From NCBI GenBank assembly GCA_016192425.1, contig JACPUE010000035.1, positions 1 through 64,000 on the forward strand: a DNA stretch of 64,000 nucleotides. Reading direction: 5' to 3'. The notes below the pieces were generated by a model. That model was not told where the DNA came from. It searched no databases and was given only the letters and a program-made list of their open reading frames with translations. Below, piece after piece: positions 1 to 64,000 of this stretch (within the stretch, counting starts at the first letter, position 1; each line of letters starts with the position of its first letter). Position numbers and translations under genes: made by a program. The DNA is from Burkholderiales bacterium. GTDB taxonomy: Bacteria; Pseudomonadota; Gammaproteobacteria; Burkholderiales; Burkholderiaceae_C.

Positions 1-8
1 CCTTCGGG

Positions 9-107
9 CTGGCCCCGCAATGCGGCGTCTGCTTTGTCGGGCGGCTTGCCCATGGATAACCATGGGCTGCGCCACCCTTCGCGCATCCATCCGCATTGCG
101 GGGCCAG
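9..107. repeat. Large inverted repeat with nested palindrome upstream of mutL
   Basis: A 17-bp arm at 9-25 is repeated as its exact reverse complement at 91-107. Near the centre, 49-55 and 60-66 form a second perfect 7-bp palindrome around a 4-base loop. Together they could form a long hairpin ending about 15 bases before the mutL start. It may be a terminator or attenuator of an upstream gene outside the window, or a mobile palindromic element; there is no clear U-tract. Confidence 0.6.
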
Positions 108-123
108 CGCGTGGGGGAATTGA

Positions 124-2097
124 ATGATGACACGCCCTAGAATCCGGCGGGTGACCGAAACGATTGCAAACCCCTCCGCGCGCCGCCCCATCCGCGACCT
201 GCCCGACGAACTCATCAGCCAGATCGCCGCGGGCGAAGTGGTGGAGCGCCCCGCCTCGGTGGTGCGCGAACTGGTGGACAACGCGCTCGATTCCGGCGCC
301 AGCCAGATCACCGTGCGCCTGCTCGCCGGTGGCGTGCGCCTGATCGCCGTGGAAGACGACGGCTGCGGCATCCCCCAGGCCGAGCTGCCCGTGGCCCTGC
401 GCCGCCACGCCACCAGCAAGATCACCAACCTGCACGACCTGGAGACCGTGGCCACCATGGGCTTTCGGGGCGAGGCGCTGGCGGCCATTGCCTCGGTGTC
501 CGAAACCGCCCTGCTCTCGCGCCCTGCCGACCAGTCCCACGCCTACCTGCTGGACGCCCGCAGCGGCGAACTGCGCCCCGTGGCGCGCAGCAGCGGCACC
601 ACCGTGGAGGTGAAGGAGCTGTTCTTCAGCACCCCCGCACGGCGCAAGTTCCTGAAAACCGATGCCACCGAACTGGCCCACTGCGTGGAAGCGGTGCGCC
701 GCCATGCGCTGGCGCGGCCCGATGTGGGCTTTGCCATCTGGCACGAGGGCAAGCTGGTGGAGCAGTGGCGCGCCACCTGGCAGCCCGGTCAGGGGGATGT
801 GCAGGACGCCCTGGCCCGCCGCCTGGCCGACGTGCTGGGCGAGGACTTCGTGGCCCAGTCGCTGCCTGTGCAGCACACCGAAGGCGCCATCACCGTGACC
901 GGCCGCGCCGGCCTGCCCGACGCCGCCCGCTCACGCGCCGACCAGCAGTACTGCTACGTCAACGGCCGCTTCGTGCGCGACAAGGTGGTCACGCACGCCG
1001 CGCGCAGCGCCTACGAGGACGTGCTGCACGGCCAGCGCCAGCCGGTGTACGCGCTGTACATCCAGATCGACCCCGCGCGCGTGGACGTGAACGTGCACCC
1101 GACCAAGATTGAAGTGCGCTTCCGCGACAGCCGCGAGGTGCACCAGGCCGTGCGCCACGCCGTGGAAAACGCCCTGGCCGCACCACGCGCCCAGGCCCTG
1201 GCAGCGCCCGCAGCCCCCCTGGCGCCCGCCGCCAGCCCGGCACCAAATTCAGAGCCAAAAGTGCCTGCAGCGCCCGTCTGGAAAGCGCAAGGCGCTATGA
1301 AATTTGACGAACGCCCTGGCCACCGCGTCTCCGACCTGGGCGCCCTGTGGGGCGCACCCCGCCCCGCCGATGCCAGCCCGGCGCTGCCTACAGCACCCCT
1401 GCCCAGTGCAACCCAGGCCGCTACCGGCGCCACGGCGCAGCACCCCACAGCCGCCGCTGCACAGGCAAGCGCCGCTCCGCCCGCACAGCCCGCTGCCGAC
1501 GACGCCGCGCCCTGGCCCCTGGGCCGCGCGCTGGCGCAGTTGCACGGCGTGTACATCCTGGCCGAAAGCACCCAGGGCCTGGTGCTGGTGGACATGCACG
1601 CCGCGCACGAACGCATCGTCTACGAGCGCCTCAAGGCCCAGGCCGACACCGGCCAGCGCATCGCCAGCCAGCCGCTGCTGATCCCCGCCACCTTTGCCGC
1701 CATACCCGAAGAAGTGGCCACCGCCGAGACCCATGCCGACACCTTGCTGCACCTGGGCCTGGAGGTCTCGCCCTTCTCCCCGCGCACCCTGGCCGTACGC
1801 GCCGTGCCCACGCAGCTGGCCCACGGCAACCCCGTGGAGCTGGCCCGCAGCGTGCTGGCCGACCTGGCCGCGCACGACGCCAGCACCGTGGTGCAGCGCG
1901 CCAAGAATGAAATCCTGGCCACCATGGCCTGCCACGGCGCCGTGCGCGCCAACCGCAAGCTCACGCTGGACGAAATGAACGCCCTGCTGCGCCAGATGGA
2001 AGTGACCGAGCGCAGCGACCAGTGCAACCACGGCAGGCCGACCTGGCGGCAGCTCAGCATGAAGGAGCTGGACGCACTGTTCCTGCGCGGGCGATAA
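124..2097 (+). CDS. mutL: DNA mismatch repair protein MutL, endonuclease type
   Basis: Couples mismatch recognition by MutS to downstream strand removal. The N-terminal GHKL ATPase is clear: Glu49 in the RELVDN motif is the expected catalytic base, and GFRGEAL lies near residue 114. A Pro/Ala-rich linker (about 345-475) joins the C-terminal dimerisation domain. That domain carries DMHAAHERIVYE (about 490-501), ACHGA (about 602) and CNHGRP (about 634), which match the metal-binding endonuclease motifs of MutL proteins from species without MutH. The start at 124 has a GGGGGA ribosome site five bases upstream. 657 aa is normal for this group. A short interspersed repeat is translated within the linker. 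Confidence 0.96.
   Translation: MMTRPRIRRVTETIANPSARRPIRDLPDELISQIAAGEVVERPASVVRELVDNALDSGASQITVRLLAGGVRLIAVEDDGCGIPQAELPVALRRHATSKITNLHDLETVATMGFRGEALAAIASVSETALLSRPADQSHAYLLDARSGELRPVARSSGTTVEVKELFFSTPARRKFLKTDATELAHCVEAVRRHALARPDVGFAIWHEGKLVEQWRATWQPGQGDVQDALARRLADVLGEDFVAQSLPVQHTEGAITVTGRAGLPDAARSRADQQYCYVNGRFVRDKVVTHAARSAYEDVLHGQRQPVYALYIQIDPARVDVNVHPTKIEVRFRDSREVHQAVRHAVENALAAPRAQALAAPAAPLAPAASPAPNSEPKVPAAPVWKAQGAMKFDERPGHRVSDLGALWGAPRPADASPALPTAPLPSATQAATGATAQHPTAAAAQASAAPPAQPAADDAAPWPLGRALAQLHGVYILAESTQGLVLVDMHAAHERIVYERLKAQADTGQRIASQPLLIPATFAAIPEEVATAETHADTLLHLGLEVSPFSPRTLAVRAVPTQLAHGNPVELARSVLADLAAHDASTVVQRAKNEILATMACHGAVRANRKLTLDEMNALLRQMEVTERSDQCNHGRPTWRQLSMKELDALFLRGR
1243..1305 (+). 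repeat. Short AGCGC/AGCTAT-family repeat inside mutL linker
   Basis: This segment aligns with the intergenic copy at 53586-53637: 27 of 34 bases of the core are identical, including AGCGCCCGTC and AAAGCGC. It is read in frame as about 20 residues of the MutL linker (around residues 373-394), where insertion should be tolerated. Confidence 0.55.
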
Positions 2098-2139
2098 CCG
2101 CTCCACGGGCTACCTGAGGGCATGGCCCCAGGGCCGACT

Positions 2140-2306
2140 AAGCAATCAAGCGCGGCGCTCGCACAAGCGCCGCCAAAGGCCAGCGCTCCCGCGCAAGGGC
2201 CGCCAGTCTTCCCACGTGCAGGCGCTGGGAGCATCCCCCTGCCCGAATCGCGCAGCGATTCGAGAGCGGTGGGAAGGCGCCAAGGGCGCCTCAGGGGGCA
2301 GGGGGA
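2140..2306. repeat. Structured GC-rich intergenic repeat, copy 1
   Basis: Fills most of the gap between the convergent mutL and glycerophosphodiesterase genes. The 25 bases at 2180-2204 match 12223-12247 with one difference. Both copies then continue with a C-rich run, a small hairpin with GCGCAG at its tip (here GAATCG/CGATTC arms), GGGAAGGCGC, and CTCAGGGGG at the end. It could end transcription from both sides, but has no U-tract. Confidence 0.7.
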
Positions 2307-2308
2307 CT

Positions 2309-3475
2309 TCAGTTGTCCCGCGCCGCCTTGGCGTGGTCGGCAAAGTCGCTGAACACGCCATCCACCCCCAGGTTGTAGAACAGCTTGTATTCGGCCTTGG
2401 GATCGCCACGGAAGTCCGAGGCCAGGCGGCGTGCCTCGCTGCGGAAGGTGTAGGCGTGCACGAACAGGCCTGCGGCGTGGGCGTTGGGCACCACGGCGGT
2501 GGCGGGCATCATCACGCGGTCGCGCTCATCGATCTTGCCGTCGCCGTTCAGGTCGTCGGGCTTGCCGTCGTGATTGGCGTCCACCTGCTTGGACGGGATC
2601 AGGTAAGGCTTCCAGGGGCCGATGCCGTCGGCGTAGGTCTTGACTTCCTTGAGCCCCTCGGGCGTGAGCAGGCTGGCAAAGGTGCGCGGGTCGCCCGCCA
2701 CGGCAAAGTCGTAGGGCTTGTCGTAGGGCGCCACGAGCGACATGCTGCCGTCGGCGTTCACGTCGTCGGCGTCCACCAGTTGCACCAGGCGCACCTGGGT
2801 CTTGCTGCGCAGGTACTTGAGGTTGGACACCTCGAACGACTGCACGATCACGGGCGAAGCCTTGCTGGTGTAGCCGTACTTGGCCAGCACTGCGAGCAGG
2901 CGGTCTTCGAGCTTGAGGCCCAGGCCTGCGTGGTAGGTGGGGTGCTTGGTTTCGGGGTACACGCCAATGGTGCGGCCCACGCGTGTGCCTTCGCTCTTGG
3001 CCAGGTCCAGCACTTCTTCGAGCGTGGGAATCTGGTACTTGCCGTTGTAGCTCTGGTCACGCTCGGCCAGCGGCTGGATGGCGCGCAGGGTTTTCAGCTC
3101 TGCCAGCGTGAAGTCCGAAACAAACCAGCCTTCCTCGGTGACGCCATCGACCACCTTTTTGGTCTTGCGCGCAGCAAATTCGGGGCGCTGGGCCACGTCG
3201 GTGGTGCCGGTGATGTTGGGCTCATGGCGCGCCACGAGCACACCGTCCTTGGTTGCCACGAGGTCGGGCTCGATGAAGTCGGCGCCCAGTTCAATGGCCT
3301 TTTTGTAGCCTTCCAGCGTGTGGTCGGGCAGGTAGCCTGCAGCCCCCCGATGGCCAATCACCAGCGGTTTCCCGCCGGTGAGCGTGGGATAGCCTTCATC
3401 GTCGCCGCCGCAGGCGGCCAGGGTGGCAACTGCAGCCAGGGCCAGCAGGCCGGTCGTCGCACGAAGCATGCGCAT
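2309..3475 (-). CDS. glpQ: Glycerophosphodiester phosphodiesterase, lipoprotein
   Basis: Hydrolyses glycerophosphodiesters to glycerol-3-phosphate and an alcohol, outside the inner membrane. Residues 1-22 form a lipoprotein signal ending in the lipobox LAAC (Cys22). The GDPD domain follows: GHRG with His42, a Glu69-Pro-Asp71 metal site and His84 match the catalytic layout of the family. Around residues 290-315 there are two tandem acidic loops of the form DxNxDGxxD, resembling EF-hand calcium loops, an insertion not needed for the core fold. The ATG at 3475 follows GGAGGAG. A Pho-box-like array lies about 50 bases upstream, consistent with induction by phosphate starvation. 388 aa. Confidence 0.9.
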
Positions 3476-3526
3476 GGGTAGTTCTCCTCCAGTAGGTGTA
3501 AAAACCTGTGACTGTGCCGCCGCAGC

Positions 3527-3555
3527 GTGACAGACTCATGACCACAGCGTGACAC
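3527..3555 (-). promoter_or_regulatory. Pho-box-like PhoB binding site upstream of glpQ
   Basis: On the minus strand three 7-mers, GTGTCAC, TGGTCAT and CTGTCAC, are separated by exactly four bases each, giving the 11-bp period of PhoB sites (known consensus repeat CTGTCAT). The array points at glpQ, a typical phosphate-regulon function, and ends about 50 bases before its start codon. The spacing and repeat identity are seen directly; PhoB binding is inferred. Confidence 0.65.
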
Positions 3556-3609
3556 GGCAAAGTCACACCTGGCAACAGGCACAAACGACTCTGCTACGCT
3601 CTGGCGCCT

Positions 3610-4854
3610 ATGCCTGTGTCCTCTGTGTCTGCCATGCCCAGCGCCGAATCCGTACCACCCGGCCTGGCCATTGTGGTGCTCGCGCTGCTGCTGTCCATCC
3701 AGCCCGTCACCACCGATTTGTACCTGCCCGCCCTGCCCGCGCTCACGCGCGACCTGGGCGCCAGCGTGGCCACCGGGCAGCTTACGCTCAGCGCGCTTTT
3801 GCTGGCGTTCGGCTGCTCGCAGCTGGTGTGGGGGCCGCTGTCTGACCGCTTTGGCCGCCGCCCGGTGCTGCTGGCGGGCCTGTGCATCTACACCCTGGCA
3901 TCGGTGGGCAGCGCGCTGGCGCCGTCCATGGCGCTGCTCATTGCGTGGCGCACCGCACAGGGCGCGGCCATGGGCGCGGTGGTGATGTGCGCACGCGCCA
4001 TCGTGCGCGACCTGTACACCCCGCTGGCCGGGGCGCGCGCCATGTCCAAGGCGCTCACCGGCCTGGGCCTGGTGGCCTGCCTGTGCGCGCCGCTGGGCGG
4101 GCTGCTGACGGTGTGGCTGGGCTGGCGCGCCGCGCTGCTGGCGCTCACGGCCTACGCGCTGCTGACGCTGGCCCTGGTGGCGCTGCGCATGCCCGAAACC
4201 CTGGCCCGGCCCAACCCGCAGGCGCTGCAGCCGGGCGTGCTGCTGCGCACCTGGGGCACGGTGCTGCGCCACCCCACGTTCTGGGCGTTTTCGCTGCTGA
4301 CCACGGCGGCCTACGGCGGGCTGTTCACCTTTCTGGCGGCATCGTCGTTCGTGTTCATCGAGGTGCTGGGCCTCTCGCGCACGCAGTACGGCGGGGTACT
4401 GCTGTCCACTGCGCTGGCCTACTTTGTGGGCACCTTCGTCTGCCGCACCCTGCTGGCACGCCACGGCCTGCGCCGCACCGTGGCACTGGCCGGGGGGCTG
4501 AGCCTGAGCGGCTGCACTTTGATGGCGCTGGTGGCCTGGGCGGGCTGGCACCAGCCTTGGGCGCTGCTGGCGCCGTTCTACCTGTTCATGCTGGGGCACG
4601 GCATCCACCAGCCCTGCGGGCAGACCGGCGCCGTGGGGCCGTTCCCGCAGGCGGCGGGCGTGGCCTCGGCGCTCAATGGTTTCATGATGATGCTGGCCGC
4701 CTTTTCCATTGGCGGCTGGGTGGGCACGCACCTGGACGGCACCGTGTGGCCGCTGGTGCGCGGCGTGTGGTTCTGGTCGGTGCTGCTGGCCGCCATCGCC
4801 TGGACTTTGGTACAGAAATTTGGAGAACCGCGTGAGCCGCGTGAACCTCGCTGA
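3610..4854 (+). CDS. MFS transporter, Bcr/CflA drug-resistance type
   Basis: A 12-helix major facilitator of 414 aa, probably a proton-driven exporter of drugs or small metabolites in the inner membrane. The first helix leads into [12 protein letters not shown], a hallmark of the Bcr/CflA subfamily, and the loop between helices 2 and 3 has the MFS motif [14 protein letters not shown]. Substrate cannot be told from sequence. The ATG at 3610 is used; a second in-frame ATG at 3643 is possible. The 3' end overlaps the miaA start, suggesting coupled translation. It is divergent from glpQ. Confidence 0.88.
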
Positions 4855-5839
4855 AGCCCCGCAAGCCATCGCCCTGGCAGGCCCCACGGCCTCGGGCAAG
4901 ACCGCTGGAGCCCTGGCCCTGGCCGCCGTGATCGGCAAGCGCATGCCGGTGGAGATCATCAGTGTGGACTCCGCCCTGGTGTACCGGGGCATGGACATTG
5001 GCACTGCCAAGCCCACGCCGCAGGAACTGGCCTGCGTGCCCCACCACCTGATCGATATCCGCGACCCTTTGCTGGCCTACAGCGCCGCCGAGTTCGTGCA
5101 GGACGCGACGCAGCTCATCGCCGACATCCGCGCGCGCGGCGCGCTGCCGCTGCTGGTGGGCGGCACCATGCTGTACTTCAAGACGCTGTTCGACGGCATT
5201 GACGACATGCCCGCCGCCGACCCGGCCGTGCGGGAACGGCTGGAAGCCCAGGCCGCCGAACAGGGCTGGCCCGCCCTGCACGCCGAGCTGGCGCGCGTGG
5301 ACCCGGTGACTGCCGCGCGCCTGGCGCCCGGCGACAGCCAGCGCATCCAGCGCGCGCTGGAGGTGTGGCAGGTGTCGGGCCGCCCGCTGTCAAGTTTTCA
5401 CACTATCAAAAATATAGCTGACAGCGCACGCCCCATAAGCGCTGGAGCCCTTTTTTCCTTGGAACCCAACAACCGTGCCTGGCTGCACGAGCGCATCGCC
5501 CAGCGCTTTGACGCCATGCTGGCCGCAGGCTTTGTGGACGAGGTGCGGGCCCTGCGCGCCCGCGGCGACCTGCACGCCGACCTGCCCTCCATGCGCTGCG
5601 TGGGCTACCGCCAGGCGTGGGAGGAACTGGACTTCCAGGCCACACGCCCTGCAGGCACGCCGCTGAACCTGGCCCTGCTGCGCGAGCGCGGCATTGCCGC
5701 CACGCGCCAGCTGGCCAAGCGCCAGATCACCTGGCTGCGCGGCATGCCCCAGCGCCAGCCCATCGCCTGCGACCACCCGCAGGCCGTGGCGCACCTCGTG
5801 CAGGCCGTGTTGGCACGGCTGGACGGCGGCGCGCCATAA
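4832..5839 (+). CDS. miaA: tRNA dimethylallyltransferase MiaA
   Basis: Transfers dimethylallyl to N6 of A37 in tRNAs reading UNN codons. The P-loop GPTASGKT falls at residues 17-24 and is followed by the typical [18 protein letters not shown] and the DIRDP motif. I chose GTG at 4832 because GGAGAA lies four bases upstream; GTG at 4841 is an alternative. Either start lies inside the end of the MFS gene, so the two genes overlap. About residues 190-206 come from a short interspersed repeat, placed where E. coli MiaA has a variable loop. 335 aa, slightly longer than E. coli MiaA. Confidence 0.94.
5403..5450 (-). repeat. Short AGCGC/AGCTAT-family repeat inside miaA
   Basis: Read on the minus strand it gives GGGCTCCAGCGCTT, a spacer, then GCGCTGTCAGCTAT and an AT-rich end, the same order as the intergenic copy at 53586-53637. 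The region is clearly richer in A and T than the flanking miaA sequence and is translated in frame without a stop. Confidence 0.7.
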
Positions 5840-5861
5840 GCCTGGCAGGCGCTCTGGCGGC

Positions 5862-6290
5862 TTACTCGATGTTCAGCCGCTGCGAGCTGTTGTTCACCTT
5901 CTTGGGCAAGGTGAGCGTGAGGATGCCGTTGTCGTACTTGGCCTTGGCCTGGGCGGCATCAATGTCGGCGGGCAACTGGAAACTGCGCGCCACCGAGCCG
6001 TAGTAGCGCTCGGAGCGCAGCACTTTTTCGTCCTCGGTCTTCTGGTCGAGCTGGCGCACTTCAGCGCGCAGGCTCACCACATTGCCTTCGATGGACACAT
6101 GGATGTCTTCCTTGGGCACGCCCGGCACCTCGGCCTGCACGGTGTAGCCGCCCTCGGTTTCCTTGACGTCCACCTTGATCTGCGAGGGCGCAGGCAGGTT
6201 ATCGCCATGCAGCGGGCGCACGTAGAAGCCGGGCGCAATGTCCTTGAAGAAGTCATCAAACAGGCTGCCGCGGGTCACCAGAGAGTTCAT
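5862..6290 (-). CDS. Small heat-shock protein, Hsp20 / alpha-crystallin family
   Basis: An ATP-independent holdase that keeps unfolding proteins soluble. The 142-aa product has a short N-terminal arm and an alpha-crystallin domain from about residue 40, ending with GILTLTLPKK close to the C-terminus. I chose the ATG at 6290 because AAGGAG precedes it by seven bases; an upstream extension to 6431 lacks family similarity. A sigma32-like promoter at 6361-6389 fits heat induction. Convergent with miaA. Confidence 0.92.
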   Translation of the reverse strand: MNSLVTRGSLFDDFFKDIAPGFYVRPLHGDNLPAPSQIKVDVKETEGGYTVQAEVPGVPKEDIHVSIEGNVVSLRAEVRQLDQKTEDEKVLRSERYYGSVARSFQLPADIDAAQAKAKYDNGILTLTLPKKVNNSSQRLNIE

Positions 6291-6604
6291 GGTCAAGCTC
6301 CTTGTAGCTTCAGGGTTGGGGTTTGCGAAAGGGCCGCTGGCGCAGCGGCTTCTCATTCCCAGTGTGGGATCGCTGCCAGGCATTTCAAGGGTCTGCCCCA
6401 GGGGCAGGGGATCAGTCGAGCGTTTTTGCAAGTCACTCGGGCTTCACGCGACAATCGTGCAGCGTGACCATGAGACTTAACACTGGTCGACACGGACGTC
6501 CAAGGGTGTCTGATCCCTTCGGTCGTTCTGACCTCTAGGCTCTAGGCGCCGGTCACATGCACGTTGGGCACTATTGATCCAGACTTTCATTTGACGGAGG
6601 ACTC
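6291..6604. other. Intergenic region between hsp20 and lipoprotein gene
   Basis: A 314-base gap between divergent genes. It holds the hsp20 leader and its sigma32-like promoter, a C-rich/G-rich palindrome around 6393-6412 (GCCCC and GGGGC arms), and the left copy of an 11-bp direct repeat at 6494-6504. I see no open frame with a convincing start or family motif. Confidence 0.5.
6361..6389 (-). promoter_or_regulatory. Sigma32-type heat-shock promoter for hsp20
   Basis: On the minus strand CTTGAA (6389-6384) and CCCACACT (6368-6361) are separated by 15 bases, close to the sigma32 consensus CTTGAA-N11 to 16-CCCCATNT. Transcription would begin about 65 bases before the hsp20 ATG. The match in sequence, spacing and gene type together make it persuasive. 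Confidence 0.65.
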
Positions 6605-7048
6605 TTGAATTTCATCGGCAAACCTTCTCTTCTCGCTGCAGCAGTCTTCTTTGTGAGCGGCTGCACGACCACTGCGTATGAGGGGCCATCGCGCCTGGAC
6701 AGCGAAGTCGCAACGATTACTTCCGAGCGAACGTTGATCACTTCAATAGACGGAAAAGAAGTTCCGTACAGCGGAGGAAACTACGCCACCTTCAAGGTTT
6801 TGCCCGGCAAGCACACAATCGGCGTCAAGCTGAATGACGCGGGCGCATACCCACGCATTCGATACTCAAAGGATGCATTTCCGGTCGTCTTTTTGGCCGA
6901 AGCGGGCAAGGTCTACGTCACTCGACCGGTCTACAAGAGCGGCAACACATGGCATCCGGAGATCTCCGAGCGCACCGGACTGAACTCCTCCACTGTAAGG
7001 CAATGATTTGGCCCGCGTGATGCGAACCACTCGAGAGGGACGTCCAAG
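6494..7048. repeat. 11-bp direct repeats flanking the lipoprotein gene
   Basis: GGACGTCCAAG occurs at 6494-6504 and again in the same orientation at 7038-7048, on either side of the lone lipoprotein gene. Such flanking repeats can mark a past insertion or deletion, but 11 bases is short and chance cannot be ruled out. Confidence 0.35.
6605..7006 (+). CDS. Putative lipoprotein of unknown function
   Basis: A 133-aa secreted protein. Residues 1-20 form a signal peptide with the lipobox-like VSGC, so Cys20 is the probable lipid anchor. No known catalytic motif was recognised in the rest, which is rich in beta-prone residues. The start is TTG at 6605, supported by GACGGAGG four bases before it. 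The gene is less GC-rich than its neighbours and is flanked by 11-bp direct repeats, so it may be a later arrival. It stands alone between divergent hsp20 and the PLP enzyme. Confidence 0.7.
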   Translation: MNFIGKPSLLAAAVFFVSGCTTTAYEGPSRLDSEVATITSERTLITSIDGKEVPYSGGNYATFKVLPGKHTIGVKLNDAGAYPRIRYSKDAFPVVFLAEAGKVYVTRPVYKSGNTWHPEISERTGLNSSTVRQ

Positions 7049-7182
7049 AACTGTCACTCATGGCCGACCCAATACAGCAGGAGACGGCTTCTCTTTGAGT
7101 GACCACTTTTTCTGGCAACAACTGGCTGCTCTGGCCGTCAGCAGCCGTGAACGGCTGCACTGATCTGCCCGACAATCCCCCC

Positions 7183-8238
7183 ATGACATCCCCCACCCCC
7201 TGGCTCCACGAAGCCATCGCCCGCATCGAGGCCGATTACCAGCGCAGCGCCGACACCCACCTCATCCCCTTGCGCCTGCCCGCCTTTGAGCAAAGCGGCA
7301 TCGACCTGTACTTGAAGGACGAGTCCACACACCCCACAGGCAGCCTCAAGCACCGGTTGGCGCGCTCGCTGTTCCTCTATGCGCTGTGCAATGGCTGGGT
7401 GCGCGAGGGCTCGACCATCGTCGAGGCGTCGAGCGGCTCCACAGCGGTGAGCGAGGCCTACTTTGCGCGCCTGCTGGGCCTGCCCTTTGTGGCGGTGATG
7501 CCGCGCAGTACCTCGCCCGAGAAGGTGGCGCAGATCGAGTTCCACGGCGGGCGCTGCCATTTTGTGGACAGCGCGGGCGCGGTGTACGACGCGGCGCGCG
7601 AGGTGGCCGCGCAGACCGGCGGGCACTACATGGACCAGTTCACCTACGCCGAGCGCGCCACCGACTGGCGCGGCAACAACAACATTGCCGAGAGCATGTT
7701 CACGCAGATGCAGCGCGAGCGGCACCCGGTGCCGCGCTGGATCGTAGTGGGCGCGGGCACGGGTGGCACCAGCGCCACCATAGGCCGCTATGTGCGCTAC
7801 CAGCGCCATGCCACGCAGGTGTGCGTGGCCGACCCGGCAGGATCGGTGTTCAGCGCGTACCACCGCACGGGCGACGCGCAACTCACGGCGCCGGGCTCAC
7901 GCATCGAGGGCATTGGCCGCCCGCGTGTGGAGCCGAGCTTCATCCGCACCCTGGTAGACCGCATGGTGGGGGTACCCGACGTGGAGTCGGTGGCCGCCAT
8001 GCGCACGCTGTCGCAACTGCTGGGGCGGCGCGTGGGGCCGTCCACGGGCACCAACTTCGTCGCCATGCTGGCGCTGGCGCACGAGATGCGCGCGCACGGC
8101 GAGCGGGGCTCCATCCTGTCGCTGCTGTGCGATGCGGGCGAGCGCTACCTGCCCACCTACTGCGATGCGGGCTGGGTGGAGCGCAGTTTTGGCGACTGCA
8201 CGGCGGCGCAACAGAAGATCGACGCACTGCTGGCCTGA
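7183..8238 (+). CDS. PLP-dependent cysteine synthase family protein
   Basis: A fold-type II pyridoxal-phosphate enzyme of 351 aa related to cysteine synthase and cystathionine beta-synthase. GSLKHRLA places the Schiff-base lysine at residue 56, [12 protein letters not shown] is the substrate loop, and [10 protein letters not shown] near 190 is the phosphate-binding glycine loop. The motifs are shared by cysteine synthases, desulfhydrases and similar lyases, so substrate remains open. The ATG at 7183 is chosen because the 28 residues of a longer reading (from 7099) show no family similarity. It converges on livM. Confidence 0.85.
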
Positions 8239-8261
8239 ACCGCGCCCGCCATGGCGCGCTT

Positions 8262-9260
8262 TCAGCGCCCCGAAGGCCCCGCCTTGCGGCGCGCGATCCA
8301 GGCGATGATCTCGCCCATGATGCCGCGCCGGAAGGCGAGCACGCAGACCACGAAGATCAGGCCGGTGACCATGGTGACCGATTCACCCAGGGTCTTGAAC
8401 CATTCCACGGTGGTGAGCGCGGCCAGCAGGTTGCCGAACTCGCCGATCTTGTTCTCCAGCAGCACGACCACGGCCGCGCCCACCAGCGGGCCCGACAGCG
8501 TGCCCAGGCCGCCCACCAGCGTCATCAGCACCACGTGGCCCGAGGCCGTCCAGTGCACGTCGGACAGCGTGGCGAAGCCCAGCACCAGCGTCTTGAGCGA
8601 GCCCGCCAGGCCCGCCAGGCCGGCCGACAGCACGAAGGCCAGCAGCTTGAAGCGGTTGGTGTCGTAACCCAGCGAGGTGGCGCGCGACTCGTTCTCCTTG
8701 ATGGCCTTGAGCACCTGGCCGTAGGGCGAGTGGATGGTGCGCATGATGAGCAGGAAGGCCGCCACCACGATGACCAGGGCGACGTAGTACATCACCAGAT
8801 CACTCTGCAGGTCGAGCACGCCGAACAGCTTGCCGCGCGGCACGCCCTGCAGGCCGTCTTCGCCGCCGGTGAACGGCGCCTGCAGGCAGACGAAGAACAG
8901 CATCTGCGCCAGGGCCAGGGTGATCATGGTGGAGTAAATGCCCTGGCGGCGGATGGCGAAGAAGCCCACGACCAGGCCCAAGAAGGCACCGGCCAGCGTG
9001 CCCAGCACCAGGCCCACCTCGGGCGAGAAGCCCCAGACCTTGATGGAATGCCCGGCCACGTAGGCGGCCCCGCCCAGGAACGCGGCATGGCCGAAGGACA
9101 GCATGCCCGTGTAGCCCAGCAACAGGTTGAAGGCCGAGGCGAACAGTGCGAAGCACATGAGCTTCATCACGAACACGGGGTAGGCCCCGAGCAGGGGCGC
9201 CACCAGCAGGCCGATGAGCAGCAGGCCGTAGCCGATGGCGGTGGAGTTCTTGGAGTTCAT
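8262..9260 (-). CDS. livM: Branched-chain amino acid ABC transporter permease LivM
   Basis: Inner-membrane permease, 332 aa with eight to ten hydrophobic helices. The central region with GYTGMLSFGHAAFLGGAAY, the GFFAIRRQGIYSTMITLA stretch and GGLGTLSGPLVGA are typical of LivM, the longer of the two HAAT-family permeases. Last gene of the minus-strand cassette, 12 bases after livH. The real substrate could be another amino acid, an amide or an aromatic acid. Confidence 0.92.
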   Translation of the reverse strand: MNSKNSTAIGYGLLLIGLLVAPLLGAYPVFVMKLMCFALFASAFNLLLGYTGMLSFGHAAFLGGAAYVAGHSIKVWGFSPEVGLVLGTLAGAFLGLVVGFFAIRRQGIYSTMITLALAQMLFFVCLQAPFTGGEDGLQGVPRGKLFGVLDLQSDLVMYYVALVIVVAAFLLIMRTIHSPYGQVLKAIKENESRATSLGYDTNRFKLLAFVLSAGLAGLAGSLKTLVLGFATLSDVHWTASGHVVLMTLVGGLGTLSGPLVGAAVVVLLENKIGEFGNLLAALTTVEWFKTLGESVTMVTGLIFVVCVLAFRRGIMGEIIAWIARRKAGPSGR

Positions 9261-9272
9261 GCGGGCGGCCCC

Positions 9273-10157
9273 TTACTTTTCCTTGCCGAACAGGCCGGCG
9301 GGGCGAATGAGGAGAACAATGACCATGATGACGAACACCACGGTGGACGATGCTTCGGGATAGAACACCTTGGTGAACCCTTCGATCACCCCCAGGCCCA
9401 GGCCCGTGAGGATGGAGCCCATGATGGAGCCCATGCCGCCAATCACCACCACGGCGAACACCACGATGATGAGGTTCTGGCCCATGAGCGGCGTAACCTG
9501 GTACACCGGCGCAGCGAGCACGCCAGCAAAGGCCGCCAGCGCGGCGCCAAAGGCGTAGGTGAGCGTGATCATCACCGGCACATTGATGCCGAAGGCCTCG
9601 ACCAGGCGCGGGTTCTCGGTGCCGGCGCGCAGGTAGGCGCCGAGCTTGGTTTTCTCGATCACATACCAGGTGCCCACGCAGACCACCAGCGATGCCACCA
9701 CCACCCAGGCGCGGTAGTTGGGAAGGATCATGAAGCCCAGGTTGGTCGCTCCTTCAAGCAGTTCGGGCGTGTCGTAGCCCAGGCCCGACACACCGTAGAT
9801 GGAGCGGAACACGCCCTCAATCAGCAGCGTCAGGCCCAGGGTCAGCAGCAGGCCGTAGAGGTGGTCGAGCTTGTAGATCCAGCGCAGCAGCAGCCGCTCG
9901 ATGACGACCCCGAACGCGCCCACCACCAGCGGCGCCGCCACCAACATCACCCAGTAGTTGACGCCGAAGTAGCTCAAGCCCATCCAGGTCATCAGGGCAC
10001 CCATCATGAACAGCGCACCGTGCGCGAAGTTGATGACGTTGAGCAGGCCGAAAATCACCGCCAGCCCGAGGCTGAGGATGGCGTAGAACGAGCCATTGAC
10101 CAGCCCCAGGAGGAGCTGGCTCAACAGGCCGGGCAACGAGACACCAAAGATTTCCAT
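9273..10157 (-). CDS. livH: Branched-chain amino acid ABC transporter permease LivH
   Basis: The shorter HAAT permease, 294 aa, almost entirely transmembrane. LGLAVIFGLLNVINFAHG near the N-terminus and GGMGSIMGSILTGLGLG near the C-terminus are family signatures; the latter includes the loop contacting the ATPase. It forms the membrane channel together with LivM, and lies between livK and livM. Confidence 0.93.
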   Translation of the reverse strand: MEIFGVSLPGLLSQLLLGLVNGSFYAILSLGLAVIFGLLNVINFAHGALFMMGALMTWMGLSYFGVNYWVMLVAAPLVVGAFGVVIERLLLRWIYKLDHLYGLLLTLGLTLLIEGVFRSIYGVSGLGYDTPELLEGATNLGFMILPNYRAWVVVASLVVCVGTWYVIEKTKLGAYLRAGTENPRLVEAFGINVPVMITLTYAFGAALAAFAGVLAAPVYQVTPLMGQNLIIVVFAVVVIGGMGSIMGSILTGLGLGVIEGFTKVFYPEASSTVVFVIMVIVLLIRPAGLFGKEK

Positions 10158-10194
10158 GGGAAGCGGCGGGTGGTGGGAGGTTCAGGTCAGACGA

Positions 10195-11388
10195 TTACTT
10201 CCAGAGCGCGCACTTGCTCTCGGCCTTGGCGGTGAACACCTGGTCGCCGGGCAGCTTCTTGATGAGCTTGTAATAGTCCCAGGGCTTGTTGGAGTCTGCT
10301 GGTTTCTTCACTTCCATCAGGTACATGTCGTGCACGTAGCGGCCGTCGGGGCGCAGTTGGCCCGAACCGAAGAAGTCGTTCATCTTCATGTTGCGCCAGG
10401 CTGCCATGACCTTGTCGGCATCGGTGCTCTTGGCGGCTTCCACAGCCTTGAGGTAATTCATGGTGGCCGAATAATCGGCGGCCTGGATTTCTGTGGGCAT
10501 GCGCTTGGCCTTCTCGAAGAAGCGCGCCGAGAACTTGCGCGTTTCCTCGTTCAGATCCCAGTACCAGCTGGTGGTGAACTGAAGGCCCTCGGTATTGCGC
10601 AGGCCCAGGCTGTGCACGTCGGAGATGAAGATCAGCAGGCCGGCGAGCTTCATGCTTTTGCCAATGCCGAACTCCTTGGCGGCCTTGATGGCATTGATGG
10701 TGTCGCCGCCCGCGTTGGCCAGGCCGAGGATCTGGGCCTTGGAGTTCTGGGCCTGGAGCAGGAAGGAGGAAAAGTCCGAGGCATTGAGTGGGTGGCGCAC
10801 GGCGCCCACCACGGTGCCGCCCTTGGCCTTCACCACGGCACTGGTATCAGCCTCCAGCGCATGGCCGAAGGCGTAGTCGGAGGTCAGGAAGTACCAGCTT
10901 TTGCCGCCACCATCGACAATGGCCGAGCCCGTGCCCTTGGCCAGGGCCACGGTGTCGTAGGCGTAGTGCACAGTGTACGGAGTGCACTGCTCGTTGGTCA
11001 GCGCCGAACTGGCGGCGCCGTTGTTGATGTAGACGCGCTTCTTCTCAGCGGCCACCTTGGCAGAAGCTAGAGCCGTGCCGGAGTTGGTGCCGCCGAACAG
11101 CATGGTCAGGCCCTGGGTGTCGATCCACTCGCGCGCCTTGGAGGCAGCGATGTCGGCCTTGTTCTGGTGGTCGGCCGTCAGCAGCTCGATGGGCATGCCC
11201 AGCACCTTGCCGCCGAAGTCGTCGATGGCCATCTGGATGGCCATGGCGCCGTTCTTGCCTTCCACGTCCGCGTACAGGCTGGACATGTCGGTAATGAAAC
11301 CGATCTTGACCTTGTCCTGCGCGGCAGCCGAGGTAGCCAGGCCAGCGGCACCGAGCATGAGAGCCAGGGCGGTGGGTTTGATCTTCAT
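10195..11388 (-). CDS. livK: ABC transporter substrate-binding protein, LivK-like
   Basis: Periplasmic binding protein of 397 aa that delivers substrate to LivHM. A Sec signal peptide covers about residues 1-23, with cleavage after TSAAA likely. The mature start KVKIGFITDMSSLYAD and the long two-lobe body fit the type I periplasmic-binding fold of the Leu/Ile/Val family. In many Comamonadaceae such proteins bind aromatic or other organic acids, so specificity is not settled. The ATG at 11388 follows AGGAGAC. Confidence 0.9.
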   Translation of the reverse strand: MKIKPTALALMLGAAGLATSAAAQDKVKIGFITDMSSLYADVEGKNGAMAIQMAIDDFGGKVLGMPIELLTADHQNKADIAASKAREWIDTQGLTMLFGGTNSGTALASAKVAAEKKRVYINNGAASSALTNEQCTPYTVHYAYDTVALAKGTGSAIVDGGGKSWYFLTSDYAFGHALEADTSAVVKAKGGTVVGAVRHPLNASDFSSFLLQAQNSKAQILGLANAGGDTINAIKAAKEFGIGKSMKLAGLLIFISDVHSLGLRNTEGLQFTTSWYWDLNEETRKFSARFFEKAKRMPTEIQAADYSATMNYLKAVEAAKSTDADKVMAAWRNMKMNDFFGSGQLRPDGRYVHDMYLMEVKKPADSNKPWDYYKLIKKLPGDQVFTAKAESKCALWK

Positions 11389-11438
11389 GGTTTGTCTCCT
11401 GTGGGTTGAGTGGACGAAAAAAATGCCATGCAGGCGCT

Positions 11439-12170
11439 TCAGACACCCAGCAATTCGTTGAGCACCGGCATCTTTTGATCGAGCTCGGCAGCGCCGAATT
11501 TTTCGACGATGCGGCCATGCTCCATGACGTAGAAGCGGTCGGCCAGCGGCGCAGCAAAACGGAAGTTCTGCTCCACCATGACCACGGTATAGCCCTTGTG
11601 GCGCAGCATGGTGATCATGCGCGCCAGCGCCTGCACGATCACCGGGGCCAGCCCTTCGGAAATTTCGTCAAGCAGCAGCAGGTTGGCGCCAGTGCGCAGG
11701 ATGCGCGCGACGGCCAGCATCTGCTGCTCGCCGCCCGACAGGCGCGTGCCCTGGCTGTTCTTGCGCTCGGCCAGGTTGGGGAACATGGCGTAGATCTCGT
11801 CAAGCGACATGCCCTGCGAGCCGGTCTTGAGCGTGGGCGGCAGCAGCAGGTTTTCCTCGCACGACAGGCTGGAGAAGATGCCGCGCTCTTCCGGGCAGTA
11901 GCCCACGCCCAGGTGCGCGATGCGGTGCGTGGGCATGTGGATGGTTTCCACGCCGTTGATCTTGACCGAGCCCTTGCGCGCGCCGGTCAGGCCCATGATG
12001 GCGCGCATGGTGGTGGTGCGGCCCGCGCCGTTGCGGCCCAGCAATGTGATCACCTCGCCAGGCTGCACGACCATGTCCACGCCGTGCAGCACGTGCGACT
12101 CGCCGTACCAGGCTTCCAGGTCCTTGATTTCCAGCGCAGGCACGCCGTTGTTGTTTGAAGGATTAGCCAT
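11439..12170 (-). CDS. livF: Branched-chain amino acid ABC transporter ATPase LivF, Walker A variant
   Basis: Cytoplasmic ATPase of 243 aa. The ABC signature LSGGEQQ, Walker B LLLLDEISEGLAP and the switch His region are present. The Walker A reads GRNGAGRTTT: the usual invariant lysine is arginine, encoded by CGC at 12018-12020. Because its partner LivG has a normal lysine, one of the two ATP sites of the complex may be weakened. I chose the ATG at 12170 (MANPSNNNG); the extension to 12239 reads through the upstream repeat. Separated from livG by a structured repeat. Confidence 0.93.
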   Translation of the reverse strand: MANPSNNNGVPALEIKDLEAWYGESHVLHGVDMVVQPGEVITLLGRNGAGRTTTMRAIMGLTGARKGSVKINGVETIHMPTHRIAHLGVGYCPEERGIFSSLSCEENLLLPPTLKTGSQGMSLDEIYAMFPNLAERKNSQGTRLSGGEQQMLAVARILRTGANLLLLDEISEGLAPVIVQALARMITMLRHKGYTVVMVEQNFRFAAPLADRFYVMEHGRIVEKFGAAELDQKMPVLNELLGV

Positions 12171-12209
12171 CTCAGTTGTCCATTGCGTTCCGCGCTGTCT
12201 GTAGAAACC

Positions 12210-12331
12210 GGCACGCACAAAGCCAGCGCCCCCGCGCAAGGGCCGCCCCGCCGCGCTGGGGGTGCCCCCCTCCCGGCTCGCGCAGCGAGGCGAGAGAGGG
12301 GGAAGGCGCGAAGCGACTCAGGGGGAGCTTC
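12210..12331. repeat. Structured GC-rich intergenic repeat, copy 2
   Basis: Second copy of the element at 2140-2306, in the same orientation, lying between livG and livF inside the operon. It shares the 25-base block at 12223-12247, the C-rich run, a hairpin whose tip is GCGCAG (arms differ in sequence but pair here too), GGAAGGCGC and CTCAGGGGG. Compensating arm differences suggest that structure is conserved. Confidence 0.7.
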
Positions 12332-12333
12332 AT

Positions 12334-13104
12334 TCAATGCGCTCCCTGCAACTGGCCGTCGGTCGTGCCCATGTAGGCTTCCATCACCTGCGGGTTGTTC
12401 GAGACTTCTTCGTAGGGCCCCTCGGCCAGCACGGCGCCGCGCTGCAGCACGGTGATGCGGTCGGCTATTGTTGAGACTACCTTCATGTTGTGCTCCACCA
12501 TGAGGATGGTGCGCCCGGCCGAGACCTTCTTGATGAGCTGGGTGACGCGGTCCACGTCCTCGTGGCCCATGCCCTGCGTGGGCTCGTCGAGCAGCATGAG
12601 CTCGGGCTCCATGGACAGCGTGGTGGCGATCTCCAGCGCGCGCTTGCGGCCGTAGGGCAGGTTTACCGTGATTTCGTCCGCCAGATCCTGCAGGCCCACC
12701 TCGGCCAGCAGTTGCATGGCGCGGTCGTCAAGCTGGTGCAGCGTGCGTTCGCTGCGCCAGAAGTGGAACGAGGTACCGAGCTTGCGCTGCAGGCCCAGGC
12801 GCACGTTCTCCAGCAAGGTCAGGTGCGGGAACACCGCCGAGATCTGGAACGAGCGGATCACACCGCGCCGGGCGATCTGCGCGGGCTGTTCGGACGTGAT
12901 GTCGTGCCCGTTGAACAGGATCCGGCCCGAGGTGGGCACGAGGAACTTGGTCAGCAGGTTGAAGCAGGTGGTCTTGCCTGCGCCATTGGGTCCGATCAGC
13001 GCGTGAATGGAGCCCCTGCGCACGGCCAGATTCACACCGCTGACAGCGGTGAAGCCCTTGAACTCTTTGGTCAGGCTGTGGGTTTCAAGAATGACGTCGC
13101 TCAT
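12334..13104 (-). CDS. livG: Branched-chain amino acid ABC transporter ATPase LivG
   Basis: Cytoplasmic ATPase, 256 aa, first gene of the minus-strand liv cassette. Walker A GPNGAGKTT (about residues 37-45), LTLLENVRLG, Walker B LMLLDEPTQGMGH and the C-terminal YMG end typical of LivG are all seen. The signature LSGGQ is replaced by the region NLPYGRKRALEIA, which is normal for LivG. It should pair with LivF. The ATG at 13104 is used. Confidence 0.93.
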   Translation of the reverse strand: MSDVILETHSLTKEFKGFTAVSGVNLAVRRGSIHALIGPNGAGKTTCFNLLTKFLVPTSGRILFNGHDITSEQPAQIARRGVIRSFQISAVFPHLTLLENVRLGLQRKLGTSFHFWRSERTLHQLDDRAMQLLAEVGLQDLADEITVNLPYGRKRALEIATTLSMEPELMLLDEPTQGMGHEDVDRVTQLIKKVSAGRTILMVEHNMKVVSTIADRITVLQRGAVLAEGPYEEVSNNPQVMEAYMGTTDGQLQGAH

Positions 13105-13385
13105 TACGCGCTGGCCGCTCCATTAGGGTGGCTGGCTGGATTCCTGAAAGGCCTCCGCCAGCAAGACATGCTGCGATGCATGCTAAGTTGGCGTAACGCA
13201 TACCGTCACTAGGGGTATCGCCTATGTATTAACGCCTACCCTGTCCCGGCTGCGACAGAGAGGTCTGCGCTCAGGCGCAGGTGGCGTTGCACACAAGCTC
13301 TGCACGCGAACGCATTGTCAGGAAATTGACAGCAGCTCCCTCTGCACGAGCAACAGGCGATACCCGTGCGTCCTACACTGCCGCC

Positions 13386-15209
13386 ATGGCCCTTTCCACC
13401 CCCCCCATACCAGTACGTGGCACAGCGCGCTCACTTTCTGGCCTGCGCCCCTTTCTACGCCCCTACCGAAACCGAATCGCTCTGGCCTTGGTGTTCTTGT
13501 TGCTGGCTTCTGGAGCCACGCTGGCATTTCCGCTGGCATTGCGCACCCTGATCGACGGTGGTCTGGTGACCGGCGACCGGGGTGCGCAGGCATTGGCGCT
13601 GCGCAACCACTTCGGGTTGCTGTTTGGCGTGGCCGTGATGCTGGGGGTGTTTGCATCGGCACGCTTCTACCTGGTGAGCTGGCTGGGCGAGCGCGTGACC
13701 GCCGACCTGCGCAACGCCGTGTACGCCCATGTGCTGCGCCAGAGCCCGCAGTTCTTTGAGACCACGCAGACCGGCGAAGTGCTTTCGCGCCTGACCACCG
13801 ACACCACGCTGGTGCAGACCGTGGTGGGATCCTCGCTGTCCATGGGCCTGCGCAACGCGGTGGTGGGTGGCGGTGCAGTCGTCATGCTGGTGTGGACCAA
13901 TCCGCGCGTGATGGGCATCGTCATCCTCATGCTGGTGGCGGTGGTGTTGCCCGCGCTGTGGATCGGTCGGCGCGTGCGCAAGCTCTCGCGCGCCAGCCAG
14001 GACCGTGTGGCCGATTCAAGCGCCATTGCGGGCGAGATCCTCAATGCCACCCCGGTGGTGCAAAGCTACACCGCCGAGGAGCGCGAGGTGCAGCGCTTCA
14101 CCACCGCCACGCAGCATGCGTTCGAGACTGCCGAGCGGCGCTCGCGCGCCAGGGCTGCGCTGGTGGCCTTCATCATCATTGCCAACGCAGGGCTGCTGCT
14201 TTGGGGCCTGTACCGTGGCACGCAGGCCGTACTGGCAGGCCAGATGAGCGCGGGCCACCTGGGGCAGACGGTGGTGTACGTAATGCTGCTGGCAGGCGCA
14301 GCCGCGGTGCTGGGCGAGGTCTATGGTGACCTGCTGCGCGCCGCCGGGGCCACGGAGCGCCTCATGGAACTGCTGGCCACCGAATCCCCGGTACGCGAGC
14401 CTGCACGGCCCCTGGCCCTGCCCGACACAGGCCGGGGCCTGGCGGTGCGCTTTGAACGGGTGGATTTCCACTACCCCTCCCGCCCCACCCAGGCGGCCTT
14501 GCAGGGCTTCGGTCTGGAGTTGCGGCCGGGCGAAACCGTGGCACTGGTGGGCGCCAGCGGAGCGGGCAAAACCACGGTGTTCCAGTTGCTGCAGCGCTTT
14601 TACGATGTGGACACCGCCCCTGCCAACGCCCCCGGCAACGCAGGCCGCATCTGCATCGAAGGCGTGGACCTGCGGCAGCTTTCGCTGCAGGCGCTACGCA
14701 GCCGCATCGGCACGGTACCGCAGGATCCGGTGATCTTCTCGGCCAGCGCCATGGACAACATCCGCTACGGGCGCCCGGATGCGAACGACGACGAGGTCAT
14801 GGCAGCCGCAAGCGCGGCGTTTGCGCACGACTTTCTCAGCGCGCTGCCCGAGGGCTACGGCACCTTTCTGGGCGAGCGCGGCGTGCGCCTGTCGGGCGGG
14901 CAGCGCCAGCGCATCGCCATTGCACGTGCTTTGCTCAAGAACCCGCCGCTGCTCTTGCTCGACGAGGCCACCAGTGCACTGGACGCCGAGAGCGAACGCA
15001 TGGTTCAGGCAGCTCTGGACAGCGCGCTGCACAGCCACAAGGGCCAGCGCACGACGCTGGTGATTGCGCACCGCCTGTCCACCGTGCAAAACGCCGACCG
15101 GATCGTGGTGATGGACCACGGCCGCATCGTGGAGCAAGGCACACACACCGAACTGCTGGCGCAAGGCGGTGTGTATGCGCGCCTGGCAGCGCTGCAGTTT
15201 GCGGCTTGA
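13386..15209 (+). CDS. ABC exporter, fused permease and ATPase (MsbA/multidrug type)
   Basis: A 607-aa half-transporter that should act as a homodimer in the inner membrane. Six hydrophobic helices span about residues 25-310. The ATPase domain has Walker A GASGAGKTT near 389, signature LSGGQRQR near 502, Walker B LLLLDEATSALD and the H-loop VIAHRLSTVQ. The family exports lipids, drugs or peptides; none can be singled out. I chose the ATG at 13386 (MALSTPPIP) over an upstream in-frame ATG at 13281, whose extra residues look noncoding. Divergent from the liv cassette across 281 bases. Confidence 0.87.
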   Translation: MALSTPPIPVRGTARSLSGLRPFLRPYRNRIALALVFLLLASGATLAFPLALRTLIDGGLVTGDRGAQALALRNHFGLLFGVAVMLGVFASARFYLVSWLGERVTADLRNAVYAHVLRQSPQFFETTQTGEVLSRLTTDTTLVQTVVGSSLSMGLRNAVVGGGAVVMLVWTNPRVMGIVILMLVAVVLPALWIGRRVRKLSRASQDRVADSSAIAGEILNATPVVQSYTAEEREVQRFTTATQHAFETAERRSRARAALVAFIIIANAGLLLWGLYRGTQAVLAGQMSAGHLGQTVVYVMLLAGAAAVLGEVYGDLLRAAGATERLMELLATESPVREPARPLALPDTGRGLAVRFERVDFHYPSRPTQAALQGFGLELRPGETVALVGASGAGKTTVFQLLQRFYDVDTAPANAPGNAGRICIEGVDLRQLSLQALRSRIGTVPQDPVIFSASAMDNIRYGRPDANDDEVMAAASAAFAHDFLSALPEGYGTFLGERGVRLSGGQRQRIAIARALLKNPPLLLLDEATSALDAESERMVQAALDSALHSHKGQRTTLVIAHRLSTVQNADRIVVMDHGRIVEQGTHTELLAQGGVYARLAALQFAA

Positions 15210-15253
15210 AGTGAAACACAGTTGCTGAGCCGCCTTCGGCGCCTTCCGCCCGC

Positions 15254-15733
15254 TCAGTGCAGGGTGTCGGTCGCCGTGGCGGGCAGCGCCAGCACGGGAA
15301 TGCCCTCTTCGAGCAACTCCAGGGCCTGGGCCGCGCTGGCCTGGCCGCGGATCGGGCGCTCGGGGCTGTCGCCACGGTGGATGTTGCGCGCCTCCTGGGC
15401 AAACCGCTCGCCCACATCCTCGGACTGGGCCGCAGCCTGGCGCGCCCATTGCAGCCAAGCCGCCTGCAAGGGGGCTGGCAGGCCTTGGGCAGCCTCTGGA
15501 AGATCGGGGCTGGAAACAGATGCTGCGTGCGGCGAGGCGCTTTGAGCGGCATGCTCTGGCACCAGCGCAGACCGTTGGATGCGCGGCGCACTGAGCACCT
15601 TGCGAACGTGGGTCTCACCGCACACCGGGCACTGAAGCAGGCCTCGGGAAAGCTGGCCCTGAAAGTCATCTTCGCTGGCAAACCAGCCTTCGAAGGCATG
15701 GTCGTTCGCGCACCGCAGATCCAGTACTTTCAT
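15254..15733 (-). CDS. DUF1178 family protein
   Basis: A 159-aa protein of unknown function. MKVLDLRC and a later CPVCGE pair of cysteines near residue 38 suggest a small zinc-ribbon N-terminus, followed by basic and helical sequence. The C-terminal half has the conserved EVGERFAQEARNIHRGD-like block seen in this family, here as DVGERFAQEARNIHRGD. It follows the nuo operon and DUF2818 on the same strand, a neighbourhood common in betaproteobacteria, but a role in complex I is unproven. ATG at 15733. Confidence 0.82.
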   Translation of the reverse strand: MKVLDLRCANDHAFEGWFASEDDFQGQLSRGLLQCPVCGETHVRKVLSAPRIQRSALVPEHAAQSASPHAASVSSPDLPEAAQGLPAPLQAAWLQWARQAAAQSEDVGERFAQEARNIHRGDSPERPIRGQASAAQALELLEEGIPVLALPATATDTLH

Positions 15734-15756
15734 GCTTGTGTCACGCCAAGGCGCCT

Positions 15757-16059
15757 TCAACGCCTGCGCAGCAGGTACTGGTAGACGAAACCAGGAAACG
15801 CCAGGGTCAGAAAGAGCGCGGCTGTGACCGCATAGAACTCCCACCCCTGGGGAGCCACCTGCCCGACGCGCCCCTCCAGCACCAAAGCCAGGCCGCCCAC
15901 CGCAAAATAAAACAGCAGCAACTCCAACAGGCGCACCCACAGGGCCTTGCTGGGGGCTCGCATGGGGCCGAGCGCAAGAATACGATGGTTGAGGAAAGGC
16001 AAATTGGCGGCCACGCAGGCCGCCAAGATCACGATCCAGATGAAGCTCGTCTGCGACAC
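15757..16059 (-). CDS. DUF2818 family membrane protein
   Basis: A 100-aa protein with three hydrophobic segments (about 6-24, 45-62, 74-95) and a basic C-terminal end LLRRR. It begins seven bases after the nuoN stop, so it is probably co-transcribed with the complex I operon. Position and membrane nature suggest a link to complex I assembly or stability in this lineage, but this is inference only. Confidence 0.82.
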   Translation of the reverse strand: MSQTSFIWIVILAACVAANLPFLNHRILALGPMRAPSKALWVRLLELLLFYFAVGGLALVLEGRVGQVAPQGWEFYAVTAALFLTLAFPGFVYQYLLRRR

Positions 16060-16066
16060 GGAAAAA

Positions 16067-17560
16067 TCAGGAAGCCAGCGAGCGCATGATGGCGTCAGCG
16101 CACAGCGACATCAGGCCGCCGGGCACGATGCCCAGAATCAGGATGAGCGCGCCATTGAGGGTCAGCACCATGCGCACGTCCAGCGGAGCCGACACCGTGG
16201 TGGCCGTCAGCGGAGCATCGAAGTACATGACCTTGACCACCCGCAGGTAGTAGAAAGCGCCGATCAGCGACATCAGCACGGCAAACACGGCCATGGCAAT
16301 GTATGCCGTCTGGCCCGATGCCAGCAATGCCTGCAGCACGGCCAGCTTGGCATAGAAGCCCACCAGCGGCGGAATACCCGCCAGCGAGAACAGGCACACT
16401 GCCAGCACCCCGGCGTAGAGCGGGCTACGCTGGTTCAGGCCAGCCATGTCGGCGATCTCTTCGCTCTCGAAGCCTTCGCGTGCCAGCAGCAGAATCACGC
16501 CGAAAGAGGCCAGCGTGGTGAGCACATAGGTCACCACATAGAACATGGAAGCGCTGTAGGCAGCTTCAGCCGTGGAGGCATCCACATGGCCGCTGACCAC
16601 GCCGGACATCAGGCCCAGCAGCACAAAGCCCATTTGCGCGATGGTGGAGTACGCCAGCATGCGCTTGAGGTTGGTCTGCGCAATGGCCGCCAGGTTGCCC
16701 ACCAGCAGCGAGCCGATGGCCAGCACCGCCAGCATCTGCTGCCAGTCCTTGGCCAGGGGCAGCAGGCCATCGACCAGCAAGCGGATGACGATGGCGAAGG
16801 CTGCGAGCTTGGGCGCGCCGCCGATCATCAGCGTGACCGCCGTGGGGGCGCCCTGGTACACGTCGGGCACCCACATGTGGAACGGCACGGCCCCCAGCTT
16901 GAACGCCAGACCCGCCACGATGAACACCACACCGTACACCAGCACCTGGTGGCGCAACTGGCCGGAATCGATGGCCTTGAAGACTTCGCCAATGTCCAGT
17001 GAGCCGGTGGCACCGTACAGCATGGACAGGCCATACAGCAGGAAACCGCTGGCCATGGCGCCCAGCACAAAATACTTCATGGCGGCTTCGGTGGCCACGG
17101 CATGGTCGCGGCGCATGCCCACCAGGGCGTAGCCCGACAGCGTGAGCAGTTCCAGGCCCAGGTAGATGATCAGGAAGTTGTTGCCGCCAATCATGATGAA
17201 CATGCCCAGCAGCGACAGCATGGCCAGCGTGAACATCTCACCGCCGCGCAGCATGCCGCGGTCGGCGGCGTATGGGCGGCTGTACACCAGCGTCACCATC
17301 ATGGCGATGGTGGCAAAGCACTTGAGCCAGTTGCCCATGGCGTCGCTCACTACCATGTTGCCAAAGCCGTAGAAGGTGTTGCCGCTGCTGGCATAGACAC
17401 CCTGCATCACAGCCACCGCCGCAAGGGTCAGCATGCTCAGCACGTAAGTCGCTGTGCGCCGGGTGCTCTTCACACCCAGATCCACCAGCGCAATCACGCA
17501 GGTCATGACCAGCAGAACGATCTCTGGGTAAATCGCCAGCCAACTGATGTTGTCAATCAT
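16067..17560 (-). CDS. nuoN: NADH-quinone oxidoreductase subunit N
   Basis: Antiporter-like membrane subunit of complex I, 497 aa with about 14 helices, homologous to mitochondrial ND2. It contributes one of the proton channels of the membrane arm. The helix with [16 protein letters not shown] and the [15 protein letters not shown] motif are diagnostic; conserved Lys and Glu residues needed for proton transfer are in place. Last nuo gene, 24 bases after nuoM. Confidence 0.96.
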
Positions 17561-17584
17561 CTCGGGTCTCTCTGTTCAGTCAGG

Positions 17585-19060
17585 TCAGTTCAGCTTGCTC
17601 TGGGCCACATGCCGCAGCAATTCGGTCACGGAAGCGTCCATCACATCCGTGAACGGACGTGGATACAGCCCCATGTAGAGCACAGCCACCGCCAGCAAGG
17701 CCATGATGAAGAATTCACGTCCGCCAATGTCCAGCAAGGCGCGCACATTGGCGTTGGCCACGGGACCCAGGTAGACGCGCTTGAACATCCACAGGCTGTA
17801 GGCAGCGCCCCAGATCAGCGCCGTCGCAGACAGCACACCCACCCAGAAATTGGCCTGCACAGCACCCAGGATCACCATCCACTCGCCCACGAAACCAGCC
17901 GTGCCCGGCAGGCCGCAGTTGGCCATGGTGAACAGCAGCACGTAGGCGGCAAACTTGGGCATGGTGTTGACCACACCGCCGTAGGCAGCGATGTCACGGG
18001 AGTGCACGCGGTCGTACAGCACGCCGATGGACAGGAACATGGCCGCCGAGACAAAGCCGTGCGAAATCATCTGCACGATACCGCCCGACACGCCCAGGCC
18101 GTTGAAGATGAAAAAGCCCAGGGTCACGAAACCCATGTGCGCCACGGACGAATAGGCCACAAGCTTCTTCATGTCCTTCTGCACCATGGCGACCAGGCCC
18201 ACGTAGATGACGGCGATGAGCGACAGGCCGATCATCAGCCAGGCCCACTCATGCGATGCGTCAGGGGCGATGGGCAGCGAAAAGCGCAGGAAACCATAGG
18301 CGCCCAGCTTGAGCATGATGGCTGCCAGCACTGCAGAACCCCCGGTGGGGGCCTCGACGTGCACGTCGGGCAGCCAGGTGTGTACGGGCCACATGGGCAC
18401 CTTGACGGCAAAGGCTGCAAAGAAAGCGAAGAACAGCAAGGTCTGCGCCATTTTGCCCAGGGGCAGCTTGTGCCAGGAGGCGATGTCAAAACTGCCGCCA
18501 GACTGGTTGTACAGATAGATCAGGGCCACCAGCATGAGCAGCGAGCCCAGCAAGGTGTACAGGAAGAACTTGAAGGCTGCGTAGATCTTGTTCGGCCCGC
18601 CCCAGATACCGATGATCAGGTACATGGGAATCAGGGTGGCCTCGAAGAACACATAGAACAGCATGCCGTCCAGGGCGGCAAACACGCCAATCATCAGGCC
18701 CGAGAGGATCAGGAAGGCGCCCATGTACTGGTACACGCGCTCGGTGATGGACTCCCAGGATGCGATGACCACGATCACGGTAATGAACGCCGTGAGCGGC
18801 ACGAACCAGAACGAGATGCCATCCACTCCCAGGTGGTAGTGGATATTGAAGCCCTCGATCCACACAGCCTTTTCGACAAACTGCATGGCCGCCGTGCCCA
18901 GCTTGAAGCCCTCGTAGAGCGGCAAGGTCACGGCAAAACCGACCAGGGCGCCGACCAGGGCCAGCCAGCGGACAACGCCCGCATGCTTGTCGCTGCCAAA
19001 GGCCAGCAACAGTGCACCGAACGCGATAGGCGTCCAGATAGCAAGACTCAACAAACCCAT
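17585..19060 (-). CDS. nuoM: NADH-quinone oxidoreductase subunit M
   Basis: Antiporter-like proton-pumping subunit homologous to ND4, 491 aa. FFEATLIPMYLIIGIWGG contains the key glutamate of the fifth helix, and the VPMWPVHTWLPDVHVEAPT motif is the classic signature. AYSSVAHMGFVTLG follows. The ATG at 19060 is preceded by GGAGAAC. It is adjacent to the broken nuoL and looks intact itself. Confidence 0.97.
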   Translation of the reverse strand: MGLLSLAIWTPIAFGALLLAFGSDKHAGVVRWLALVGALVGFAVTLPLYEGFKLGTAAMQFVEKAVWIEGFNIHYHLGVDGISFWFVPLTAFITVIVVIASWESITERVYQYMGAFLILSGLMIGVFAALDGMLFYVFFEATLIPMYLIIGIWGGPNKIYAAFKFFLYTLLGSLLMLVALIYLYNQSGGSFDIASWHKLPLGKMAQTLLFFAFFAAFAVKVPMWPVHTWLPDVHVEAPTGGSAVLAAIMLKLGAYGFLRFSLPIAPDASHEWAWLMIGLSLIAVIYVGLVAMVQKDMKKLVAYSSVAHMGFVTLGFFIFNGLGVSGGIVQMISHGFVSAAMFLSIGVLYDRVHSRDIAAYGGVVNTMPKFAAYVLLFTMANCGLPGTAGFVGEWMVILGAVQANFWVGVLSATALIWGAAYSLWMFKRVYLGPVANANVRALLDIGGREFFIMALLAVAVLYMGLYPRPFTDVMDASVTELLRHVAQSKLN

Positions 19061-19073
19061 TTTTGTTGTTCTC

Positions 19074-21109
19074 CTACTTGTTGAGCAAGACGAAGTACGT
19101 CATGAGCACAAAGATGCCCAGGATCATCACCAGCGCATAGTGGAAGACGTAGCCCGTCTGCACCTTGCGCACCAGGCCGGCAATCCAGCCCACGACCTTC
19201 CAGGAGCCATTGACCAAGGCGCCATCGATCACGGCCTGGTCGCCCCCCTTCCAGAGCCCCACGCCCAACGCACGGGCGCCACGGGCAATCACGTTCTCGT
19301 TGAACCAATCCAGGTAGTACTTGTTTTCGAGCAGTGTGTACAGCGGCTGGAACATGCGCTGAATGGCAGCAGGCAGCGCCGGATTGACCATGTACATGTA
19401 GTAGGCGACTGCCACCCCCGAGACGGCCAGCCAGAACGGCAGCGTCTGCAGACCATGCAAGGCCATGGCCACAGGTCCGTGGAACATCTCTGCCATTTCG
19501 GCCATGGCCGGATGGCGGGCTGCATCGACAAAGATCACGTTCTTGAAGAAATCGCCGAATAGCATGGGCTGAATGGTCATGAAGCCGATCACTACCGAAG
19601 GAATCGCCAGCAACACCAGCGGCACCGTCACGACCCAGGGCGACTCATGGGGGCCATGGTGGTCGTCGTGCCCGTGGTGGCCATGGTCATCGTGGTGGTG
19701 CGCATCGGGATTCTGGTCGTAGCGCTCCTTGCCGTGGAAGACCAGGAAGTACATGCGGAACGAATAGAAGGCCGTAATGAACACGCCCGCCAGCACCGCA
19801 AAATGCGCAAATCCGGCAGCTGGCAAATGGCTGGCGTGTGCTGCCTCGATGATGCTGTCCTTTGAATAGAAGCCAAGAACAGCGGCGTCCCGATCAACGC
19901 CAGCGAGCCCAGCAAGGAGGTGATCCAGGTGACGGGCATGTACTTGCGCACGCCGCCCATCCAGCGGATGTCCTGGTTGTGGTGCATGCCCATGATGACC
20001 GAGCCAGCGCCCAGGAACAGCAAGGCCTTGAAGAAAGCGTGCGTCATCAGGTGGAACACCGCCACCGAGTAGGCCGAGGCACCCAGGGCCACGGTCATGT
20101 ACCCCAGTTGCGACAGCGTGGAATAGGCCACGACGCGCTTGATGTCGTTCTGGATGATGCCCAGAAAGCCCATGAACAAGGCCGTGATCGAGCCAATGAC
20201 CAGGATGAAGTTCAGGGCGGCATCCGACAGCTCGAACAGGGGCGACATGCGCGCCACCATGAAGATCCCTGCCGTCACCATGGTGGCGGCGTGGATCAGC
20301 GCGGAGATGGGCGTCGGGCCTTCCATCGAGTCGGGCAGCCAGACATGCAGCGGGAACTGCGCCGACTTGCCCATGGCGCCAATGAACAGGCAGACGCAGA
20401 TCACGGTGATGAGCATCACGTCCTGGCCCATCACATACCAGGGGAACTCGATCGCACCCAACTGCGTGGCTTTGGCAAAGACCTCGCCGTAGTTCAGCGT
20501 GCCGGTGTACGCCGCAATCAGGCCAATGCCCAGAATGAAGCCGAAGTCACCCACGCGGTTGACCAGGAAGGCCTTCATGTTGGCAAAAATGGCTGTGGGC
20601 TTGTTGAACCAGAAACCGATCAGCAGGTAGGACACCAGGCCCACAGCCTCCCAGCCGAAGAACAGCTGCAGCAGGTTGTTGCTCATCACCAGCATGAGCA
20701 TGGAGAAGGTGAACAGCGAGATGTAGGCAAAGAAGCGGTTGTAGCCTTCGTCTTCTTCCATGTAGCCGATGGTGTAGATGTGCACCATCAACGACACGAA
20801 GGTCACCACGCACATCATCATGGCCGTGAGGCTGTCGATCAGGAAGCCCACTTCCATCTTGAGGCCACCTGCCACCATCCAGGTGTAGATCGTCTCGTTG
20901 AAATGGGCACCCTCGACGGCAACGCTTTTGAGCGTCAGCGCCGACAGGATGAACGCCACCAGCACACCCAGGATGGTGAGGCTGTGGCTCAGGCGGCGAC
21001 CGATCCAGTTGCCGCCAAAGGTTGTGCCGAAAATGCCCGCGAGCGCGGCGCCCACCAGTGGCGCGAGCGGAACGGCCAGCAGCGTTGAAGCAGAAAGGGT
21101 TTGACTCAT
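19074..21109 (-). pseudogene. nuoL: NADH-quinone oxidoreductase subunit L, interrupted by a frameshift
   Basis: The distal antiporter-like subunit of complex I (ND5). From ATG 21109 the reading is normal for about 411 residues, through HVWLPDSMEGPTPISALIHA and up to GTPLF near 19877. There one base appears to be missing: the minus-strand text TTCTTGGCTTC would read F-S-G-F, as the family expects, if a C followed TTCT. Downstream the correct frame resumes (YSKDSIIEAAHASHLP) and runs to the stop at 19074, so a repaired gene would encode about 678 aa. Uncorrected, translation leaves frame and stops at 19628. A His-rich loop (about 19650-19710) lies in the distal part. Sequencing error and a true mutation are both possible. 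Confidence 0.9.
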
Positions 21110-21135
21110 TGTGGAGAACCTTGGCTTTCGGGGAC

Positions 21136-21444
21136 TCAACCCTGGAGGGTGTCGAGGGATTCCGCGTCGATGTTGGCCTTGTTGCGGAACAGCAGCACCA
21201 AGATGGCCAGACCAATGGCCGACTCGGCCGCCGCCACCGTCAGGATGAAGAACACGAACACCTGTCCGTGCATGTCACCCAGGTAGTGCGAGAAGGCCAC
21301 GAAGTTCATGTTGACGGCCAGCAGCATCAGTTCAATGGCCATCAGCAGCACGATGAGGTTGCGGCGGTTCATGAAGATACCCACCACTGCCAGGGCGAAC
21401 AGCATGGCGCCCAGTGTCAGAAAATGGCCCAACGTCGGTGTCAT
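21136..21444 (-). CDS. nuoK: NADH-quinone oxidoreductase subunit K
   Basis: Small membrane subunit homologous to ND4L, 102 aa with three helices. The glutamates in [12 protein letters not shown] and [11 protein letters not shown] are the conserved buried acidic residues of the proton-transfer axis. It overlaps the nuoJ stop by four bases, showing tight translational coupling. Confidence 0.97.
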
Positions 21445-22106
21445 GCTTTCTTCTCCTCGGCATTGGCAACAGTCTCAGGCGCCGGTGCCTGGCGCGTAGC
21501 CGCCATCTTGACCACCTTCAGGCGGTCGGCAGCACGCACATGCACCTGCTGCGACGGGTTGATGGTCTTGGTGTCCTTGCGGCTGCGCAGCGTCAGGGCA
21601 ATGGCGGCAATCATGGCTACCAGCAGGATCACGGCTGCAATTTCCACGGGGTAGAGGTACTTGGTGTACATCAGCTCGCCCAGGGCCTTGGCGTTGGACA
21701 CCACGACCGGCTGGCCCGCCGCATCCAGCACGGCAGCCACGGTCTTGGGCTCATCCATGCCTCGGAAGCCCCCCATGAGCACTGCCGCCATTTCCAGGGC
21801 AACGAGTGCGCCGATGGTGGCTGCCAGCGGGAAGTGTTTCCAGAACCCCTGGCGCATGCCCTCCACGTCAATATCGAGCATCATCACCACGAAGAGGAAC
21901 AGCACCATCACCGCGCCCAGATACACCAGCACCAGGGCGATGGCGAGGAACTCCGCCTTGAGCAGAAGCCACAGGCCTGCAGCCTGTGAAAAAGCCAGCA
22001 TCAGGTGCAGCACGGCATGCACCGGACTGCGTGCGCTGATGACCCGGAAGGCTGCGTACAGCAGCACGACCGAGAACAGATAGAAAAAACCAGTCTTGGC
22101 GTCCAT
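21441..22106 (-). CDS. nuoJ: NADH-quinone oxidoreductase subunit J
   Basis: Membrane subunit homologous to ND6, 221 aa. Five hydrophobic helices occupy the first 170 residues, including [18 protein letters not shown], the helix known for its pi-bulge in complex I structures. The last 45 residues are a hydrophilic, charged tail (ending ANAEEKKA), longer than in E. coli NuoJ. Lies between nuoI and nuoK. Confidence 0.96.
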
Positions 22107-22135
22107 GAATCGGTTCTTTGTAGTGGTCTGCCGCG

Positions 22136-22645
22136 TCAGCGGTACTTGGCGTCCGCAGCCTTGGCAGCAGCGATGTCGCCTTCGAAGCGGTCACCCACGG
22201 CCAGCAGCATTTCCTTGGTGAAGTAAAGGTCGCCGCGCTTTTCGCCGTGGTATTCAAAGATGGAGGTCTCCACGATGGAGTCCACCGGGCAGCTTTCTTC
22301 GCAGAAACCGCAGAAGATGCACTTGGTCAGGTCGATGTCATAGCGCGTGGTGCGGCGTGTACCGTCCTCGCGCACATCCGACTCGATGGTGATGGCCATC
22401 GCGGGGCACACGGCCTCGCACAGCTTGCAGGCGATGCAGCGCTCTTCGCCGTTTTCATAGCGGCGCAGGGCATGCAGGCCCCGGAAACGGGGCGACAGCG
22501 GGGTCTTTTCTTCGGGGTACTGAACAGTGACCTTGCGGCGCAGGGCGTAGCGCCCGGTCAGGGACATGCCCTTGACCAGTTCGACCAACAGAAAGCTCTT
22601 GACGAAGTCGCGGAGCGAGAAAGAAGCAGCAGCAACGGAAGCCAT
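22136..22645 (-). CDS. nuoI: NADH-quinone oxidoreductase subunit I
   Basis: Peripheral-arm ferredoxin-like subunit holding clusters N6a and N6b, 169 aa. Two CxxCxxCxxxCP motifs are visible, [13 protein letters not shown] and [13 protein letters not shown]. It passes electrons towards N2 in NuoB. The amphipathic N-terminus anchors it on NuoH, whose gene lies directly upstream with a 15-base gap. Confidence 0.97.
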
Positions 22646-22660
22646 GGGTATGTCCCCGCC

Positions 22661-23737
22661 TTATTTCCAGATATTCCACGGCGAGAGCAACCAGCCCCCG
22701 ACGATCAGCAGCCACACCAGGGTGACCGGAATGAAGATTTTCCAGCCCAGACGCATGATCTGGTCATAGCGGAACCGTGGGAAGGTGGCACGGATCCAGA
22801 TGAACATGGAGATCATCACAAAGGTCTTGATGCCCAGCCAGATCCAGCCCGGAATGAAATCCAGCGCAGCCACCGGCGCCTGCCAACCGCCAAAGAACAT
22901 CAGCACGGCCAGAATCGAGACCAGCCACATGCTGGCGTACTCGGCCAGGAAGAAGATGGCGAAGCCCATGCCCGAGTATTCGACCATGTGGCCGGCCACG
23001 ATCTCGGCCTCGCCTTCCACCACGTCGAAGGGGTGGCGGTTGGTTTCGGCCACGGCAGAGATCATGTACACCACGCAGATGGGCAGCAGCGGCAGCCAGT
23101 TCCAGGACAGGAAGGACAGGCCCATGTGGGCGCCAGTGCCCCGCGTCTGGCTCAGCACGATGTCGGTCAGGTTCATGCTGCCCGTCACCATGATGACCAC
23201 CAGGAAACAGAAGCCCATGGCAATCTCGTAGCTCACCATCTGGGCCGAAGCGCGCAGCGCACCCAGGAAAGCGTACTTCGAGTTGGAGGCCCAGCCCGCG
23301 ATGATCACGCCATAGACCTCGATCGATGTGATCGCCATCAGCAGCAGCAGGCCTGCGTTGACGTTGGCGAGTGCCAGCTCGGGGCCAAAGGGAATGACCA
23401 CCCAGGCTGCCAGCGCAGGCATGATCGCCATGACGGGACCCAGAATGAAGAGCCCCTTGGCAGCAGCGCTGGGCTGGATGATTTCCTTGGTCAGCAGCTT
23501 GAGCGCGTCGGCAATGGGTTGCAACAGACCGAACGGACCCACGCGGTTGGGGCCATGGCGCACCTGCATGAAGCCCAGGAGTTTGCGCTCCCACAGCGTG
23601 ATGTAGGCCACGGCACCCATCAGGGGCAAGAGCACCACAACAATCTTGATGAGGTTCCAGATGACCGGCCAGGCCACCCCTGTCCACCAGCCCTGGGCCA
23701 GCAGATTCAGGCCGAAGTTGTAGATTGCATCGATCAT
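22661..23737 (-). CDS. nuoH: NADH-quinone oxidoreductase subunit H
   Basis: Membrane subunit homologous to ND1, 358 aa and eight helices, forming much of the quinone chamber. [20 protein letters not shown] and the acidic loop with [20 protein letters not shown] are diagnostic; the latter's glutamates link quinone chemistry to proton pumping. Its ATG overlaps the nuoG stop by four bases. Confidence 0.97.
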
Positions 23738-25875
23738 GCTGCCACTCCTTCACGGGCCATGCGGGCGTCAGTGGTCAATTGCAGAGAAGCAGATCGGCGC
23801 ACCAGACCGTCAAGCTGGTAGATGGATGCCACCACCGGAGCGGGAGCATCTGCCACTTGCACATCCTGGGGCATGGTGGCTGCAGCATTGTTCAGCAATC
23901 CGGCCGGAACATGGGACAGCGCCCCCACGGCGGCACCGGTCGCACGCACCAGCACGTCTTGCGAAGTCTCGAAATCAAAGCCCTGCAGACCCAGCAGATT
24001 GCCCAATACGCGCATCACCTTCCAGGCCGGACGGGTGTCACCCAGCGGGCGAACCACGGCGTGGAAACTCTGAAGGCACCCCTCGGCGTTCACAAAGCTG
24101 CCCGACGTTTCGGTGAACGGTGCAATGGGCAGCAGCACGTCGCTGAATTCCAGGTTGGTCTTGAAAGGACTCAGGGTCACCACCATTTCCACTTTGCCCA
24201 ATGCAGCCACGGCCTGGGCACCGGCGGCGCTATCGAACTCCGGTTCGTTGTTCAACAGGAACAGGCCCTTGAGCTTGCCTTGCAGCATCTGCGCGGCGTC
24301 GAGTCCACCCTCGCCCGGCAATGCCTGCATCCACTGGGCGCCCACGGTGTTGGCGGCCTCGGTCAGGTAGCCCACAGTGGCATCTGCCTGTTGTGCAATC
24401 CAGCCTGCCAGGGCAAGCAGTTCGCTGGCCTGTGCGTGGTGGGCCGCTGCATTGCCCAGCAGCACGGCCTTGTGTTCACCGCGCAGCAGGGCCTGGGCGA
24501 TGGCACGGGCCGTGGGTTCATCGGCACGGCCTTGCGCCACGGGTGCGCTCATGCCCTTTTCCTGTGCCAAGGCGGCGGCAACGTCGGCCAGGGCCTGCAG
24601 CCAGGCGCCATGATCGGCCACCAAGGTTTGGGCGACGGGCATGGCCCAGTCGCGCGCAGCATTGTCAATGGACAGCACTGTGCAACCCTTGCGCGCAGCC
24701 TGGCGGATGCGCTGGGCGAACAGCGGATGGTCTTTGCGCAGGTTGGAACCCACGACCAGCACCGATTGCAGCTGCGACAGCGAGGCCACCGATCGGCCCA
24801 GCCAGCGCACGCCTTGCGGCTTGCGCAGATCGGCATGGCGCAGGCGGTAGTCCAGGTTGGGGCTGCCCAGGCCGCGCATCAGGGCGCTGGCAAGGTACAG
24901 CTCTTCGACCGTGCTGTGCGGGCTGACCAGGGCACCCAGGGCGCCAGCGCCGTTTTCCTTGGTGATGCACTGCACACCGTTGGCGATGTATTCCAGCGCG
25001 GTCTGCCAATCGACGTCGACCCATTGGCCGCCCTGCTTGAGCATGGGCTTGGTGAGGCGCTCGGCGCTGTCCAGCGCTTCGTAGGAGAAACGGTCACGGT
25101 CTGCAATCCAGCATTCGTTGACCTCGTCGTTCTCGAACGGCAGGACACGCATGACCTTGTGGTTCTTGACCTGCACGATCAGGTTGGAACCCGTGGAATC
25201 GTGCGGGCTGACCGACTTGCGGCGCGACAGCTCCCAGGTACGGGCGCTGAAGCGGAACGGCTTGCTGGTGAGCGCACCGACCGGGCAGATGTCGATCATG
25301 TTGCCCGACAGCTCCGAGTCGATGGTGTCGTCCTTGACGGTCGTGATCTCGGCGTGCTCGCCCCGGTGCACCATGCCCAGCTCCATGACCCCGGCAATTT
25401 CCTGGCCGAAGCGCACGCAGCGGGTGCAGTGGATGCAGCGGGTCATTTCCTGCATGGAAATGAGCGGGCTCACGTCCTTGGGCTTGACCACGCGCTTTTC
25501 TTCATCGTAGCGCGTGGACGAAGCGCCGTAACCCACTGCCAGATCCTGCAACTGGCATTCACCGCCCTGGTCGCAGACAGGGCAATCCAGCGGGTGGTTG
25601 ATGAGCAGGAATTCCATGACCGACTTCTGGGCATGGATGGCCTTGTCGCTCTTGGTGCGAACGATCATGCCCTGTGTCACGGGCGTGGCGCAGGCGGGCA
25701 TGGGTTTAGGGGCCTTTTCCACTTCCACCAGGCACATGCGGCAGCTGGCAGCGATGGAGAGTTTCTTGTGGTAGCAGAAGTGCGGAATGTAGGTGCCCGC
25801 CTTTTCGGCTGCATGCATGACCATGCTGCCGGCTGCAACCTCCACCTTCTGGCCGTCAAGTTCGATTTCAACCAT
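23734..25875 (-). CDS. nuoG: NADH-quinone oxidoreductase subunit G
   Basis: The largest peripheral-arm subunit, 713 aa. The N-terminal 2Fe-2S domain uses cysteines in [15 protein letters not shown] and the following [29 protein letters not shown] and [12 protein letters not shown] hold the further iron-sulfur clusters. The rest is a molybdopterin-oxidoreductase-like domain without cofactor function. A clean reading frame of normal length for betaproteobacteria. Confidence 0.96.
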
Positions 25876-25890
25876 ATGCTTTTCTCGCGA

Positions 25891-27246
25891 TCAGGCGGAA
25901 GTGGCGGCCTGAGGACTCGTGGTGCGGATCATTGCCGCAAATTCGTGCCGGTAATGCTTGAGCATGGCGCGTACCGGCATGGCAGCCGCATCACCCAGGG
26001 CACAGATGGTGCGGCCCATGATGTTGCTGGCCACGTTGTCGAGCAGGTCCATGTCGGCCGGACGCCCCTCACCGCGGTGGATACGGTCCACCAGGCGCCA
26101 GAGCCAACCCGTGCCTTCACGGCAAGGCGTGCACTGCCCGCAGGACTCGTGCATGTAGAAGTACGACAGGCGCTTGAGCGACTCCACCATGCAACGGCTG
26201 TCGTCCATGACGATGACAGCGCCCGAACCCAGCATGGATCCGGCCTTGGCGATGGAGTCGTAGTCCATGGTGCACTCCATGATGACGGAGGCAGGCAGCA
26301 CTGGCGAGGAAGATCCGCCGGGGATCACCGCCTTGAGCTGGCGGCCGGTACGCACACCACCGGCAAGCTCCAGCAGCTTGGCAAACGGGGTGCCCAGCGG
26401 AATCTCGTAGTTGCCAGGGCGCTCCACATCGCCGCTGACCGAGAAGATCTTGGTCCCGCCGTTGTTGGGTTTGCCGCAGGCCAGGTAGGCCGCGCCACCG
26501 TTGCGGATGATCCAGGGCACAGCCGCAAAGGTTTCGGTGTTGTTGATGGTGGTGGGCTTGCCGTACAGACCGAAGCTGGCCGGAAACGGCGGCTTGAAGC
26601 GCGGCTGGCCCTTCTTGCCTTCCAGCGATTCGAGCAGTGCGGTTTCCTCGCCGCAGATGTAGGCACCAAAACCATGGTGGGCATGCAGCTGGAAGCTGAA
26701 GTCGCTGCCCAGGATGTTGTTGCCCAGGTAGCCCGCAGCGCGCGCTTCTTCCAGTGCAGCCTCAAAGCGCTCGTACACTTGGAAGATTTCGCCGTGGATG
26801 TAGTTGTAGCCCAGGCTGATACCCATCGCATACCCGGCAATGATCATGCCTTCGATGACGATGTGCGGGTTGAACATCAGGATGTCGCGGTCCTTGCAGG
26901 TGCCGGGTTCACCCTCGTCCGAATTGCACACCAGATGTTTCTGGCCTGGGAACTGGCGCGGCATGAAGCTCCACTTCAGGCCGGTGGGAAAGCCCGCGCC
27001 CCCCCGACCACGCAGGCCGGATTCCTTGACGGTGGCAATCACCTGGTCCTGGTTGAGGCCTTCGCCGCCATCCTTGCCCAGAATCTTCTTCAAGGCCTGG
27101 TAGCCACCGCGCGCCTCGTAGTCCTGCAGGCGCCAATTGGAGCCGTTCAGGCCTGCATAGATCTGCGGATCGATGTGCCGGTCGTGGAAGCAGGTTTCCA
27201 CACCGGTAGACTGGAACTGGGAGAGTACCTGTGCTGCCGTGGTCAT
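25891..27246 (-). CDS. nuoF: NADH-quinone oxidoreductase subunit F
   Basis: The NADH- and FMN-binding subunit, 451 aa, entry point of electrons. [16 protein letters not shown] is the glycine-rich FMN/NADH site, [14 protein letters not shown] follows, and [11 protein letters not shown] near residue 365 with a later cysteine binds the N3 4Fe-4S cluster. The ATG shares one base with the nuoE stop. Confidence 0.97.
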
Positions 27247-27734
27247 TACTTGCCCTCCGCAGTACGCAGGCTATCGACCAGCTGGTCGAGCTTCTCACTG
27301 CTCATGAAACTGCACATGCTGCGGTCATTGACCAGCATGACGGGCGCATCGGCACAGGCCCCCAGGCATTCGCATTCCTGCAGGGTGAACATGCCGTCGG
27401 CCGTGGTTTCGCCTGCGGCAATGCCCAGCTTGCGCTCCAGGTGCTCCAGCGCCTTGCCGCCATCGCGCAGCAGGCAGGGCAGATTGGTGCAGACGTTGAG
27501 CTTGTACTTGCCCACGGGCTGCTGGTTGTACATGTTGTAGAAGGTCGTCACTTCGTGGACGGCGATCTCTGGCATGCCCAGGTACTCGGCAATGCCCGCT
27601 TCGCTTTCCTGGCTCACATAGCCCTGTTCTTGCTGGACGATGGCCAGGCAGGCCATCACGGCGGACTGCTTTTGCTCTGCCGGGTACTTGGCCACTTCGC
27701 GCGCAAAGCGCGCCTTGGTCGCTTCAGAAATCAT
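27246..27734 (-). CDS. nuoE: NADH-quinone oxidoreductase subunit E
   Basis: Thioredoxin-like 2Fe-2S subunit (cluster N1a), 162 aa. The four cluster cysteines lie in [11 protein letters not shown] and [12 protein letters not shown]. It sits beside NuoF in the peripheral arm and may tune flavin chemistry. The start overlaps the nuoD stop by four bases. Confidence 0.96.
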
Positions 27735-28984
27735 CGGTCAATCTCCCCGAACACGATATCCATGGTGCCGATGATGGCGATCACGTCGGCCAGCATGTGG
27801 CCGCGCGCCATTTCGTCCATGGTGGCCAGGTGCGCAAAACCGGGGGCGCGGATCTTCATGCGATACGGCTTGTTTGCACCGTCGCTGACCATGTAGATAC
27901 CAAACTCCCCCTTGGGGTGCTCCACGGCGGCATAGGCCTCGCCCTCGGGCACATGGAAGCCCTCGGAAAACAGCTTGAAGTGGTGGATCAGGTCCTCCAT
28001 GCCGTACTTCATACGTTCCCGAGCGGGCGGTGCCACCTTTTGGTTGTCGGTGATGACCGGGCCGGGGTTGGCACGCAGCCAGTCCACGCACTGCTTGATG
28101 ATGCGGTTGGACTCGCGCATCTCCTGCACGCGCACCAGGTAGCGGTCGTAGCAGTCGCCCGTCTTGCCCAGGGGGATGTCGAAATCGACGCGGTCGTAGA
28201 CCTCGTAGGGCTGGGTCTTGCGCAGATCCCAGGCAATGCCGGAGCCGCGCAGCATGGGGCCGGTCATGCCCAGGTTCAGGGCGCGCTCGGGGGTGACCAC
28301 GCCAATGCCCACGGTGCGTTGCTTCCAGATGCGGTTGTCGGTGAGCAGGGTTTCGTACTCGTCCACATAACCGGGGAAGCGGCGGGTGAAATCCTCGATG
28401 AAGTCCAGCAGCGAACCCTGGCGGTTGGCGTTGCGCTCCTGCACCGACTTGGCGCTGCGGATGCGGCTTTCCTGGTGCTGGGGCATGGAATCGGGAAGAT
28501 CGCGGTACACGCCGCCCGGCCGGAAATACGCTGCGTGCATGCGCGCGCCCGACACGGCTTCGTACATGTCGAACAGGTCTTCACGCTCGCGGAAGGTGTA
28601 GATCAGGATGGTGGAACTGCCGCAGTCATTGCCGTGCGAACCCAGCCACATGAGGTGGTTGAGCAATCGCGTGATTTCCGAGAACATCACACGGATGTAC
28701 TGCGCACGCAGCGGCACTTCTATGCCCAGGAGCTTTTCGATGGCCAGGCAGTAGGCGTGCTCGTTGCACATCATGGACACGTAGTCCAGACGGTCCATGT
28801 ATGGAAGCGACTGCAGGAATGTCTTGTGCTCGGCCAGCTTTTCAGTGCCGCGGTGCAGCAGGCCAATGTGCGGATCGGCACGCTGGACGACCTCGCCGTC
28901 CAGTTCGAGCACCAAGCGCAGCACGCCGTGGGCTGCAGGGTGCTGCGGACCGAGGTTGAGGGAGTAGTTCTTGATTTCAGCCAT
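27731..28984 (-). CDS. nuoD: NADH-quinone oxidoreductase subunit D
   Basis: The 49-kDa type subunit forming the quinone-binding pocket together with NuoB, 417 aa. It is derived from the large subunit of NiFe hydrogenases but lacks the metal cysteines. [17 protein letters not shown] near the N-terminus holds the quinone-pocket histidine, and [22 protein letters not shown]-like sequence ends the protein. nuoC and nuoD are separate genes here, unlike the fused E. coli gene. Confidence 0.97.
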
Positions 28985-29011
28985 GGTGAATCACTGGAAG
29001 GCGCTGGGGCT

Positions 29012-29620
29012 TCAGTGCAGGCCTCCGTAGTTCTCTTCGCGGATGATGCGCGGCGTGATCTCGCGCGGCTCGATGCTGACGGGCTCGTACACCACACGGC
29101 GCTGCTGCGCGTCGTAGCGCATTTCCACATGGCCCGACAGCGGGAAGTCCTTGCGGAACGGATGGCCGACGAACCCATAGTCCGTGAGGATGCGGCGCAG
29201 GTCGTTGTGCCCTTCGAACACGATACCGAACAGGTCGAAGGCTTCACGCTCAAACCATGCGGCAGAAGCCCACAGGCCCGTGACCGAAGCCACCACCGGC
29301 ATGTCGTCCTGCGGACAAAAAACGCGCACGCGCACGCGCTGGTTCAGGCTGACGGACAACAGGTGAGATACCACGGCATAGCGCGGACCTTCGTTGACGC
29401 GGTCACCATAGGCGGAATAGTCCAGGCCGCACAGGTCGATGAGCTGCTCGAAGCGGCAGGTGGGCGCGTCGCGCAGCAACTGCATGGCCTGCAGGTACTG
29501 GTCAGCAGCGACCACTACGGTGACTTCACCGCGGGCCAGGGTGACCGAGCGCGCCAGCGCGCCCAGCGCCTGGGCGACCTGATCCCTGAGTTCCTCGGGT
29601 CGAATGGCAACAGATGTCAT
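29012..29620 (-). CDS. nuoC: NADH-quinone oxidoreductase subunit C
   Basis: The 30-kDa type peripheral subunit, 202 aa. [20 protein letters not shown] followed by [18 protein letters not shown] is the family signature. I chose ATG 29620 because GGGAGG lies just before it and it falls 10 bases after nuoB; a TTG at 29644 would overlap nuoB and is less likely. Confidence 0.96.
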
Positions 29621-29630
29621 GGCCCTCCCC

Positions 29631-30110
29631 TCAGGCACGTGCAATGGTGTTGGTGCGGCGGATCTTCTGCTGCAACTGGATGATGCCGTAGATCAGCGCT
29701 TCGGCCGTGGGCGGACAGCCCGGCACGTACACGTCCACCGGCACGATGCGGTCGCAGCCACGCACCACGGAATAGCTGTAGTGGTAGTAGCCACCACCGT
29801 TGGCGCACGAACCCATGGAGAGCACCCAGCGCGGCTCGCTCATCTGGTCGTACACCTTGCGCAGCGCAGGCGCCATCTTGTTGCACAGCGTGCCTGCCAC
29901 GATCATCAGATCGGACTGGCGGGGGCTGGCGCGGAACACCTCGGCACCAAAGCGGCCGATGTCGTAGCGCGCAGCGGCTGCGTGCATCATCTCGACCGCG
30001 CAGCACGCCAGACCAAACGTCATGGGCCAGATCGAACCCGTCTTGGCCCAGTTCACCACGGAGTCGTAGCTCGTGGTGATGAAGCCTTCCTTCATCACGC
30101 CTTCAATCAT
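29631..30110 (-). CDS. nuoB: NADH-quinone oxidoreductase subunit B
   Basis: Holds the terminal cluster N2 that reduces quinone, 159 aa. Cys36 and Cys37 in the unusual tandem pair, with Cys102 (GSCANGG) and Cys132 (VPGCPP), are the N2 ligands. The gene lies 24 bases after nuoA. Confidence 0.98.
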
Positions 30111-30134
30111 TGCGTCGTTCCTCGTGCTAGCCGA

Positions 30135-30494
30135 TCATTCCCAATCGAGGGCGCCTTTTTTCCACTCGTAAGCGAAGCCCACGACCAGAATGGCCAGAAA
30201 AATCACCACGGCCACAAAGCCAGTCATTCCCACCTCCTGCAGCGCAACGGCCCAGGGGAACAGGAAGGCAATTTCCAGATCGAAAAGAATGAAAAGAATA
30301 GCGACGAGGTAGTAGCGCACATCGAACTTCATGCGCGCGTCTTCGAAGGCGTCGAAGCCACACTCGTAAGGAGAGTTTTTGGCAGCATCAGGGCGGTTGG
30401 GGCCCAGGATGTACCCCAAAGCCAGGGGCACGATACCTACCGCAATGCCAATCAAGATGAACAGGAGGACGGGGAGATATTGATCGAGGTTCAT
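30135..30494 (-). CDS. nuoA: NADH-quinone oxidoreductase subunit A
   Basis: Three-helix membrane subunit homologous to ND3, 119 aa, first gene of the complex I operon. The loop [15 protein letters not shown] contains the conserved cysteine that sits at the quinone-site interface. The ATG at 30494 lies about 80 bases after tRNA-Leu on the same strand, so tRNA and nuo may share a transcript. Confidence 0.96.
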
Positions 30495-30573
30495 CTTGAG
30501 GATGCGCTCACCGTGGAGCCTCGCCCGTCATGTCCGCAGGACGGAACACGCGGACAGGCCTGTTTGTATGTTG

Positions 30574-30660
30574 TTTGGTGCCGTCGGCGAGACTCGAACT
30601 CGCACAGCTTTCGCCACTACCCCCTCAAGATAGCGTGTCTACCAATTTCACCACGACGGC
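30574..30660 (-). tRNA. tRNA-Leu (anticodon GAG)
   Basis: 87 bases folding as a class II tRNA: 7-bp acceptor GCCGUCG/CGACGGC, D-arm with GGUAGACAC, anticodon stem CUAUC/GGUAG around UUGAGGG giving GAG, a long variable arm and a TTCGAGT T-loop. CCA is encoded. It lies between secG and nuoA, a position conserved in the lineage. Confidence 0.95.
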
Positions 30661-30773
30661 ATATCGTGTCTGGGTGGCATGAGGAACCGATTTGGTTTTG
30701 GCTTCCCAGACAGACTCAAATTCTACCCCGGAAAAACCCTATCAAGGTGTCCGATGTCGCATTTCTTGCGTTT

Positions 30774-31181
30774 TTATTTCGCAGGAATTTGACCTGCGCC
30801 AGATGCAGGAGTTTCAGGGGCGGTAGCAGCCGAAGCCGCAGGCGCAGCAGCCCCCGCAACGGAGGATGCCGACCCAGCATCGGAAGAAGCCGCAGGAGCG
30901 ACCGCTGCAGGCGTTTCAAGCACGCTGCCCGTGCTGGTCGGACGCGCATTTCCAAAGTATGCCAGCATCAGCGTGCACACAAAAAACACGCCCGCCAGCA
31001 CCGCCGTGGTGCGCGAAAGGAAGTTGGCTCCGCCCGTTGCGCCGAACAGGCTGCCCGAACTGCCGCTGCCAAACGCAGCCCCCATGTCGGCACCTTTGCC
31101 GTGCTGGATGAGGATCAGCCCAATCATGCCCAAAGCGGCCAGGATCTGGGCCGTCAACAACACGTTCACTAGCAAGTTCAT
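30774..31181 (-). CDS. secG: Preprotein translocase subunit SecG
   Basis: Small membrane component of the SecYEG channel that eases protein export, 135 aa. Two helices are present: the N-terminal one with LLTAQILAALGMIGLILIQ leads into the conserved QHGKGADMGAAFGSGSSGSLFG, and a second covers about 55-73. The last 60 residues are an Ala/Pro/Ser-rich tail, longer than in E. coli. AGGAGT precedes the ATG. Just downstream of tpiA. Confidence 0.95.
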   Translation of the reverse strand: MNLLVNVLLTAQILAALGMIGLILIQHGKGADMGAAFGSGSSGSLFGATGGANFLSRTTAVLAGVFFVCTLMLAYFGNARPTSTGSVLETPAAVAPAASSDAGSASSVAGAAAPAASAATAPETPASGAGQIPAK

Positions 31182-31222
31182 TCTAAAAACACTCCTGATT
31201 TAATAGCGTGTACCGCTTGCCC

Positions 31223-31966
31223 TTATTGGGCTGCGGCAATAATTTGTAAAAAGTCTGCTGCCTTGAGCGATGCACCGCCCACGAGGCCGCCGTCGATGTC
31301 AGGCTGCGCCAGGAGCTGGGCTGCGTTGCTGGCGTTCATGCTGCCGCCGTAGAGCAGCCGAATCTTTGCTGCCTGGGGGCTGGCTGCTGCAAGCTGCGCG
31401 CGCAGCACGGCATGCACTTCCTGCGCCTGTTCGGGCGTGGCCGTCTTACCGGTGCCGATGGCCCAGACCGGCTCGTAGGCCACCACCACTTCACTGATGC
31501 AGTGGCCGTTGAGATGGATCACCGCAGCCAGCTGGCGGCGCACCACGGTTTCGGTCTGCCCGGCTTCGCGCTCGGCCAGCGTTTCGCCCACGCAGACGAT
31601 GGGTGTGATGCCCGCCGCCAGCGCACGCTGCGCCTTCACGGCCACGTGCACATCGGTTTCGCCATGGTATTGGCGGCGCTCCGAATGCCCCACCAGCACA
31701 TAGCGCACCGCAAAATCGCGCAGCATGGCGGCCGAGCATTCGCCTGTGTAGGCGCCGGATTCGTGCTGCGACACGTCCTGCGCCGCCAGGGCCAGCGCAG
31801 AGCCAGCCGCCAGCGCCTGCACCTGTGCCAGGTAGGGCGCAGGCACGGCCAGCGCCACGTCGCAAGCGGGCGTTCCCATGCCGTCGCGCAGGGCCCGCAC
31901 CAGTGTTTCGTTGGCAGCCAGGCTGCCATTCATCTTCCAGTTGCCTGCAATGAGTTTTTTCATCAT
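31223..31966 (-). CDS. tpiA: Triosephosphate isomerase
   Basis: Interconverts dihydroxyacetone phosphate and glyceraldehyde-3-phosphate, 247 aa. AGNWKMNG carries the active-site lysine, [10 protein letters not shown] the histidine and [12 protein letters not shown] the catalytic glutamate; [11 protein letters not shown] binds phosphate. The start is one of two adjacent ATGs at 31966/31963, two bases after the quinone oxidoreductase stop. A longer frame upstream is spurious because it lies within that gene. Confidence 0.97.
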
Positions 31967-31968
31967 GG

Positions 31969-32955
31969 TTACCAGGTCAAAACAATTTTGCCGATGTGGC
32001 GGTTGGACTCCATCAGCGCATGGGCCTGCGCCGCCTCGTGGGCGGCAAAGCTGCGGTACACCACCGGGCGCACCGCACCCGATGCCAGCAAGGGCCACAC
32101 GTGCTCGCGCAAGGCGCGGGCAATGGCCCCCTTGAAGGTACTGGAGCGGGCCCGCAGCGTGGAGCCGGTAATGGTCAGCCGCCTGCGCAGCAGCTTGCCT
32201 GCATCGAACGTGGCCTGCACCCCGCCCTGCACGGCAATGATGGCAATGCGCCCGTCTTCGGCAAGGCAATCGACCTCGCGCGCCACATAGTCGCCCGCCA
32301 CCATGTCCAGCACCACATCGGCACCCCTGCCCCGCGTGATGCGCAGCACTTCGGCCACGAAGTCCTGGCTGCGGTAGGCGATGGCGTGGTGCGCCCCCAG
32401 CGCCAGGCAGGCAGCGCATTTTTCATCGCTCCCGGCCGTCACGATGACGGTGGCACCCCATGCACGCCCCAGTTGGATGGCCGCCACGCCAATGCCGCTG
32501 CTGCCGCCTTGCACCAGCAGGGTTTCACCCGCCTGCAAATGCGCACGGTCAAAAACGTTGCTCCAGACGGTGAAGAAGGTTTCGGGCAAAGAGGCGGCTT
32601 CGGCATCGCTCAGCGCCGCAGGCACCGGCAGGCACTGCTCCACCGGGGCCACGCACCACTGCGCATAGCCGCCACCTGCCAACAAGGCGCACACACGGTC
32701 GCCCGGCTGCAAGCCGTGGGCAGCCATGGCCTGCGCATCCCCGGACTCGATCACGCCTGCCACCTCCAAGCCCGGAAGATCGCTTGCACCAGGCGGCGCA
32801 GGATAGTGGCCCTTGCGCTGCAGCACGTCGGGGCGGTTGACCCCGCTGGCCGCCACGCGGATCAACACCTCGCCCACGCCCGGCACGGGCTGCGCGCGCT
32901 CGCACATGCGCAGCACCTCGGGGGCGCCAAAGGCGGAGATTTCGATGGCCTGCAT
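31969..32955 (-). CDS. NAD(P)H quinone oxidoreductase, PIG3 / zeta-crystallin type
   Basis: Medium-chain dehydrogenase without the zinc site, 328 aa. The N-terminal GroES-like domain has [16 protein letters not shown], and [17 protein letters not shown] is the nucleotide-binding turn. It probably reduces quinones or related enones with NADPH. Directly upstream of tpiA and likely co-transcribed with tpiA and secG. Confidence 0.9.
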
Positions 32956-32976
32956 GGGTGGTTGGATTTGATGGAT

Positions 32977-33032
32977 TATTTTGGCTGCTTGCGTCCGTAT
33001 ATCAAGCGCAAACAGCTATCAAAATAATAGCA
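32977..33032 (+). repeat. Short AGCGC/AGCTAT-family repeat between qor-like gene and pnp
   Basis: Intergenic copy: TTTTGGCTGCTTGCG, a short spacer, ATCAAGCGC, then AACAGCTATCAAAATAATAG. The order and spacing match the copy at 53586-53637. It starts about 20 bases upstream of the quinone oxidoreductase start codon and ends just before the pnp stop codon region. Confidence 0.7.
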
Positions 33033-33044
33033 ACACCTCAGCAA

Positions 33045-35288
33045 TCAGGCCTGCATCTGGTCTTGCGTACCCGATGTCGGCTGCTGCTGTTGCTGCTGCT
33101 CGGCACCCTGGTCGCGGGGCTCACGCGCCTCGCGCGGTGCGCGGTACTCGCGTTCGCGGCGCTCTGCGGGGGCAGGACGGTCGCTGCTGCCAGCGGGACG
33201 CTCGGTCAGCGCCTTCATCGACAGCTTGACGCGGCCCTTCTCGTCCGTCTCCAGTACCTTGACCTTGACGATCTGGCCTTCGCTCAGGTAGTCGGTGACC
33301 TTTTCCACGCGCTCGTGGGCGATCTGGCTGATGTGCAGCAGGCCGTCCTTGCCGGGCAACAGGTTGATGAGGGCGCCGAAGTCCAGGATCTTGGTGACCG
33401 GGCCTTCGTACACCTTGCCGATTTCCACCTCGGCAGTGATCTGCTCGATACGGCGCTTGGCCTCGTCGGCCTTGGCGCCGTCGTTCGAGGCGATGGTGAT
33501 GGTGCCGTCTTCCTCGATGTTGATCTGGGTGCCGGTTTCTTCGGTCAGCGCACGGATGGTGGCGCCGCCCTTGCCGATCACGTCGCGGATCTTCTCGGGG
33601 TTGATCTTCATCGTGTAGAGCTTGGGCGCAAAGCTCGAAATCTCGGTCTTGGCCTCACCCATGGCTTCCTGCATCTTGCCCAGGATGTGCATGCGCGCTT
33701 CCTTGGCCTGGGCCAGCGCTACCTGCATGATTTCCTTGGTGATGCCCTGGATCTTGATGTCCATCTGCAGCGCGGTGATGCCGTTGGTCGTGCCGGCCAC
33801 CTTGAAGTCCATGTCGCCCAGGTGGTCCTCATCGCCCAGGATGTCGGTCAGCACGGCGAAGCGGTTGCCGTCCTTGATCAGGCCCATGGCAATGCCCGCC
33901 ACATGCGCCTTCATGGGCACACCGGCGTCCATCAGCGACAGGCAGCCGCCGCAGACCGATGCCATGGACGAGGAACCGTTGGACTCGGTGATTTCCGACA
34001 CCACGCGGATGGTATAGGGGAATTCTTCCTTGCTTGGAAGGCAGGCCACCAGGGCCCGCTTGGCCAGGCGGCCGTGGCCGATTTCGCGGCGCTTGGTGCT
34101 GCCCATGCGGCCCACTTCACCGGTGGCAAAGGGAGGCATGTTGTAGTGCAGCATGAAGCGGTCTTCAAACTCGCCGGCCAGCGCGTCGATGCGCTGGGCA
34201 TCGCGCTCGGTGCCCAGCGTGGCCACGACCAGCGCCTGCGTCTCGCCACGGGTGAACAGTGCGGAGCCGTGCGTGCGCGGCAGCACGCCGTTGCGGATTT
34301 CGATGGGGCGCACGGTGCGCGTATCACGGCCGTCGATGCGCGGCTCACCGGCCAGAATCTGGCTGCGCACGATGCGCGCTTCGATGTCGAACAGCATGCC
34401 TTCGACCTTGACGGCATCGAATTCGACACCGGCCTCCTTCAGGTCGGCCATAACCACGGCGTAGGCCTCTCGGCAAGCATGCGTGCGGGCCTGCTTGTTG
34501 CGGATCTGGTAGGCAGCGCGCAGCTTGTCTTCGGCCAATTGCGTGACCTTGGCGATCAGTGCATCGTCCTTGGCCGGAGCCTGCCACTCCCAGGCGGGCT
34601 TGCCAGCGTCGCGCACCAGTTCGTGGATGGCGTTGATGGCGATCTTGCCCTGCTCGTGGCCGAACACCACAGCGCCCAGCATCACGTCCTCGGGCAGTTG
34701 CTGCGCTTCGGATTCGACCATCAGCACGGCGGCCTCAGTGCCAGCAACCACCAGATCCATCTGGCTGCTCTTGCGCGCCGTCTGGCCGGGGTTGAGCACA
34801 TATTCGCCATTGATGTAACCCACGCGGGCCGCGCCAATGGGGCCGCTGAAGGGAATGCCGGAGACCGCCAGGGCAGCGCTCGAAGCGATCATGGCGGCGA
34901 TGTCGGCGTCGACCTCGGGGTTGAGCGACAGGGTGTGGATGACCACATGCACTTCGTTGAAGAAGCCTTCCGGGAACAGCGGACGGATCGGGCGGTCGAT
35001 CAGGCGGCTGGTCAGCGTCTCCAGCTCGCTGGGCTTGGCTTCGCGCTTGAAGAAGCTGCCGGGGATCTTGCCGGCGGCATAGGTTTTCTCGATGTAGTCC
35101 ACCGTCAACGGGAAGAAATCCTGCCCCGGCTTGGCGGACTTGGAGGCCACCACCGTGGCCAGCACCACCGTATCGTCAATGTTCACCAGCACAGCGCCGG
35201 AGGCCTGGCGGGCGATCTCGCCCGTTTCCATGACGACGGTCTTGTCGCCCCATTGGAAAGACTTGGTAACCTTGTTGAAAATGCTCAT
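33045..35288 (-). CDS. pnp: Polyribonucleotide nucleotidyltransferase (PNPase)
   Basis: Phosphate-dependent 3' to 5' exoribonuclease, trimeric, part of the RNA degradosome. 747 aa: two RNase PH domains (about 5-230 and 310-550), a KH domain with [16 protein letters not shown], and an S1 domain with [20 protein letters not shown]. The C-terminal 50 residues are charged and then Gln-rich, a disordered tail. The ATG at 35288 follows AGGAG by five bases. It lies downstream of rpsO, the widely conserved order. Confidence 0.97.
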
Positions 35289-35431
35289 AGTTGCTCCTGA
35301 GTTAATAGCTGGTAACGCAATACCAGCAGGCTCTGGCGGCCAATTCAGCAAACGATGCCATTCCAGTGAAACCGCCCGCGGAGTTCATTGGAATGACACA
35401 GCTTCGATCTGCTCGGCACACCAGCAAAAGT

Positions 35432-35467
35432 AAAAAACGCCTGAGCTAGCGTACTAACCCAGGCGTT
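35432..35467 (-). terminator. Rho-independent terminator after rpsO
   Basis: On the minus strand the arms AACGCCTG and CAGGCGTT (35467-35460 and 35443-35436) enclose 16 bases and are followed by a T-rich run. It lies between rpsO and pnp, so it may partly separate their expression. Confidence 0.75.
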
Positions 35468-35484
35468 CATGCGTGCAATGCGGC

Positions 35485-35751
35485 TTACTTGCGCAGACCC
35501 AGTTTGGCAATCAGCGCGGTATAACGGTCGGCGTCTTTGGCCTTGAGGTAGTCCAGCAGCTTGCGGCGACGGCTCACCATGCGCAGCAGACCACGGCGGC
35601 CATGGTGATCCTTGGCATGCTCCTTGAAGTGAGGCATCAGTTCGTTGATGCGGGCGGTCAGCAGCGCCACCTGGACTTCGGGGCTACCGGTATCATTGGC
35701 AGCGCGTTGGTTGGCCTTGACGACTTCGGCCTTGGCGGAAGAGGAAATCAT
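35485..35751 (-). CDS. rpsO: 30S ribosomal protein S15
   Basis: Primary 16S rRNA-binding protein of the small-subunit platform, 88 aa. [16 protein letters not shown] and [14 protein letters not shown]-like helices (here [14 protein letters not shown]) are invariant family features, followed by [11 protein letters not shown] chose the ATG at 35751, giving the usual length. Confidence 0.97.
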
Positions 35752-35919
35752 TGGAAATGTCCTTGGATAAACGGCGCACACGCTTTGCACGGCAAAAACT
35801 TGCGCACCTGGGTTTTACTTGCGCCAGGAACCGGAACAAGCCCTGACGTGCGTCTTGCACCATGCAAAACAGGCGGATTATAACCGCACCAGGCCAGCCG
35901 CCCCACCCCTCCACCAGCC

Positions 35920-36189
35920 ATGACCCCACACCGCATCACCCACCTCCCCATCATCACCTGCGCGCTGGCCCTGGGCCTGGCACTGGCCGCCAGCCCTGCT
36001 GACGCCTGGGCCAAGCGCAAGTCCAGCACCTACCACAGCACCCAGACCGACAAGCCCCGCAAGGGCGTCAGAAAAGTCACCTACCAGCGCAGCACCTCCG
36101 AAGAAACCCCTGCCCAGCGCGACCAACGGCTCCGGCGCGAATGCAAGGGCATGAACAACGCTGGCGCCTGCCTGGGCTATACCCGCTGA
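35920..36189 (+). CDS. Small secreted protein of unknown function
   Basis: An 89-aa protein with a clear Sec signal peptide (about 1-28, cleavage near SPADAWA). The mature 60 residues are basic and contain two cysteines near the C-terminus (RRECKGMNNAGACLGY) that could form a disulfide. No function recognised. Divergent from rpsO. Confidence 0.65.
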   Translation: MTPHRITHLPIITCALALGLALAASPADAWAKRKSSTYHSTQTDKPRKGVRKVTYQRSTSEETPAQRDQRLRRECKGMNNAGACLGYTR

Positions 36190-36295
36190 CCAATAGCCCC
36201 AGACAATCACGCGGCGGCAACCGCTTGTCTGTACCAACAAGCCATTCGTCGGCACCACCCAGTCACCCTTTCACCACAGCACCTAGGATGCCCTC

Positions 36296-36850
36296 ATGCA
36301 AGCCTTGAACCCAGTGCACCATCCCCCTGCCCCGGCTACCTATAGGGTCGAGAAGACACGTCAACACGGATTTACAGCCATCGAATTGATGGTGGTAGTA
36401 GCCATTGTGGCCATTTTGGCCGCTTTGGCGGCACCAAGCTTTACGCCTTTGATTGAACGCTGGCGCGTGCGGCAAACGGCAGAAAGCCTGACGTCCAGCC
36501 TGTACTTGGCACGCTCCGAGGCCATCAAGCGTGGCGGCGGTGTTGCACTTGATGCCACCGGCGGATGGGATCAAGGCTGGAAAGTGACACACACCCAAAA
36601 CCTCGTCACGACCGACCTGCAGGTCGTTGCAGCCCCAGCCAAAACGAACATCGCCCAAAACAACGGCAAAACCATGCTGTTCATTGATCGCTGGGGAATG
36701 ATCTCAGAAACCAATGGCGGAGCGCCTGCTTCCATGAATTTCCCGATATACCCCGCTGGAAAGACGGATACCGACACCAGCGCCATCAGGCTTTGCGTGA
36801 CCAGCGGAGGACGGCTTACGCAAATGAAGCAAGGCGCAAGCTGCCCTTGA
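36296..36850 (+). CDS. fimT: FimT/GspH-like minor pseudopilin, copy 1
   Basis: Type IV pilus minor pilin, 184 aa. A leader of about 25 residues ends at the prepilin peptidase site G-FTAIELMVVVAIVAIL, whose fifth mature residue is the typical glutamate. The following WRVRQTAESLTSSLYLARSEAIKRGG matches the GspH/FimT profile; some family members bind DNA during uptake. It is a tandem homologue of the next gene, suggesting local duplication. First gene of the pilus cluster. Confidence 0.85.
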   Translation: MQALNPVHHPPAPATYRVEKTRQHGFTAIELMVVVAIVAILAALAAPSFTPLIERWRVRQTAESLTSSLYLARSEAIKRGGGVALDATGGWDQGWKVTHTQNLVTTDLQVVAAPAKTNIAQNNGKTMLFIDRWGMISETNGGAPASMNFPIYPAGKTDTDTSAIRLCVTSGGRLTQMKQGASCP

Positions 36851-36869
36851 GCAATTCGGAAGCACCACC

Positions 36870-37448
36870 ATGCCGTCTCAACCAAGCAACGCCATCATTG
36901 CACCCTCCAGGCGGGCAGCAGGTTTCACTGCCATTGAGTTACTAGTGACTGTTTCTATTGTGGCCATCCTGGCAGCCTTGGCCGCACCTGGCTTCACGCC
37001 ACTGATCGAAAGCTGGAGGGTGCGCCAAGCCACTGAACAGCTCAAGTCCAGCCTGTATCTGGCCCGCTCTGAAGCCATCAGGCGTGGCGGGCAAGTAGCA
37101 ATTCAAAAACTGCCCAACAACACCAACGGCTGCACAAGCGCTACTGGAAGCAGCGATTGGGATTGCGGGTGGTTCATCTGCCATAACACCAACAACGACA
37201 GTAACTGCGACGCTGGCGAACCCGTGTTGCAGCGGGTAGAAACGCCAGCACGTGTGCAGGTGACCCGTACGGGCGGCGGTGCCAGCATCAAACTTAACCG
37301 ATGGGGATTGGTTGACGGCAAGTGGCTGGGCTTCAGCTTGGTGCCGCTCAACAAAACCACCACCCACCCCGGTGCACGCGGCGTCTGCATGAGCTCCGGC
37401 GGCCGTTTACGCACCATCCCCCCAGAATCCATCCCCTGTACTGGCTAA
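36870..37448 (+). CDS. fimT: FimT/GspH-like minor pseudopilin, copy 2
   Basis: 192 aa, close in sequence to the preceding gene: both contain AAPxFTPLIExWRVRQ, then a conserved SSLYLARSEAI(K/R)RGG stretch. The prepilin cleavage site is G-FTAIELLVTVSIVAIL. The C-terminal halves differ, including extra cysteines here (about four), which suggests different roles at the pilus tip. Twenty bases downstream of copy 1. Confidence 0.85.
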   Translation: MPSQPSNAIIAPSRRAAGFTAIELLVTVSIVAILAALAAPGFTPLIESWRVRQATEQLKSSLYLARSEAIRRGGQVAIQKLPNNTNGCTSATGSSDWDCGWFICHNTNNDSNCDAGEPVLQRVETPARVQVTRTGGGASIKLNRWGLVDGKWLGFSLVPLNKTTTHPGARGVCMSSGGRLRTIPPESIPCTG

Positions 37449-37453
37449 CAACC

Positions 37454-38101
37454 ATGACACACCACATCGCTGCCACTAGCCGCCGCCAACAAGGTATCTC
37501 GCTGATCGAGTCCTTGGTGGCCGTTGTCGTCACCGCCCTGGGCATCCTCGGCATCCTGGGCGTACAAATGCGCACACTCACAGACACATCCACCACCGTA
37601 CGCCGGGCACAAGCCATACGGCTGATCGAAGATTTAGGCGAACGCATGAAAACCAACCCTAATGCACTTGCCAATATCAACGTTTACCTTACAACCTTTT
37701 CCGACACCCCAGCGCCTGGCAGTTGTGCGACAGGCTGCAACAACTCTCAATTGGCCTTGTATGACATGCAGGTGTGGAAAAAGGCTATCCGGGACAACAT
37801 TCCTACAGGCAAAGCCGCTATCTTCATCCCTCCAGCGGAGGGGGGCGTACCGGCAGGCCAGGGGCGCCAGCTTGGCGTCATGGTGGCCTGGCGCGAAAAC
37901 GAGCGGGACACCAGTTCAGCATACAAGGACGACATCGATGCCACAAAGGTGCGTGCCAGCGACGGCTCGTTAAGTGCTGGCGCGACCCTTGCATGCCCTG
38001 CCAACCACATTTGCCACCTGCAATACCTGCCTGTCTCGGGCCGTTGTGCGCCTTATACCCCCGGCGCATCCACCACAACGTACTACTGCCCAGGAGCCTG
38101 A
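37454..38101 (+). CDS. pilV: Type IV pilus modification protein PilV
   Basis: Minor pilin helping to start pilus assembly, 215 aa. The leader ends at G-ISLIESLVAVVVTALGILG, with the conserved glutamate. A RRAQAIRLIEDLGERMKTN helix follows, as in PilV proteins. I chose the ATG at 37454, five bases after the fimT copy 2 stop; a longer upstream frame overlaps that gene. Confidence 0.88.
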   Translation: MTHHIAATSRRQQGISLIESLVAVVVTALGILGILGVQMRTLTDTSTTVRRAQAIRLIEDLGERMKTNPNALANINVYLTTFSDTPAPGSCATGCNNSQLALYDMQVWKKAIRDNIPTGKAAIFIPPAEGGVPAGQGRQLGVMVAWRENERDTSSAYKDDIDATKVRASDGSLSAGATLACPANHICHLQYLPVSGRCAPYTPGASTTTYYCPGA

Positions 38102-38102
38102 C

Positions 38103-39035
38103 ATGCGCTCAATGCCCTTTGCCACATCCGGCCTCCAAAGCACCCGCATCACCACCCGGACGGGAGCACATCCCACCCACCAGCGCGGGGTAACCTTGAT
38201 AGAACTGATGGTTGGCATCGCCATCGGTCTTCTTGTGGTTGCTGTTGCCATGGGTGCTCTCATGGTCTCACGCGGTGTGTCGGGTACGGTCACGGACGCC
38301 AGCAGCATTCAGCAACAAGCATCCTATGCGATGCGGGTGATTGGTCAGCAAATCAGACAAGCTGGTTCATTACGACTCAATCTCGACCCAAAGAGCACTG
38401 CAACTGCTGAAAAATATTTGGCTCCCGTGGCATTTGAAACAATGGCAGCAGCCAGCACAAATCCCACATACAGCTTCGATGCAGGACAGGCAACAAATGT
38501 TATCCAAGGCACAGCATCCCCTGTGACCGTAACCACGGGTTTCCGCCGTTATACAGAGCCTGTCTTTATCAGCGCATCTGAACAGACATTAGGACGAAAC
38601 TGCTTAGGTGGTCCATCAGATAGTGGCAATGACGATCAGCGAGTGGAAAGCGTTTTTCAGTTTGATACAGCCAATAATATCCTTCTTTGCAATGGAAATG
38701 GTGCAGGTGGCCAGGCGCTTATACAAAATGTAGCTAATTTCCAGGTGAATTACTTGGTGCAGGACATCACAACCACACCAGGCATACCCACCATCAAATC
38801 CGTGAATGCAACGGGTGTCGCCAACTGGGGGCAGGTGCAGGCCGTGGAAGTCTGTCTCGTGATTTACGGCGCCGAGCCTATCGACCTACCTGCGGGCAGC
38901 AACTACACCGACTGCGACGGAACAACGCTGGTGGACATGAGCACCCTGACCGGTTCACGCGCAAAACGCATGCACATGGTCTTTCGCAACGTCTTTCAAC
39001 TTCGCAGCCAGGGCCTCATTGGTACTGTGCTCTAA
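38103..39035 (+). CDS. pilW: Type IV pilus minor pilin PilW
   Basis: 310 aa with a 30-residue leader before G-VTLIELMVGIAIGLLVVAV. SSIQQQASYAMRVIGQQIRQAG and a C-terminal LRSQG block are typical PilW features. The ATG at 38103 is one base after the pilV stop. The middle of the gene (about 38340-38720) is richer in A and T than its neighbours, suggesting a divergent or exchanged segment. Confidence 0.88.
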   Translation: MRSMPFATSGLQSTRITTRTGAHPTHQRGVTLIELMVGIAIGLLVVAVAMGALMVSRGVSGTVTDASSIQQQASYAMRVIGQQIRQAGSLRLNLDPKSTATAEKYLAPVAFETMAAASTNPTYSFDAGQATNVIQGTASPVTVTTGFRRYTEPVFISASEQTLGRNCLGGPSDSGNDDQRVESVFQFDTANNILLCNGNGAGGQALIQNVANFQVNYLVQDITTTPGIPTIKSVNATGVANWGQVQAVEVCLVIYGAEPIDLPAGSNYTDCDGTTLVDMSTLTGSRAKRMHMVFRNVFQLRSQGLIGTVL

Positions 39036-39056
39036 CCAATTGCCGAGCAAACCATC

Positions 39057-39830
39057 ATGCAAAGCATGCCTATTCCACCCCATCAACGCTTGCGCCACCA
39101 ACAGCAAGGTGTCGCGTTGTTTGTCGTGATCGTGTTCGTCATGCTGTCCATGCTGCTGGCGCTGTGGGCATCTCGAACCTCGCTGTTCAACGAGATGATC
39201 GTTGGCAACGATGCCGATTACCAGCGCGCATTCGAGGCGGCACAGGCTCTGCTGCAAGACGCTGAACTCGACATTCGCAGCGAGAACCCCGATGGCTCCC
39301 CCTGCACCGGTGCCAGTTGCCGCAACAACATCGGCGCAGCTTACAAAATCCCAGTAGATTCGCCAGAGGTTACGCCGCTGCTGGCTGACCTCGACCTGGA
39401 GGCCACCAAATGCAAGGATGGCCTCTGTCTCAAACGTGCAGGGCGTCAAGACTTCTGGAACACCAACAGTTCCACCACATTACAGGCTGGGGAAGTCAAG
39501 CTTGAAGACATGATCAAACCGAATGTGGGTGCACGTTTTGGTCAGTACTCAGGCGCAACGGCAGGCAGCACCAGTACACCTGCGAACCCCATCCTGGCAG
39601 ATACAAGCGCAAACGACCGTGGAGGCTGGTATTGGATAGAAGTCTTGCGCTACGACGAAAGCAGCAAAAACTCCGGGGTGATTGTGGGCAATATCACCAC
39701 CGACAACCTGCTGCGCCTGAACCTCAGGCCCAACCTGGTCTACCGCATCACCGCGTTGGCCTTTGGTCGCAAGTCTGGAACCATAGCAGTATTGCAGCAA
39801 ACCTATGTCCGGCAAACCCGCAAAGATTGA
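39057..39830 (+). CDS. pilX: Type IV pilus assembly protein PilX
   Basis: 257 aa. A short basic N-terminus with QQQGVALFVVIVFVMLSMLLAL forms the membrane segment; unlike the other pilins it has no glutamate at the fifth position, as is usual for PilX. FNEMIVGNDADYQRAFEAAQALL is the diagnostic helix. It lies just before pilY1, the normal order for the PilX/PilY1 pair. Confidence 0.85.
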   Translation: MQSMPIPPHQRLRHQQQGVALFVVIVFVMLSMLLALWASRTSLFNEMIVGNDADYQRAFEAAQALLQDAELDIRSENPDGSPCTGASCRNNIGAAYKIPVDSPEVTPLLADLDLEATKCKDGLCLKRAGRQDFWNTNSSTTLQAGEVKLEDMIKPNVGARFGQYSGATAGSTSTPANPILADTSANDRGGWYWIEVLRYDESSKNSGVIVGNITTDNLLRLNLRPNLVYRITALAFGRKSGTIAVLQQTYVRQTRKD

Positions 39831-39914
39831 TTTTCTATAAAAATATAGCAATCGATTATTACTTCGTAGCCGTCAAGGCTCATACCCCATAACCTTTCAG
39901 CCAAGGAGCTTCCC

Positions 39915-42900
39915 ATGGCCCGCAAAACTTCTCCCCGTTTTCGCAAATCCCTGCTGGCCTTGGCCGCTGGAGCGACCTTTGCCCCCTGTGGCGCATGGGC
40001 TCTGGATCTGGCCGAATCGCCCCCTGGCACAGTGGAGCCCTATGTCCGCCCGAACGTCATCATTTCTATTGATGATTCTGGAAGTATGAAATGGGTGGTT
40101 GATCAACAATGGGTAGATGGTGATTCAGCTTATACCGAACCGGATGCTTTCGGTGTTTGGCATCCAAAGGCACAACGAATTAGTATATTAAGATATGCTT
40201 TAATATCTATTTTTGACCCACTCCACCCAAAATACGATCCCAGCTTAATGCCCGACAAGAAATTACGGCTCGCTTGGCAAGTCATGTGGAACAACGGGGG
40301 GGCAAGTGACGCGAAAAATGTCAACAGCACCACTATGAAAACCAATTCGATGCGCGTGTTGCAGGGCAGTCACCGCACAAATTTCCTGAATTTCGTCAAC
40401 AGCCTGTCGCCACGGAGTGGCACTCCATCACACTGGATGTTCAGCCAAGCCGATGCTTACATGCGCCAGCCCCTTGGAACCAACAGCGCCTGGGCGAATG
40501 ATCCAGGCACCACCGGCTCACCCTATTTGGCCTGTAGGCGCTCTTACCATATTTTCATGTCTGATGGACGCTGGAATTCGGTTTCTTCTGGAGGAGCACA
40601 AGACAACGCCACAAATCTGACCCTGCCAGACGGTATGGTCTATGGTGGCACAACCGCCCCAGACCGCGCAAAGTCTGCACTCTACAGAGATACTGTCAAC
40701 GATACGCTTTCAGACTGGGCCTTCCGGAGTTGGGCCGTGCCCATGCAAACCAGTGGAATGACGGGAACCCTACAACCGGCCGCAGATTACAGGGCTGCCC
40801 CTGCGACAGAAAACTTTGGCAACGACTCGAATGGCACCCCCGCCATTCTTGAGCGCTATTGGAACCCACGCTACGATCCCGCAACTTGGCCACACATGGT
40901 GACTTACACCATTGGTTTTAGCACCGACGCAACCACCTGGCCAGGAGCACCCACGATCATCGCACCACCGGTTGCCGAGCGAGTGCCTTTTAGCTACAAA
41001 GGCAGTTTCCCGGACTTGGTGACCGGCAATCGGACATGGCCAGACATGGGCATAGGGGAGGACGTGCGTGCACTGGATCTATGGCATTCCGCCCTTAACG
41101 GTCGAGGTCGTTTCTATGCCGTAATGAAGGGCGAGGATCTCGAAAAAGCCTTTCGCGAGATTCTCGGTCAAATCAACACAGCTACAGATCCTGACTTGAG
41201 TTCCAGTGCCACCAGCGGCGCCAATGTCTCGCGCAGCGAAGTTGGGAAATACACCGCAGCCTACCAGCCGGAGAACTTCTGGAAGGGCTATGTCACCGCC
41301 GACAAGGTCAAGCGCGACGGCACAACCTACCCCGATCCAGGCTGGGGTGGGAAAAACACTGCCGACAAACTGGATGCGCTTCCCAGTGTGTCCAGCCGCT
41401 TGGTGTTGAGCTGGAGCGACAAATGGGACAGCACCAATTACAAGGGTGGAGTCCCCTTCAAATGGGCCTCGGATGAAAGCAACCTGAGCAGCCCGCAAAA
41501 GGTGTGGCTGCAAAAGAATATGGCGGGGACCGACGAGGGCGCCACCAAAGGACAGCAACGACTCAACTACATCCGAGGCGAGCGAGGCATGGAGGGTGTG
41601 GATCCCAGTGGCTACACCCCATCCAATCCGTTCCGTCAACGCAAGAGTATCCAAGGCGACATCATCAACTCCGATGTCTGGTACACCGGCGCGCCTGCTG
41701 CAGACTATTTGCTCAAGGGCTATACGGCTTTTGTTCGAAGCAATAAATCACGCCCAGGCATGCTGTATGTGGGTGGCAACGACGGCATGCTGCATGGCTT
41801 TGCGGCGGCAGATGGCCAGGAGAAGCTGGCCTACGTACCACGCGGTGTCATTCCTACGCTGACCCTGCTAACGGATCCGCAGTACAACAACAAGCACAAG
41901 TATTTTGTGGACGGCTCGCCGATGACTGGCGACGTGGACATGAATGGGGGCATCCAGGATCCCACCGACCCCAACTACGGCACCTACTCGCCAGATTGGC
42001 GTACCATGCTTGTGGGCACCCTGGGCCTGGGCGGTAAAGGTTACTTTGTGCTGGATGTGTCCAACCCCACCGCCACCACCACAGTCAGCGGCCTGCTGGG
42101 CTTTGCCGAAGGCAATGCCCAGCAATTGGTCAAGCAAGATCGCACCCGCGGCCCCTCTGAGCCTGCTCCGAACTGCGCTGCCATGACCGGCGCTGAAAAA
42201 ACGACGTGCCTGCAAGTGGTCGATGAAGACAAGGACATTGGGTTCATCGCCGCCCGCCCAGTACGTGACGACAACGACGCCATGCGCACTACGCAAATCA
42301 CGCGCATGAACAACAACCGCTGGGCTGTGGTTCTGGGCAATGGCTACAACAGTGCCAACCAGCGCCCCGTGCTACTGGTACAGTACCTGGATGGCGCCAA
42401 GGAACTCTTGCGCCTTCCGGTCACGACAGATGCCCCAGGCACCGGTAACGCCAAGGACAATGGCCTCGGCTCCCCGCGGGTGGTGGATATCAACGGCGAC
42501 GGCATGGCCGACGTGGTGTACGCAGGGGACAACCTGGGTAACCTTTGGAAATTTGACCTGACCAATGCCAGCGCCGCCAATTGGAAGGTAGCATTTAACG
42601 GCAATCCACTCTTCACGACCCGAGGTCCTGCCGCCTTGGGTTCTCCATCACGTTCTAAGATCCAGCCTATTGCAACGGCACCGACGGTACGGGCCAATGA
42701 CCGCACCAAAACTATTGGCAGTGGCCCCAGTGCCAAGACTGTACGCGTGGGCGGGATGATGGTGGCGTTTGGTACGGGCCGCAATGTCACCAAGGATGAC
42801 CCATCCAATATCGACGTCCAAACAATTTACTCTGTGCTGGACAATACCCGTTACCGCGAGGTCTCTTCTGCCTTGGGCAAGCGGCTTGAAGTTCATCCGG

Positions 42901-43487
42901 GTGGCGGCACCTGCCCTGGTGGCGCCGACTGCGTGCCCGCGCCTGCCACGCTGGGCACGGGGGTCACATCTGCCAAACTTGCACAACAAAAGTTCACCGA
43001 GATCAGCGGTGGCGATTTTGCAACCGTGGACATTGTTGACGAACTGAAAAAGGAAACCTGGGATAACTTCAACGGCTGGTATCTCGATTTGCCTTCAGTG
43101 GGTGAACGCTTGCTCAAGCCGATGGACTTTTACGATGCCAGCAACCTGCTGACGGTTTGGTCGCAGGTACCTGCAAAGGGCTCCAATGTCGATCCAGACG
43201 TGGAAAGCTGCGACTCCACCTCGGTGGATGGAGAGCGCCAGTACCGGACTTTCGTCAATATCATGGACGGCAAGCGCCCCTCCGTGCAGATCGTGGATAA
43301 GAACAACGATAACAAGTACGACTCTGCAGATGCTGGCGTCTCTAGAAGAAAGGTGGCCAAAGGCCCACACAGTATCATCAAGAAAGATAAATACGAGAAC
43401 CGGGATATTGATGCCAAGAACAATGGGGAAAATACTGCAGCACTCCCTGAAGAATCCTTGCGCCCAAGTTGGAGGCAAATCCAGTAA
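39915..43487 (+). CDS. pilY1: Type IV pilus tip adhesin PilY1
   Basis: A 1190-aa secreted protein thought to sit at the pilus tip and to act in adhesion and surface sensing. A signal peptide covers about 1-30. ISIDDSGSMKW near residue 50 is a von Willebrand A-like metal site. The C-terminal half forms a beta-propeller with WRTMLVGTLGLGGKGYFVLD; DINGDGMADVVYAGD near 860 is a calcium loop like that controlling retraction in Pseudomonas PilY1. DKNNDNKYDSADAG near the C-terminus is a further such loop. The 5' part is AT-rich compared with the rest. Confidence 0.93.
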   Translation: MARKTSPRFRKSLLALAAGATFAPCGAWALDLAESPPGTVEPYVRPNVIISIDDSGSMKWVVDQQWVDGDSAYTEPDAFGVWHPKAQRISILRYALISIFDPLHPKYDPSLMPDKKLRLAWQVMWNNGGASDAKNVNSTTMKTNSMRVLQGSHRTNFLNFVNSLSPRSGTPSHWMFSQADAYMRQPLGTNSAWANDPGTTGSPYLACRRSYHIFMSDGRWNSVSSGGAQDNATNLTLPDGMVYGGTTAPDRAKSALYRDTVNDTLSDWAFRSWAVPMQTSGMTGTLQPAADYRAAPATENFGNDSNGTPAILERYWNPRYDPATWPHMVTYTIGFSTDATTWPGAPTIIAPPVAERVPFSYKGSFPDLVTGNRTWPDMGIGEDVRALDLWHSALNGRGRFYAVMKGEDLEKAFREILGQINTATDPDLSSSATSGANVSRSEVGKYTAAYQPENFWKGYVTADKVKRDGTTYPDPGWGGKNTADKLDALPSVSSRLVLSWSDKWDSTNYKGGVPFKWASDESNLSSPQKVWLQKNMAGTDEGATKGQQRLNYIRGERGMEGVDPSGYTPSNPFRQRKSIQGDIINSDVWYTGAPAADYLLKGYTAFVRSNKSRPGMLYVGGNDGMLHGFAAADGQEKLAYVPRGVIPTLTLLTDPQYNNKHKYFVDGSPMTGDVDMNGGIQDPTDPNYGTYSPDWRTMLVGTLGLGGKGYFVLDVSNPTATTTVSGLLGFAEGNAQQLVKQDRTRGPSEPAPNCAAMTGAEKTTCLQVVDEDKDIGFIAARPVRDDNDAMRTTQITRMNNNRWAVVLGNGYNSANQRPVLLVQYLDGAKELLRLPVTTDAPGTGNAKDNGLGSPRVVDINGDGMADVVYAGDNLGNLWKFDLTNASAANWKVAFNGNPLFTTRGPAALGSPSRSKIQPIATAPTVRANDRTKTIGSGPSAKTVRVGGMMVAFGTGRNVTKDDPSNIDVQTIYSVLDNTRYREVSSALGKRLEVHPGGGTCPGGADCVPAPATLGTGVTSAKLAQQKFTEISGGDFATVDIVDELKKETWDNFNGWYLDLPSVGERLLKPMDFYDASNLLTVWSQVPAKGSNVDPDVESCDSTSVDGERQYRTFVNIMDGKRPSVQIVDKNNDNKYDSADAGVSRRKVAKGPHSIIKKDKYENRDIDAKNNGENTAALPEESLRPSWRQIQ

Positions 43488-43502
43488 GTGAGGAACATCG
43501 CT

Positions 43503-43943
43503 ATGCAATCAAACAGACATTTCGCTTATGCGCAGCAACATGGCTTTACCCTGATCGAGTTGATGATCGTGGTGGCTATCGTGGGAATCCTCTCTGCCAT
43601 TGCCTACCCTAGCTATGCGGAGTACATTCGCCGCGGACACAGAGCGGACGCCAGGGCAGGCTTATTGCAGGCCCAGCAGTGGTTGGAACGGGCGGCCACG
43701 GCGACTGGGCAGTACCCAACAACGCTGGCTGCCGGATTGACTTGGTCTGGTGATACGACTAAGCGCTACACCATTGGCTTTAAAGGCGTTCCCACAGGAA
43801 CAACTTTCACTTTGATCGCCACGCGGAGAGCGGGAGCTCAAGCCAACGATAAGTGCGGTGATTTCACCATCACCAACGCAGGCCAACGCGGAGCAGACAA
43901 CCTAGGCCCAAGCACAACAGCAGCAGAGTGTTGGGGCAAATAG
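43503..43943 (+). CDS. pilE: Type IV minor pilin PilE-like
   Basis: 146 aa. Leader ending at [21 protein letters not shown], followed by [20 protein letters not shown], which is typical of the small PilE subunit at the end of minor-pilin operons rather than the major pilin. Two C-terminal cysteines (KCGDF and ECWGK) could form the D-region disulfide. I chose the ATG at 43503, preceded by GAGGAA, over a GTG at 43488. Confidence 0.88.
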
Positions 43944-43975
43944 TCCTTGTACCATCCGCTACCATCTAGGGCGCA

Positions 43976-45109
43976 ATGACCACACCTGCGCCCCCCATGA
44001 CCCGAGCGCTTGGGCTTGCCACCCAGGCGCTTTTTCTTTCCAACCCCAACCCACGCGTGGGTTGTGTCATCACCGCGTCCAATGGGCAGGTGCTGGGCGA
44101 AGGCTTCACCCAGCAGGCTGGCGGCCCCCATGCCGAGGTGATGGCGTTGCGCGATGCCGCTGCGCGGAACCACGACGTGCGCGGTGCCACGGCCTGGGTC
44201 ACGCTGGAGCCCTGTGCCCACCAGGGCCGCACGGGGCCATGCTGCGATGCGCTGATTGCCGCAGGCATTGGCAAGGTGGAGGCCAGCCTGGAGGACCCCA
44301 ACCCGCTGGTGGCAGGCCAGGGCTTTGCCCGCCTGCGCGCTGCCGGGGTGGAGGTGGCGGTAGGCCAGGGAGCAGCGCAATCGCGTGAACTGAACCTGGG
44401 TTTTTTCAGCCGCATGGTGCGCGGCACGCCCTGGGTGCGGCTCAAGGTGGCTGCATCGCTGGACGGTACCACGGCGCTGCACAACGGCGCCAGTCAGTGG
44501 ATCACTTCAGAGGCGGCACGGGCCGATGGCCATGCTTGGCGCGCCCGCGCTTGTGCCGTGCTCACGGGCGTGGGCACGGTGCTGGCGGACCAGCCCCGGC
44601 TGGATGTGCGTGCTGTGCCCACGCCCCGCCAACCGCACGCGGTGGTGCTGGACAGCCGCTTGCAAATGCCGTCAGATGCTCCTGTTTTTATAGCTTGCCG
44701 CGCTTGCTGGATCTATGCTGCAGGCCAAAATGGCACTGAAACAGATCGCGCTGCCTTTGCCATCCGCCGCCAGGCCCTGGAAGCGCGGGGCGCCACTGTG
44801 ACGCTGCTGCCTGGTGCCGATGGGCGGGTGGACTTGAAAGCCGTGTTGCACGACCTGGCCCGCCGTGGCGTGAACGAACTGCATGTGGAAGCAGGGCACA
44901 CGCTCAACGGCGCCTTGCTTGATGCAGGGCTGGTGGACGAGTTGCTGCTGTACCTGGCCCCTACCCTGCTCGGCCCTGGGCGCGGCATGGCAGACCGCGC
45001 ACCGCTGACCGACTTGGCCCAGGGTGTCCCCCTGGAGTTTGGGCCCGTGCAGCATGTAGGGCCAGACCTGCGCGTGCTGGCCCGCGTGCGCGGACGCGAC
45101 CAGTTCTGA
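43976..45109 (+). CDS. ribD: Riboflavin biosynthesis bifunctional deaminase/reductase RibD
   Basis: Carries out the second and third steps of riboflavin synthesis. The N-terminal deaminase (about 1-145) has the zinc site GGPHAEVMAL and EPCAHQGRTGPCCDAL; the C-terminal reductase follows (about 150-377) with VRLKVAASLDG and GAHTLNGA-like EAGHTLNGALL. 377 aa, normal. A short interspersed repeat is translated around residues 235-252 of the reductase domain. Followed by ribE after 26 bases. No FMN riboswitch was seen. Confidence 0.95.
   Translation: MTTPAPPMTRALGLATQALFLSNPNPRVGCVITASNGQVLGEGFTQQAGGPHAEVMALRDAAARNHDVRGATAWVTLEPCAHQGRTGPCCDALIAAGIGKVEASLEDPNPLVAGQGFARLRAAGVEVAVGQGAAQSRELNLGFFSRMVRGTPWVRLKVAASLDGTTALHNGASQWITSEAARADGHAWRARACAVLTGVGTVLADQPRLDVRAVPTPRQPHAVVLDSRLQMPSDAPVFIACRACWIYAAGQNGTETDRAAFAIRRQALEARGATVTLLPGADGRVDLKAVLHDLARRGVNELHVEAGHTLNGALLDAGLVDELLLYLAPTLLGPGRGMADRAPLTDLAQGVPLEFGPVQHVGPDLRVLARVRGRDQF
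44679..44734 (-). repeat. Short AGCGC/AGCTAT-family repeat inside ribD
   Basis: On the minus strand it reads TTTTGGCCTGCAG, a spacer, then CAAGCGCGGCAAGCTATAAA, close to the second copy in earP. It is in frame in RibD, in a stretch that varies between homologues. The AT-rich TTTTTATAGC part stands out from the surrounding GC-rich gene. Confidence 0.6.
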
Positions 45110-45135
45110 CCCAAAAGCCTGCCACAATCGACGCC

Positions 45136-45780
45136 ATGTTTACTGGAATCATTACCGGCACGGGGCACATTACCGCCGTGCAACCCCTGGGCGAATCGGC
45201 AACCCACGGCAAGCGGCTGAGCATTGCGCCCCCCCCCGGCTACCTGGATGATGTGGGCCTGGGTGACAGCATTGCGCTCAACGGCGCATGCATGACGGTC
45301 ACCCATATCAACGCCGAGCACAGCGCGTTCAGCGTGGATATTTCCGCCGAATCGCTGACCAAGACCACGGGACTGGACGCCCCTGGCCCCATCAACCTGG
45401 AAAAAGCCCTGCGCGCCAATGACCGCCTGGGCGGGCACCTGGTGTCGGGCCATGTGGACGGTATAGGCACCGTCACCCATTTTGCGCAGGTGGGTGAGAG
45501 CTGGGAACTGCGCGTGCTGGCCCCGCAAGACTTGGCGCGCTTTTTGGCCACCAAGGGCTCCATCACCGTCAACGGCGTGAGCCTCACGGTCAACCGCGTG
45601 GCAGATGTGCCCAATGGCTGCGAGGTGAGCATCAACCTGATTCCCCACACCGTGCAGAACACGGCATTGGGCCACTTGCGCAGTGGCTCCAGGGTAAATC
45701 TGGAGATTGACCTGATCGCGCGTTATTGCGAAAGAATGCTGCACCTGGAGCATCGCGAAAGCTCCGGCACCACCGGCTGA
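45136..45780 (+). CDS. ribE: Riboflavin synthase alpha chain
   Basis: Dismutates two 6,7-dimethyl-8-ribityllumazine molecules to riboflavin; 214 aa. Starts with the hallmark MFTGII and contains two similar lumazine-binding barrels (about 1-97 and 98-200). SLNGACMTV-like ALNGACMTV and SITVNGVSLTVN are the paired ligand motifs. Directly downstream of ribD. Also called ribC in some species. Confidence 0.95.
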   Translation: MFTGIITGTGHITAVQPLGESATHGKRLSIAPPPGYLDDVGLGDSIALNGACMTVTHINAEHSAFSVDISAESLTKTTGLDAPGPINLEKALRANDRLGGHLVSGHVDGIGTVTHFAQVGESWELRVLAPQDLARFLATKGSITVNGVSLTVNRVADVPNGCEVSINLIPHTVQNTALGHLRSGSRVNLEIDLIARYCERMLHLEHRESSGTTG

Positions 45781-45848
45781 TAATTCAAACTTAGAACTTG
45801 TCCGTAATCGGCATAGGAGGCCTCCATTGTCGGAGGCGCCCCTGCCAC

Positions 45849-45880
45849 ACCACCCGGCATGCGGGTCCGCACCGGGCGGT
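45849..45880 (+). repeat. Imperfect inverted repeat (structured RNA-like hairpin)
   Basis: Nine-base arms at 45849-45857 and 45872-45880 pair with one A/C mismatch, and an inner TGCGG/CCGCA pair extends the stem. No U-tract follows, so it is not a standard terminator. Confidence 0.5.
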
Positions 45881-46205
45881 TTGAGGATTTGAGGTCAGGA
45901 CAGCCTGGGTACTAACCGGTCGAAGTACGCAAGGGTCAGCACCTTGTTGAGCAGCAACCGCTGTTGCGCCACCTGGTTGGCTACCTCATCGGATGCATCC
46001 AGCAACGGAAAGTGCGAGGCAGCACCACGACCCAGCGGCCCCAAGCGAAGGCCGAAGCAGATAGTACGCAGCACGGTACGCAAGGAATCGGCTGCACAGA
46101 TGGAATTGCTGCTGCCAATCGGCTGCATCATTGGGTGATGCCCGGCAACAGTACCCACTGCACGCACACCAGCCGATGCTGGAAATCACGTCACGCTCGA
46201 ATCCC

Positions 46206-46231
46206 AAGCCCCCACGGTGGGGCTTTTTCTT
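46206..46231 (+). terminator. Rho-independent terminator
   Basis: Arms AAGCCCC and GGGGCTT (46206-46212 and 46219-46225) with a six-base loop, followed by TTTCTTT. It ends plus-strand transcription across the gene-poor region, about 430 bases after ribE. Confidence 0.7.
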
Positions 46232-46304
46232 TGCCTGCGCTGGGCGGCCTACACGGTGTAAAACCCCGTACCGTTGGCTACATGGTGGCTACAGATGACC
46301 CGCA

Positions 46305-46342
46305 AAACAAAAAACCCCGCTACCGAATTGATAGCAGGGTTT
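46305..46342 (-). terminator. Rho-independent terminator after tRNA-His
   Basis: On the minus strand AAACCCTGCTA and TAGCGGGGTTT pair with one mismatch around nine bases, then TTTGTTTTG follows. It lies 13 bases past the tRNA-His 3' end. Confidence 0.75.
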
Positions 46343-46354
46343 CCTTTGTTTACT

Positions 46355-46430
46355 TGGGGTGGCTGATGGGACTCGAACCCACGACGACAGGAATCACAAT
46401 CCTGGACTCTACCAACTGAGCTACAGCCAC
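46355..46430 (-). tRNA. tRNA-His (anticodon GTG)
   Basis: 76 bases with encoded CCA. Acceptor GUGGCUG/CAGCCAC, D-loop AGTTGGTAGA, anticodon loop with GTG between CAGGA and TCCTG, and GGTTCGAGTCC T-arm. The base before position 1 is G, so the extra 5' G of histidine tRNA can be encoded. Confidence 0.95.
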
Positions 46431-46445
46431 CGTAGAGCCTGTGAT

Positions 46446-46468
46446 TATAGCCTGAAATTCAGGCTATA
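46446..46468. repeat. Perfect inverted repeat after ppiD
   Basis: TATAGCCTGA and TCAGGCTATA (46446-46455 and 46459-46468) with a three-base loop, immediately after the ppiD stop. Probably a stabilising or weak terminator hairpin; no U-tract follows. Confidence 0.55.
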
Positions 46469-46471
46469 AGT

Positions 46472-48397
46472 TCAATTTTCAATTTTAGATTGAACTGAAG
46501 AAGGACGTGGTACCTTGATCTGGGCTTGGTAGCGGGACTTCAGGGTCTCGTAGTAGGCAAGGCCTTCAGCTGTGGACCACGACTGGGTGTATTGCTGCTG
46601 CATTTGCTTCACGAGCTGCTGGTTGATGCCCTCGCTCGGCATGATGCGGATCACCTTGACGACGGCGTAGCCCACCGGACCGAGATCCACACCTGCCCAC
46701 AAAGGCAGCGCATCGGGTTTGGCAGAGAGTGCTGCATCGACCACTGCACGCGACTGGCCCTGTGCCTGGTCGCGCGAGAGCACGATGGGGGTCGGCAGGC
46801 CCTTGGCCAGTTCGGGCTTTTCAGTCCAGGCCTCTTTCTTGGCCTGTCCCTCCTGGCGTGCCAGCTCTGCGGCCTTGTCGGCCACGTAACGCTGGCGCAC
46901 CTGGGCCTTCACTTCGTCAAAAGGCTGGGTACGGGCGCTTTGGTGTTCGATCACACGGGCTGCAGCCATCTGGTTGGCACCCAGTTCCACCGCTTCGGTG
47001 TTGCGCTTGTGCTGCAGCGAATCGGAGGAAAAAAGCGCTTCCAGCAACTTGGGGTTGGCCAAGGCACCCACTGCACCGGGCCCGGGCGTGCGGGTCACGC
47101 CCTTGGCGGTCTGGATCTTGAGCTTGAGCTTGTCTGCCACGGGCTGCAGGCTGTCCGCCTGCTCGTACACCGTGTTGGCAAAGGCTTCTGCCGTTTCGGC
47201 GTACTTGCGCTGGGCTTGCTGTTGCTTGAGTTCGGCCTCCAGCTTGGGGCGCAGTTCTTCGAAGCTCGGCTCGCGTGCTGCCTTGATGTCAGTCAGCTGG
47301 ATGATGTGGTAGCCGTATTCGGTTTCCACCACGTCGCTGATGGCACCCTTGGCCAGCGCAAATGCTGCTTCTTCAAAGGGTTTGACTGTGGCACCCCGCG
47401 CAACAAAGCCCAGATCACCGCCTTGGGCTGCAGAGCCAGCGTCTTGCGAGTGTTTTTTGGCCAGCGCAGCAAAGTCTGCAGGGTTCTTGCGCAGTTGCTG
47501 GAGCAATTCGGTGGCGCGTGCCTTGGCCTTTTCGCGCTCTGCAGGCGGCGCATCCTTGGCGGCGGTGATCAGGATATGGCTTGCACGGCGTTCCTCCTTG
47601 CCCATATGGCGCGAGAGGTTTTCCTTGTAGTAGGTGCGCAGATCATCTTCGTTGAGGGTGATGCCGGAACGCACGCTGTCGATGTCAAACACCACGTACT
47701 CGACGTTGATCTGCTCCGGCTGCTGGAACGAAGCGCTGTGTTCCTGGTAGTAGGCCTGGAGCTCTTCATCGGTAGGCCGCACCTTGGCTTCATAGTCTGC
47801 CGCCTTGAACATGGCCACCTGCACCTCGCGCCGCTGGAACAGCGGCTCGATGGCGGCAAGCCCTTGTGCAGACGTGGCAAAGCTGCTGCCTACCACGCCG
47901 CCCAGCACCTGGTTCAAGGAGATGTCTCTCCGCATGGAGGACTCGAAGCCTTCAGGGGTCATGCCCTGCGCGGCCACCAAAGCCCGGTAGCCTTCGGCGT
48001 CTAGCGTGCCGTCAGGCTTGCGCAGCGCTGCAATCTGGGGAATCTCCTGCAGGCTGCGGGCCAGGCGGGCGTCGGTGGTGGCCAGGTGCATCTTCTGCGC
48101 TGCGGCCTGCACTACACGGTCGCGCACCAGGCGCTCCAGCGTGGCATAGCGGGCCTGGGGGGTGTCCAGGAGCTTGGCGTCGATCTGGGGCTGCTCGCGG
48201 CGCTGGCGGTCAGACTCGATACGGTGCGCGTTGTCCCATTCGGTTTGTGTGATGTCATGGCCATCGACCCGTGCTACCACGGTACTGCTGCCCGAGAAGT
48301 AGTTCCGGTCGATGCCTACCAATACGAACGAGGGGATGATCAGCAAGAACAGCAAGAACATCGCGATCTTGGTGTGCTTGCGGATGGATTCGAACAT
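46472..48397 (-). CDS. ppiD: Periplasmic folding chaperone PpiD (SurA/parvulin family)
   Basis: Inner-membrane-anchored chaperone that helps proteins leaving the Sec channel, 641 aa. One helix at about 13-33 (IAMFLLFLLIIPSFVLVGI) precedes a SurA_N-like region and the parvulin domain around 265-370 (ASHILITA to GGDLGFV and EYGYHIIQL). I chose the ATG at 48397, the start that gives a standard N-terminus MFESIRKHTK. The next gene upstream on the strand is tRNA-Val and then hupB, as in E. coli where hupB precedes ppiD. Confidence 0.93.
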   Translation of the reverse strand: MFESIRKHTKIAMFLLFLLIIPSFVLVGIDRNYFSGSSTVVARVDGHDITQTEWDNAHRIESDRQRREQPQIDAKLLDTPQARYATLERLVRDRVVQAAAQKMHLATTDARLARSLQEIPQIAALRKPDGTLDAEGYRALVAAQGMTPEGFESSMRRDISLNQVLGGVVGSSFATSAQGLAAIEPLFQRREVQVAMFKAADYEAKVRPTDEELQAYYQEHSASFQQPEQINVEYVVFDIDSVRSGITLNEDDLRTYYKENLSRHMGKEERRASHILITAAKDAPPAEREKAKARATELLQQLRKNPADFAALAKKHSQDAGSAAQGGDLGFVARGATVKPFEEAAFALAKGAISDVVETEYGYHIIQLTDIKAAREPSFEELRPKLEAELKQQQAQRKYAETAEAFANTVYEQADSLQPVADKLKLKIQTAKGVTRTPGPGAVGALANPKLLEALFSSDSLQHKRNTEAVELGANQMAAARVIEHQSARTQPFDEVKAQVRQRYVADKAAELARQEGQAKKEAWTEKPELAKGLPTPIVLSRDQAQGQSRAVVDAALSAKPDALPLWAGVDLGPVGYAVVKVIRIMPSEGINQQLVKQMQQQYTQSWSTAEGLAYYETLKSRYQAQIKVPRPSSVQSKIEN

Positions 48398-48411
48398 GGT
48401 CAATCTTTCTG

Positions 48412-48447
48412 AGACATAAAACAAAAGGCGAACTTGCGTTCGCCTTT
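48412..48447 (-). terminator. Rho-independent terminator after hupB and tRNA-Val
   Basis: AAAGGCGAAC and GTTCGCCTTT (48424-48447) pair perfectly around four bases. On the minus strand the hairpin is followed by TGTTTTATG. It ends the hupB-tRNA-Val unit 15 bases before ppiD. Confidence 0.8.
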
Positions 48448-48454
48448 GCATCAG

Positions 48455-48530
48455 TGGTGGGTGCTGACGGGGTCGAACCGCCGACCTACGCCTTGTAAGG
48501 GCGCCGCTCTACCAACTGAGCTAAGCACCC
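48455..48530 (-). tRNA. tRNA-Val (anticodon TAC)
   Basis: 76 bases with encoded CCA. Acceptor GGGUGCU/AGCACCC, anticodon loop CTTACAA giving UAC, and GGTTCGACC T-arm. Between hupB and ppiD on the same strand. Confidence 0.95.
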
Positions 48531-48546
48531 ACTGAAAAACCGATGG

Positions 48547-48819
48547 TCAGTTCAGGGCGTCCTTGAGGGCTTTGCCCGGACGGAACTTGGGAACCTTGGC
48601 TGCCTTGATTTTAATCGCAGCGCCGGTGCGGGGATTGCGGCCCGTGCGTGCAGCGCGCTTGCCCACTGCAAAGGTACCGAAACCGACGAGCGACACCGTG
48701 CCGCCTTTTTTCAACGTCTTCTTGACCGCTTCGATCGTGGACTCCAGCGCCCGTGCAGCGGCTGCCTTGGAGATGTCGGCATTGTTTGCAATGTGCTCAA
48801 TCAGTTCGGTTTTGTTCAC
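48547..48819 (-). CDS. hupB: DNA-binding protein HU
   Basis: Nucleoid-associated dimer that bends DNA, 90 aa. Starts [31 protein letters not shown] is the hinge and DNA-embracing arm with the intercalating proline. The start is GTG at 48819, supported by GAGAGG nine bases before; it gives the standard HU length. A strong sigma70-type promoter lies about 120 bases upstream. Confidence 0.95.
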
Positions 48820-49115
48820 AAGAAGCCTCTCGGGAATGTGGTTGGGTTGTCTCTGGTGCTTGTTCAACTCGCCCAGCCCGGCGTGTGCTGGGGGCGGGTG
48901 GCTGGCTGGCGTTGGCAGCGGGCACTGCCACTCTCGATTAAAGCCATCGACTCTCCGGGTGTCAATACAACACGCCGGATTGCAACGGCGCAACGGTCAA
49001 TTCTAGTCGCTTTTGCATCCGCCCATGGGCCATGCAGGCGCTTTTTTGGCATGGCGCACACGCTCGGCATCTTTACCGATTGACAAGCGTTCATGCGGCC
49101 CTGCGCACTTTTGAT
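48820..49115. other. Intergenic region between hupB and pgsA
   Basis: A 296-base gap. Its lower half is the hupB leader and promoter (48937-48965). The rest contains no open frame with family similarity and no strong hairpin. Confidence 0.6.
48937..48965 (-). promoter_or_regulatory. Sigma70-type promoter of hupB
   Basis: On the minus strand a perfect -35 TTGACA (48965-48960), 17-base spacer and -10 TTTAAT (48942-48937, one mismatch to TATAAT). It predicts a leader of about 110 bases before the hupB GTG. Confidence 0.72.
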
Positions 49116-49685
49116 TCAATCCTTGACGCGCGCCCGTATCTCCGGCAACGCCTTTTGCAGGTAGTACACCATGGACCACACCGTGAGCACTGCAGCAATC
49201 CAGATCAGCCAGGTGCCCCACACACCGGTATCGATCATTCCCAGCACGCGCCCGTCGTACAGCAGGAAGGGGATGGCCACCATCTGCACCGTGGTCTTGA
49301 GTTTGCCCAGCATGTGCACGGCCACGCTCTTGCTCGCGCCGATTTGTGCCATCCATTCGCGCAGGGCGGAAATGGCGATCTCGCGCCCGATGATGATGAG
49401 CGCCACGAACACATCGGCCCGCCGCAGGTGCACCAGCACCAGGAGCGATGCGCACACCAGGAATTTGTCTGCCACCGGATCAAGGAAAGCGCCAAACGAC
49501 GAGGTCTGCTTGAGCCTGCGTGCCAGGAAGCCGTCGAGCCAGTCCGTGGCGGCAAACGCCATGAACATCAGTGCGGCAATGAGGTTGCGCGTGGGCTCGT
49601 CCAGCGGTGTGTAGAACACCCCAACAATCAAGGGGATCGCGATGATGCGCGTCCAGGTCATGAGGGTGGGGATGGTCCAGAACAT
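49116..49685 (-). CDS. pgsA: CDP-diacylglycerol-glycerol-3-phosphate 3-phosphatidyltransferase
   Basis: Makes phosphatidylglycerol phosphate, the committed step to phosphatidylglycerol and cardiolipin. 189 aa with four to six helices. The CDP-alcohol transferase motif D-G-x2-A-R-x8-G-x3-D-x3-D is seen in TDWLDGFLARR and SSFGAFLDPVADKF. ATG at 49685, 47 bases after uvrC on the same strand; the uvrC-pgsA pair is widely conserved. Confidence 0.95.
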   Translation of the reverse strand: MFWTIPTLMTWTRIIAIPLIVGVFYTPLDEPTRNLIAALMFMAFAATDWLDGFLARRLKQTSSFGAFLDPVADKFLVCASLLVLVHLRRADVFVALIIIGREIAISALREWMAQIGASKSVAVHMLGKLKTTVQMVAIPFLLYDGRVLGMIDTGVWGTWLIWIAAVLTVWSMVYYLQKALPEIRARVKD

Positions 49686-49732
49686 GGCGTGATTGTGTCA
49701 CGCCCCAGGCACTGCAGACACCTGAAGCCTGT

Positions 49733-51673
49733 TCAGCGCAAGGCGCGGTAGATTTCCTCGGCCAGCTCGCGCGAGATGCCTTCGACGCTGGCAAGATCCT
49801 CCACGCTGGCGTCCTGCACACCACGCACGCCGCCAAAACGCTGCAGCAGGCGCGCACGCTTTTTAGGCCCGATGCCGGGAATGTCTTCCAGCCGGCTGCC
49901 GCCCACGCGCACCTTGGCACGCGCCGCACGCATGCCGGTGATGGCAAAGCGGTGCGCCTCGTCACGGATTTGCGCCACCAGCATGAGCGCGGCCGAGTCC
50001 CGGCCCAGGTAGACTTTCTCGCGCCCGTCGGCAAACACCAGTTCCTCCAGCCCCACCTTGCGGCCCTCGCCCTTCTCCACGCCGACGATGCGCGCCAGGT
50101 CCAGGCCCAGTTCGGTGAACACCTCGCGCGCCATGGCGACCTGGCCCTTGCCACCATCAACCAGCACCAGGTCGGGCAGGCGCGCCTGGCCCGCGGCGGG
50201 CTCGGCACCGCCGGCCTCGCGCAGGGCCTGTGCCACCTTGGCGTAGCGGCGCTGCAGCACCTGGCGCATGGCGGCGTAGTCGTCGCCGCCGGTGATGCCT
50301 TCGATCTTGTACCGACGGTACTCGCTGCCCTGCATCTTGTGGTGGTGGAAGACCACGCAGGAGGCCTGCGTGGCCTCGCCCGCCGTGTGCGAGATGTCGA
50401 AGCACTCGATCGTGAGCTGGTCCAGGTCTTCCTGCGGCAAGTCCAGCGCCTCGGCCAACGCCCGTGTGCGCGCCTGCTGCGAGCCCTCTTCGGCCAGCAG
50501 GCGGGCCAGTTGCAGGTCGGCGTTCTGGCGCGCCATGTCGAGCCAGGTGCGGTGCTGCCCGCGCGGCTGGTGCACCACGCCCACGCGCTGGCCGGCCTGC
50601 TCCGCGAGCGCCTGCGCCAGCGCCTTGTCCACCGGCTCGCTGGCGATCAGCAGGGGCGGCACGGGCACGCCGATGTAGTGCTGCGCGATGAAGGCCTCCA
50701 GCACCTGCTGCTCCACCGCCGGGGGCGCAGCCGCAGCATCCTCGGCCGCATAGACACTGGCTGCATCCTCCACATGCACCGGGAAGTAGGCCCGGTCGCC
50801 CAGGTGGCGGCCGCCGCGCACCATGGCCAGGTTCACGCAGGCGCGGCCACCCTGCACGCGCACGGCAAGAATGTCCACATCCTTGTCCGAGGTGGTTTCC
50901 ACCGCCTGCTGGTGCAGCACGCGCGAGAGCGCCGTGATCTGGTTGCGCAGCTCGGCCGCCTGCTCGAATTCAAGCCTATCGGCATGCGCCATCATGCGCG
51001 ACTCCAGCTCTTGCAAGAGCGCCTGCGTCTCGCCGCGCAAAAGCGCCTCGGCATGTGCCACATCCTGCGCGTAGGACTCGGGCGCGATCAGGCCCACGCA
51101 GGGCGCGGTGCAGCGCTTGATCTGGTAGAGCAGGCAGGGCCGCGTGCGGTTGGCGAACACCGTGTCCTCGCAGGTGCGCAGGCGGAACACCTTTTGCAGC
51201 AGCTGGATGGTTTCCTTCACCGCCCAGCTGTTCGGGTAGGGGCCGAAGTAGCGGTGGCGCTTGTCGATGCTGCCCCGGTAGTAGGCCATGCGCGGAAAGC
51301 GCTGCAGCGCCGCCTCGCCCTGGCCGTCCTTCGCGGCCACGCCGGTGATCTTCAGGAAGGGGTAGCTCTTGTCGTCGCGGAACAGGATGTTGTACTTGGG
51401 GTTCTGCGACTTGATGAGGTTGTTTTCCAGCAGCAGCGCCTCGGCCTCGGAGCGCACCACCGTGGTCTCCAGGCGCGCGATCTTGCCCACCATGTGACCA
51501 ATGCGCGTGCCCCCGTGCTGCTTGGTGAAATAGCTGGACACGCGCTTCTTGAGGTTGCGCGCCTTGCCCACGTAGAGCAGCGCGCCCTCGGCGTCGAAAT
51601 AGCGGTACACGCCCGGCAGGGGTGGCAGCGCGGCCACCTGCGCCAGCAGTTCTTCGGAGTGCGCATCGTGCAT
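49733..51673 (-). CDS. uvrC: Excinuclease ABC subunit C
   Basis: Makes both incisions in nucleotide excision repair. The GIY-YIG domain opens the protein ([20 protein letters not shown]), the UVR motif [15 protein letters not shown] follows near 210, [14 protein letters not shown] lies in the RNase H-like domain, and a helix-hairpin-helix ends it ([18 protein letters not shown]). I chose ATG 51673 over an upstream TTG at 51694. 646 aa. Divergent from earP, with the starts only about 20 bases apart. Confidence 0.96.
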
Positions 51674-51693
51674 GGCGCTATTGTGCGCAGACA

Positions 51694-52830
51694 ATGCGGG
51701 CCATGCGTTCGCAAACCCCTACCGCCGCCCTGCAATGGGACATCTTCTGCCGCGTGATCGACAACTTTGGCGACATCGGCGTGTGCTGGCGCCTGTCTGC
51801 CGACCTGGCGGCGCGCGGCCAGCGGGTGCGCCTGTGGGTGGACGACGCCTCGGCCCTGGCCTGGCTGGCGCCGCAGGGCCATCCCGGCGTGCAGGTGCGC
51901 GCCTGGGGCAGCCTGCCCGCCGCGCACGAGCCCCCCACACAGGTGCTGGTGGAAGCCTTCGGCTGCGAGATTGCTCCTGAATTCATAGCTAACAGCGCCC
52001 GTATTTCAAGCGCCACAGGTGAAAAATACCTTTGGATCAACCTCGAATACCTCTCGGCCGAAGCCTATGTGGAGCGCTGCCACCGCCTGCCTTCGCCCGT
52101 GCGCGAGGGCGCGGCGCTGGGCGAGGTCAAATGGTTTTTTTACCCCGGCTTCACCCCAGCCACCGGCGGCTTGCTGCGCGAGACCGGGCTGATGGAGCGC
52201 CAGGCACGCTTTGACGCCGCTGCCTGGCGCGCAGCCCAGGGGCCCGGCACGCCCGACGATGCACCCGACGCCTGCTGGATCTCGCTGTTCTGCTACGAGC
52301 CCCCCGCCCTGCCCGCGCTGCTGCAGCAGTGCATGCAGCGCCCCACACGGCTGCTCGTCACGCCGGGCCGGGCTGCGGCAGCCACGCGGGCTGCCCTGGA
52401 AAATTTGGATAAAAACAGCCTGCAAGGCCTTCCAGACAAGCGCGGGCAGCTATCAATTTCATATCGAACCCCTTGCCCTCAGCCTGCCTTTGACGACATG
52501 CTCTGGGCCTGCGACCTGAACCTGGTGCGCGGCGAGGATTCGCTGGTGCGCGCACTGTGGGCCGGCCGGCCGCTGGTCTGGCAGATCTACCCGCAGCACG
52601 ACAACGCGCACCACGACAAGTTGCACGCCTTTCTGGACTGGCTGCAGGCGCCCGAGTCGCTGCGCCGCTTCCACGCCACCTGGAACGGCCTGGGCAACGC
52701 CCCCCTGGTGCTGCCAGACACAACCCAACTCGCACAATGGGCGGCCTGTGTGCAGGCCGCGCGTGCGCAGCTGCTGGCCCAGGACGATCTGGCGACACAA
52801 ATTCTGGGGTTCGTGCGCGAAAAACGGTAA
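51694..52830 (+). CDS. earP: EF-P arginine rhamnosyltransferase EarP
   Basis: Transfers rhamnose from dTDP-L-rhamnose to Arg32 of elongation factor P, enabling it to rescue ribosomes at polyproline. [24 protein letters not shown] opens the first GT-B domain and carries the conserved Asp residue; [20 protein letters not shown] and the [12 protein letters not shown] region bind the donor. 378 aa from ATG 51694; ATG 51703 is equally possible. Two short interspersed repeats are read in frame, near residues 94-111 and 237-257. efp lies downstream on the same strand. Confidence 0.94.
51974..52026 (-). repeat. Short AGCGC/AGCTAT-family repeat inside earP, copy 1
   Basis: On the minus strand: GGCGCTTGAAATACG, GGCGCTGTTAGCTATGAATT. 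The order of half-sites and spacing match the family. The plus strand is translated without a stop within EarP, replacing a loop before YLWINLE. Confidence 0.7.
52402..52464 (+). repeat. Short AGCGC/AGCTAT-family repeat inside earP, copy 2
   Basis: Plus-strand orientation: AGCCTGCAAGGCC, a spacer, then ACAAGCGCGGGCAGCTATCAA and an AT-rich end. It encodes part of a linker after the Ala-rich helix of EarP. Its lower GC content than the flanks is obvious by eye. Confidence 0.7.
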
Positions 52831-52971
52831 AATCCAAGGCTTTGCGCAAATCGGCAGGCGCTTTTGCAGCCGCCGCCACAGCGCATTCCCGCCGCGGAAC
52901 ATGCATCGGCACAGCAGCCCCCAGGGCTACAGGCCCGCGCATTGAGCGGCCCCAACCCCAGGCAACATGCT

Positions 52972-53526
52972 ATGAAAATCGCTCAAGAAATCCGCGCCGG
53001 CAACGTCATCATGCACGGCAAGGATCCCATGGTCGTGCTCAAGACCGAATACGCACGCGGCGGCCGCAACGCCGCCACCGTGCGCATGAAGCTCAAGAGC
53101 CTGATCGCCAACTTCGGCACCGAAGTGGTGTTCAAGGCCGACGACAAGATGGACCAGATCATTCTGGACAAGAAGGATTGCACCTACTCCTACTTCGCCG
53201 ACCCGCTGTATGTCTGGATGGACGCCGACTACAACCAGTACGAAGTCGAAGCCGAAAACATGGGCGACGCCCTGAACTACCTCGAAGACGGCATGGCCGC
53301 TGAAGTGGTGTTCTACGACGGCAAGGCCATCTCGGTCGAACTGCCCACCAGCGTCGAACGTGAAATCACCTGGACCGAACCCGCCGTCAAGGGCGACACG
53401 TCCGGCAAGGTGCTCAAGCCCGCCAAGATCGCCACCGGTTTCGAAGTGCCTGTGCCCCTGTTCGTGGACCAGGGCGACAAGATCGAAATCGACACCCGCA
53501 CCGGCGAATACCGCAAGCGCGTCTAA
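52972..53526 (+). CDS. efp: Elongation factor P, Arg32 type
   Basis: Relieves ribosome stalling at consecutive prolines. 184 aa, three beta-barrel domains (about 1-63, 66-126, 129-184). The loop tip YARGGRN has arginine at residue 32, the site modified by EarP, instead of the lysine used by EpmA/YmfI-type systems. The C-terminal [16 protein letters not shown] is the family signature. I chose the ATG at 52972. A strong terminator follows. Confidence 0.97.
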
Positions 53527-53543
53527 AACAACTTCGCCCCAGC

Positions 53544-53577
53544 AAAAAGGCTTCCCTTGGGAAGCCTTTTTGTTTTT
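53544..53577 (+). terminator. Rho-independent terminator after efp
   Basis: AAAAAGGCTTCCC pairs with GGGAAGCCTTTTT (53544-53556 and 53559-53571) and is followed by GTTTTT. Ends the earP-efp unit 18 bases past the stop. Confidence 0.88.
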
Positions 53578-53585
53578 AAGCAATT

Positions 53586-53637
53586 TCAGGCTCTAGCGCC
53601 CGTCCAGAAAGCGCTACTAGCTATCAAATAAATAGCA
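53586..53637 (+). repeat. Short AGCGC/AGCTAT-family repeat between efp and rimO
   Basis: Intergenic reference copy: GGCTCTAGCGCCCGTCC, AGAAAGCGCTACTAGCTAT, then CAAATAAATAGC. It fills the gap between the efp terminator and the end of the convergent rimO gene. Confidence 0.75.
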
Positions 53638-55029
53638 TCAGATCGGCTGCGCCACCAGGTCGTGGCCCTGCACGCCGACAATGCGCGCCTTGGTGAATTC
53701 ACCCACCTTGAGCTGCTTGCTGATCTTCTCGGGCGCAAGCAGCTGCACGGTGCCGTCGATCTCTGGCGCATCGGCATAGGTGCGGCCCACACCGCCCTTG
53801 CGGCCCATGGCGGGCGCATGGTCCACCAGCACCTGCATGGTGGAGCCCACGCGGCGCTGCAGGCGCGCAATGGACACCTCTTCCGCCACCGCCATGAAGC
53901 GCGCACGGCGCGCTTCGCGCTCCTCCAGCGGCAGCATGCCGGGCAGTTGGTTGGCCTCGGCGCCGGTCACGTCGCTGTAGGCAAAGCAGCCGGCGCGGTC
54001 GATCTGTGCCTCGCGCAGAAAGTCCAGCAGGTGCAGGAACTCCTCTTCGGTCTCGCCGGGGAAACCGGCGATGAAGGTGCTGCGCACCACCAGCTCGGGG
54101 CACATCTCACGCCAGCGCTGGATGCGCTCCAGGTTCTTCTCGCCGCTGGCCGGGCGCTTCATGCGCTTGAGCACGTCGGGGTGGCTGTGCTGGAAGGGCA
54201 CGTCCAGGTAGGGCAGCACCAGGCCCTGCGCCATCAGCGGAATGACATCATCGACGCTGGGGTAGGGGTACACATAGTGCAGCCGCACCCAGGCGCCGTA
54301 GGGCGCGGCCATGGCGCCCAGCGTCTGCACCAGTTCGAGCATGCGCGTCTTGACCGGCTTGCCGTCCCAGAATCCGGTGCGGTACTTCACGTCCACGCCA
54401 TAGGCCGAGGTGTCCTGGCTGATGATGAGCAGCTCCTTCACGCCGCCCTCGAACAGCGCGCGCGCCTCGTTGAGCACGTCGCCAATGGGGCGCGAAACCA
54501 GGTCGCCGCGCATCGAGGGGATGATGCAGAAAGTGCAGCGGTGGTTGCAGCCCTCGCTGATCTTGAGGTAGGCGTAGTGGCGCGGCGTGAGCTTGATGCC
54601 CGCCTCGCCAAAGGCGCCGGGCACCAGGTCGATGAAGGGATCGTGCGGCTTGGGCAGGTTGCGGTGCACGGCGTCCATCACGTCCTGCGTGGCCTGCGGG
54701 CCGGTCACGGCCAGCACGCGGGGGTGCACCTGCTGAACGTAGTTGCCGCCATCGTCGCCCGCGCGCGCGCCCAGGCAGCCGGTGACGATGACCTTGCCGT
54801 TCTCGGCCAGCGCCTCACCGATGGTGTCCAGGCTCTCCTTGACGGCGTCGTCGATGAAGCCGCAGGTGTTGACGATGACCAGATCCGCACCCTCGAAGGA
54901 CTTGGCGGTCTGGTAGCCCTCGGCGCTGAGCTGCGTGAGGATGAGTTCGGAGTCGGTCAGGTTCTTCGGGCAGCCGAGGCTGACGAAACCGATTTTTGGG
55001 GTCTTGGTGGGGGAGAGTGCTTCGCTCAT
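53638..55029 (-). CDS. rimO: Ribosomal protein S12 methylthiotransferase RimO
   Basis: Radical-SAM enzyme that methylthiolates the conserved aspartate of S12. 463 aa: an N-terminal MTTase domain with three cluster cysteines (SLGCPKN, NTCGF, VTGCLG), a radical-SAM core with [11 protein letters not shown], and a C-terminal TRAM domain. The ATG at 55029 begins MSEALSPTK. Convergent with efp. Confidence 0.96.
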
Positions 55030-55071
55030 AACCCCGTATTGTCCCAGTTCTGGCCCGGGAGGGCGCAGCCC

Positions 55072-55608
55072 TCAGCGCTTGATGCCGAAAGCGCCCAGCA
55101 TCTGCTCGGTCTGCTTTTGCATCTGCTCCTGCATCTGCGTGAGCATGGTGCGCGACTGCTCGGCATAGTTGCCCATCAGGCCCGCCATCATGGGGGACTG
55201 CGGTGCCATGAACTGCTTCCACATCTCGGGTGTCATGCCTTGGGTCTGCTCGGCCATGCGCGCCTGCAGGTCGGTGAACATCTGGACGTTCTTCTCCAGC
55301 GTGCTGCCCATGAAGCCCTGCATGGCGTGACCGTAGAAACGGATGATGTTGGCCAGCACGGCTTCGCTGAACATCGGCGCGCCGCCAGCCTCTTCTTCCA
55401 GGATGATCTGCAGCAGGATGCTGCGCGTGATGTCTTCGCCCGTCTTGGCGTCACGCACCACGAGGTTCTCGTGCGCCATCACCAGCTGCTTGACCTCGGC
55501 CAGCGTAATGTAGGTGGAGGTATTGGTGTCATACAGACGCCGGTTGGGGTACTTCTTGATCACCCGCTGCGCCGACTTGGCGGCGGATGCGGCTTGGGTT
55601 TCTGGCAC
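55072..55608 (-). CDS. phaR: Polyhydroxyalkanoate synthesis repressor PhaR
   Basis: Senses PHB granules and represses phasin and related genes. 178 aa: the DNA-binding domain VIKKYPNRRLYDTNTSTYI (about 16-35) is followed by the PHB-accumulation regulatory region and a Met/Gln-rich C-terminal helix. The start is GTG at 55608, with GGAG about ten bases upstream. It lies between rimO (same strand) and the divergent maoC-pta fusion. Confidence 0.93.
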   Translation of the reverse strand: MPETQAASAAKSAQRVIKKYPNRRLYDTNTSTYITLAEVKQLVMAHENLVVRDAKTGEDITRSILLQIILEEEAGGAPMFSEAVLANIIRFYGHAMQGFMGSTLEKNVQMFTDLQARMAEQTQGMTPEMWKQFMAPQSPMMAGLMGNYAEQSRTMLTQMQEQMQKQTEQMLGAFGIKR

Positions 55609-55783
55609 GGAAGGGGCTCCTCGGATCTGGCTGGGCGGCCATGTTTTGCACTGCAGCAGATTTTAGAGGGAGCACTCGAAGCCCCATGCAGAGGAATACC
55701 CTGAGTGCACCTGCTGCGATGCAGCAAAAACACCGCCATCTCGTGCTACTGTGGAGCTTGTCGCCAGCCCACCTGCACATCCC

Positions 55784-57199
55784 ATGACACCCACCACCGA
55801 ATGGCTCGAAAACATCACCTACGACGAGCTGCAGATCGGCCACAGCGCCAGGCTGCTGCGCACCCTGAGCATGGCCGACATCCAGGCCTTTGCCGCCGTC
55901 TCGGGCGACACCAACCCCGCGCACCTCAACAGCGACTACGCCAACGACACCCTGTTCCACGGCGTGATTGCGCACGGCATGTGGGGCGGCGCATTGATCT
56001 CTGCGCTGCTGGGCACGCAGTTCCCGGGGCCGGGCACCATTTATGTGTCGCAAGACCTGCACTTCACCCGGCCCGTGCGCGTGGGCGATACGCTGACCGT
56101 AACCGCCACCGTGCTGCGCAAATTGGATGAGCGCAAACAGGTTGAGCTCAATTGCCAGGCCGTCAACCAGAACGGCGAGCCCGTGCTGCACGGTCTGGCA
56201 CGCGTCCTGGCGCCGCAGAAGAAAGTGCGCCTGCCCCAGTCGTACGCGCCCCAGATCCAGCTCTTTGATCCCCAGGCGCGCCAGCGCGAACTGCTGGCCA
56301 TGGGCCTGGGCCTGCCCCCCGAACGCTGCGCCGTGGTGCACCCCTGCGACGCCGAGTCGCTGCGCGGCGCCATGGACGCCGCCGCCCATGGCTTGATCGC
56401 ACCCGTGCTTGTGGCCCCTGAAGCCCGGCTGCGCGCCTTGGCCGACAAGGCCGGAATCGACCTGCGCGGCGCCGAAATCCTGCCCGTGGAGCACAGCCAC
56501 GCCGCAGCCGCCAAGGCCGCTGAACTCGCAACGCTGGGCCAGGTGGGCATGCTGATGAAAGGCAGCCTGCACACCGACGAGCTGATGCAGGCCGTACTCG
56601 CACAACCTGCGCTGCGCACGGGACGGCGCATGTCTCATGTGTTCCGCTTTGACGTACCGCTGTACCCCAAGCCGCTGCTCATCACCGACGCGGCACTCAA
56701 CATCCGCCCCACCCTCGCTGAAAAGGCCGACATCATCCGCAATGCCATCGACTTTGCACGCATTCTGGGCGTGGACGTGCCGCGCGTAGCCATCCTCTCT
56801 GCCGTGGAAACCGTGAACCCCGGCATCCCCTCCACACTGGATGCGGCCGCCCTGTGCAAAATGGCAGACCGCGGCCAGATCGCGGGCGGCGTGCTTGACG
56901 GGCCACTGGCATTCGACAATGCCATTTCGCTGCAGGCAGCGCAAATCAAGGGCATCCACTCCCCCGTGGCCGGGCAGGCCGACATCCTTGCCGTGCCCGA
57001 CCTGGAAAGCGGCAATATGCTGGCCAAGCAGCTTGAATACCTTGCAGGCGCCTCCAGCGCCGGCATCGTGCTGGGGGCACGCATACCCATCGCACTGACC
57101 AGCCGCGCCGACGGCCCCCAGGCGCGCGTGGCATCGGCCCTGCTGGCACGGCTGGCGGCGCACCATGCCCGCCAGGCACAAGAACGCACAGCAAACTGA
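55784..57199 (+). CDS. Bifunctional MaoC-like enoyl-CoA hydratase / phosphate acetyltransferase
   Basis: A 471-aa fusion. Residues about 1-150 are a MaoC-type hot-dog domain with AAVSGDTNPAHLN, the hydratase active-site stretch. Residues about 160-471 are a phosphate acetyl/butyryltransferase (Pta/Ptb fold) with LITDAALNIRPTLAEK. It converts an acyl-CoA to an acyl-phosphate; acyl length is unknown, and the MaoC part suggests work on enoyl- or hydroxyacyl-CoA. ackA follows 11 bases later, so the pair would make ATP from acyl-CoA. I chose the ATG at 55784. Confidence 0.88.
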   Translation: MTPTTEWLENITYDELQIGHSARLLRTLSMADIQAFAAVSGDTNPAHLNSDYANDTLFHGVIAHGMWGGALISALLGTQFPGPGTIYVSQDLHFTRPVRVGDTLTVTATVLRKLDERKQVELNCQAVNQNGEPVLHGLARVLAPQKKVRLPQSYAPQIQLFDPQARQRELLAMGLGLPPERCAVVHPCDAESLRGAMDAAAHGLIAPVLVAPEARLRALADKAGIDLRGAEILPVEHSHAAAAKAAELATLGQVGMLMKGSLHTDELMQAVLAQPALRTGRRMSHVFRFDVPLYPKPLLITDAALNIRPTLAEKADIIRNAIDFARILGVDVPRVAILSAVETVNPGIPSTLDAAALCKMADRGQIAGGVLDGPLAFDNAISLQAAQIKGIHSPVAGQADILAVPDLESGNMLAKQLEYLAGASSAGIVLGARIPIALTSRADGPQARVASALLARLAAHHARQAQERTAN

Positions 57200-57210
57200 G
57201 GTGCGCCGCC

Positions 57211-58389
57211 ATGGCCATACTCGCTGTCAACGCCGGATCCTCATCGCTCAAATTCTCGATCCATCCACTGCAAGGCAATACGGTGCAGGATCCCGTGCTC
57301 ACCGGCGCCATCCAGGGGCTGGAGCCCGCAGGCCAACCCACCATCTGCTGGATCTGGCAAGGCCAGCGCCACGAACGCCCCCTGGCCAGCACGGGCACCC
57401 CGTTTCAGCGCGCACTGCAAGACCTGCAGGCGCTGCTGAAGCAACTGGCGCTGCCCCCCTTGCGCGCCGTGGCGCACCGCGTGGTGCATGGTGGACAGCA
57501 CTACGCAGGCAGTGTGCGAGTCACACCGCATGTGATGCGTGCATTGCAGGCGCTGGTCTCCCTGGCACCGCTGCACCAGCCGCACAACCTTGCAGGCATC
57601 CGTGCATTCATGGCAGCGTTTCCCAACGTGCCCCAGGTGGCCTGCTTCGACACCGCTTTCCACGCCACGCTGCCCGCCGAGGAATCGCATTTCGCCCTGC
57701 CCCAGGCCTTGACGGCACAGGGCATTCGCCGGTACGGCTTTCACGGCCTGTCGTACCAGTTCGTGATCGGCACATTACAGGCGCGCTCTGCACGCGCCCA
57801 AGGACGCACGCTCATGGCCCACCTGGGCAACGGCGCCAGCCTGTGCGCCACCCTGCAAGGCCGCAGCCAGGCGACCACCATGGGTTTTTCCGCGCTCGAC
57901 GGTTTGATGATGGGCACACGCTGTGGCGCACTCGACCCCGGCGTGCTGCTCTACCTGCTGGAACAAGGCTGGGACCACGACCGCATCCAAGCCCTGCTGT
58001 ACCGCCAGAGCGGCCTGCTGGGCGTGTCGGGCATTGCAGCAGACATGCGCACCCTGCGCGCCAGCACGGAGCCTGCGGCGCAGTTCGCCATCGAGTTGTT
58101 CACACGGCGTGTGGTGCGTGCCACGGGGGAGCTCAGTGCCTGCATCGGCGGGCTGGATGTGCTTGCCTTCAGCGGCGGCATCGGCGAAAACGATGCCCTG
58201 CTGCGCGCCGATGTGGCCCGGCGCCTGGCCTACCTGGGGGTGCGCGTGGACGCCACATTGAACGCACAGCCCATGCAAGACGACACTGCCTGGGCCATCC
58301 ACGCACCGGACAGCGCCGTGGAAGTCTGGGTTGTGCCCACCGACGAAGGCCGCGTAGCCGCCGCCGAAGCGGCTGCACTGGTGTTGTGA
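57211..58389 (+). CDS. ackA: Acetate kinase
   Basis: Interconverts acetyl phosphate and ADP with acetate and ATP; 392 aa. NAGSSSLKFSI is the family start, RRYGFHGLSYQ contains the active-site histidine, and AHLGNGASLCA and FSGGIGEND are further motifs. It is coupled to the upstream acyltransferase fusion. Related propionate or butyrate kinases are possible given the fused partner. Confidence 0.92.
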   Translation: MAILAVNAGSSSLKFSIHPLQGNTVQDPVLTGAIQGLEPAGQPTICWIWQGQRHERPLASTGTPFQRALQDLQALLKQLALPPLRAVAHRVVHGGQHYAGSVRVTPHVMRALQALVSLAPLHQPHNLAGIRAFMAAFPNVPQVACFDTAFHATLPAEESHFALPQALTAQGIRRYGFHGLSYQFVIGTLQARSARAQGRTLMAHLGNGASLCATLQGRSQATTMGFSALDGLMMGTRCGALDPGVLLYLLEQGWDHDRIQALLYRQSGLLGVSGIAADMRTLRASTEPAAQFAIELFTRRVVRATGELSACIGGLDVLAFSGGIGENDALLRADVARRLAYLGVRVDATLNAQPMQDDTAWAIHAPDSAVEVWVVPTDEGRVAAAEAAALVL

Positions 58390-58451
58390 TGCGGTGATCT
58401 GGGGCCTGTTGGGTGTGAACAGGCCCTGGCCCCAGCACCAAACGCCCAAAC

Positions 58452-58483
58452 AAAAACGGGGTCTGCACGAATGCAGACCCCGG
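58452..58483 (-). terminator. Rho-independent terminator after tRNA-Val(GAC)
   Basis: CGGGGTCTGCA and TGCAGACCCCG (58458-58468 and 58473-58483) pair perfectly around four bases. On the minus strand the hairpin is followed by TTTTTGTTTG. Confidence 0.85.
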
Positions 58484-58487
58484 TGTT

Positions 58488-58563
58488 GGTAGGCGCGATT
58501 GGACTCGAACCAACGACCCCCACCATGTCAAGGTGGTGCTCTAACCAGCTGAGCTACGCGCCT
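58488..58563 (-). tRNA. tRNA-Val (anticodon GAC)
   Basis: 76 bases with encoded CCA. Acceptor AGGCGCG/CGCGCCU, D-arm CAGCTGGTTAGAGC, anticodon stem CCACC/GGTGG around TTGACAT giving GAC, and GGTTCGAGTCC T-arm. Its own terminator follows. Confidence 0.95.
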
Positions 58564-58639
58564 GTGTTTGTTCGAGAGATGGGATTGTAGCAGTAAATTC
58601 TGAGCCCTTTGGCGAAAAGCCAAAAATCATCCATGTTGT

Positions 58640-60871
58640 TCAGCGCCTGCGTGCAGACCGCACCCCGGGCACGCTGGCCACGGTGCCCAGCACCTTGCTC
58701 AGACGGCCAGAGTCGGCCACCTCGACGGTGAAGGTCATCCAGGCCGTACCCTTGACCGACTGCGTCTGCACGCCGATGACGTTCATCTTCTCCTTGGCAA
58801 ACACTTCCGAGATGTCGCGCAACAGGCCCTGGCGGTCTGCGGCCTCAATGGAAACGTCCACCGGGTATACCGAACCCGCCGCACCCTTGGGCACGCCCCA
58901 CTCCACGTCGATGACGCGCTCGGCACTGCGCGCGGCCATTTCGCGGAAGTTGCTGCAGTCCGCGCGGTGGATGCTGACGCCTTTGCCGCGCGTGACAAAG
59001 CCCCGGATATCGTCGGGCGGCGCGGGCTTGCAGCACTTGGCCAACTGCGTCATGAGCGACTCGACCCCCACCACCAAGACCCCGCCCTTGGGCGTACTGT
59101 CCGTGCTGCGCGACTTCTTGAGCAGCAGGTAATCGTCGGGCTGCAAGGGCGGCTCGGGCGGGCGCAACAGGTTCTCGATGTTGCGCAGCGAGAACTCGTC
59201 CTTGCCCACCACCTCGAACAGCGCATCGGCCGACTTGAAGCCGAGCTGGCTGGCCAGGTCTTCCAGACGCATTGCCGTCTTGCCTTCGCGCTGCAGGAGC
59301 TTTTCGACTGCCTCGCGGCCGCGCGCAATGGTTTCGTGCTGTTGCTGCGCATTGAACCAGGCGCGCACCTTGGCGCGGGCCCGGTGGCTGCCCAGGTAGC
59401 CCAACTCGGTGTTGAGCCAGTCGCGCGATGGCCCGCCTTCCTTGACGGTGGTGATCTCCACCGTCTGGCCGTTTTGCAGCGGGGTGTTGAGCGGCACCAT
59501 GGCGCCATCCACCCGCGCGCCACGGCAGCGGTGGCCCACGCTGGTGTGCACCGTGTAGGCAAAGTCCACGGGTGTGGCGCCCTTGGGCAGCTCGACGATG
59601 GCGGCGTTGGGGGTGAGCACATAGATGCGGTCGTCAAACAGCCCGGCGTGCTGGGGCGCACCTGCAAGGTCGCGCTCCCAGGCCAGGAGTTGGCGCAGCA
59701 CGGCGATCTTGGAGTCGTAGTCACCCCCGGCCGTGACGCCCGCATAGCCTTTGCTGCCCGCCTCTTTATAGGCCCAGTGGGCGGCCACACCATGCTCGGC
59801 GTGGTCGTGCATGGCCTGGGTGCGGATCTGGATTTCCACCGGGCGGCCCGAATCGTCGCGCACGATGGTGTGCAGCGACTGGTAGCCGTTGGGCTTGGGC
59901 TTGGCGATGTAGTCGTCGAACTCCTCCACCAGCGGCGTGAAGCGCGAATGCACCCAGCTCAGCGCCGAGTAGCAGTCCTTGATGCTGGGCACGATGACAC
60001 GCAGCGCGCGCACGTCGAACACCTGGTCGAAGTTGAGCGACTTGCCGCGCATCTTCTTGACGATGCTGTAGATGTGCTTGGGCCGCCCGGTAACCGTGGC
60101 ACTGATGCTCTGGGCGCGCAACTGCGATTCCACGCGCTCACGCAGTTGCTCCATGTTGACTTCGCGCTCGGTGCGCTTTTCGTCCAGCAGGCGTGCCACC
60201 TCGCGGTAGGTGTCGGGCTCCAGGAAGCGGAAGGACAGGTCTTCCATCTCCCACTTGATCTGCCAGATGCCCAGGCGGTTGGCCAGCGGCGCAAAAACAT
60301 GCAGCGACTCGCGCGCCAGGCCGGGGGGCACGGGCTTTTTGCTGGCCGCGTAGTAGCGCAGGGTCTGCAGGCGCGACGCCAGCCGCAGCATGACCACGCG
60401 CAGGTCGCGCGAGAAGGCCAGCAGCATCTTGCGCACGGTCTCGGTCTGCGCGGCCACATCGTCCACCTGCTGGCCCGCGGCCTGGGCCATGCGCGTCTGG
60501 TACTGCACGCGCATGAGCTGCGTGGTCTCCACCGCCAGGGTGGCAAAGTTGTCGCCAAAGGCTTTGGCAATCACTTCCTGCGGCTTGTTCAGGTGTTCGC
60601 AGGCGTGCACCAGGTAGCTGGCGGCCTGCATGGCCTCGGAGCCGCCAATGGACTTGAGGATGGCGGCCACCGCATCGGCGTGGACCAGGGTGTTTTCACC
60701 CGAACCCAGGCACTCGCCCCCGATCAGGGGCTCGGCAAAGCTGCGCGCGCGCTCCAGGGCATGGCGCTGCTCGGGAAGGGTGTGCGCGGTGGCAGTGATC
60801 AGTTGGGGCACGCTCTCCATGCCTGCCCCGCCGGTGGGCGGTGCCACCGGGAGCATCGTCTGGCTTTTCAT
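58640..60871 (-). CDS. relA: GTP pyrophosphokinase RelA, (p)ppGpp synthetase
   Basis: Ribosome-associated alarmone synthetase, 743 aa. The N-terminal HD domain is degenerate (the H-D dipeptide is replaced in the LVHACEHL region), so hydrolysis is unlikely. The synthetase domain has YSIVKKMRGK, FDVRALRVIV and KPKPNGYQSLHT; EEFDD is the acidic ExDD motif of monofunctional RelA, not the RxKD of bifunctional Rel/SpoT. TGS (PKGATPVDFAYTVHT) and a C-terminal ACT domain follow. ATG at 60871, 14 bases after the hydrolase gene. Confidence 0.94.
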   Translation of the reverse strand: MKSQTMLPVAPPTGGAGMESVPQLITATAHTLPEQRHALERARSFAEPLIGGECLGSGENTLVHADAVAAILKSIGGSEAMQAASYLVHACEHLNKPQEVIAKAFGDNFATLAVETTQLMRVQYQTRMAQAAGQQVDDVAAQTETVRKMLLAFSRDLRVVMLRLASRLQTLRYYAASKKPVPPGLARESLHVFAPLANRLGIWQIKWEMEDLSFRFLEPDTYREVARLLDEKRTEREVNMEQLRERVESQLRAQSISATVTGRPKHIYSIVKKMRGKSLNFDQVFDVRALRVIVPSIKDCYSALSWVHSRFTPLVEEFDDYIAKPKPNGYQSLHTIVRDDSGRPVEIQIRTQAMHDHAEHGVAAHWAYKEAGSKGYAGVTAGGDYDSKIAVLRQLLAWERDLAGAPQHAGLFDDRIYVLTPNAAIVELPKGATPVDFAYTVHTSVGHRCRGARVDGAMVPLNTPLQNGQTVEITTVKEGGPSRDWLNTELGYLGSHRARAKVRAWFNAQQQHETIARGREAVEKLLQREGKTAMRLEDLASQLGFKSADALFEVVGKDEFSLRNIENLLRPPEPPLQPDDYLLLKKSRSTDSTPKGGVLVVGVESLMTQLAKCCKPAPPDDIRGFVTRGKGVSIHRADCSNFREMAARSAERVIDVEWGVPKGAAGSVYPVDVSIEAADRQGLLRDISEVFAKEKMNVIGVQTQSVKGTAWMTFTVEVADSGRLSKVLGTVASVPGVRSARRR

Positions 60872-60885
60872 GCAGCAGTCTCGGC

Positions 60886-61812
60886 TCAGTCCAGCAAAAA
60901 GGAGGCGACTGCCGCCACCTGGCCGTCTGCCATCAGCGTGGGCGCGTGGCCTACGCCCTCGAATTCCACCAGCGCCGCACGCGGCCCCCGTGCACCCATG
61001 GCCTGCGCCGTGGCGCGCGAGAGCAGATCTGACTGCGCACCGCGCAGCAGCAGCGTGCGCGCCTGGATCTGGTCGTACCACTGCCACAGGGTGGCTTCGC
61101 CAGCGGCAGCAGCCTCCTGGGTGAGGGCGCGGAACGGTACGGCAATGGCCGGGTCGTAATGCAGGCCCCAGCCTCCATCGGGCAGCGCACGCAGCATGGG
61201 GCGGGTGAGTTCCATCCACTGCTGCGGCGTGTGCGGCCCGAAGCTGGTGGACAGCGCCCACAGCATGTCGGCCGCCTGCTGCTCCGACTCAAAGCGCAAC
61301 GGCTGCCCCAGGTACTGGCCGATGCGCTGCAGCGCCTCCCACTGGATGACAGGCCCCACATCGTTGAGCACCAGACGGCGCACCGGCACAGGCAGGGGCA
61401 GGCCCGGCTGGCCGCACAGGGCCATGCCGATGAGCCCGCCCATGCTGGTGCCCACCCAATCCAGCGTGTCCAACGGGGACTGCTGGTGCAGGTGCTGCAG
61501 CAAGGCCAGCATGTCGGCAGCGTATTGGCCCACGTGGTAGCCCATGGGGTCGGCCAGCCAGTCGCTGTGGCCGCGGCCCACCACGTCGGGGCAGACCACG
61601 CGCACGCGGTGGCACAGGGCGCGGGCCAGGGTGTCAAAGTCGCGCCCCTGGCGCGAGAGGCCGTGCACGCAGACCACCACATGCGGGTGCTGCGGGTTGC
61701 CGGTGGCATTCCATTCCCACCAGGCCATGCGGTGTTCCTGCGCGGGATTCTGGCCTTCGCGTACAGCGGCGGGGCCGGGACAGGATACGTAGTTCAGCCT
61801 AGGTTCAATCAT
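60886..61812 (-). CDS. Alpha/beta hydrolase
   Basis: 308 aa with a classic alpha/beta fold: VCVHGLSRQGRDFD is the oxyanion-hole strand, WVGTSMGGLIGMAL holds the nucleophile serine in G-T-S-M-G, and GVGHAPTLM near the C-terminus supplies the catalytic histidine. An ester or amide substrate is expected; none can be named. The ATG at 61812 is chosen because the frame further upstream overlaps the divergent dehydrogenase. It precedes relA by 14 bases. Confidence 0.85.
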   Translation of the reverse strand: MIEPRLNYVSCPGPAAVREGQNPAQEHRMAWWEWNATGNPQHPHVVVCVHGLSRQGRDFDTLARALCHRVRVVCPDVVGRGHSDWLADPMGYHVGQYAADMLALLQHLHQQSPLDTLDWVGTSMGGLIGMALCGQPGLPLPVPVRRLVLNDVGPVIQWEALQRIGQYLGQPLRFESEQQAADMLWALSTSFGPHTPQQWMELTRPMLRALPDGGWGLHYDPAIAVPFRALTQEAAAAGEATLWQWYDQIQARTLLLRGAQSDLLSRATAQAMGARGPRAALVEFEGVGHAPTLMADGQVAAVASFLLD

Positions 61813-61879
61813 GGATGCGCCTTGCAATATCGGTGCTCGATAATGTTTGCCGCATCGTAATTCATTCGGAGATTGACTC

Positions 61880-62668
61880 ATGCTCAAAGGCAAGACGGCC
61901 CTCGTCACCGGTTCCACCAGCGGCATCGGCCTGGGTATCGCCAAGGGACTGGCGCGCCAGGGCGCCCATGTGGTGCTCAACGGCTTTGGCGACGCCCAAG
62001 GCCCCTGCGCCGAAGTACGCGCCGCCGCGGTCCAGGCCGGGCACGAGGTGCGCGTGGAATACCACGGCGCAGACATGAGCCGCCCTGCCGACATCGAGGA
62101 CATGATGGCCTTTGCCGCCCGCGAACTGGGCCGCGTGGACATCCTGGTCAACAACGCGGGCATCCAGCATGTGGCCAGCACCGAGGACTTCCCGGTCGAG
62201 CGCTGGGACAGCATCCTGGCCATCAACCTCTCCAGCGCCTTCCACACCACGCGCCTGGCCCTGCCCGCCATGAAGGCCGCCAACTGGGGGCGCATCATCA
62301 ACGTGGCCTCGGTGCACGGGCTCGTGGCATCGGCCCAGAAGGCCGCCTATGTGGCTGCCAAGCATGGTGTGGTGGGCCTGACCAAGGTGGTGGCGCTGGA
62401 GACCGCCACCACGGGCGTGACCTGCAACGCCATCTGCCCCGGCTGGGTGCTCACGCCGCTGGTGCAAAAGCAGGTGGATGCCAAGGCTGCCGCCCAGGGC
62501 CTCTCGATCGAAGCGGCCACCCGGCAACTGCTGGGCGAAAAGGAGCCGTCGATGCAGTTCACCACCCCCGAAGAGCTGGCCGGGCTGGCCGTGTTCTTCT
62601 GCTCCAGCGCCGCCAACAACGTGCGCGGCGTGGCCTGGAACATGGACGGCGGCTGGACAGCGCAGTAA
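61880..62668 (+). CDS. hbdH: 3-hydroxybutyrate dehydrogenase
   Basis: NAD-dependent short-chain dehydrogenase, 262 aa, oxidising D-3-hydroxybutyrate to acetoacetate when PHB is used. VTGSTSGIGLGIAKGLA is the cofactor loop, LVNNAGIQHVAS the NNAG motif, and Ser144, Tyr157 and Lys161 form the catalytic set. The QH and the PGWVLTPLVQKQ segment are typical of this enzyme. Divergent from the hydrolase gene. Confidence 0.93.
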   Translation: MLKGKTALVTGSTSGIGLGIAKGLARQGAHVVLNGFGDAQGPCAEVRAAAVQAGHEVRVEYHGADMSRPADIEDMMAFAARELGRVDILVNNAGIQHVASTEDFPVERWDSILAINLSSAFHTTRLALPAMKAANWGRIINVASVHGLVASAQKAAYVAAKHGVVGLTKVVALETATTGVTCNAICPGWVLTPLVQKQVDAKAAAQGLSIEAATRQLLGEKEPSMQFTTPEELAGLAVFFCSSAANNVRGVAWNMDGGWTAQ

Positions 62669-62669
62669 T

Positions 62670-63383
62670 TCAGCGCATTTGCACAGAGCCGGAAACAGTG
62701 ACTTCCACCGTGCTCTTGCCCGCCTCCACCGGCAATGCGCTGTCGGCCATGGACGACATCTTGGCCTCCATGGCCATCATGCGCTGGCGCGGCAGCGGCA
62801 TTTGCCCCTGGCTGCTGACCGACACCTCGCGCAGCGCGTAGCCCGCAAAGCCAAAGGCCTTGGTGAGCGTGGCTGCACGCGCCTTGAAAGCCTCGATCGC
62901 CTGCGACTGGGCTTCGCGCTCGGCGCGCTCGCTCTCGCTGCGGCTCAGCCCAAAGCCCACGTTGGCGATGGGCATGCCCTGGATGCGCGCTGCCGTAGCG
63001 GTGATGCGGGCAAAGTCCCGCCCCTGCAACACCAGCTCTGCGCGGCCCTGCCAGCCGGTGATCTCGCCATTGCGCCCATTGCGCGGGTACAGGCTGAACT
63101 GGCCGGTGCGCACCTCCATCTGCGGCGCCTCGGCCTGGCTGCGCGCCACCTTCAGTGCGGCATCGACCACCTGGCGCAACTGCGCCTGCACGTTGGCAGC
63201 GTCCTTGCCGTCTGCACTGGCGCCCAGGGTGAGGATCAGTTCGTCCTGCTGCACCTCCACAGCCCCACGGGCCGAGAGCTGCGCCACATTGCGCGGCTCC
63301 GGCGCCACCTGGTTTTGAGAAAAAACCGGTGCAGCGCTTATAAATAAAGCGCTGGCAGCTATTATTTTTATAGCAAATCGCAT
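62670..63383 (-). CDS. SIMPL-domain (DUF541) periplasmic protein
   Basis: A 237-aa secreted protein; the SIMPL family has no settled biochemical role, with links to oxidative stress and signalling. Residues 1-22 (MRFAIKIIAASALFISAAPV and onward) form a signal peptide that is encoded almost entirely by a short interspersed repeat. The domain follows with LSARGAVEVQQDELILTLG and a conserved internal GFGLSRSE. ATG at 63383. It converges on 3-hydroxybutyrate dehydrogenase with one base between stops. Confidence 0.87.
   Translation of the reverse strand: MRFAIKIIAASALFISAAPVFSQNQVAPEPRNVAQLSARGAVEVQQDELILTLGASADGKDAANVQAQLRQVVDAALKVARSQAEAPQMEVRTGQFSLYPRNGRNGEITGWQGRAELVLQGRDFARITATAARIQGMPIANVGFGLSRSESERAEREAQSQAIEAFKARAATLTKAFGFAGYALREVSVSSQGQMPLPRQRMMAMEAKMSSMADSALPVEAGKSTVEVTVSGSVQMR
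63326..63376 (+). repeat. Short AGCGC/AGCTAT-family repeat encoding a signal peptide
   Basis: GGTGCAGCGCTTATAAATA, AAGCGCTGGCAGCTATTA, then TTTTTATAGC on the plus strand. The minus strand is translated as residues about 3-19 of the SIMPL protein. The two AAGCGCT/AGCGCTT half-sites form a perfect palindrome here. Confidence 0.75.
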
Positions 63384-63602
63384 ACTTTCTGTTCCTGTGC
63401 TTTGGTGGGAAGGCGTCCAACATAGCGCAAACGGAGCCGGCCTGCATGTCGGCCAAGGCCGCAAATGCGCCAGGGCAGTGCTGCCGAACTGCCTACAGGC
63501 GGCAAAACTTGTAACCATTGGTCAAACCACAAGGCATTGCACGGTTTTTGCGGCACAAAGTGGTAACAATGGCGCCTGTTACAAATTGGACCGAGGATTG
63601 AC

Positions 63603-64000
63603 ATGGCCACCCTGACCGCCCCTCCCCCGCCCGGCAGCCCCACCGACACCGAGGTGCCTGCACCCAAGCGCCCGGTGGGCAGCCGTCCGGACAAGATCCT
63701 GATCGTGGACGATGACGCCCGCATCCGCGACCTGCTGCGCCGCTACCTTACGCAAGAAGGGCTGGAGATCATCCTGGCCGAAGACGGCAAGGCGCTCAAC
63801 CGCATCCTGCTGCGCGACACGGTCGATCTGATCGTGCTGGACCTGATGATGCCCGGCGAAGACGGCCTGTCGATCTGCCGCCGCCTGCGCGCCGCACACG
63901 ACCGCACGCCCATCATCATGCTCACGGCCAAGGGCGAGGACGTGGATCGCATCGTGGGCCTGGAAGTGGGTGCCGACGACTACCTGGGCAAGCCCTTCAA
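63603..64000 (+). CDS. OmpR-family response regulator, partial (cut by window end)
   Basis: Two-component regulator; 132 codons are visible. After a Pro-rich leader of about 30 residues the receiver domain begins: acidic pair Asp36/Asp37, phosphoacceptor Asp80 in IVLDLMMPGEDG, and the Thr and Lys positions in MLTAKGE and YLGKPF. The DNA-binding domain should follow beyond the window. GAGGATTG precedes the ATG. The long variable leader and VGLEVGADDYL match OmpR-like proteins, but the symbol is not certain. Confidence 0.88.
   Translation, partial: MATLTAPPPPGSPTDTEVPAPKRPVGSRPDKILIVDDDARIRDLLRRYLTQEGLEIILAEDGKALNRILLRDTVDLIVLDLMMPGEDGLSICRRLRAAHDRTPIIMLTAKGEDVDRIVGLEVGADDYLGKPF

Follow-up and report, generated by a model that had tools for sequence, protein, structure and literature searches.

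REP sequences translated within genes have been described in several species, in one case at an approximately shared position in two relatives, and the encoded peptides were suggested to form linkers or loops (PMC3733652). None of Acidovorax, Delftia, Polaromonas, Variovorax and Comamonas is mentioned in the main text of that work. In the accounts available, RAYTs are portrayed as fast-evolving and flanked by inverted REPs (PMC2817692), some RAYT classes are assigned repeats without the GT(A/G)G tetranucleotide (PMC6006769) and 14 of 1,067 occurrences are reported to overlap genes (PMC3116915). REPINs, for their part, have been treated as long-lived populations (PMC8049555). RPEs are given a length of 105–146 bp (PMC2229807) and are described as ending in CGTC (PMC3733652).

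We analyzed a 64,000-nucleotide stretch of DNA (the window) from a Burkholderiales bacterium, in which a preliminary description had recognized two copies of a genome-interspersed palindromic repeat translated inside EarP, the EF-P arginine rhamnosyltransferase. Our search profile was built from 94 copies of AAGCGCN4AGCTAT located elsewhere in the source genome, with all window copies excluded from the model. It recovered eight repeat copies in the window, five of them in frame within genes (mutL, miaA, ribD and, twice, earP). The features are listed below in the order of the window.

1246–1305, plus strand: repeat copy in frame in mutL (open reading frame 124–2097, plus strand), 29.6 bits
5403–5466, minus strand: repeat copy in frame in miaA (4805–5839, plus strand), 29.5 bits
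32971–33033, plus strand: repeat copy without an in-frame assignment, 43.0 bits
44677–44742, minus strand: repeat copy in frame in ribD (43973–45109, plus strand; RibD match in the PDB), 28.7 bits
51703–52830, plus strand: earP, an open frame of 375 amino acids (PDB EarP 6j7m, E 2e-66)
51971–52028, minus strand: EarP copy 1, encoding residues 90–109 (20 residues), 15.8 bits, E 5e-4
52401–52464, plus strand: EarP copy 2, encoding residues 233–254 (22 residues), 44.6 bits, E 5e-13
53572–53637, plus strand: repeat copy between efp (52972–53526, plus strand) and rimO (53638–55029, minus strand), 54.2 bits
62667–62669, no strand assigned: empty site after a TAA stop, with no element in the source genome and occupied in a genome of the same genus (G202)
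63312–63376, plus strand: repeat copy without an in-frame assignment, 46.3 bits; G202 has a copy at the aligned place

As had been proposed, the two EarP copies lie in opposite orientations and each is read through in frame, and the intergenic copies previously placed at 32977–33032 and 53586–53637 are delimited by the profile at 32971–33033 and 53572–53637. The three additional in-frame copies of the window, in MutL, MiaA and RibD, had gone unmentioned. In our proposed reading, to which we assign a probability of about 0.7, both EarP segments are ancient in-frame copies from a family of short Comamonadaceae repeats that is REP-like, associated with RAYT and present in up to hundreds of copies per genome.

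The repeat spans approximately 66 bp and comprises two hairpins (AGCGCTT..AAGCGCT and GCTAT..ATAGC) within the consensus tTtt.aa..AAAt..GcCTCtAGCGCttgt..a.cAAGCGC.AGCAGCTATcAAatt.ATAGCAa, both ends of which lack a GT(A/G)G or CGTC tetranucleotide. Its dispersal through the source genome, also part of the preliminary description, is borne out by 268 matches to AAGCGCN4AGCTAT at one mismatch or fewer vs 15 for the reversed pattern. The window holds 14 matches at up to two mismatches, whereas 100 shuffles averaged 4.5 and never exceeded 10. Paired positions of the hairpins did not covary above shuffled alignments in stem 1 (379 of 2000 shuffles reached the observed value) or stem 2 (2000 of 2000) and did so marginally in an extended stem 1 (95 of 2000). 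Copies anchored on the exact motif carry no information on one arm. Rfam searches returned no match at gathering score over the repeat copies, the sole matches at that level being three tRNAs; six sub-gathering matches fell near repeat copies, one of them over EarP copy 2 (ssnA, E 0.31). An apparent strand polarity in one genome (G004, all 50 listed places on the plus strand) was rejected as a probable effect of listing because the totals were 132 and 134 and the orientations were mixed in G003 and in the source contigs. Separately, two element ends stand head to head in L018 (1488–1568) and form a near-perfect palindrome around GCGCCAGCAGCTAT. The window also contains a 183-nt direct repeat (36368–36550 and 36921–37103) with 73 percent identity between its copies.

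We counted exact-motif copies, forward plus reverse, against a control in 41 named genomes. Copies vs control reached 352/0 in Diaphorobacter nitroreducens, 315/0 in Acidovorax radicis and 310/0 in Ottowia beijingensis. Delftia acidovorans, Paracidovorax citrulli and Hydrogenophaga palleronii had zero copies, and nine Variovorax and four Limnohabitans had 0–1. A further genome, G015, had 540 exact copies, the highest number overall. Within the source genus, copy numbers were 159–271 in four genomes (G200, G202, G204 and G205), 131 in G207 and 10 in G208. Outside the Comamonadaceae, 41 genomes showed no excess of the motif (8 matches vs 29 in the reversed control). One intergenic site is polymorphic within the genus: at 62668, the element lies directly after the stop codon in G202 and about 40 bases past the stop at the aligned site in G205, and the source genome has none. 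No target-site duplication was apparent at this one clean empty site.

The RAYT survey covered 15 repeat-rich genomes, so that the co-occurrence of repeat and RAYT is one-sided, and it identified the gene in 14 of them: 13 by matches to Y1_Tnp (PF01797) above cut-off and the source genome by tblastn. The remaining genome (G095, 92 copies) had no Y1_Tnp match. All 13 carry one RAYT of a common type, about 230–240 residues long from the conserved start. The five RAYTs tested all matched NCBIfam NF047646 (REP_Tyr_transpos; cut-off 80 bits), two with scores above the cut-off (85.0 and 87.3) and three below it (75.7, 77.0 and 49.4), and the sole PDB match was TnpA-REP 4er8 (E 0.0016). RAYT is also more diverged than most of its neighborhood, at 67–72 percent nucleotide identity vs 69–86 percent.

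The PF01797 result had suggested that the source genome lacks a RAYT, and we discarded it as a false negative: the gene scored 17.1 bits, below the Pfam cut-off of 23, and tblastn found it at the syntenic place. This source RAYT (contig 2, 21448–22149; L342:7449–8150, minus strand) is an open frame of 233 residues, and four same-genus genomes likewise carry an open-frame RAYT at that place. It is 54–61 percent identical to seven others compared and scores 61.9 bits against REP_Tyr_transpos, below the cut-off of 80. The HuH motif and the tyrosine that we take to be catalytic from the alignment to 4er8 are present in 12 of 14 aligned RAYTs. In the source RAYT, NH(F/L)H has become SRYH, replacing the first HuH histidine with arginine, and the tyrosine of VYIDLNP is a glycine; the RAYT of Comamonas composti (G179, L341) is changed at the same two positions (H to R and Y to F). 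With that histidine and the tyrosine predicted to be catalytic both missing, mobility of the repeat through this RAYT has probably stopped in the source genome, to judge from the sequence. A frame that stays open without the predicted catalytic residues suggests a retained role other than transposition. G015 has, besides its one RAYT, twenty Y1 transposase family matches, several of which lie in IS200-sized frames (153 aa), and Acidovorax radicis carries a second Y1-type family (L336:2543–3430) distinct from the RAYT described here.

Repeats were detected within 200 bp on 9 of 26 RAYT sides, three of those nine scoring below 10 bits. At the E-value scale of the control, they occurred on 8 of 26 sides vs 10 of 520 control segments (p 3e-7), and at 13 bits or more on 6 of 26 vs 8 of 520. 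Two of 13 genes had repeats on both sides, in six no repeat could be detected inside the 200-bp limit, and the profile search found none flanking the source RAYT. The unflanked genes could be accommodated if the repeat were a MITE or another element moved by a transposase unrelated to RAYT, as could the absence of a GT(A/G)G tag and the mention, in a review, of a MITE in Polaromonas, for which the JS666 genome paper is cited. The enrichment of repeats beside RAYT genes speaks against such an origin, however, as does the presence of RAYT in 13 of 15 repeat-rich genomes and in the source genome, and we consider it quite unlikely.

EarP copy 1 is weak when considered by itself, as the palindromic back-hit of another copy scores 14.8 bits vs 15.8. 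The same site in orthologues, on the same strand and in the same frame, gives 51.1 bits (E 1e-14) in L105 and 36.9 bits (E 4e-10) in L102; at site 2, L105 scores 38.9 bits. Both copies thus stand as translated repeats, the first of them on the strength of its orthologues. Of 111 Comamonadaceae EarP loci, 16 reached at least 15 bits on the minus strand at site 1 and 20 did so on the plus strand at site 2, and the frame at both sites is identical among the Comamonadaceae loci where they are translated. The preliminary description had also considered that the same residues might be found in families without the repeat, as ordinary protein sequence. None of 28 EarP loci from other families of the order had element-like DNA at either site (E≤1), in keeping with the lack of a motif excess in the 41 outside genomes. 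Ordinary EarP sequence could still resemble the repeat by chance, given the weakness of copy 1 and the LSISY-like and PEFIA-like residues present in relatives whose genomes contain few other copies or none. We regard this as extremely improbable, and already refuted for copy 2 by its profile score, in view of the profile scores (44.6 bits for the window copy, as much as 51 in relatives), the 28 negative loci outside the family and the codon anomaly at both earP sites described below.

In a midpoint-rooted tree of earP (117 rows, with the two element segments removed), occupancy switches 19 times at site 1 and 22 times at site 2. Both sites are empty in Limnohabitans, most Hydrogenophaga and the Delftia/Comamonas clade. 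Because the deepest split in the family tree has occupied rows on either side, the earP copies are not recent, and we read their distribution as an early entry followed by recurrent loss; alternatively, the element may have been gained more than once at one position. A recent transfer of earP between genera was rejected, since codon identity outside the two segments, counted where the residues are identical, is 0.58. The EarP of a contig titled as an Akkermansia muciniphila MAG (L197) groups with Limnohabitans, and the contig is probably mis-binned.

The element had been expected to enter genes and survive as extra loops in important enzymes; in-frame copies in important genes were indeed found, but the loops were not. 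Counted between conserved anchors, EarP site 1 has a mode of 22 residues in the Comamonadaceae and 27 residues in L105, vs a mode of 18 in other families. Site 2 has a mode of 62 in the Comamonadaceae and about 61–62 residues in other families, with 48–55 in many relatives without the element. Same-genus species that lack the element have similar lengths at both sites. An AlphaFold2 model of EarP (mean pLDDT 90.1) superimposes well on solved EarPs (6j7k, Z 39.7, rmsd 2.3 over 341 residues). In this model, copy 1 (residues 90–109) maps on core helix 92–105 and copy 2 (233–254) forms a helix end, a low-confidence loop (241–250, mean 60) and a core strand (250–254). As the net length change is small and the copies model as core helix and strand, the predicted structure indicates that the element peptide took over existing parts of the EarP fold rather than adding loops to it.

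A codon model seeded with EarP, EF-P, UvrC and RimO called 13 of 107 copies in frame, namely 10 of 97 exact-motif copies and the weaker window copies in MutL, MiaA and EarP site 1. The hosts, assigned by PDB and Pfam matches, are MutL, MiaA, RibD, EarP (two copies), MetG, AceE, AceF, Tex, a YgiQ-type radical SAM protein, a GntR/aminotransferase regulator and a nucleotide-sugar dehydratase, together with a weakly supported penicillin-binding protein; gene names such as AceF and YgiQ are labels that we presume from those family matches. The element is translated in at least four reading frames across these genes. The MutL copy falls between the N- and C-terminal domains (Pfam DNA_mis_repair ends at residue 351 and MutL_C starts at 470). 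In MiaA (Pfam IPPT match), the net length change relative to relatives without the element is 0, and AceE is 10 residues longer than PDB 1l8a. The Tex site has 32 residues in five genomes with element-like DNA, a net gain of 8 over the 24 found in most of the remaining genomes, where lengths of 20, 25 and 31 were seen as well. The net change across the EarP, MiaA, Tex and AceE copies therefore ranges from 0 to +10 residues. In Ottowia beijingensis (G169), Tex matched in separate pieces, at several positions and on more than one contig, rather than as one gene.

The longer Tex site in genomes with the element and the intergenic gain or loss within the genus would both be expected of an ordinary selfish insertion followed by purely protein-level selection, in which case the rare codons shared between species would reflect the slow decay of an old insertion. 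We consider this account plausible, though somewhat short of an even chance, because host length is often unchanged and because of the codon usage in earP. In a codon alignment of 108 Comamonadaceae EarPs, the two segments account for 8 of the 10 oddest synonymous-codon columns, including CTA TCA ATT TCA (site 2) and GCT .. ATA (site 1). We measured codon sharing between distant species (<75 percent identical) in genomes chosen regardless of their EarP state. In 27 genomes with at least five copies, A/T-ending codons were shared at 0.84 (3412/4063) in both sites vs 0.25 (4970/19832) in the rest of earP; in 43 genomes with fewer than five copies, the values were 0.36 at the sites vs 0.24 elsewhere.

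These frequencies raise the possibility that earP actively maintains its repeat sequence as a signal in the DNA itself, through putative binding of RAYT or another protein or through overwriting by new copies, while the protein adapts. Such retention would add to our reading of the segments as ancient in-frame repeat copies rather than replace it, and we advance it tentatively. Consistent with it, 24 of 108 EarPs carry CTATCAATTTCA without a mismatch at site 2, and three same-genus genomes with 1–3 copies genome-wide (G201, G203 and G206) lack the codon signature at both sites at similar lengths. The source RAYT frame, kept open though predicted to be inactive, also fits. On the other hand, Variovorax paradoxus keeps the site-2 core with 0 exact motif copies genome-wide, and the hairpins show no clear covariation. 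Furthermore, site 1 is among the top twelve of 358 six-codon windows and site 2 is not, and unrelated windows that start at alignment columns 44–52 rank as high.

Site occupancy was associated with genome copy number across 80 genomes scored for at least five copies (29/38 vs 4/42 for site 1, Fisher 7e-10; 28/44 vs 5/36 for site 2, Fisher 9e-6), but an independent-pair test of this association was not significant on well-supported branches (median p 0.125). Individual genomes depart from it: Comamonas composti has 125 motif copies and none in EarP, and Xylophilus keeps site 2 with 3 exact motif copies. Xylophilus also has 68 matches to the right-hand core at up to two mismatches vs 0 for the reversed sequence. 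A dual-coded earP can be imagined, more speculatively still, in which repeat DNA is held as a DNA signal at synonymous positions in repeat-rich Comamonadaceae, via RAYT binding or the overwriting of old copies. The repeat would then dictate the core helix and strand while its population persists, with the gene reverting after the repeats die out.

Returning to the EarP segments as ancient copies of a RAYT-associated repeat, we envision a RAYT that would have copied the element as single-stranded hairpin DNA. Copies that broke genes would mostly have been lost, leaving the intergenic ones and a minority whose peptide was tolerated. The earP copies would have entered early in the Comamonadaceae, taken the place of residues in a helix and a strand that already existed, at little net change in length, and been kept as protein and, in repeat-rich lineages, possibly also at the DNA level. 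Their near-constant length would fit an insertion that was trimmed afterwards as well as conversion by a copy.

The translation of REPs has precedent in the literature (PMC3733652); the repeat family, its depth in earP and the codon-level retention of repeat DNA are new. Among the papers listed in our literature searches, none dealt with this repeat in Comamonadaceae, and an earlier description under another name is possible (the Polaromonas JS666 MITE). The findings add the Comamonadaceae to the bacterial families with a REP-like/RAYT system, one in which translated copies became core structure and not loops. The existence of repeat-rich and repeat-free species, some of them in one genus, makes the host role of REP populations testable and allows one to ask whether selection holds the sequence of repeat DNA even within genes.

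Among known systems, the Comamonadaceae repeat resembles REP/REPIN and RAYT as these are described (PMC3733652, PMC2817692, PMC3116915) in its hundreds of short palindromic copies and single RAYT of this type per genome, and likewise in the divergence of the RAYT relative to most neighbors and the translation of some copies inside genes. It departs from the classical REP in its length of about 66 bp, its two hairpins and the lack of a GT(A/G)G or CGTC tag. It departs from REP/RAYT systems also in that the earP copies encode a core helix and strand (as modeled) common to much of a family and that the source RAYT is without the predicted catalytic residues. Like the RPEs, as reported in PMC2229807, it is read in frame in unrelated conserved genes; RPEs are, however, 105–146 bp long, CGTC-tagged and the source of a long extra peptide, whereas the Comamonadaceae repeat is untagged, adds a net 0–10 residues and has a RAYT. 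The parallel with Rickettsia palindromic elements drawn in the preliminary description was therefore fair in outline, yet REP/RAYT is the better family comparison. The enterobacterial RU/ERIC and Neisseria NEMIS MITEs are also small non-autonomous repeats that are sometimes fused in frame (PMC2229807), but they are longer, have terminal inverted repeats and mostly generate target duplications, of which the Comamonadaceae repeat had none at the one site examined. Because the GT(A/G)G end tag is absent, we name the Comamonadaceae repeat REP-like and RAYT-associated rather than a classical REP.
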